Position numbers and translations under genes: made by a program
The notes under the pieces: generated by a model
What the model was told of the DNA's origin: nothing
Database searches by the model: none
The model's input: the letters and a program-made list of their open reading frames with translations, nothing else
Shown: in pieces, positions 1 to 23,165 of the stretch
How positions within the stretch are numbered: the first letter of the stretch is position 1
Layout of the letters: the number at the start of each line of letters is the position of its first letter
Virus record (IMG/VR): IMGVR_UViG_3300031669_000246
Span: 1 to 23,165 of that record
Length of the DNA stretch: 23,165 bases
Source: a virus
Strand: one strand, 5' to 3'

Positions 1-168
1 CAGCATCGAACCCAGGTCGCCGCGCCAGGCACGCCCGGGCGGCAGCAGCCTCACCATTGCCGCCTGATAGTCGGCATCACCAAAGGCGGGCGGCGTCGGT
101 GCGCCACGCAATGGCCCGCTGCCGAACGCCAGCGAGAAGGGAAGTGCGAAAGGTCCGCGTCCGCTCAC
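1..168 (-). CDS. Mu gp48 / YmfQ (DUF2313)-like baseplate protein, 5' part only
   Basis: This is the first 56 codons of a gene that continues beyond the left edge. It opens with GTG at 168-166, one base after the TGA of the upstream gene at 170-172. The visible protein begins MSGRGPFALPFSLAFG and carries FGDADYQAAMVRLLPPGRAW. That LLPPGRAW segment is characteristic of the N-terminus of Mu gp48-like (YmfQ, DUF2313) proteins. In Mu-type tails gp48 is a baseplate wedge component that normally follows gp47 directly; here two other genes intervene. The family call rests on one short motif plus context, which agree well. The C-terminal part is not visible. Confidence 0.75.
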   Translation of the reverse strand, partial: MSGRGPFALPFSLAFGSGPLRGAPTPPAFGDADYQAAMVRLLPPGRAWRGDLGSML

Positions 169-169
169 G

Positions 170-409
170 TCACGGCGCCTTGAGTTCCGCCGGTGCGGGT
201 GCGGGCCGCTGGGCCGCCATCTGCTGATGCGCCATCTGTGAAAGCTGTTCGGCCAGTGCCTGCCCCTCGGCGTGCGTGCCGCCCGCGGCGAGGAATTGAA
301 CGACGTGCTGCATCACGGACGCGGGGACCGTGAACTGTTGAGGCGTCTGCGCCCGCGCGACGAGCGGCGTGGCGAGAAGGGCGGCGAGGATGAGAGCGCG
401 CATTGTCAT
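170..409 (-). CDS. Small protein with Sec signal peptide, between gp47 and gp48
   Basis: This gene encodes 79 residues of unknown function. The N-terminus MTMRALILAALLATPLVARA followed by QTPQQ is a textbook signal peptide: a short charged start, a hydrophobic core of about 14 residues and an ARA-Q cleavage site. The mature part, about 59 residues, is helical and Gln/Ala-rich (AEQLSQMAHQQMAAQRP) and ends in a Pro/Ala-rich tail. Its ATG at 409 overlaps the TGA of the fibre gene (ATGA, 406-409), so the two are probably translationally coupled. A second ATG at 403 would shorten it by two residues. I recognise no family. It could be an exported moron product, a lysis accessory or a fibre-associated factor; none is shown by sequence alone. 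Confidence 0.6.
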   Translation of the reverse strand: MTMRALILAALLATPLVARAQTPQQFTVPASVMQHVVQFLAAGGTHAEGQALAEQLSQMAHQQMAAQRPAPAPAELKAP

Positions 410-2628
410 GGTCCGATCAATCCGTGAGTTGTGAGGGCGGCTTGCAACGACAGGACACGCTCGGCAAGTTGTGCGGTTGTGACGGTGGACGTGGCGAATG
501 CCGTCGAGATATCCGGCGTCCCGGTCATGGCAGTCCAGCCGGTCTGACGGGCACCGACGACCTGATTGCTACCAACCGAGTAAGTCAGCGCCTTCGTGTT
601 GCCGCTGCTATCCACAGCAAAGGTGCTTCCAGTGTTGCCGAAACTTCCAGCAACGAACGGAGCGGAGGTATAAACTGCGCCCGTTCCTTTCGGAGTCAAA
701 TTCAACTCAATATTGGTATCCGTGCCAATGGCGGTGATCGCCACTGGCGAAGCGGCAATGCTGGGCGTGAGCGCAACACCGTTAACCGCGCTGGCGATTT
801 GCTGGACCGAAGCCACCGCATGGCCGCCGGCATTGACGAATGTCGCGCCGCCGTCCTGGAATTGCAATCCGATTGAGTTCGCCGCCGTCGCCACAATGCT
901 TGTGATGTTCGGGCCTGCAACATCGCTGCTGTCATACCACTGGATGAGGTGGCCCTTCGCCAGCTTCATCGCGTAGCCGAAGCCTCCGGCCATCGTAATC
1001 GACGATGCACCGAACACGATGCCGGTCTGGTAGGGGGCGCCGTTGTTCTTGACCGTAATGGCGGTCGTGGCGTCGGCAACGCCGGTATGCTGACCGCCCG
1101 AGGCCAGCCAAAGCCCATCGGTGTCACCGTAGTGGTAAGGTGAACCAGGGGTCGCAGGCGTGCCAGCCGACGCGAAATTCACCGCGTCGATCTCGCGGCC
1201 GTAGGTCAGTCCCGACGATCCACCCAATGTCTGCGCCTCATCATAGCCGGCGTAGACGGTAACGTGCCGAGCACTGGTAGCAAATACGTCGTCGTTCATA
1301 GCGAAACTAGCGGTGCCGATGGTCGTCTGGAGCGAGCCGTAGCTGTTGCTGAGGTCGGAGGCGCGGGAGGCGGTGGTCAGAGCGATCTGCCCCACATTCG
1401 ACAGAACAGAGGCGTGCGCACCGGGCACAGGCCATGGGAGTTGGTAGGTCGCCGTTCCAGGAGTCAGCCAATCGGACTGAAACACATGCACGGCCGCTAC
1501 ACCGGCATCTTGTGCAATGTTCAGGTTGTTCGATCCGTCCAGCTTCAAGATGTTCAATGGGGCGTTAGTCGCCGCATTCATCTGCCACAGCGGAGTATTA
1601 TTCGGCACGACCGCCCACGCCGACATGCCGTTGGCGAATTGCAGATTAAGACCGTAGGCCATATGCCCCCGGCCTTCAATCAACGTTCCCGTTGACGTGA
1701 TGGTGTTGGTATCAGCCAGGAAGCCTCTCTGGAACTGACCACCACCTGACCATGAACTGTAAATGTTCATGTACACTCCGACATCGCAATTCTTAGGGCT
1801 TGTGCCGGCGTAACCACAATCCACGGTTATTCCACTTGCATAATGCGCAGGATCAAAAGTGTTTGTTGGATTGTCGTAGTTGTTCTGTGTGATAGTCTCA
1901 ATGCCAATCAGGTGTTGATAAGGGGACGTTCCATTGGTCCCCGCCTCGGCCTGCACTCCAGAAGCGTTGGGCGCCATAGCGCTGTTTGCGATAGCCTGGA
2001 AGCGGCCTCCTTCAATATACGGCTCATAGCCGCTGCCGGACGGCTGCGCGCCACGGCTCTCGGCCTGTCCGAGAACCCCAGTCATGTGATCTTGCCAATC
2101 GCTGCCTGTCATGATCGCGAAAGCGGAGAACGCCGGATTGACCCCGAGCGTGGCGTTCCCGGTGCCGATCTTCTCAACGGACAGCGCTGGGTTGGCGGTA
2201 TAATCCGGCGACCCAGACGATCCGAGGACGGTTGTCAAAAGTGGGGAATACGGAAGCGCAACGGGGGCGACCGGAGCCAGCCAATTGCCAAGGTTCACAG
2301 ACGCGCCGGTAAATGTTGCCGAACCATTCACGCCCAACGTGCCTCCGACGCCGACATTTCCGCTCGTTCCAAGGGACGAAAGCGAGGTCGCTCCGGTGAC
2401 GCCCAGAGTGCCGCTGATCGTCGTGTTACCGAGGCTCCCGCCGGCGCCCAGGCTGGTCACCGAGCATACGAAGTTGCGCAGCACCTGGGGCGTGAGCCCA
2501 TATTGCGCGGTGTTGTCCGCCATCGCGTTCAGAAGCTGCGCCTTCGTCTGGATCGTGCACCCGGTCTGCGCATGCGCGCCGGCGGCCGCACCGATGGTCA
2601 GCAGGAAGGCGACGATGAGTCGACGCAT
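406..2628 (-). CDS. Large tail-fibre-like protein with N-terminal signal peptide
   Basis: The product is about 740 residues. After the start MRRLIVAFLLTIGAAAGAHA comes Q, an AHA-Q signal-peptidase site. The following stretch ends in LTPQVLRNFVCSV, resembling the TPQxLRxxV element common near the N-terminus of phage fibre and appendage proteins. Next come short Gly/Ser/Thr beta repeats (TISGTLGVTG, VGVGGTLGVNG) typical of a fibrous shaft, then a long domain of unknown fold. The C-terminus TAQLAERVLSLQAALTTHGLIGP resembles the coiled-coil end of many fibre proteins. The start at 2628 is chosen because GAGG lies six bases upstream. An ATG at 2640 forms an ATGA overlap with gp47 and would add MRHA. 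The central part (about 1500 to 2000) looks less GC-rich than its neighbours. Fibre is the likeliest role; the signal peptide is odd for a virion protein. Confidence 0.75.
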   Translation of the reverse strand: MRRLIVAFLLTIGAAAGAHAQTGCTIQTKAQLLNAMADNTAQYGLTPQVLRNFVCSVTSLGAGGSLGNTTISGTLGVTGATSLSSLGTSGNVGVGGTLGVNGSATFTGASVNLGNWLAPVAPVALPYSPLLTTVLGSSGSPDYTANPALSVEKIGTGNATLGVNPAFSAFAIMTGSDWQDHMTGVLGQAESRGAQPSGSGYEPYIEGGRFQAIANSAMAPNASGVQAEAGTNGTSPYQHLIGIETITQNNYDNPTNTFDPAHYASGITVDCGYAGTSPKNCDVGVYMNIYSSWSGGGQFQRGFLADTNTITSTGTLIEGRGHMAYGLNLQFANGMSAWAVVPNNTPLWQMNAATNAPLNILKLDGSNNLNIAQDAGVAAVHVFQSDWLTPGTATYQLPWPVPGAHASVLSNVGQIALTTASRASDLSNSYGSLQTTIGTASFAMNDDVFATSARHVTVYAGYDEAQTLGGSSGLTYGREIDAVNFASAGTPATPGSPYHYGDTDGLWLASGGQHTGVADATTAITVKNNGAPYQTGIVFGASSITMAGGFGYAMKLAKGHLIQWYDSSDVAGPNITSIVATAANSIGLQFQDGGATFVNAGGHAVASVQQIASAVNGVALTPSIAASPVAITAIGTDTNIELNLTPKGTGAVYTSAPFVAGSFGNTGSTFAVDSSGNTKALTYSVGSNQVVGARQTGWTAMTGTPDISTAFATSTVTTAQLAERVLSLQAALTTHGLIGP

Positions 2629-2636
2629 GGCGTGCC

Positions 2637-3779
2637 TCATGGGTAAGTGACCGTTCCGAGCGTAAACAGCGAGCCAAGCGTGGACGTGATCGGCCACGCC
2701 GACGGCGATACGATGGCGAATGTTGGCAGCCCGCCGATGGCAAGCAGCGCCTCCACGCAATCGCTTTGCTCGATCGGCGGCGCTGCCAGCGGCGTGTCAA
2801 TGGCCAGGAACAGCCCAGCAAGAGCGCCCTCGACCTGCGTTTTTTGCGCGCTTGAAATCAGCGACAAGCCGGAGATGGTGAAATTCTGCGGCTCAGGAAT
2901 CGGCGCGACGGCATAGACGATCGGCGTCACCGAGCGCAGCGGATAGATGTAATCCGCCACGGCAAGCTGATCGCCAGTCGCTGGCGTCGCCCTGGTCTCC
3001 ATCGCTGCCGCGCCGTTGCTGCCCTGCGGAAAGCCGCCGAAAGCGATCTCGGCCGCGTCCATCATAAAATAGACCGTGACCGTTCCGATCGCGGAGGCGA
3101 CGCCACCAGGCGCACACCACGCCCGGGTGACGCCCGTCACCTCCAGCGCCCAGGTCACATAGTCGCCCTGGTTGCCGCCGTGCGGAGGCGCGGCATAGCT
3201 TTCGAGCATGCGGGTCCGCATTGGCCCATCCTGCTCGAGATCGGCGCCGCCGGTGATCGGCGTTGTCGCCGCGCCGTTCGGATTGACGCCGGTCACCACG
3301 GTGGAGAGCGTCAGCGGCGTGCCGCTATCCGTGTTGCCGTTCGCGCCGGGCTCGTTGGCCACCACGGTGACGCTGACCGTGCCGCCTCCGCCCACCGTCG
3401 CATCTACAAGCGTGCTGTACTGCGTGCCGTCCGCCCGCGTGCAGATGGTGTTTGCCGGCAGCACTGTGGGGGGGGTTGTCGCGAGGCCTGACCATTGTCC
3501 GGTGCCGCGCGCGTAGGTCGGCGCCTGCCGCAGTACCGGCGTGGGCGCCATCGCCGCCCATGCTTCCAGGTATTCGCCCTCGGCAGTGAAGGGCGTGGCC
3601 ATTTTGGCGATCCAGTCGAGATAGCCGTAATGGAGGTTCGCCAGGCCGGCCTGTACCCACGCGACAACGCGCAGGAAGGAGCGACGCAGGAAGCCGTCGG
3701 CGTTCGGCAGATCGGACGCGGTGACGTCCTGCATCGCCTGGCTGCGCAGCGCGGTCAGATTAGGCCTGGGAAAAGGCAT
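2637..3779 (-). CDS. Mu gp47 / baseplate J-like protein
   Basis: The 380-residue protein belongs to the baseplate J / Mu gp47 family, a wedge component that links the tail hub to the periphery and takes part in sheath contraction. Family features are visible in order. An N-terminal helical part (PFPRPNLTALRSQAMQDV, then DGFLRRSFLRVVAWVQAG) comes first. The conserved segment LANLHYGYLDWIAKMATPFTAEGEYLEAWA is followed by a beta-rich domain with VTVVANEPGANGNTDSGTPL. Further on, GNQGDYVTWALEVTGVTRAW is the typical J-family motif. Length is normal. The start at 3779 lies three bases after the gp46 stop, and its stop overlaps the upstream ATG of the fibre gene. Confidence 0.93.
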   Translation of the reverse strand: MPFPRPNLTALRSQAMQDVTASDLPNADGFLRRSFLRVVAWVQAGLANLHYGYLDWIAKMATPFTAEGEYLEAWAAMAPTPVLRQAPTYARGTGQWSGLATTPPTVLPANTICTRADGTQYSTLVDATVGGGGTVSVTVVANEPGANGNTDSGTPLTLSTVVTGVNPNGAATTPITGGADLEQDGPMRTRMLESYAAPPHGGNQGDYVTWALEVTGVTRAWCAPGGVASAIGTVTVYFMMDAAEIAFGGFPQGSNGAAAMETRATPATGDQLAVADYIYPLRSVTPIVYAVAPIPEPQNFTISGLSLISSAQKTQVEGALAGLFLAIDTPLAAPPIEQSDCVEALLAIGGLPTFAIVSPSAWPITSTLGSLFTLGTVTYP

Positions 3780-3782
3780 TCG

Positions 3783-4253
3783 TCAGTGCTCCTGAGCCCA
3801 AGCGAAGTCGTAGATGGTCGGCACGCCGCTCGACACGATCGTCACCCGGGCGCCGACTCCACCGCTGCTCGTAAAATAGCCCGTCGCCGACACGGCGGAG
3901 GCCACGCCGTCAACGATCATCCAGTGGAGCGCCACCTCGACCTGGTTGGCAAGCCAGTTCAGCGTTTCCTGGTTGCGGATGCGGGCGAAGACCTGCCAGA
4001 TTTTCGATCCGAAACGGTCGTTCGCGATCGCCGGCAGCGCGGGGTCTTCCAGCGCAGAATAGGTGTCTGCCCACCAGCCGCGGCGATCTGCGGTGTCCGG
4101 GACGGTATCGCCAGGGTCTGCCTGCGCGTCGCTGAACAGCGAGATGATCACCGCAGTTTCGAGATCCTTCCCGGTCACCAGGTCGCCATTCGTGCCCATC
4201 GCCAGGTCGGCGGTGCCAGTATCCGGGTCCCATATCAGGCTCGCGTCGGCCAT
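3783..4253 (-). CDS. Mu gp46-like baseplate wedge protein
   Basis: This gene encodes 156 residues. The N-terminus (DPDTGTADLAMGTNGDLVTG followed by KDLETAVIISLFSDAQA) is the signature of the Mu gp46 / gp25-like wedge family: a short beta hairpin, then the segment that ends up beside gp47 in the baseplate. The tryptophan-rich loop DRRGWWADTYSA and the basic stretch FGSKIWQVFARIRNQETLNWL also fit the family. The gene sits between gp45 and gp47 with three-base gaps on each side, exactly the Mu order. Nothing is missing in length, and no catalytic role is expected. Confidence 0.9.
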   Translation of the reverse strand: MADASLIWDPDTGTADLAMGTNGDLVTGKDLETAVIISLFSDAQADPGDTVPDTADRRGWWADTYSALEDPALPAIANDRFGSKIWQVFARIRNQETLNWLANQVEVALHWMIVDGVASAVSATGYFTSSGGVGARVTIVSSGVPTIYDFAWAQEH

Positions 4254-4256
4254 TGA

Positions 4257-4811
4257 TCATGTCCCAGGAGTCGGCGGATTGGTCTCAACCTCAGCGTCGC
4301 TATGCCCATCGGGGCCCTGAGCGTGCGTGTGGCTGCCCAGATCGACGTGGCCAGGGTTGCCGTAGCCTTGAATAATCCGGCCGGTCACATGCAGGTCGCC
4401 GGTGATCGTCATCGGTTGGCCCGCACAATTCACCACCGGCCCGGTGCCGGCGAGCCAGAAAAAAGCGCCCCGGCTATCGTAGAGCGCGGCGTCGCCCGGG
4501 CTGAGGTTCTTCAGCCGGTAGGACTGGTGCGCGCTCGCCGTGATGATCGCCTTGGACCGCTGGCCGTCGATGAACGCCACGTGCAGGTCGGCACCAGTCG
4601 GCGGACAGGCTGTCATCCCATAGGCGTAGAGCAGCGGCACCGCATCGCGCTTCGAAATGGGGTCAAGCTGCACCTGGACGGTCTGCACCGGCCCGGTGTC
4701 GTCCGGCGCCATGGTCGTGCGTGCGATCGCGAACGGCGTGCCGAGCAGTCGCCGCAGCGAGACAATTTCCCGCTCCAGCATAGCGACGCGCTCTTCCAGG
4801 TGCCCGCTCAT
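4257..4811 (-). CDS. Mu gp45-like baseplate spike protein (gpV type)
   Basis: The 184-residue protein starts MSGHLEERVAMLEREIVSLRRLLG. This coiled-coil N-terminus is followed by an OB-fold-like part (VQVQLDPISKRDAVPLLYAYG, then DLHVAFIDGQRSKAIITAS) and a C-terminal beta-helical tip. The tip contains MTITGDLHVTGRIIQGYG and SHTHAQGPDGHSD. The HTH triplet matches the HxH iron-binding site at the apex of P2 gpV and Mu gp45 spikes. The protein should form the trimeric membrane-piercing needle. The open frame extends upstream to 4892, but that part is Arg-rich and overlaps gpP. The ATG at 4811, one base after the gpP stop, is preferred. Confidence 0.9.
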   Translation of the reverse strand: MSGHLEERVAMLEREIVSLRRLLGTPFAIARTTMAPDDTGPVQTVQVQLDPISKRDAVPLLYAYGMTACPPTGADLHVAFIDGQRSKAIITASAHQSYRLKNLSPGDAALYDSRGAFFWLAGTGPVVNCAGQPMTITGDLHVTGRIIQGYGNPGHVDLGSHTHAQGPDGHSDAEVETNPPTPGT

Positions 4812-4812
4812 T

Positions 4813-5973
4813 TCATTGTCCTGGCCGCGGCTGGCCACCGATTGTCGTCGACGGCGGCGTCGGATCCTGTGACCTCGGCGCCGAGGCGGCAATCTCCTGG
4901 TCGAACAGGTTCAGCGGGTTCGGCTGCGGCTGAAACGCGTCCGGTGGCATGAGAATGACGTCGGCATGGGTGCCAGACATATCCTTCCGCAGCGTGACGG
5001 TGCCGATAATCCACTGCGCGCCCGTGATGTCAGCCGCCGGCGCCTCGATCGGCGCAAGCCAGTTCGGGGTCCACAACTTGCCATCGACGTCGCGCCAGGA
5101 GTCGCAGGTCAGCGTCGCGGCCTGGCACCGGCCGAGCCGGCGGGCAAATTCCCAATTCGCCATCGCCTTGCCGAAGTCGTAATCCGGCGTGATCTGCGCC
5201 GAGGCTCGGATCAGCGGCCGGTATTCGGTCATGGTCGGATCGTTCACGGTGGCGCGCTGGTTGGCCAGTGGCGCCTGCTCGGAATACGAGTTGATCGCGT
5301 AATAGACGACGGTGTAATCGGAATATCGTCCGTCGACCGAACGATCTGCGCCGATTGCCTCGATGTTGCCCGGCATGCTGAACCCGGAAGCCATCGAATT
5401 CGTGCCGATGCGGTCGAGCACCAGGTCGCCGTTTTCGTCCTCGTAGACGAGGTAACCGGTATAACGCGCGACCGACTCGATTATCTCATACGGGGTTTCG
5501 CCGATGGCCACCTGGAAAGGTCGAATGGCCAGCCCAAGGTCGGTCACCGCGGAGCGCGCCGTGATCTTGAACGCCTTGCAGAGCCGCTGCGCCAGGTCGA
5601 GCGTGCTGGTCGCGTTGATCATGCCGCCTTGCAATCCGGGATCTTTGATTATGTCAGCGCTGCAGTCCACCAGGTTTCGCGTGATGCCGCGCCCGGACAG
5701 GATGACGGCATGCGCCCGCCCGGAAGCGGTGATGCTGCGCCGGTCAATCCAGCCAGTGATGACCAGGTCGGAACCGATGTAGATTGAGCACGCCTGGCCC
5801 GGCCGCGTTCCCGCCATCGCCTCCCGGCTCTGCATGAACTCAGTTGACGCCGTGACCTGCCAGGAATTCGGCATGCTCTCGCACGACCGCGTAATGCTGA
5901 TCGACTGCCAGCCTTGAAACCGCGTCGAGCCTACTTCGATCGACACCACGTCGGGGTCAAGGTATTCGCTCAT
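4813..5973 (-). CDS. Mu gpP (gp44)-like baseplate hub protein
   Basis: The product is 386 residues, the usual length of the Mu gpP / gp44 family. It forms the trimeric hub on which the spike sits and through which the tape measure leaves. Sequence support includes the N-terminal beta domain (VSIEVGSTRFQGWQSISITR, then MPNSWQVTAS and PGQACSIYIGSDLVITGWID) and the conserved centre ETPYEIIESVARYTGYLVYE followed by DENGDLVLDR. The segment DYTVVYYAINSY also fits the family. Its ATG overlaps the end of gpN by four bases (ATGA). The C-terminal 40 residues are Pro/Gln-rich and probably disordered. Confidence 0.9.
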   Translation of the reverse strand: MSEYLDPDVVSIEVGSTRFQGWQSISITRSCESMPNSWQVTASTEFMQSREAMAGTRPGQACSIYIGSDLVITGWIDRRSITASGRAHAVILSGRGITRNLVDCSADIIKDPGLQGGMINATSTLDLAQRLCKAFKITARSAVTDLGLAIRPFQVAIGETPYEIIESVARYTGYLVYEDENGDLVLDRIGTNSMASGFSMPGNIEAIGADRSVDGRYSDYTVVYYAINSYSEQAPLANQRATVNDPTMTEYRPLIRASAQITPDYDFGKAMANWEFARRLGRCQAATLTCDSWRDVDGKLWTPNWLAPIEAPAADITGAQWIIGTVTLRKDMSGTHADVILMPPDAFQPQPNPLNLFDQEIAASAPRSQDPTPPSTTIGGQPRPGQ

Positions 5974-7334
5974 GCGGAAAGCGCCTGGAACGCCATCGGG
6001 CAGAACGCCGGATGCACTGCGCCGCTCTCGGCGGCGATCTCGTCCGCCCGGCCGGCGTCGCCATACAGTTTCTGTGCGATCACCAGCGATGGAAGGTTGA
6101 GCGGAAAGCTGACCGCGACGACCGTCGGCAAGCTGGCGCCGCGCACGGTCATGTCCCGGATCACCGCGGCTCGAAGGCCCTTGAGCGCCATGTAGGTTGC
6201 GTCATTGCCAGCGTCGCCGGCGGCAGTGACTGCCAGGCCAAGCGCATCAGCAACAGCCGTCCGCACCGCGGCGGCGTCATCGTAGCTCGCCGGCTGATAA
6301 GACGACGACGCCAGCGCCAGGCTGACCGCCACGGCCTGAAGGCAGGCGTCCGTCATCGCGGTTCGCATGACCTGCTGCGCGGCGCCGGTGCCCGTCGTGC
6401 TGGTCGGCGGATACGGTACAGAGAAACCGGCCATGCCAAGCAGAACCCGCACCTGGTCGGCCGGATCGGTCATGCCCCCTCGCATTGCCTCTACGATGGC
6501 GCTCAGGGCGCCCAGCATGTTGGATGCCCCGGAGTAGCTGGCCGCGACCGAAACGCCAGCGGCACCGGCCTGGGCCAGCGCGGCTCGTTGATTTGCGAGC
6601 TTCCCCTGTAGCGCCGCCACGGTCGTGCCGGTCGGCAGGGCGGACCTCGCCGATCCCGCACCGTACCGGCCATAGGTCGTGTCCGAGTTGGGGGGAGAAA
6701 GCGCCGCCGCCATGCCGACGATGGCGGTGGGGTCGGTCCCTGCCGCGGTTGTGGTGGCGACGAACGACGACACCACCGAGACGCCGGTGCTGGTCACCTG
6801 CGGACCAAGCGCAGCCGCGGGACCGGCAGAGTTGCCCATGTCGGAGTTGCCAGCGCTCAGGACGCTGGACGTGGCCGCAAGCACCGCGATCGCCGTGGCA
6901 ATGATCGCCGACGGGAAGATGACGTCGCTGTGCTCCATGAATTCGAAGGCCACAGCGATGACGCGCATCCGATCCTTGTGGACCGCCGTTGTCGCCGACA
7001 TCACGTCGACGTAGACGGCGCCGATCGTGGGGTGGATCAGCAGCCCCGGCCCCTTCCTCTCGATCATCGTGTCGAGCGCCAACTGCATGACCGGGGCAAG
7101 ATCGCCGATCAGGTAGCCGGTGAAGCTGTACGTCCGAAGCGCGCGCCCCATGTCCTCGGGCCAGCCGCCGTCGCGGAACGGATATTCGTGCACGGCCAGG
7201 CGCCGGCCCTTCCTGACATGGGCGCCGACAACCTTGAACGGGACGCCCCGAAAGTAAGCCATCTGGAGCAGGCCCATGAAGCCCGCCAGCGACGTGGGCG
7301 GCGCGATGCCGGTGACGTTGGTGAAGCCGCTCAC
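5970..7334 (-). CDS. Mu gpN-like DNA circulation / baseplate protein
   Basis: The protein is 454 residues. Its first about 120 match the DNA-circularisation N-terminal domain of Mu gpN: YFRGVPFKVVGAHVRKGRRL, then HEYPFRDGGWPEDMGR and RTYSFTGYLIGD. In Mu-like virions gpN is a baseplate protein; the circularisation name is historical. Residues about 139 to 162 form a hydrophobic stretch (VIFPSAIIATAIAVLAATSS). The rest is Ala/Ser/Thr-rich and variable. It starts with GTG: the tape-measure stop TAG overlaps it by one base (TAGTG at 7332-7336). Order between tape measure and gpP is as in Mu. Confidence 0.88.
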   Translation of the reverse strand: MSGFTNVTGIAPPTSLAGFMGLLQMAYFRGVPFKVVGAHVRKGRRLAVHEYPFRDGGWPEDMGRALRTYSFTGYLIGDLAPVMQLALDTMIERKGPGLLIHPTIGAVYVDVMSATTAVHKDRMRVIAVAFEFMEHSDVIFPSAIIATAIAVLAATSSVLSAGNSDMGNSAGPAAALGPQVTSTGVSVVSSFVATTTAAGTDPTAIVGMAAALSPPNSDTTYGRYGAGSARSALPTGTTVAALQGKLANQRAALAQAGAAGVSVAASYSGASNMLGALSAIVEAMRGGMTDPADQVRVLLGMAGFSVPYPPTSTTGTGAAQQVMRTAMTDACLQAVAVSLALASSSYQPASYDDAAAVRTAVADALGLAVTAAGDAGNDATYMALKGLRAAVIRDMTVRGASLPTVVAVSFPLNLPSLVIAQKLYGDAGRADEIAAESGAVHPAFCPMAFQALSA

Positions 7335-9100
7335 TAGTTGGGTCCGCCCATGTATGCCATGCCGGTGTTGACCCTTGGTGGCGCGGCCGAAGCGGCGCCG
7401 GCTGCGGTCGCCGCCGCGGTTGTGCCCGGTGGAGCGTTGTGCAGGTTCACGTCCACGGTGACGTGGCCGCTCACAAACTGCGAAGCCGCGTTGCCGCGGC
7501 GCATGTCCTCTCCGGCGCCGCCGGCGGGCACCTCGAATTGTCTGCTGAAGACCGCGCCCGACGTCACTGCATCGTGCGGCGGCATGTGGGCGAGCACGCC
7601 CCGCTGCTGCATCTCCTGCCAGGTGAAGTCGAGCTGCTGCTGCTCGGTCGGTTTGTCCGAGCCGGCATAGGCGCGCAGCTTCGTCAGACGATCAAGGTGA
7701 TACTGGAACAGCCCGTACGACGGGCCGCCGCTATCCTGCGTCAGGTTGTCGGGGTTGAAGTCGCTTTCGGCCGCCGCGTTTGCCAGCACGCCGGCTGTCT
7801 GTTCCTCGGTCAAGCCCTTGCCTCGGAAGTAATCATGCATGCGTTGCATGACGCCGGCCCCAGCACTGCCAGGCCGCGGCGCGGAAATTCCGCTTCTCGC
7901 GCCGCCACCGCCCGGCAGGTAGTACGAGAACGGCAGGCCGTGGCTCAGAGGGCCGAAGATATAGCGATTGGTGAACCTATCCGCAGCGCCCCCGGCCCCC
8001 AGAAATCCCCCCGGCTTTGCCCATCCCGGCGCGCCCTCAGAGGTAGCTCTCGGGTCGGTGTCGCCCGCCAGCGCAAGCGGCATGCCAACCGTCGCGCCGA
8101 CCATGGTCGCCGTCTCTGCAAGCGTCGCCAAGCCAAGCGCGCGCAGCACCCACAACGACGGGGTTTTCAGCACCAACGCGGCCATCGCGACACTCGCCGC
8201 CGCGCCGACCTTCGCATAGGAGTCCGCGATCTTCGGGTTGTCCTCGATGAACTTGGCAACGGCCGAAGCTGTCTTCGTGAAGAAGCCGGACATGGAGTCC
8301 CACATCCGGTTGTTCACGCCCTCGACCGCCATGCCAAGTTCGGTCCAGGACGCGTTCATTTTCTTGGCGTTTTCGGACATTTGTCCAGTCATCACGCCGC
8401 CGGTCTGCATCGCCTGCTTGCGGAATTCCTCCAACCCGGCCCGTCCGTTTTTCAGCAGCGGCAGCAGGTCCGGCGACATGCCGAGTTGACCCAGGGTGCG
8501 CGCCTGCGCATGCGGAGTCATACCCTTGATGGACTCAGCCACGTCGCCGAGGGCCTGATCGGCGTTACGCGCCTCACCATGGAGACCGCGAAAGCTGATC
8601 CCAAGCTGGTTCAGCAGCCCGACCTGCGCGCCCGGCTGGTTGAAGTTGGCCGCGGAGAGCGTGTTCTGAAGCCCCTGAAGGCTGCTGTCCATAGCATCTG
8701 CTGAACTGCCGGCCAGCCGCGCCGCGCCGCGCAGCGCGCCCAGCCGCTCCACCGGCATGTTCATGGCATACGCGGTTTTGTTGACCGTGTTGCCCATCTG
8801 TCCCCACTGGCGCGACAACTCGATCATGCCGGCGATGCTGGCCGCCGAGGTAAGCGTCGCCATCGGGCTGACCATGCGCTCGACCGAGCGCGCGGCGCCG
8901 AGCGTCGTGTCGCCGAAGGTCGCCATCCCCTCGGTGATCCGGCGCAGACCCGACGTCTCGCCCAGCTTTGCCAAGCTGCTGCCGCTGGCCTTCGCCGGCT
9001 TCTGCAGCTTCGCAATGGACTGGTTGATCTTGGAAAGCGACTCGCTCGCCTGATCCACAAAGCCGATCCGCAAGCTGATGTCTGCGCCGCTACCGGACAT
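7334..9100 (-). CDS. Tail tape measure protein with C-terminal phage lysozyme domain
   Basis: The product is 588 residues, short for a tape measure, so the tail may be short. The N-terminal third is helical (SESLSKINQSIAKLQ, LTSAASIAGMIELSRQWGQM, MNMPVERLGALRGAARLAGS). A hydrophobic region lies around residues 300 to 350. From about residue 418 there is a phage-tail lysozyme domain (Phage_lysozyme2 type): MQRMHDYFRGKGLTEEQTAG, VLANAAAESDFNPDNLTQDS, then GPSYGLFQYH. The Glu in AAAESDF fits the catalytic acid. The domain would cut peptidoglycan during DNA entry. The ATG at 9100 has GAGG seven bases upstream. The gene ends in TAG with TGA as the next codon in frame. Confidence 0.88.
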   Translation of the reverse strand: MSGSGADISLRIGFVDQASESLSKINQSIAKLQKPAKASGSSLAKLGETSGLRRITEGMATFGDTTLGAARSVERMVSPMATLTSAASIAGMIELSRQWGQMGNTVNKTAYAMNMPVERLGALRGAARLAGSSADAMDSSLQGLQNTLSAANFNQPGAQVGLLNQLGISFRGLHGEARNADQALGDVAESIKGMTPHAQARTLGQLGMSPDLLPLLKNGRAGLEEFRKQAMQTGGVMTGQMSENAKKMNASWTELGMAVEGVNNRMWDSMSGFFTKTASAVAKFIEDNPKIADSYAKVGAAASVAMAALVLKTPSLWVLRALGLATLAETATMVGATVGMPLALAGDTDPRATSEGAPGWAKPGGFLGAGGAADRFTNRYIFGPLSHGLPFSYYLPGGGGARSGISAPRPGSAGAGVMQRMHDYFRGKGLTEEQTAGVLANAAAESDFNPDNLTQDSGGPSYGLFQYHLDRLTKLRAYAGSDKPTEQQQLDFTWQEMQQRGVLAHMPPHDAVTSGAVFSRQFEVPAGGAGEDMRRGNAASQFVSGHVTVDVNLHNAPPGTTAAATAAGAASAAPPRVNTGMAYMGGPN

Positions 9101-9218
9101 TTTCGCGCCTCGCTACCTGCGCCATCAGCTCCGCCCAACGAACCAGCCGGCCAAGCGGCAGGTCCATCGCCCAGCCCACGCCGTGGCCGTAGAACCTGGC
9201 CACGCGCGCCGCAAGCAT
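9090..9218 (-). CDS. GpE-like C-terminal extension of the tail assembly chaperone (probably made by -1 frameshift)
   Basis: After gp41 ends at 9248, the -1 frame stays open from 9590 down to a TAG at 9090. Only its end looks protein-like: AAVLIELARAGEIEMLAARV followed by ARFYGHGVGWAMDLPLGRLV and RWAELMAQV. That resembles the short second product of P2 E/E' and Mu gp41/42-type chaperone pairs. Coordinates given are for the 42-residue version starting at ATG 9218, which has only a weak ribosome site. More likely it is fused to gp41 by a -1 shift inside the overlap. A shift at the G-run near 9352 would give about 178 residues in total. The TAG overlaps the tape-measure start by 11 bases. Confidence 0.55.
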   Translation of the reverse strand: MLAARVARFYGHGVGWAMDLPLGRLVRWAELMAQVARRENVR

Positions 9219-9247
9219 CTCAATCTCGCCGGCGCGCGCCAGCTCGA

Positions 9248-9625
9248 TCAGGACGGCTGCGGAACCGCGGCGGCCGCGGCGGATGCTGCGGCCAAGGCTG
9301 CCGCTGCCCGAGCGGTCCGCCAGGCCTCCAAAGGGTCCGGCAGCGGTGCCCCCAGGAAGCTGTCCATGTAGTCGGACATTTGCGTGATCATCCACCAAGG
9401 CAGCTTTTTGACCACGTCGTAGGGGACGTGCTCGGCGGAGACGCTCTCGATCAGCCGATGCGTGATGTCGGCGTTCGAAGCGCCCGGGATGGCCATGGCC
9501 TTCAGGACATCCTCGCCGCTCGGCGCGCGCAGCGTCACGGTGGCGTAGGTCAGCCCGCCGTCGCCGGAAATCGGCGCTGGCATGGTCCACGTCACCGGCT
9601 CAGGCACGGGGGTCCAGGCGATCAT
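9248..9625 (-). CDS. Mu gp41-like phage tail assembly chaperone
   Basis: This gene encodes 125 residues. It lies between tube and tape measure, where tail assembly chaperones sit in almost all tailed phages. The sequence TYATVTLRAPSGEDVLKAM, ADITHRLIESV, VPYDVVKKLPWWMITQMSDY and MDSFLG fits the E/41/14 family of contractile-tail chaperones (beta strand, helix, then a hydrophobic helical end). The last 30 residues (WRTARAAAALAAASAAAAAV) are low-complexity alanine, consistent with the natural reading frame leaving this ORF earlier by frameshift. The chaperone coats the tape measure before the tube polymerises and is not normally part of the virion. Start ATG at 9625, three bases after the tube stop. 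Confidence 0.82.
   Translation of the reverse strand: MIAWTPVPEPVTWTMPAPISGDGGLTYATVTLRAPSGEDVLKAMAIPGASNADITHRLIESVSAEHVPYDVVKKLPWWMITQMSDYMDSFLGAPLPDPLEAWRTARAAAALAAASAAAAAVPQPS
9347..9355 (-). promoter_or_regulatory. Candidate -1 frameshift site in the chaperone gene
   Basis: In the gp41 frame the codons read CTG GGG GCA, giving a run of five G at 9353-9349. A slip of one base back at the second codon would place the ribosome in the frame that encodes the GpE-like end. This is not a perfect X XXY YYZ heptamer. An alternative is C AAA AAG at 9410-9404, where the A-site codon would re-pair perfectly. The G-run lies directly after the last convincingly gp41-like residues (MDSFLG), which favours it. 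Confidence 0.35.
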
Positions 9626-9628
9626 GGC

Positions 9629-10048
9629 TTAGGTCCCCGGCGCCGGCGGCACGCCGCCCGTCTCGACGACGGAGCCGGCCACGCCTTCGAACTTGAAATC
9701 GAAGGTCGCGTCGGCGCCGGACACGCCCGGGCGGCCAGTGTACCAGAGGTTGTGCCCCTGGATCTGCTTGCCGTTGGCCAGCTTGACGACGATGGTCGAA
9801 TTCGACTTCGCGGTGAACGCGGTCACCGAGACGCCGGCGCCGTCGCGGAACTTGCCGCTGATGAACGGCGCAACCGGCCGCTGGGCATAGCCATCGACGC
9901 CCGACAAACTGGTCATTGTCTCGTTGGCGAAAGTGGCTGGGTCCCAGACGAACTCGGTGACGGGGAAAGCGGTCCCGTCCACCGTGAAAGCCGTGATGCC
10001 GGCCAGCCGCCGATTGATCGGCGTGGACGGCGCGAGAGTGCCGGACAT
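9629..10048 (-). CDS. Mu gpM-like tail tube protein
   Basis: The 139-residue protein is of the Mu gpM tail tube family, forming the hexameric rings of the inner tube. Visible features are NRRLAGITAFTVDGTAFPVT, SLSGVDGYAQRPVAPFISGK, then AKSNSTIVVKLANGKQIQGH and NLWYTGRPGVSGADATFDFK. Alternating beta strands and the final FKFEGVAGSVVE segment are typical. It follows the sheath gene with a 62-base gap. The start ATG at 10048 has AAAGGTG five bases upstream, one of the stronger ribosome sites in the window, fitting a protein needed in many copies. Confidence 0.9.
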   Translation of the reverse strand: MSGTLAPSTPINRRLAGITAFTVDGTAFPVTEFVWDPATFANETMTSLSGVDGYAQRPVAPFISGKFRDGAGVSVTAFTAKSNSTIVVKLANGKQIQGHNLWYTGRPGVSGADATFDFKFEGVAGSVVETGGVPPAPGT

Positions 10049-10110
10049 TTATTCACCTTTCGTGTTGCAAGCTCACCAGACCATTTCAGGCCAAACGAGC
10101 GCGGTGTTGC

Positions 10111-11640
10111 TTACGTGGACTGGCGGAACTGAACGAGGATGCCGACGTTGATCACCTGATCGGAGAAGTCGATCGGTAGATACATCAAGACCTGGCCCTT
10201 TGTGCCGGGCTGCGCCGTGCAATTCGCCGCAAAGGTCAGCGGGTTCTGGGCGATGAAAATGCTGCACAGGTAGGCATAGATCGCGATGACCGAGCCGAGC
10301 ATCAGAGCCGGAGTTGTCGCCGGGGAGCCCGGACCGATCGGCGTCCCGTTGCTCACCAGGATCTTCCCTGGCGCGATGAACTGCGAGGTGATCTGTGCCG
10401 CGATGTAGCGCGCCGCGTACATCGCCTGGAACATGATGTTCGTGTTCAGGTAGCTGTCGTCCGGCTGGCCGCTGGGGTTCTGCTGGTATGTCGTGATGGT
10501 GCGGTCGATCCGGCAGGTCCCGTCGTTGGATACCGTGAACGTGCTCACGCCGTCGAACAGCAGCGTGTTGCGCTCGCCTGGGGTGTCCTGCGATGGCAGT
10601 GGTGGCGCCAGCAGGCCAAGCGCCTGGGTGGCGAGGCCTTGGGCCGGGTTGACCTTGATGCGCACCGCGTGCACGGCGCACCAGTCCGCCGCCTCCAGCC
10701 AGGCCGGCGTCGGGCTATCGAAGAAGCCAAGGATGCTACTGTGCTGGTCATTGAGCCCGGTGCCGAAGCTGCCGCGCGCGCTGACGGTGCCGCGGTAGGC
10801 CCCGAAGGAATGGCCATACTGCATCTGCTCGGCCGACCACCGGCCCGCCTGGTCGCCCAGGAACGCCTTCATGGCGGCGAGCGTCGTGGCGTCGGTGTAG
10901 GGCAGGGCGATGAAGTCGAAAAGCTGGACGCCGATGTTCGCCAGCAGGTTGGTCAGCAGCGGGTTGGTTGCGCCGCTGGAGAGCGTGCCGGGAAGCGGGC
11001 TGCCGCACGCGCCGGTCACGGGGTTGCTGAAGGCTATGGTCAGGCCGGCCGGCATCACCTCGCCGTTCTGCGCGCCGATATAGGCGCACCGCAGGTCGAT
11101 GTCGTTCAGCGCCAGGCCTTTGTGGTTGGCGGTGACCGCCAGGACGGCGTCGGTTGCCACCGCGGTGCAGCAGATGCCGACGGCCAAGGCGATCTGCGCC
11201 GCTACCTTCGGGCCGGCGACGGCCGCCGTATCGCCGAGAGCGATCGGGACCGGGATCGACACGCCCATGATGTAAAGCGGAATCGTGCCCGCGGCAGTCG
11301 CGGTGCCGGTCAACGTGATCGTGCCGTTCGGCACTACGCCCGCGCTGTCGTCGGACAGCGGACCGAGCCACACCTCGCCGAACGGGTCCTGCTTGCGATA
11401 TGCGGCATACATCAGCGCCAGCATGGAAGTGGCGCCGCACAGCAGGTTCACTTGCGATTGGCTGTACCCCATGACCGGGACGTCCGGCGTCGCGGTGCCG
11501 GCGGCGAGGATCTGCCCGATCAGCAGGGCGCGCTGGTTCTGCGTCGCGGTGTTCGCCTGGCTGGCGTCGAACTCGACGTTGACGCCGCTCGGCCGCCACT
11601 GCTGCGAGGGGAAGTATTTGAAGCCCAGGGTGCCGCTCAT
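10111..11640 (-). CDS. Mu gpL-like tail sheath protein
   Basis: The 509-residue protein is the contractile sheath subunit. The N-terminus RPSGVNVEFDASQANTATQN followed by QRALLIGQILAAG, the segment ALMYAAYRKQDPFGEVWLGP and the C-terminal part are diagnostic of Mu gpL sheaths. An Ig-like or variable insertion lies at residues about 100 to 200. The C-terminal end VLMYLPIDFSDQVINVGILV followed by QFRQ forms the strand that interlocks neighbouring subunits. The start ATG at 11640 has AAGGAG seven bases upstream and overlaps the DUF2635 gene by four bases. Length is normal and no frame disruption is seen. Confidence 0.95.
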   Translation of the reverse strand: MSGTLGFKYFPSQQWRPSGVNVEFDASQANTATQNQRALLIGQILAAGTATPDVPVMGYSQSQVNLLCGATSMLALMYAAYRKQDPFGEVWLGPLSDDSAGVVPNGTITLTGTATAAGTIPLYIMGVSIPVPIALGDTAAVAGPKVAAQIALAVGICCTAVATDAVLAVTANHKGLALNDIDLRCAYIGAQNGEVMPAGLTIAFSNPVTGACGSPLPGTLSSGATNPLLTNLLANIGVQLFDFIALPYTDATTLAAMKAFLGDQAGRWSAEQMQYGHSFGAYRGTVSARGSFGTGLNDQHSSILGFFDSPTPAWLEAADWCAVHAVRIKVNPAQGLATQALGLLAPPLPSQDTPGERNTLLFDGVSTFTVSNDGTCRIDRTITTYQQNPSGQPDDSYLNTNIMFQAMYAARYIAAQITSQFIAPGKILVSNGTPIGPGSPATTPALMLGSVIAIYAYLCSIFIAQNPLTFAANCTAQPGTKGQVLMYLPIDFSDQVINVGILVQFRQST

Positions 11641-11834
11641 GGCGCTGCTCCTTTCTCGACTGCTGGCCCGGCGGGCGGTTCGGCCAGCACCACGTCGCCG
11701 TCGCGCAGACGCCGGAACCAGAACTGCGTGTCCGGCACGACCTGCCCGCCGGGCTCGATCAACCGATTGTCCGGGCCGCGGACCTGAAGCGGCTGGGTTG
11801 GATCATCGGGCCGAAGCCCTGGCTTCACGAACAT
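11637..11834 (-). CDS. DUF2635 family small protein (Mu gp38-like position)
   Basis: This gene encodes 65 residues. The sequence MFVKPGLRPDDPTQPLQVRG followed by PDNRLIEPGGQVVPDTQFWF and RRLRDGDVVL matches the DUF2635 family, a small protein found just upstream of the sheath gene in Mu-like phages. Its biochemical role is unknown to me. It starts at 11834, ten bases after the preceding gene, with GGAGCGGCC just upstream. Its stop overlaps the sheath start (ATGA). Confidence 0.88.
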   Translation of the reverse strand: MFVKPGLRPDDPTQPLQVRGPDNRLIEPGGQVVPDTQFWFRRLRDGDVVLAEPPAGPAVEKGAAP

Positions 11835-11844
11835 GGCCGCTCCT

Positions 11845-12390
11845 TCAGATGCTGGCGTGGTTGTCGATGGTGACGGGAATCGGCGTGCCCGAGCCGCCGA
11901 TCGGCTGAAGCGTGGAAACGACGTCGGTCAGGGCAATCGTGCCGGGCGGCCCGAAGCCTTGATAGACCACGAGATCTAAGGACATGCCGATTTCGCCGAT
12001 ATGCTGCTTGCCCTCGGCGCTGACGGTGGTCTGCGTCTCGATGCCAAGGAACTGCTGAATGGCGCCGACGAATGACGGCGTGAACATCAGCGCATCCTCG
12101 ATTTGGCCGGCAAGCAGGTCCAGGTCGTCGTATGCCGCCTCCGGGGTCGCGGCTGTCACGCGCCCGACCACCACCAGCGTCATCGTCGTGTTGAACTCCA
12201 TCATGCCGGGGTAGAGGCTGGCCTTCCGCTCGCGTGGCACCTGGACCATCAGCAGGGGGAACAGCTTCGGGTCGGTCGGCCAGTCGCGCGGCTCATAGAC
12301 CCGGTTGGCCGCGAGCGTGTTGGCGGCTACCAGCGCTTCGAGCGCCGCAGCCTCCATGCCCTTGCGAGAAATTCCGTCAAGCAGCGGCAT
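11845..12390 (-). CDS. Neck / tail-terminator-like protein (Mu gp37 or lambda gpU position)
   Basis: The product is 181 residues. It lies between the FII-like head-tail protein and the DUF2635/sheath pair, where Mu gp37-like and gpU-like proteins are found. The N-terminal helix (GISRKGMEAAALEALVAANT) and a strand with VYEPRDWPTDPKLFPLLMVQ, then FNTTMTLVVVGRV, fit a tail-terminator fold. The helix YDDLDLLAGQIEDALMF and a second sheet with KQHIGEIGMSLDLVVYQGFG also fit. Such proteins cap the tube and sheath and contact the head connector. The assignment rests on fold-like pattern and gene order, not on a unique motif. The last 35 residues are beta/Pro-rich and may be an added tail. Confidence 0.65.
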   Translation of the reverse strand: MPLLDGISRKGMEAAALEALVAANTLAANRVYEPRDWPTDPKLFPLLMVQVPRERKASLYPGMMEFNTTMTLVVVGRVTAATPEAAYDDLDLLAGQIEDALMFTPSFVGAIQQFLGIETQTTVSAEGKQHIGEIGMSLDLVVYQGFGPPGTIALTDVVSTLQPIGGSGTPIPVTIDNHASI

Positions 12391-12392
12391 CG

Positions 12393-12761
12393 TCAGCCCC
12401 CATATTCGTTCAGCAGCAGCTTCGCGCCGCCGTGGCCATCCGGCCGCACTTCCTTCACGACATATCTGCCGCCGATGAACTTGCCGCCCATGATCGTCAG
12501 GGTGTCATTCTGCTCCGGCGGCAGGACGAACTGCGAAAGCTGCACGCCGAGAACCGGCCTGGCTGTCGTGATCGCACCCGGAGAGCCGAGCGAGAACGCC
12601 TCCGTGCCATCCTCGCCTTTGCCGAGCGGCGTCAGTTCCAGGTATGCCTCGTCGAAGACGCCGGTGATGGGGAACCAACCGCCGCACGCCTCGTACTGGA
12701 CCGGATCGCCGAAGCAAGCGATGGTCGGGCCGATCACAAGATTGTCCCAATCGACGGCCAT
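12393..12761 (-). CDS. FII-like head-tail attachment protein
   Basis: The product is 122 residues. The fragment GPTIACFGDPVQYEACGGWF followed by PITGVFDEAYLELTPLG, then GVQLSQFVLPPEQNDTLTIM and GGKFIGGRYVVKEVRPDGHG, is the typical small beta-barrel protein placed between capsid and tail genes. It resembles the lambda FII / Gifsy-2 attachment group. It would join the completed head to the tail. The start ATG at 12761 has AGGTG nearby and follows the preceding stop by three bases. Its stop is two bases before the next start. Confidence 0.72.
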   Translation of the reverse strand: MAVDWDNLVIGPTIACFGDPVQYEACGGWFPITGVFDEAYLELTPLGKGEDGTEAFSLGSPGAITTARPVLGVQLSQFVLPPEQNDTLTIMGGKFIGGRYVVKEVRPDGHGGAKLLLNEYGG

Positions 12762-12764
12762 CGG

Positions 12765-12998
12765 TCACCTCGCCTTGCGAAAGACCGCCCCGGAGCCGAG
12801 CCGGTCTAGCTCGGCTTGCGGATTGAAGAGGAAGCCAGCCGCGATGAGGTGCTGGGCCTCGGCAACTGGCAGCGTCAGCAGGGTGCCGGCTCCGCATGTG
12901 CGCGGTGGATTGCCGGCCATGACCGTATGTCGCGGCGCCACCGCCACTTGCATGGTAGCGCTGGCGGTTCCGACCGCCAGCTTTTTCGCGTCGATCAT
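12765..12998 (-). CDS. Small head-region protein, paralogue of the preceding gene
   Basis: The protein is 77 residues, function unknown. It shares AVAPRHTVMAG, the CGAGTLLTLP strand and the segment EAQHLIAAGFLFNPQA with the 88-residue protein encoded at 13006-13272. The pair therefore arose by tandem duplication. Small proteins with a GPGxxVxLPxxEAxxLIxxGF pattern are common in phage head modules and resemble a small beta-helix-beta domain. This copy has a longer N-terminus (MIDAKKLAVGTASATMQV) and a shorter C-terminus (FRKAR). No strong ribosome site is seen at ATG 12998; coupling to the gene seven bases upstream is likely. Confidence 0.72.
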   Translation of the reverse strand: MIDAKKLAVGTASATMQVAVAPRHTVMAGNPPRTCGAGTLLTLPVAEAQHLIAAGFLFNPQAELDRLGSGAVFRKAR

Positions 12999-13005
12999 GG
13001 CACGC

Positions 13006-13272
13006 TCAGCCGGGCGAGTTGATCATGCTGCCGGCCTCGCCCACCGTCGGACCAGGACCGGGAGCCGGCCGCGGGCCGGCCTGCGGATCCAGCAGGAAGC
13101 CCGCTGCGATGAGGTGGAGGGCCTCTTCCTCCGGCAGCTCCACCAGCGTGCCGGGGCCGACCACGCGCGGCTGGGCGCCGCGCGCGCTCCGCGGGTCGCC
13201 ATGCCCGCCGAGTTGGATGGTGTGGCGCGGCGCAACGGCCGCGCTAACCATCCGAACCTTCTCCACCGCCAT
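13006..13272 (-). CDS. Small head-region protein, first of two tandem paralogues
   Basis: The protein is 88 residues. The ATG at 13272 shares one base with the capsid stop (TGATG). An upstream extension of the frame to 13311 lies inside the capsid gene and is not likely. The core AVAPRHTIQLGG, VVGPGTLVELP and EALHLIAAGFLLDPQA recurs in the next gene. Between the first and second parts it has an extra loop of about ten residues, and its C-terminus is Pro/Gly-rich (GPRPAPGPGPTV). Location directly after the major capsid gene suggests a capsid accessory or head-completion role, but no function can be read from the sequence. Confidence 0.72.
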   Translation of the reverse strand: MAVEKVRMVSAAVAPRHTIQLGGHGDPRSARGAQPRVVGPGTLVELPEEEALHLIAAGFLLDPQAGPRPAPGPGPTVGEAGSMINSPG

Positions 13273-14354
13273 CAGGTGTACACGCCCGCGCAGACCGTCG
13301 CCGCCAGGCACGCGTTGACACGGGACGGGATGACGATCGGGCTGGACTGCATCATCAGCAGCCGCTGCGGAGGATCGTTCTCAACCCACGTCTTCGGCGC
13401 GAACGGCAGCGCCTCGTAGTTGAACGCTGGATCGAGGATCTGCCCGAACGCCCGGGTGCCCATCATGTCCTGGCCGGACATAATCACGGTGCCGTCGGGA
13501 ATCATCGGCGTCTCGATGTTCGTCACCGGATCGACATACCAGTCGTTGTAGAGCCACAGGTCATATTGGCCCCACTTGCCCTTGTATGCCGCACCGCGCT
13601 GGATTGTCGCGCCAGGGTTGACGCTGTTCGGGAAGTCGCCCAGCTTCGGGTAGTAGATCGCGCCCTGCACGCCCTCGGCATTCAGGAACTTGATCCACGG
13701 CGTCGTCGTGAAGACGATGTCGGTCACCGCGGCGCCGCTCTGCTTGAGTACCAAGCGCTGCGCTGCCTCGATGGTCTGCACCGGAATGGGGTCGCGACCA
13801 TCCGGGTTGAAGCCTGCGGTGTAGCCCCATACGCCGTTGCCGGAGAGCGCAACGGTCAGCGAGGGATCGCGGCCGAAGTCTACGACCACGGTCGGGAAGC
13901 CGTCGCCGGCGATGGTCACCGTGGCGGTTCCGAGCGCGCTCGCCGCCATCCATTCGAGCCGGCGGGTCAGCACGTCGACCTGGTCCGCCATTTCGAATTC
14001 GAGGTTCGCCATTTCGCGCTCGGCGCCGGTCATGTCGCCGCCGATGCGCTCGCCGATCATGCGCCGGACCGGCTTGCGCAGGTCGGGCGCGCGCTTGTCC
14101 TTCAGGTAGGCGGGCTTGAAGGTGTTCGTCTGGATGCGCCGCTGCTCGACCAGCTTGCCCTCGACGAGCGGGCTGACAAACGGCGCCATGCGCCGCATGC
14201 CAACGTCGACGTCGATCGACACGAATTCGGAATCGCTCGTGACGATGTTGGGGAAAAACTTGTCGAGCAGAAAGCTCTGCGCGCGCTTGAGGTTCGGCAC
14301 GACCGCGATGAGCGTGTTCGTGTCGTAGACGAAGGCGTTTGGCGCCATGGCCAT
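13272..14354 (-). CDS. Major capsid protein, lambda gpE family
   Basis: The 360-residue protein has the HK97 fold in its lambda gpE form. Diagnostic parts are LIAVVPNLKRAQSFLLDKFF, the segment VSIDVDVGMRRMAPFVSPLV, the basic stretch AYLKDKRAPDLRKPVRRM, and the C-terminal VIMSGQDMMGTRAFGQILDP, NYEALPFAPKTWVENDPP and LLMMQSSPIVIPSRVNACL. Length is close to lambda gpE (about 340). The start ATG at 14354 has AGGAG eight bases upstream; a second ATG at 14348 would remove two residues. It is preceded by a hairpin in its leader and followed by two small paralogues. Confidence 0.94.
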   Translation of the reverse strand: MAMAPNAFVYDTNTLIAVVPNLKRAQSFLLDKFFPNIVTSDSEFVSIDVDVGMRRMAPFVSPLVEGKLVEQRRIQTNTFKPAYLKDKRAPDLRKPVRRMIGERIGGDMTGAEREMANLEFEMADQVDVLTRRLEWMAASALGTATVTIAGDGFPTVVVDFGRDPSLTVALSGNGVWGYTAGFNPDGRDPIPVQTIEAAQRLVLKQSGAAVTDIVFTTTPWIKFLNAEGVQGAIYYPKLGDFPNSVNPGATIQRGAAYKGKWGQYDLWLYNDWYVDPVTNIETPMIPDGTVIMSGQDMMGTRAFGQILDPAFNYEALPFAPKTWVENDPPQRLLMMQSSPIVIPSRVNACLAATVCAGVYT

Positions 14355-14379
14355 GGGGGTCTCTCCTGGATAAGCTGAT

Positions 14380-14394
14380 GGCGCTCTTCGCGCC
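14380..14394 (-). other. Hairpin in the leader of the capsid gene
   Basis: On the minus strand GGCGC, a five-base loop and GCGCC form a perfect five-pair stem between the decoration gene stop and the capsid start. No U-tract follows, so it is not an intrinsic terminator. It might slow RNA decay or shape the leader of a highly expressed gene. Confidence 0.4.
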
Positions 14395-14408
14395 TCCTTG
14401 GGTTGCCG

Positions 14409-15452
14409 TTACGAAGGATCGGTCGCCACGACGGCTCCGGTCTTGAGGAAGATGCCCAGCGGCCGGAGCGCCGTCTTGGCCGCGGCGACGGAGATACCGG
14501 GGCCGAACGTCATCGCGTTGGTGTTGAACTCGCCCATCAGGTACACGCCGGCGTTCACCGCCCCGCCGGTCGGGTCGGCATAGTCGGCCAAAATCGCCAC
14601 CGGGTTCTGGCTACCGTCCAACGCGGCCGCACTGGCCAGGATGTAGGTCCCTGCCCCCACGGCCGCCTGCAGGGCGAACATATCGCCGGCTGCGATGTTG
14701 CTGCCCGTGGTGACCGTGAAGTTGATCTGCTGATCGGTGAACGCGGTCCCGACCGTGAACGGCCCGATGTCAACGCCGGTCGGGTCCTCCACATGTCCAA
14801 CGGTCGCGCTTTCCAGGATCACCATGTACGTCCCGGCCTTGAGCAACGGCCCGGCGGAAATGGAACCGATGCTCTCGGCGCCGGCGTTCGCGGATCCGTC
14901 CGCCAGCGTCGTGCTGGAGAGGGTGAACGCCGCCGCGTGCGAGGTGGCGAGCGTCAGCGCATTGCCGGTGCCGATCTTGTTGGCGTTGATCGTCACCACC
15001 GCGCCGGACAGCGAGTAGTTCGCCTTCAGCAGGTTGGCGTCGGTCGAGCCGACCAGGAAGTCGATCAGCGCCAGGCAGGTCCCAGCGATGGTCGGCGTCG
15101 TCGGGGGCTGACCGCCCGTGCCGGCGCCGCCGATCTGCACCTGATTGCCGCGCGGGTTGGCCGTCACGAAGGTGATGGCCGTGCCAGCGATGGTCAAGGT
15201 GTCCAGCGCCGTCGGCACCAGGGCGACGGTAACCGTGCCGGTGGCGAAGGTCTTGCCGGCACTGCTCGCGATGGTGCTCAGGCTGGACTGGCCCAGCAAC
15301 GAACCGCGCTGCAGCACCGCCGAACCGCCGATCGACACGGTGTCGGTGACGAGCTTGAGGTTGCCGGCGATGAGCTGATCGGGAATGTAGGTTTCGGCGG
15401 CAATGCCCGGGGTCTGGGGGTTGTCACCGACGAAGTTGACGGAGAGCGTCAT
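14409..15452 (-). CDS. Enlarged gpD-family head decoration protein
   Basis: The product is 347 residues, about three times lambda gpD (110). The first 60 residues (AAETYIPDQLIAGNLKLVTD, then VSIGGSAVLQRGSLLGQ) and the last 80 (ILASAAALDGSQNPVAILAD, VYLMGEFNTNAMTFGPG) match the decoration family. Between them are two extra beta-rich modules. Residues about 72 to 185 carry DTLTIAGTAITFVTANPRGN and a repeated Thr/Ala/Asn pattern. Residues about 190 to 262 carry LLKAGTYMVILESA, DIGPFTVGTAFTDQQINFTV and AAGDMFALQA. The protein would form trimers on the capsid and stabilise it. The ATG at 15452 has AAGGA nine bases upstream. A hairpin lies in its leader. Confidence 0.85.
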   Translation of the reverse strand: MTLSVNFVGDNPQTPGIAAETYIPDQLIAGNLKLVTDTVSIGGSAVLQRGSLLGQSSLSTIASSAGKTFATGTVTVALVPTALDTLTIAGTAITFVTANPRGNQVQIGGAGTGGQPPTTPTIAGTCLALIDFLVGSTDANLLKANYSLSGAVVTINANKIGTGNALTLATSHAAAFTLSSTTLADGSANAGAESIGSISAGPLLKAGTYMVILESATVGHVEDPTGVDIGPFTVGTAFTDQQINFTVTTGSNIAAGDMFALQAAVGAGTYILASAAALDGSQNPVAILADYADPTGGAVNAGVYLMGEFNTNAMTFGPGISVAAAKTALRPLGIFLKTGAVVATDPS

Positions 15453-15483
15453 TGGTCTCGTTCCTTGTGAGTTGACCGGGTTG

Positions 15484-15506
15484 CCGGAGGCGCTCCAGCG
15501 CCCCGG
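15484..15506 (-). other. Hairpin in the leader of the decoration gene
   Basis: The pattern CCGG, GGCGC, a four-base loop, GCGCC, one unpaired base, CCGG is symmetric and can form a nine-pair stem with one bulge. It lies in the 71-base gap between the scaffold stop and the decoration start. No U-tract follows. It resembles the GGCGC/GCGCC hairpin upstream of the capsid gene. Confidence 0.45.
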
Positions 15507-15523
15507 CCTTCAGGCGGGAGGGA

Positions 15524-16207
15524 TCAGATTTCGCCGCGGCGCTTGCGGCCGGCCTCGATGACGGCGGCAGCATCGCGCGCGGCCTTCGTCATGGCGCCGG
15601 AGCCAGCCGGCGCGCCCGGGTCGCCCTGGCCCACCGGCGGGACCACAACGCCCGCCATGCGCGTCGTCAGCATGCCGCGTGGCGTACTGGCCACGGCCAG
15701 GCCGCCGGCGCGCAGCACCTTGACGGCCTGCCCACGCGGCAAGTCGGTGCTGAAGGCCAGCGTCGCCGCCAGGGCGGGGTTTTTGCCGGCGGCCGCATCG
15801 GCGAAGATGGCCGAGCAGCGGGCACGCTCGCGAAGGCGGGCGGAGCGGACGCCCTGCTTTTTCTGATCCTCGACGTCGGACTTGTCGTCGCCCTCTTCGT
15901 CGCCGTCCGGCTCTTTGTCCCCGGCAGCAGCCGCGGCGGCCGCTTCCTTTTCGGAGTCCTCGGCCTCCTGGGCGCGCTTGGCCTTGTTGGACTTGACCCG
16001 AGCCTCGTGCTCTTCCTCGGTCTCGTCGTCCTTTTTCTTGTCTTCCTCGGCAGCCGCGTCCTTGCGCTTCTGCCAGTCCTCGTCCGACTCGTTGGCGAGG
16101 CGGGCGCAGGCCTCTTCGTCTTCCTCGGAGCCATTGGCGGCCCTGGTGGGGCCGCGGCCGAGCAGATGGGCGAACGACGCCGCGCCCGCCATCAGGGAAT
16201 TACGCAT
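15524..16207 (-). CDS. Putative capsid scaffolding protein, separately encoded
   Basis: The product is 227 residues. The middle (residues about 28 to 115) is extremely charged and probably disordered (ANGSEEDEEACARLANESDE, then KDAAAEEDKKKDDETEEEHE). The C-terminal third has ARLRERARCSAIFADAAAGK followed by NPALAATLAFSTDLPRGQAV, a motif frequent in the tails of phage head proteases and scaffolds. In lambda the scaffold Nu3 is nested in gene C; here it is a separate gene immediately after the protease. The start MRNSLMAG at 16207 is favoured by GGAG eight bases upstream; a TTG at 16234 would be nine codons longer. The role is inferred from position and composition. Confidence 0.65.
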   Translation of the reverse strand: MRNSLMAGAASFAHLLGRGPTRAANGSEEDEEACARLANESDEDWQKRKDAAAEEDKKKDDETEEEHEARVKSNKAKRAQEAEDSEKEAAAAAAAGDKEPDGDEEGDDKSDVEDQKKQGVRSARLRERARCSAIFADAAAGKNPALAATLAFSTDLPRGQAVKVLRAGGLAVASTPRGMLTTRMAGVVVPPVGQGDPGAPAGSGAMTKAARDAAAVIEAGRKRRGEI

Positions 16208-16230
16208 CGCGTGTACTCCAGGTTGAAAGG

Positions 16231-17127
16231 TCAAGCTGCCAGGGATTCCAGCAACTCACGAAACGCCGCGTCTGGCGATAGCACAGCATCGGCAAGCCCC
16301 AGGCTGACGCCGGCCTGGCCGAGATAGGTCGCCGCCTCGGTGCTGCGCACGACCGCCGGGGAGATGCCCCGGTTGCGCGCCACCGTCTCGACGAAAAGGT
16401 CGCCGAGCGTGTCAACGTCGGCCTGGAAGTTCGCCAGTGCCTCGTCGCTCAGCGGCTTTTCGGCGGCGCCATCGGTCTTGCGGGCGCCGTACTGAATGAA
16501 GGTGACCGCCAGGCCGGCCGCGGTAAGGGCCCGCGACCAGTCGACATGGCACATGATGATCCCGACAGACCCAACCGCGCCTGTCCTGGGCACGACGATC
16601 CGGTCGGCCGCACTGGCCAGCGCATAAGCCGCCGAATAGGCGACCTCGTTCAGAATGGCGACGATCGGCTTGGTGCCGCGCGCCCGGTGGATCTCGTCCA
16701 CCAGGTCGAAGACGCCCGCCACCTCGCCGCCCGGGCTGTCAATGTCCAGCACCACCGCGCGCGCCGCGTCGTCTTCCATGGCGCACAGGAACGCTGCCCG
16801 GATGGAGTCGTAGCCCGTCATGCCGCTGTAAGGCCTCACGGCCCCCAGCTTCTGCACCAGCATGCCGGTGATCGGGATCACCGCGGCGCCGGCCACAACG
16901 TCGTAGCCCATGTCCTGATCCGCATCGCGTCCAGGCCCGGTGAACTCTTCGTCGGTCAGGTCGTTGAAGGCCATGCCCTTCAACGCCACCGACTCGCCCG
17001 TCAGCCTGGTCAGCGAGACGATGCCCAGCCGCTCGGCCAGCACGCTCATCACCACCTCGGCCTTGCGAGGATGCACGGCCAGAGGGACATTGATCAGCCG
17101 CTGCGCGAGGAACGGAAGTCGATTCAT
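16231..17127 (-). CDS. S49 (SppA/gpC-type) head maturation protease
   Basis: The 298-residue serine protease belongs to clan SK. The core is visible: VVLDIDSPGGEVAGVFDLVD, then NEVAYSAAYALASAADRIVV with nucleophile Ser about 165, and the segment YGARKTDG with the Lys of the Ser-Lys dyad about 217. In lambda-type phages this enzyme (gpC) works inside the prohead, cleaving scaffold and sometimes portal. The frame is open upstream to 17256, but ATG 17127 gives the usual ATGA overlap with the portal gene and an N-terminus (MNRLPFLAQRLINVPLAVHP) typical of the family. Product is shorter than lambda gpC (439), consistent with the scaffold being a separate gene. Confidence 0.9.
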   Translation of the reverse strand: MNRLPFLAQRLINVPLAVHPRKAEVVMSVLAERLGIVSLTRLTGESVALKGMAFNDLTDEEFTGPGRDADQDMGYDVVAGAAVIPITGMLVQKLGAVRPYSGMTGYDSIRAAFLCAMEDDAARAVVLDIDSPGGEVAGVFDLVDEIHRARGTKPIVAILNEVAYSAAYALASAADRIVVPRTGAVGSVGIIMCHVDWSRALTAAGLAVTFIQYGARKTDGAAEKPLSDEALANFQADVDTLGDLFVETVARNRGISPAVVRSTEAATYLGQAGVSLGLADAVLSPDAAFRELLESLAA

Positions 17128-18797
17128 CCGCCTGATCCTATCTTGCCGCCAGCGTCCGGCGGCGACGCGGGCCCCTGGTAGACGGCCGGAAGCTCCAGCC
17201 CGCGATCCTTGAACCGCTGAATCTCGACCGCGCGCTGGTCGACGATCTCTTCCCAATCCTCGCCCTGCTCGCCGGCCTGATCCTCGAGCGTTGTCAGCCC
17301 GGTCTGCATTGCCAGCGAAGCAGCGCGGATTTCATCCAGCGGGTTGACCCAGCCGCGGCCAGGCCGCAGCCAGCGACAGGCCGAATAGGCGCCGCGCATT
17401 TCCTCGAACGGTGGAGCGCCGGCGGGAAGCGGCAGATCCTCGACGTCGAAGAATTCCTCCAGCGCAGCGATTCGCACCGGCATGGCGAACCCGGTGTCGA
17501 AATTCTTCGATCGACGGTCGAATGTCTTCAGCACCTCGTTGGTTGCGCCCCGGAAGCTGCTGTAGTTGGTCCGCGAGAAATCGCCGGAAAGCTGCTCATA
17601 GGTGATGCCCAGGCCGGACGCAACGTGCCGAAGGATGGCCACCTCGAACGGCTCGAAGTTGCCCGTCGGGTGATTCGCGGAGACCGAGCCGATGTCCTCG
17701 CCCGGGAACAGGTGCGTCATCTGCGCGCCGCCCAGCATGATCCGATTGCGATCGCTCCAGAATTCCTCGCGCATATCCTGATACTGGCCGAGGTTGACTT
17801 CCGATTCCTTGTCGCTGCCGAGTGCTTCCTCGACCATCTGCGGGTCAAACGGGCTCTTCACGTAGGCGGCAAAGATTGCATTGATGATCGCCGCGTCCAG
17901 CTCGACCGAGTCGTATTTCACCAGCATCTTGATGCGCTGCAGCACGGGCGCCAGCACGCCGGCGCCGCCGTGGTGCTGGCCTGCCCGGTCGTGGTCGTAA
18001 TCGTGAACGATGATCGGCCGCCCCCACGCGGTCCGCCGCGGGAAGTAGTCCCAATGGACCGCCTTGGCCGCCGAGAACCAGTCGCCCTGATGCGCGCGCC
18101 GGATCCAGTAGCCCAGCGGAACGCCGTACTGGTCGACCTCCACGCCGCCGCGCATGGTCTGTTGGTCGAACCGAAGCTGCGGGTTGCTCAGCCGGTCCGG
18201 GTCGATGAGCTGCAGCGAGGTGGCATACCTGGCGCGGCCAGGCCCAACCAATTCCGGCCGCCACAGCATCGCCCCGAGCGCGTCGCCGTCCAGCAGCTTG
18301 TGGCGCATGGCCAGCCAGAACAACTGCGCCACGGAAAGCTGCTGCATGCCGTCGCAGTAGTGCTCCGGGTCGGTTGCCCACGTCCGCCAGCAGGCGTCAA
18401 TGGCATGGCCAAACTCGTCCGCCCAGGTGGCATCGAACGCCGGGTTGCCGGAGAAGTAACTCAACGCCCGGTAGTCCGGCTTGCTGATCGGTCGGAAATT
18501 CGCGCCGATCGTGTTGTCGAGGATGCGCGAAATGCCGCCGCGCACCCAGCCGTCGTTGCGGTCCGCGTCGCGCGTGCGAGCGACGATGCGGTCCCGCTGG
18601 CCGAAGGAAAGCTCGCCATCCGGCGACCACAGGTAGGGACGCCACGCCTCCATCGCGCCGCCATAAATGTCGGCAGCATCGTATGGGATGTTCGACGAAC
18701 CGCTGAGCGCGCGCGCGCCTGGCCGGCCCACAACGCCGCTCTGTCGCCTGCTCGGTGGCAGCGGCCGGCCATAGGCATCAAGGATCGCGACCATCAT
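17124..18797 (-). CDS. Portal protein, lambda gpB family
   Basis: The 557-residue protein is the dodecameric portal through which DNA is packaged. Lambda-family features include GAMEAWRPYLWSPDGELSFG, RDADRNDGWVRGGISRILDN and TIGANFRPISKPD near the N-terminus. Further on are LLDGDALGAMLWRPELVGPG, the segment RAHQGDWFSAAKAVHWDYFP and ASGLGITYEQLSGDFSRTNY followed by SSFRGA. Length is close to lambda gpB (533). ATG 18797 overlaps gpW by four bases; the second codon is also ATG, so initiation at 18794 is possible. The C-terminus, Pro/Gly-rich, overlaps the protease start. Confidence 0.94.
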   Translation of the reverse strand: MMVAILDAYGRPLPPSRRQSGVVGRPGARALSGSSNIPYDAADIYGGAMEAWRPYLWSPDGELSFGQRDRIVARTRDADRNDGWVRGGISRILDNTIGANFRPISKPDYRALSYFSGNPAFDATWADEFGHAIDACWRTWATDPEHYCDGMQQLSVAQLFWLAMRHKLLDGDALGAMLWRPELVGPGRARYATSLQLIDPDRLSNPQLRFDQQTMRGGVEVDQYGVPLGYWIRRAHQGDWFSAAKAVHWDYFPRRTAWGRPIIVHDYDHDRAGQHHGGAGVLAPVLQRIKMLVKYDSVELDAAIINAIFAAYVKSPFDPQMVEEALGSDKESEVNLGQYQDMREEFWSDRNRIMLGGAQMTHLFPGEDIGSVSANHPTGNFEPFEVAILRHVASGLGITYEQLSGDFSRTNYSSFRGATNEVLKTFDRRSKNFDTGFAMPVRIAALEEFFDVEDLPLPAGAPPFEEMRGAYSACRWLRPGRGWVNPLDEIRAASLAMQTGLTTLEDQAGEQGEDWEEIVDQRAVEIQRFKDRGLELPAVYQGPASPPDAGGKIGSGG

Positions 18798-19060
18798 CGG
18801 TATCCAACAGTAATCGGTCGGCGCCCGTGCCGGACGATACCAAGCTGAGCCTGCAATTCCTTGATTGTGGCGACAATGTTTGGAAGGCTTGCGGCAGTAT
18901 AGGTGACTGATTTCTGGCCGTCTCCCTGAGTGTAGTTCAACGTCACTGCCTTCGCTCCGGTAGACAGGTCAAGGTAGGCTTGCTGGGCGTTGGCAAGCGC
19001 CTGCTGCAACTGGACGGTGGACATTCCAGCGAAAATACTTGTGCTGCCGTTGAATCTCAT
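18794..19060 (-). CDS. gpW-like head-tail joining protein
   Basis: The 88-residue protein has the gpW pattern: a first helix (MSTVQLQQALANAQQAYLDL), a beta hairpin (AVTLNYTQGDGQKSVTYTAA), a second helix (LPNIVATIKELQAQLGI), and a basic C-terminus (RHGRRPITVGYR). Lambda gpW is 68 residues with the same helix-hairpin-helix layout and basic tail. It plugs the portal after packaging. The extra length is at the N-terminus (MRFNGSTSIFAG). ATG at 19060 has AGGA six bases upstream. Initiating at the internal ATG (MSTVQ, 12 codons later) cannot be excluded. Confidence 0.85.
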   Translation of the reverse strand: MRFNGSTSIFAGMSTVQLQQALANAQQAYLDLSTGAKAVTLNYTQGDGQKSVTYTAASLPNIVATIKELQAQLGIVRHGRRPITVGYR

Positions 19061-19084
19061 CGCGCTTCCTTTCTACCGGCAGCC

Positions 19085-21118
19085 TTATGCCCCGGCAAGC
19101 CGGCCGGAGAAGCGGCTTTTCGTCTGGTCGCGGCCCTCGACCTTGATGCGCACGCCCCTAGGAACGGGCCGGCCCGGCTGCGCCTCGAATACCGGACCCT
19201 GTGCCTCTGTGCCATCCGCCGCCACAGGTCGCGGCTCGGCGGGCCGCACGGCTGGCACCGCAGGGCCAACATAGGTCGCGGTGACCGCCTCCGCTCGCTG
19301 GTTGAGCCGAAGTCCAAAATGCGTCAGCCCGCACAGCGCGGCATAGGCATAGACGCGCATGTCCAGCGCCTCGTTCGCCCGCCCCGGTCGAAGCTCCCAC
19401 ACGCGGAACCGCTGCCCACCGATCGACTTCGTGACCGACCGCTCCGCCACAAGCTGAGCGAACCAGTTGACGTCGCGGTCGGTCGAGAAGTGCATGTAGC
19501 CCGGGCCCGGTTTGTCCAGGTGCAGCCGAGACCGGACCGAGTCCTTCGCCGCGTTCACGCCGATGATGATCGGCCGGAAACTCGCCTTGTTGCGTGCCGA
19601 CGGCCGCTTGACTGGCCACACCGGAGACCTGGCGCCGCCGCGCGCCGACTCGCCCTTGATCGCCCAGACGTGCCGCCCCAGCCTGGCCTTGGCGAACTTG
19701 TAGACCGCCTGCGTTGCATGCCCTCCGGAGTCGACGCAGGTTGCCGTGACATCAAACTCTCGGCCGTCGGCGCGGGTCCACTTCCTTTTCAGAAATTCGT
19801 CGACGGTCTCCCACAACATCGGCTCCTGCGTGTCGCCCTCGATGACCTCGTGAGCAAGCGACCAGCTTTCCTCGTCGGCGCCCCAGCCGACAACCTCGAT
19901 CTCAACCCGATCGTCCTGCACGTCGATGCCCGCTGTCAGCACCGCGGCGCGCGGTGGCACCTCGCCTGGCCAGATTTCGCGGCGGGCAAGCAGGCTGGTC
20001 TCGCTCAGCGCCTTGTCGCCCCGGTCCTCGTACGGCTCGCCGCGCACCAAGTTGATGAAGGTTTGCCGCCGCAGCGGATCGGCCTTGACCTCCAGCCATT
20101 CGGCGACGAGCTTGCCCCACGACGCATTGACGTGCGGCGAATAGCCCGCCCAGATATGGAAGCCGGCATGGCCCTTGAACGGCTTGGTCGCGCGCCACTC
20201 GCCGCGGGCGATCATCTCCGGCTTATCGAATTCCTCGATGATGCAGCCATTCGAGGCGCACACGTAGAAAGCCGTCTCCGGCAAATGCCGCCCCTCGGCG
20301 TCGCGCCGCCATTTGATCCCATGCGGCAGATCCTTGCCGCCCCATTCCAAGACCTGCATCTCGCCGCAGTGTGGGCACGGCACGAAGTATTTCCGCTGGT
20401 CTGACTCGTCCCAGCTTTTCTCGATCCGCGAAATACCCTTGATCGTCGGCGTGCTGCCGAGCACTATTTTGCGGTTCCAGAAAGACACCGTGCGTTGCAC
20501 GGCCAGTGCTACCTGGTCGCCTTCCGACCCGGCCCCGCCTGCTGGGAAGCCGTCCACCTCGTCCAGCAGCACGACCCGCGCCGTGATGCGCCGGAAGCCG
20601 CCAGGGCTGTTGGCGCCCACCAGCGCCAGGCTGGAGCCGTTCAGCATGGTCTTGCGCAGGATCGTAGAGGTGGCGACCTTGGCCTTCGGCTTGCCGGCGA
20701 TCGCCGCCATGACGTCGATGTCGCGCAGCATCGGCACGATCTCGGTCTTCGAGAAGTCCTCGGCATCCTCGACCCGAGGCTGCACCACAAGCACGGCGCA
20801 CGGATCGTGCTGGAGGAAGTAGCCGATCGCGTTGGTCATCACGACCGAGTAGCCGACTCGCGCCGCCTTCATCACGGTAATCGTCTCGACGGCCGGATCG
20901 GTGATCGCGTCCGCGATGCCGGCCTGGTAGCGCCACGGCCGGAAGCGGCCCGGCTCCGCCGACGTGGATGTCAGCAGCGCGTGTTGTTCGGACCACTCAT
21001 TGAGCGACAGCACCCGTGGTGGCCGCAGGTTTTCGTCCCCGGCGGCCCGGAGGCTTTTCAGGACCCGCTCGGCCGCGTCCGCGTCCTGCCACGCCTGTTT
21101 TTTCGCCAAGGCCGCCAC
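19085..21118 (-). CDS. Terminase large subunit, GpA family
   Basis: The 677-residue packaging ATPase and nuclease is of the lambda GpA type. Visible are the adenine-side motif EPGRFRPWRYQAGI, the variant Walker A KAARVGYS (residues about 84 to 91, as in lambda gpA), Walker B RVVLLDEVDG (about 181 to 190) and the coupling segment LGSTPTIKG. A possible zinc knuckle is formed by CPHCG (248 to 252) with a later CASNGC. The nuclease domain starts at AVLTAGIDVQDDRVEIEVVG. Length is normal. It starts with GTG at 21118, with GGAGG nine bases upstream, so it overlaps the small subunit by 122 bases. Confidence 0.95.
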   Translation of the reverse strand: MAALAKKQAWQDADAAERVLKSLRAAGDENLRPPRVLSLNEWSEQHALLTSTSAEPGRFRPWRYQAGIADAITDPAVETITVMKAARVGYSVVMTNAIGYFLQHDPCAVLVVQPRVEDAEDFSKTEIVPMLRDIDVMAAIAGKPKAKVATSTILRKTMLNGSSLALVGANSPGGFRRITARVVLLDEVDGFPAGGAGSEGDQVALAVQRTVSFWNRKIVLGSTPTIKGISRIEKSWDESDQRKYFVPCPHCGEMQVLEWGGKDLPHGIKWRRDAEGRHLPETAFYVCASNGCIIEEFDKPEMIARGEWRATKPFKGHAGFHIWAGYSPHVNASWGKLVAEWLEVKADPLRRQTFINLVRGEPYEDRGDKALSETSLLARREIWPGEVPPRAAVLTAGIDVQDDRVEIEVVGWGADEESWSLAHEVIEGDTQEPMLWETVDEFLKRKWTRADGREFDVTATCVDSGGHATQAVYKFAKARLGRHVWAIKGESARGGARSPVWPVKRPSARNKASFRPIIIGVNAAKDSVRSRLHLDKPGPGYMHFSTDRDVNWFAQLVAERSVTKSIGGQRFRVWELRPGRANEALDMRVYAYAALCGLTHFGLRLNQRAEAVTATYVGPAVPAVRPAEPRPVAADGTEAQGPVFEAQPGRPVPRGVRIKVEGRDQTKSRFSGRLAGA

Positions 21119-21572
21119 CGCTCAGTTCCTCCAGCGCCTCCACGACCATCTGCCTGACTTCCGTCTCGACTTCACGGATCGTCTTTGCCCGGAAAGCCGC
21201 CGGCGCGATCTTCGCTGGCAACGCCAGCATCCGGGTCCGCAGTCGCGAGCATTCCTCGCCGTAGACCCGCGCTACCGTGCCGATGTCCGCAAGCTGGTCT
21301 CTCCGCTGCGCCAGCACAATCTCTGAATTGGCGGCGTCGGCCTCGACCTTGCGGCGTCTGGCCTCGCCGAGCGGCGTCTGTGTCGCCCGCTTTTTCCAGT
21401 AGCCGATGATCCACTGTACCGCCGCTGCCAGCGGGTAGCCGTCGCGTCCGGACTTCGGCAGGCCCTCGGCCGTAAGCTGTCGCAGTCGCTGTTCGGTCAG
21501 GCCGACGATCTTCGCCATGACGGGAGCGGGAACGATTAGGGGAGCGCGGGCCGGAGGATCTTCCTGGGGCAT
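20997..21572 (-). CDS. Terminase small subunit (Nu1-like)
   Basis: The product is 191 residues. The N-terminal part (VMAKIVGLTEQRLRQLTAEG followed by LPKSGRDGYPLAAAVQWIIG) is the winged-helix DNA-binding domain of Nu1-type subunits that recognise the packaging site. A long helix follows (EARRRKVEADAANSEIVLAQ, then ECSRLRTRMLALPAKIAPAA) for oligomerisation and contact with the large subunit. The C-terminus is basic and disordered and encoded in the overlap with the large subunit gene. ATG 21572 lacks a well-spaced ribosome site. An in-frame ATG at 21605, two bases after the preceding stop, is separated from it by a TAG at 21578-21576, so the original start may have been lost. Confidence 0.85.
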   Translation of the reverse strand: MPQEDPPARAPLIVPAPVMAKIVGLTEQRLRQLTAEGLPKSGRDGYPLAAAVQWIIGYWKKRATQTPLGEARRRKVEADAANSEIVLAQRRDQLADIGTVARVYGEECSRLRTRMLALPAKIAPAAFRAKTIREVETEVRQMVVEALEELSGGGLGEKTGVAGRGRGRAGPEKPPGRRGRKPAATTGAVAQ

Positions 21573-21607
21573 TCCCTATCTCGCAATTTCTGCAAGAGGT
21601 TTCATGG

Positions 21608-22249
21608 TCAGGCGCGCAGTCCTTCCAGCACCAGTCCGATATAGAGTGGTCTACCGGACCCCAAGGCGTGGCTTTCGGCCCGCCATTGCTTGATGATCTG
21701 GACTTTCCATCTCCGACAGAATTCCGCAAGTGCCCGATCGACAACCGCCACGACGTCTCGATGCGTGCCGACGGTCTGGTACTCCATACCCGCCAAGTTG
21801 GCGAGCAGCTTCGGCATCGAACCGAAGGTCATTTTCATGCGGCTGCCCTCGGTCAGCACCAGCCCGACCCGTTCGCCGGGGGCCACCGGCCTCCGTTCGG
21901 CCAGAATCATGCACTGCTCCCATGGGCCGCCGTAGGAGTCGAAGTCGAACACGTTGAAGGTCTTCAGGTCCAGGCAGCGCATCAGACGCCTGTTGTCGCA
22001 AACGAAAGCCGTCCGCTTGTCGCGGAAAAACCTCAGATCGCATCCGGCGTAGCTCGTCGCCTTCGCCCAGACCGCCCGAAAGAGAATGCCAGATCCCGCA
22101 AACCCGTCGAATACATGGGCCTCTGAGAACTGCGCCAGCACCGCCCTCCGAATGGCTATCTTGTCGGCCTTTCCTCTTTCGCTATTGTCGGTCTTGCCGT
22201 GCACGGCCTCATGGGCTTTGATCGACGCGGCCATTCCTTTCTTGCGCAT
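21608..22249 (-). CDS. SAM-dependent methyltransferase-like protein
   Basis: The product is 213 residues. Motif I is AHVFDGFAGSGILF (residues about 45 to 57). It is followed by an acidic strand YAGCDLRF and a motif IV-like element FNVFDFDSYGGPWEQ (99 to 112). The last does not match the DPPY/NPPY of ordinary adenine and cytosine-N4 enzymes. Its D-x-D-x-Y-G-x-P pattern recalls the DxDPYGSP motif of Trm1-type guanine-N2 tRNA methyltransferases. No target recognition domain is obvious. The ATG at 22249 has GAGG seven bases upstream and shares one base with the end of the 60-codon extension of the ParB gene (TGATG). It could modify phage DNA against restriction, or act on RNA; neither is shown. 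Confidence 0.6.
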   Translation of the reverse strand: MRKKGMAASIKAHEAVHGKTDNSERGKADKIAIRRAVLAQFSEAHVFDGFAGSGILFRAVWAKATSYAGCDLRFFRDKRTAFVCDNRRLMRCLDLKTFNVFDFDSYGGPWEQCMILAERRPVAPGERVGLVLTEGSRMKMTFGSMPKLLANLAGMEYQTVGTHRDVVAVVDRALAEFCRRWKVQIIKQWRAESHALGSGRPLYIGLVLEGLRA

Positions 22250-22431
22250 CAGTAGACCTCGGTCGTGCTTAGCTCCACCGTCACAAGCCCAAGATCGGCC
22301 ATCGCATCCTTCAGGCGGTCGAGAGCCTTGGCTTGATCCTGAAGTGGACCTCGGATTGTAATCCAGAACTGATCTTGAACCGGAGAGGCATCGAACAGTT
22401 TGGTTTCTGTTATCGACCCGTCGCCATCTTC
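22249..22431 (-). other. 60-codon open extension behind the amber stop of the ParB-like gene
   Basis: Directly after the TAG of the ParB-like gene the same frame runs on for 60 codons to a TGA that overlaps the methyltransferase start. The translation EDGDGSITETKLFDASPVQD then QFWITIRGPLQDQAKALDRL and KDAMADLGLVTVELSTTEVY looks like a true alpha/beta domain (strand FWITIRGP, helix, strand VTVEL). There is no ATG, GTG or TTG before the last third, so it cannot be a normal separate gene. It is either reached by readthrough, giving a 209-residue protein, or it is the remnant of a gene cut by a nonsense mutation. Confidence 0.65.
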
Positions 22432-22878
22432 CTAGGTTAGGTACTTCAAGGCGTCGAATCCAAGCAGGTCAGGAGTTATCCCATCGTCCGACAATTCTTG
22501 CAGTTGAGTTTCCAGCAGCGCTTCGTCCCACATTGAATTCAGCGCCAGCTTGTTGTCGGCGATCCGATAGGCGTTGATCTGCTTCTGCGTCCATCCACGC
22601 GCGACCATCGTGGGGACGTCTTTCAAACCAAGGGACTGCGCAGCAAGCGCTCGCCCGTGCCCGGCGATCAGCACACCGTTCTCGTCCACCAGAAGCGGAA
22701 TGGTGAAGCCGAACTCGCTGATGCTTCTGGCGATCTGCTTGACCTGCTCCGGGCTGTGCACCCTCGCGTTGCGAACCGAAGCCACCAGGCTCGCTACTGG
22801 CCATCGCTGGACGTCGTCAGCGGGCCAAGCCGGGGCGATCGGTTCAGCCTCGATGACGGGTTCGGCTCTCTTCGCCAT
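22432..22878 (-). CDS. ParB/sulfiredoxin-fold protein (phage ParB-like)
   Basis: The product is 148 residues. The ParB N-terminal domain is clear: RNARVHSPEQVKQIARSISE, FGFTIPLLVDENGVLIAGHG, then RALAAQSLGLKDVPTMVARG. The GHGR element (residues 73 to 76) is the nucleotide-binding box of the fold. The following WTQKQINAYRIADNKLALNS and WDEALLETQLQEL are typical of phage ParB-methyltransferase proteins. Here the methyltransferase is a separate downstream gene. The start at 22878 is chosen for GGAGG seven bases upstream; the frame is open to 23052, but that part is unlike a protein. The gene ends in TAG after FDALKYLT and the frame continues open for 60 more codons. Confidence 0.85.
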   Translation of the reverse strand: MAKRAEPVIEAEPIAPAWPADDVQRWPVASLVASVRNARVHSPEQVKQIARSISEFGFTIPLLVDENGVLIAGHGRALAAQSLGLKDVPTMVARGWTQKQINAYRIADNKLALNSMWDEALLETQLQELSDDGITPDLLGFDALKYLT

Positions 22879-22885
22879 CAGCAAA

Positions 22886-22890
22886 CCTCC
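22886..22890 (-). promoter_or_regulatory. Ribosome binding site of the ParB-like gene
   Basis: On the minus strand GGAGG lies seven bases before ATG 22878. It is one of the strongest sites in the window and fixes the start against the upstream extension of the same frame. Confidence 0.7.
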
Positions 22891-23165
22891 AGGCGTCGGT
22901 GCGGCTTCAGCGTCAGCCGCCGCTGTGTTGTGGCGCGCGATCGCGCCAGCTTCGGTCGGCGCCGCAAAAACCTTCCCCCGCGCGCACGCATGCGACTTCC
23001 CTGGCCGCCGGGGGAGTACCAAGACTGCGGCCCTCGCGCGCTCGCTTGTCAATCCACAATCCGCACCGCTCCCGTCGCATCGGACGATGCATCCGTCTCA
23101 TGGGGCGGAACGCAAACGAGAATTTCAGGATGTCATCTATCGAATGGGCACGCGCGCGCAAACCC
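22891..23165. other. Region without a convincing gene; inverted repeat at 23077-23090
   Basis: Both strands carry only Arg/Ala/Pro-rich open frames here, including a minus-strand one ending at 22913 that is open to the edge and contains HSIDDILKFSFAFRP, which might be the tail of an upstream gene. A perfect inverted repeat, GCATCG-GA-CGATGC, lies at 23077-23090 and could be an operator. I see no convincing promoter, though one may lie here since the operon starts just downstream. Confidence 0.3.

Follow-up and report, generated by a model that had tools for sequence, protein, structure and literature searches.

Among known systems, the locus analyzed here comes closest to the ParB-TLS locus of Iyer et al. 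(2013), which PMC6536676 describes for Paracoccus prophages. The same account relays a proposal in which ParB-like proteins guide the modification apparatus onto the viral genome as it is packaged, and it defines such a locus by a modification-type gene lying between the ParB-like gene and the gene of the terminase large subunit (PMC6536676). This is the arrangement that we found in the window, by which we mean the whole 23165-base stretch of an IMG/VR virus record: a ParB-like gene, an enzyme gene and the genes of the small and the large terminase subunit follow one another from 22878 to 19085. Judged by its gene order, the window locus is a phage ParB-to-terminase (ParB-TLS) locus, and its predicted role is DNA modification. 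The window holds one copy of the ParB-like gene, and this copy is interrupted by an in-frame amber codon. The features are as follows.

22435 to 22878, minus strand: N-terminal domain of the split gene, ParB/Srx fold, 148 residues (PF02195, phrog_620, AlphaFold model)
22432 to 22434, minus strand: amber codon (TAG), in frame, within the linker that joins the ParB domain to the C-terminal tail; no stop there in about 48 relatives
22252 to 22431, minus strand: cut-off C-terminal tail, 60 codons (profile of the relatives' tails, alignment)
22249 to 22251, minus strand: TGA, the natural gene end, sharing one base with the next ATG (TGATG)
21608 to 22249, minus strand: partner gene, 213 aa, class I SAM-methyltransferase fold, nearest to Trm1, intact (AlphaFold, Foldseek)
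20997 to 21572, minus strand: terminase small subunit (phrog_57, E=3e-21)
19085 to 21118, minus strand: terminase large subunit (GpA type), closing the ParB-to-terminase modification locus (PF20454 and PF05876)

In the sequence and ORF reading of the window, the ParB-like ORF (22878-22435) starts at ATG 22878 with a GGAGG upstream and is closed by the TAG. Past it the same frame runs for exactly 60 sense codons to a TGA, the A of which also begins the ATG of ORF 22249-21608, so that 148 residues, the stop and the extension add up to 209 positions for the joined gene. The first-pass annotation had placed the TAG, the open frame and the TGATG overlap correctly; its 147 residues for the short form should read 148. 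It had also called the extension devoid of a usable start codon, which is a fair description, as no in-frame ATG, GTG or TTG occurs before residue 43. A translation start inside the extension was discarded on this account, and so was the ATG at 22427, which is in the wrong frame and opens 5 codons only. A small gene at 18794-19060 (minus strand) has 55% GC compared with 65% GC for the window.

The N-terminal part of the split gene matches PF02195 (ParB_N) with 27.1 bits (cut-off 26.3; E=4.3e-6) and the ParB-like family phrog_620 with E=8e-45. In Foldseek searches the AlphaFold model of the joined protein matched structures of ParB, Noc, KorB and PadC, and its match to ParB-CTP structures (E=8e-8) agrees with a ParB/Srx fold; the model is weak in the linker, with pLDDT below 50 at residues 151-164. 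The Pfam and PHROG libraries detected the ParB domain only, with nothing significant in the extension.

Since 24% of the window's inter-stop runs reach 60 codons or more, openness of the frame alone is weak evidence that the extension belongs to the gene. Used alone as a query, the 60-residue extension found no match in viral contigs or annotated phages, because exact peptide patterns were too strict. Success came with a degenerate DNA pattern for W-[IV]-x-[IV]-R-G-P-L-x-x-Q-A, taken from the extension, which matched 52 IMG/VR contigs where we estimate about 2 chance matches. In every matched contig with enough upstream DNA, a ParB_N protein carries the module at its C-terminus, the frame being open throughout. 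A second search, using the alignment, added 4 contigs, and truncated sequences were completed. The module can be written as DxFWI(S/T)(V/I)RGPLxxQAxALxxL...VxVEL; none of the about 48 distinct sequences of sufficient length has a stop between this module and the ParB domain. The extension scored 74.6 bits against the profile of the module from other contigs. As these homologues had been picked with a pattern from the extension itself, the comparison was repeated with the 12 pattern residues masked, giving 24.3 bits versus 6.5 for the best of 5000 shuffles. Furthermore, the alignment of 35 proteins passes through the junction with only few gap columns, indicating that the TAG lies in a linker and that nothing is missing. 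In the window the FWISVRGPL tail is present and conserved, but it is not fused in frame, the TAG standing in between. Because the relatives carry the fusion without a stop, the TAG splits one 209-residue gene and the extension, as judged by sequence comparison, is its true C-terminal tail. The earlier supposition that the extension was once part of the gene is thereby borne out: in about 48 of 48 distinct cases relatives span both halves, with sense codons where the two meet, and they continue through the tail instead of all ending at the TAG position. Annotated phage and plasmid records yielded neither the tail nor its partner, also when a consensus-like tail or a protein related to the partner served as the query, and a scan of genome contigs returned one distant ParB only.

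To what extent a ParB-like gene of this family can do with no tail may be seen from the loci collected by ParB-core searches in which the tail was not used (about 105 further loci outside the RGPL set). In 65 of these loci the conserved GF motif is followed by a fused DNA methyltransferase, in 6 by a short EC..E..Q tail and in 6 by a NENSNGNA-type tail; the remaining ones have other tails of at least 43 residues. Compared with these roughly 105 loci, the window's gene stands alone in stopping within 12 residues of the GF motif, and a tail-less gene is therefore abnormal for the family. This bears on the idea that the stop at the TAG is the real design of the gene and the tail dispensable, for instance with the partner enzyme acting alone. 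The intact partner gene next to it would fit, but with no other tail-less ParB-core gene in the sample and a tail free of decay, we find such a functional short form hardly credible.

For the partner protein we found no family in Pfam, NCBIfam or PHROG, with essentially no PHROG match, and a search with the partner gene alone found no relatives. Its AlphaFold model (pLDDT 86.8) has a class I SAM-methyltransferase fold, the best Foldseek match being Aquifex Trm1 (3axs, E=1.6e-7). The motifs V-F-D-A-F-A-G-x-G and F-D-L-D-A-Y-G-S-P are retained in the relatives, and the window gene is intact and conserved; we take its D-x-D-A-Y-G-S-P to sit where Trm1 has D-P-F-G-S-P. About 46 listed relatives of the partner protein would define a new family.

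The identity of the neighboring enzyme goes with the type of the tail. Of 102 loci that carry the RGPL tail, 97 have a Trm1-like gene near by, as the window does (22249-21608); by our contig-name count, the gene is present in 54 of 56 distinct RGPL contigs, one of the other two being cut by the contig end. It is found in none of the 148 loci without this tail, some of which are without a ParB gene with full flanks. The Trm1-like gene often begins at the stop of the ParB gene or overlaps it (close or overlapping junctions in L063, L071, L117, L026 and L057). The EC..E..Q tail has an ABC-type ATPase directly behind it in all 6 loci, from 5 contigs (L123:1-1671; L019:2495-3675; L002, L017, L248). 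One of them, L123, belongs to a sister phage of the window by its terminase (large subunit 81% identical) and carries this other tail with its ATPase. The NENSNGNA tail is accompanied by a GNAT-like protein in 5 of 6 loci (L016:2465-3722; L003, L006, L187, L250), which we take, from reading the sequence by eye, to be a putative acetyltransferase like Mom of phage Mu.

Several further observations concern the diversity of these loci. In L123 the ABC-type ATPase is fused to a second domain that looks GNAT-like. Another type of tail ends in a CPxCG zinc-ribbon-like motif (L007, L176, L182, L183, L189, L200), and the GNAT-like, Mom-like gene also occurs in L218 and L221, loci with a zinc-ribbon-like tail. 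A longer tail of about 120-145 aa, 'KIDAPIYxPTGDCPP...RHIRFDFEQIAEFYAHADP', follows the ParB domain in L171, L206, L208, L213, L216, L222 and L242 as well as in halovirus HHTV-2 (L020). A common origin of the RGPL, EC..E..Q and NENSNGNA tails was considered and found unsupported, profile-profile probabilities being below 10% with no detectable homology.

Since different tails pair with different partners, the tails probably dock the partner enzymes, and the simplest reading of the gene neighborhoods is that each tail probably docks its own partner. It is tempting to speculate further about a docking code, in which each tail type recruits one DNA-modifying partner and the amber codon of the window either uncouples the pair or makes its dose depend on readthrough; we offer this extended version only tentatively. 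In intact relatives, a single protein of about 190-220 residues would combine an N-terminal ParB/Srx-fold domain, predicted to act on phage DNA, with a 40-60-residue tail that probably docks the methyltransferase-fold enzyme next door, and docking would bring this enzyme to the phage genome around packaging. With the amber codon in the linker, the main product would be the 148-residue ParB domain deprived of its tail, which, if the tail is a docking handle, would fail to recruit the intact enzyme. The partner itself should still be makeable, since its gene is intact and the Shine-Dalgarno-like GAGG belongs to this gene itself, but it may lose both translational coupling and recruitment.

How the amber codon came about can be addressed by asking whether the tail has drifted. 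The divergence of the extension relative to that of the ParB domain shows no excess compared with intact relatives (residual z = -0.5), and after removal of the pattern columns its conservation ranks 16 of 36. The GC content at the three codon positions is 0.67, 0.38 and 0.58 in the extension versus 0.65, 0.43 and 0.74 in the ParB part; in other words, the extension keeps the coding pattern, with a somewhat lower third position. The lack of excess divergence together with the coding GC pattern indicates that the stop either arose recently or does not exist in nature. The latter would be the case if the stop were a consensus error from sequencing or assembly of the metagenome and the phage had an intact 209-residue gene. 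The record is an IMG/VR virus contig, the amber site lies near its end (about 730 bases away), and the start, the ribosome site, the conservation of the tail, the coupling to the next ATG and the partner gene all look intact, as would be expected of an unbroken gene. However, a short-read consensus seldom contains a single wrong base that creates a stop, frameshifts being the commoner kind of error, and no frameshift is seen in the other 25 gene models of the window. When IMG/VR was probed with an exact 23-base stretch of the extension, no further copy turned up. We regard a real and recent nonsense change as the most likely reading, reasonably probable on this evidence, and a consensus error as second, possible though rather doubtful.

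The conserved tail and the frame open to its natural end would also suit a programmed or tolerated amber readthrough, with the TAG retained to give the tail to a minor fraction of the protein. Such a TAG might be expected to be conserved, but a stop at the junction is found in none of the about 48 relatives. Nor is a stimulating structure apparent, RNA folding around the TAG being average (z = 0.20) with no structure beyond chance, and no tRNA gene was found in the 23 kb window. The codon is followed by G (UAGG), which to our knowledge is not a known leaky context. We therefore hold readthrough to be improbable. The UAG codon is known to be reassigned to Gln in some gut phages, as noted in PMC9523058, and a phage in which TAG stands for an amino acid throughout (as in code 15 phages) would have an unbroken gene. 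Such phage-wide reassignment is largely refuted by the window's own genes: when TAG is read through, only 1 of 26 genes extends into conserved sequence, and ORF 9100-7334 ends in TAG with a TGA directly behind. An ordinary TAG stop in another gene, the lack of any tRNA gene (hence of a suppressor tRNA) within the window and average folding thus speak against reassignment and lend no support to programmed readthrough. As to the cause of the stop, the first-pass annotation had offered a recent nonsense mutation or low-dose readthrough; the former, or a sequence error, fits the data, while the latter goes unsupported. Causes other than recent nonsense, consensus error and readthrough are, even taken jointly, very improbable.

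Most likely, then, the amber codon does not represent a new kind of gene control; by itself it marks an ordinary broken or misread gene. Its follow-up brought to light a family of ParB-like phage proteins in which a short tail goes with a single uncharacterised methyltransferase-fold gene, as other tails do with other modification enzymes. Should the tails serve as docking handles, one could tell from them the enzyme with which a given phage marks its DNA before packaging, and the window would represent a natural uncoupling mutant.

Standalone phage ParB-like proteins, such as those of phrog_620, are like the window's protein in the N-terminal ParB domain, whereas the profile match stops before the window's tail, and their tails vary by type, with different partners. 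The ParB-N6/N4 methyltransferase fusions of phrog_498 share the ParB domain (E=1.7e-40) and the place in front of the terminase; however, they carry the enzyme in one chain, whereas that of the window is a separate and different methyltransferase-fold protein. The partner protein shares its fold with Trm1, the tRNA (guanine-26) dimethyltransferase, but the two are 14% identical, the partner has about half the length of Trm1, and it is encoded by a phage gene linked to ParB. Finally, the window has the gene order of the ParB-TLS locus, and ParB-DNA methyltransferase fusions are common in the same place (the 65 loci above), but it differs in having a separate Trm1-like protein, the FWISVRGPL tail and a ParB gene cut by the TAG.
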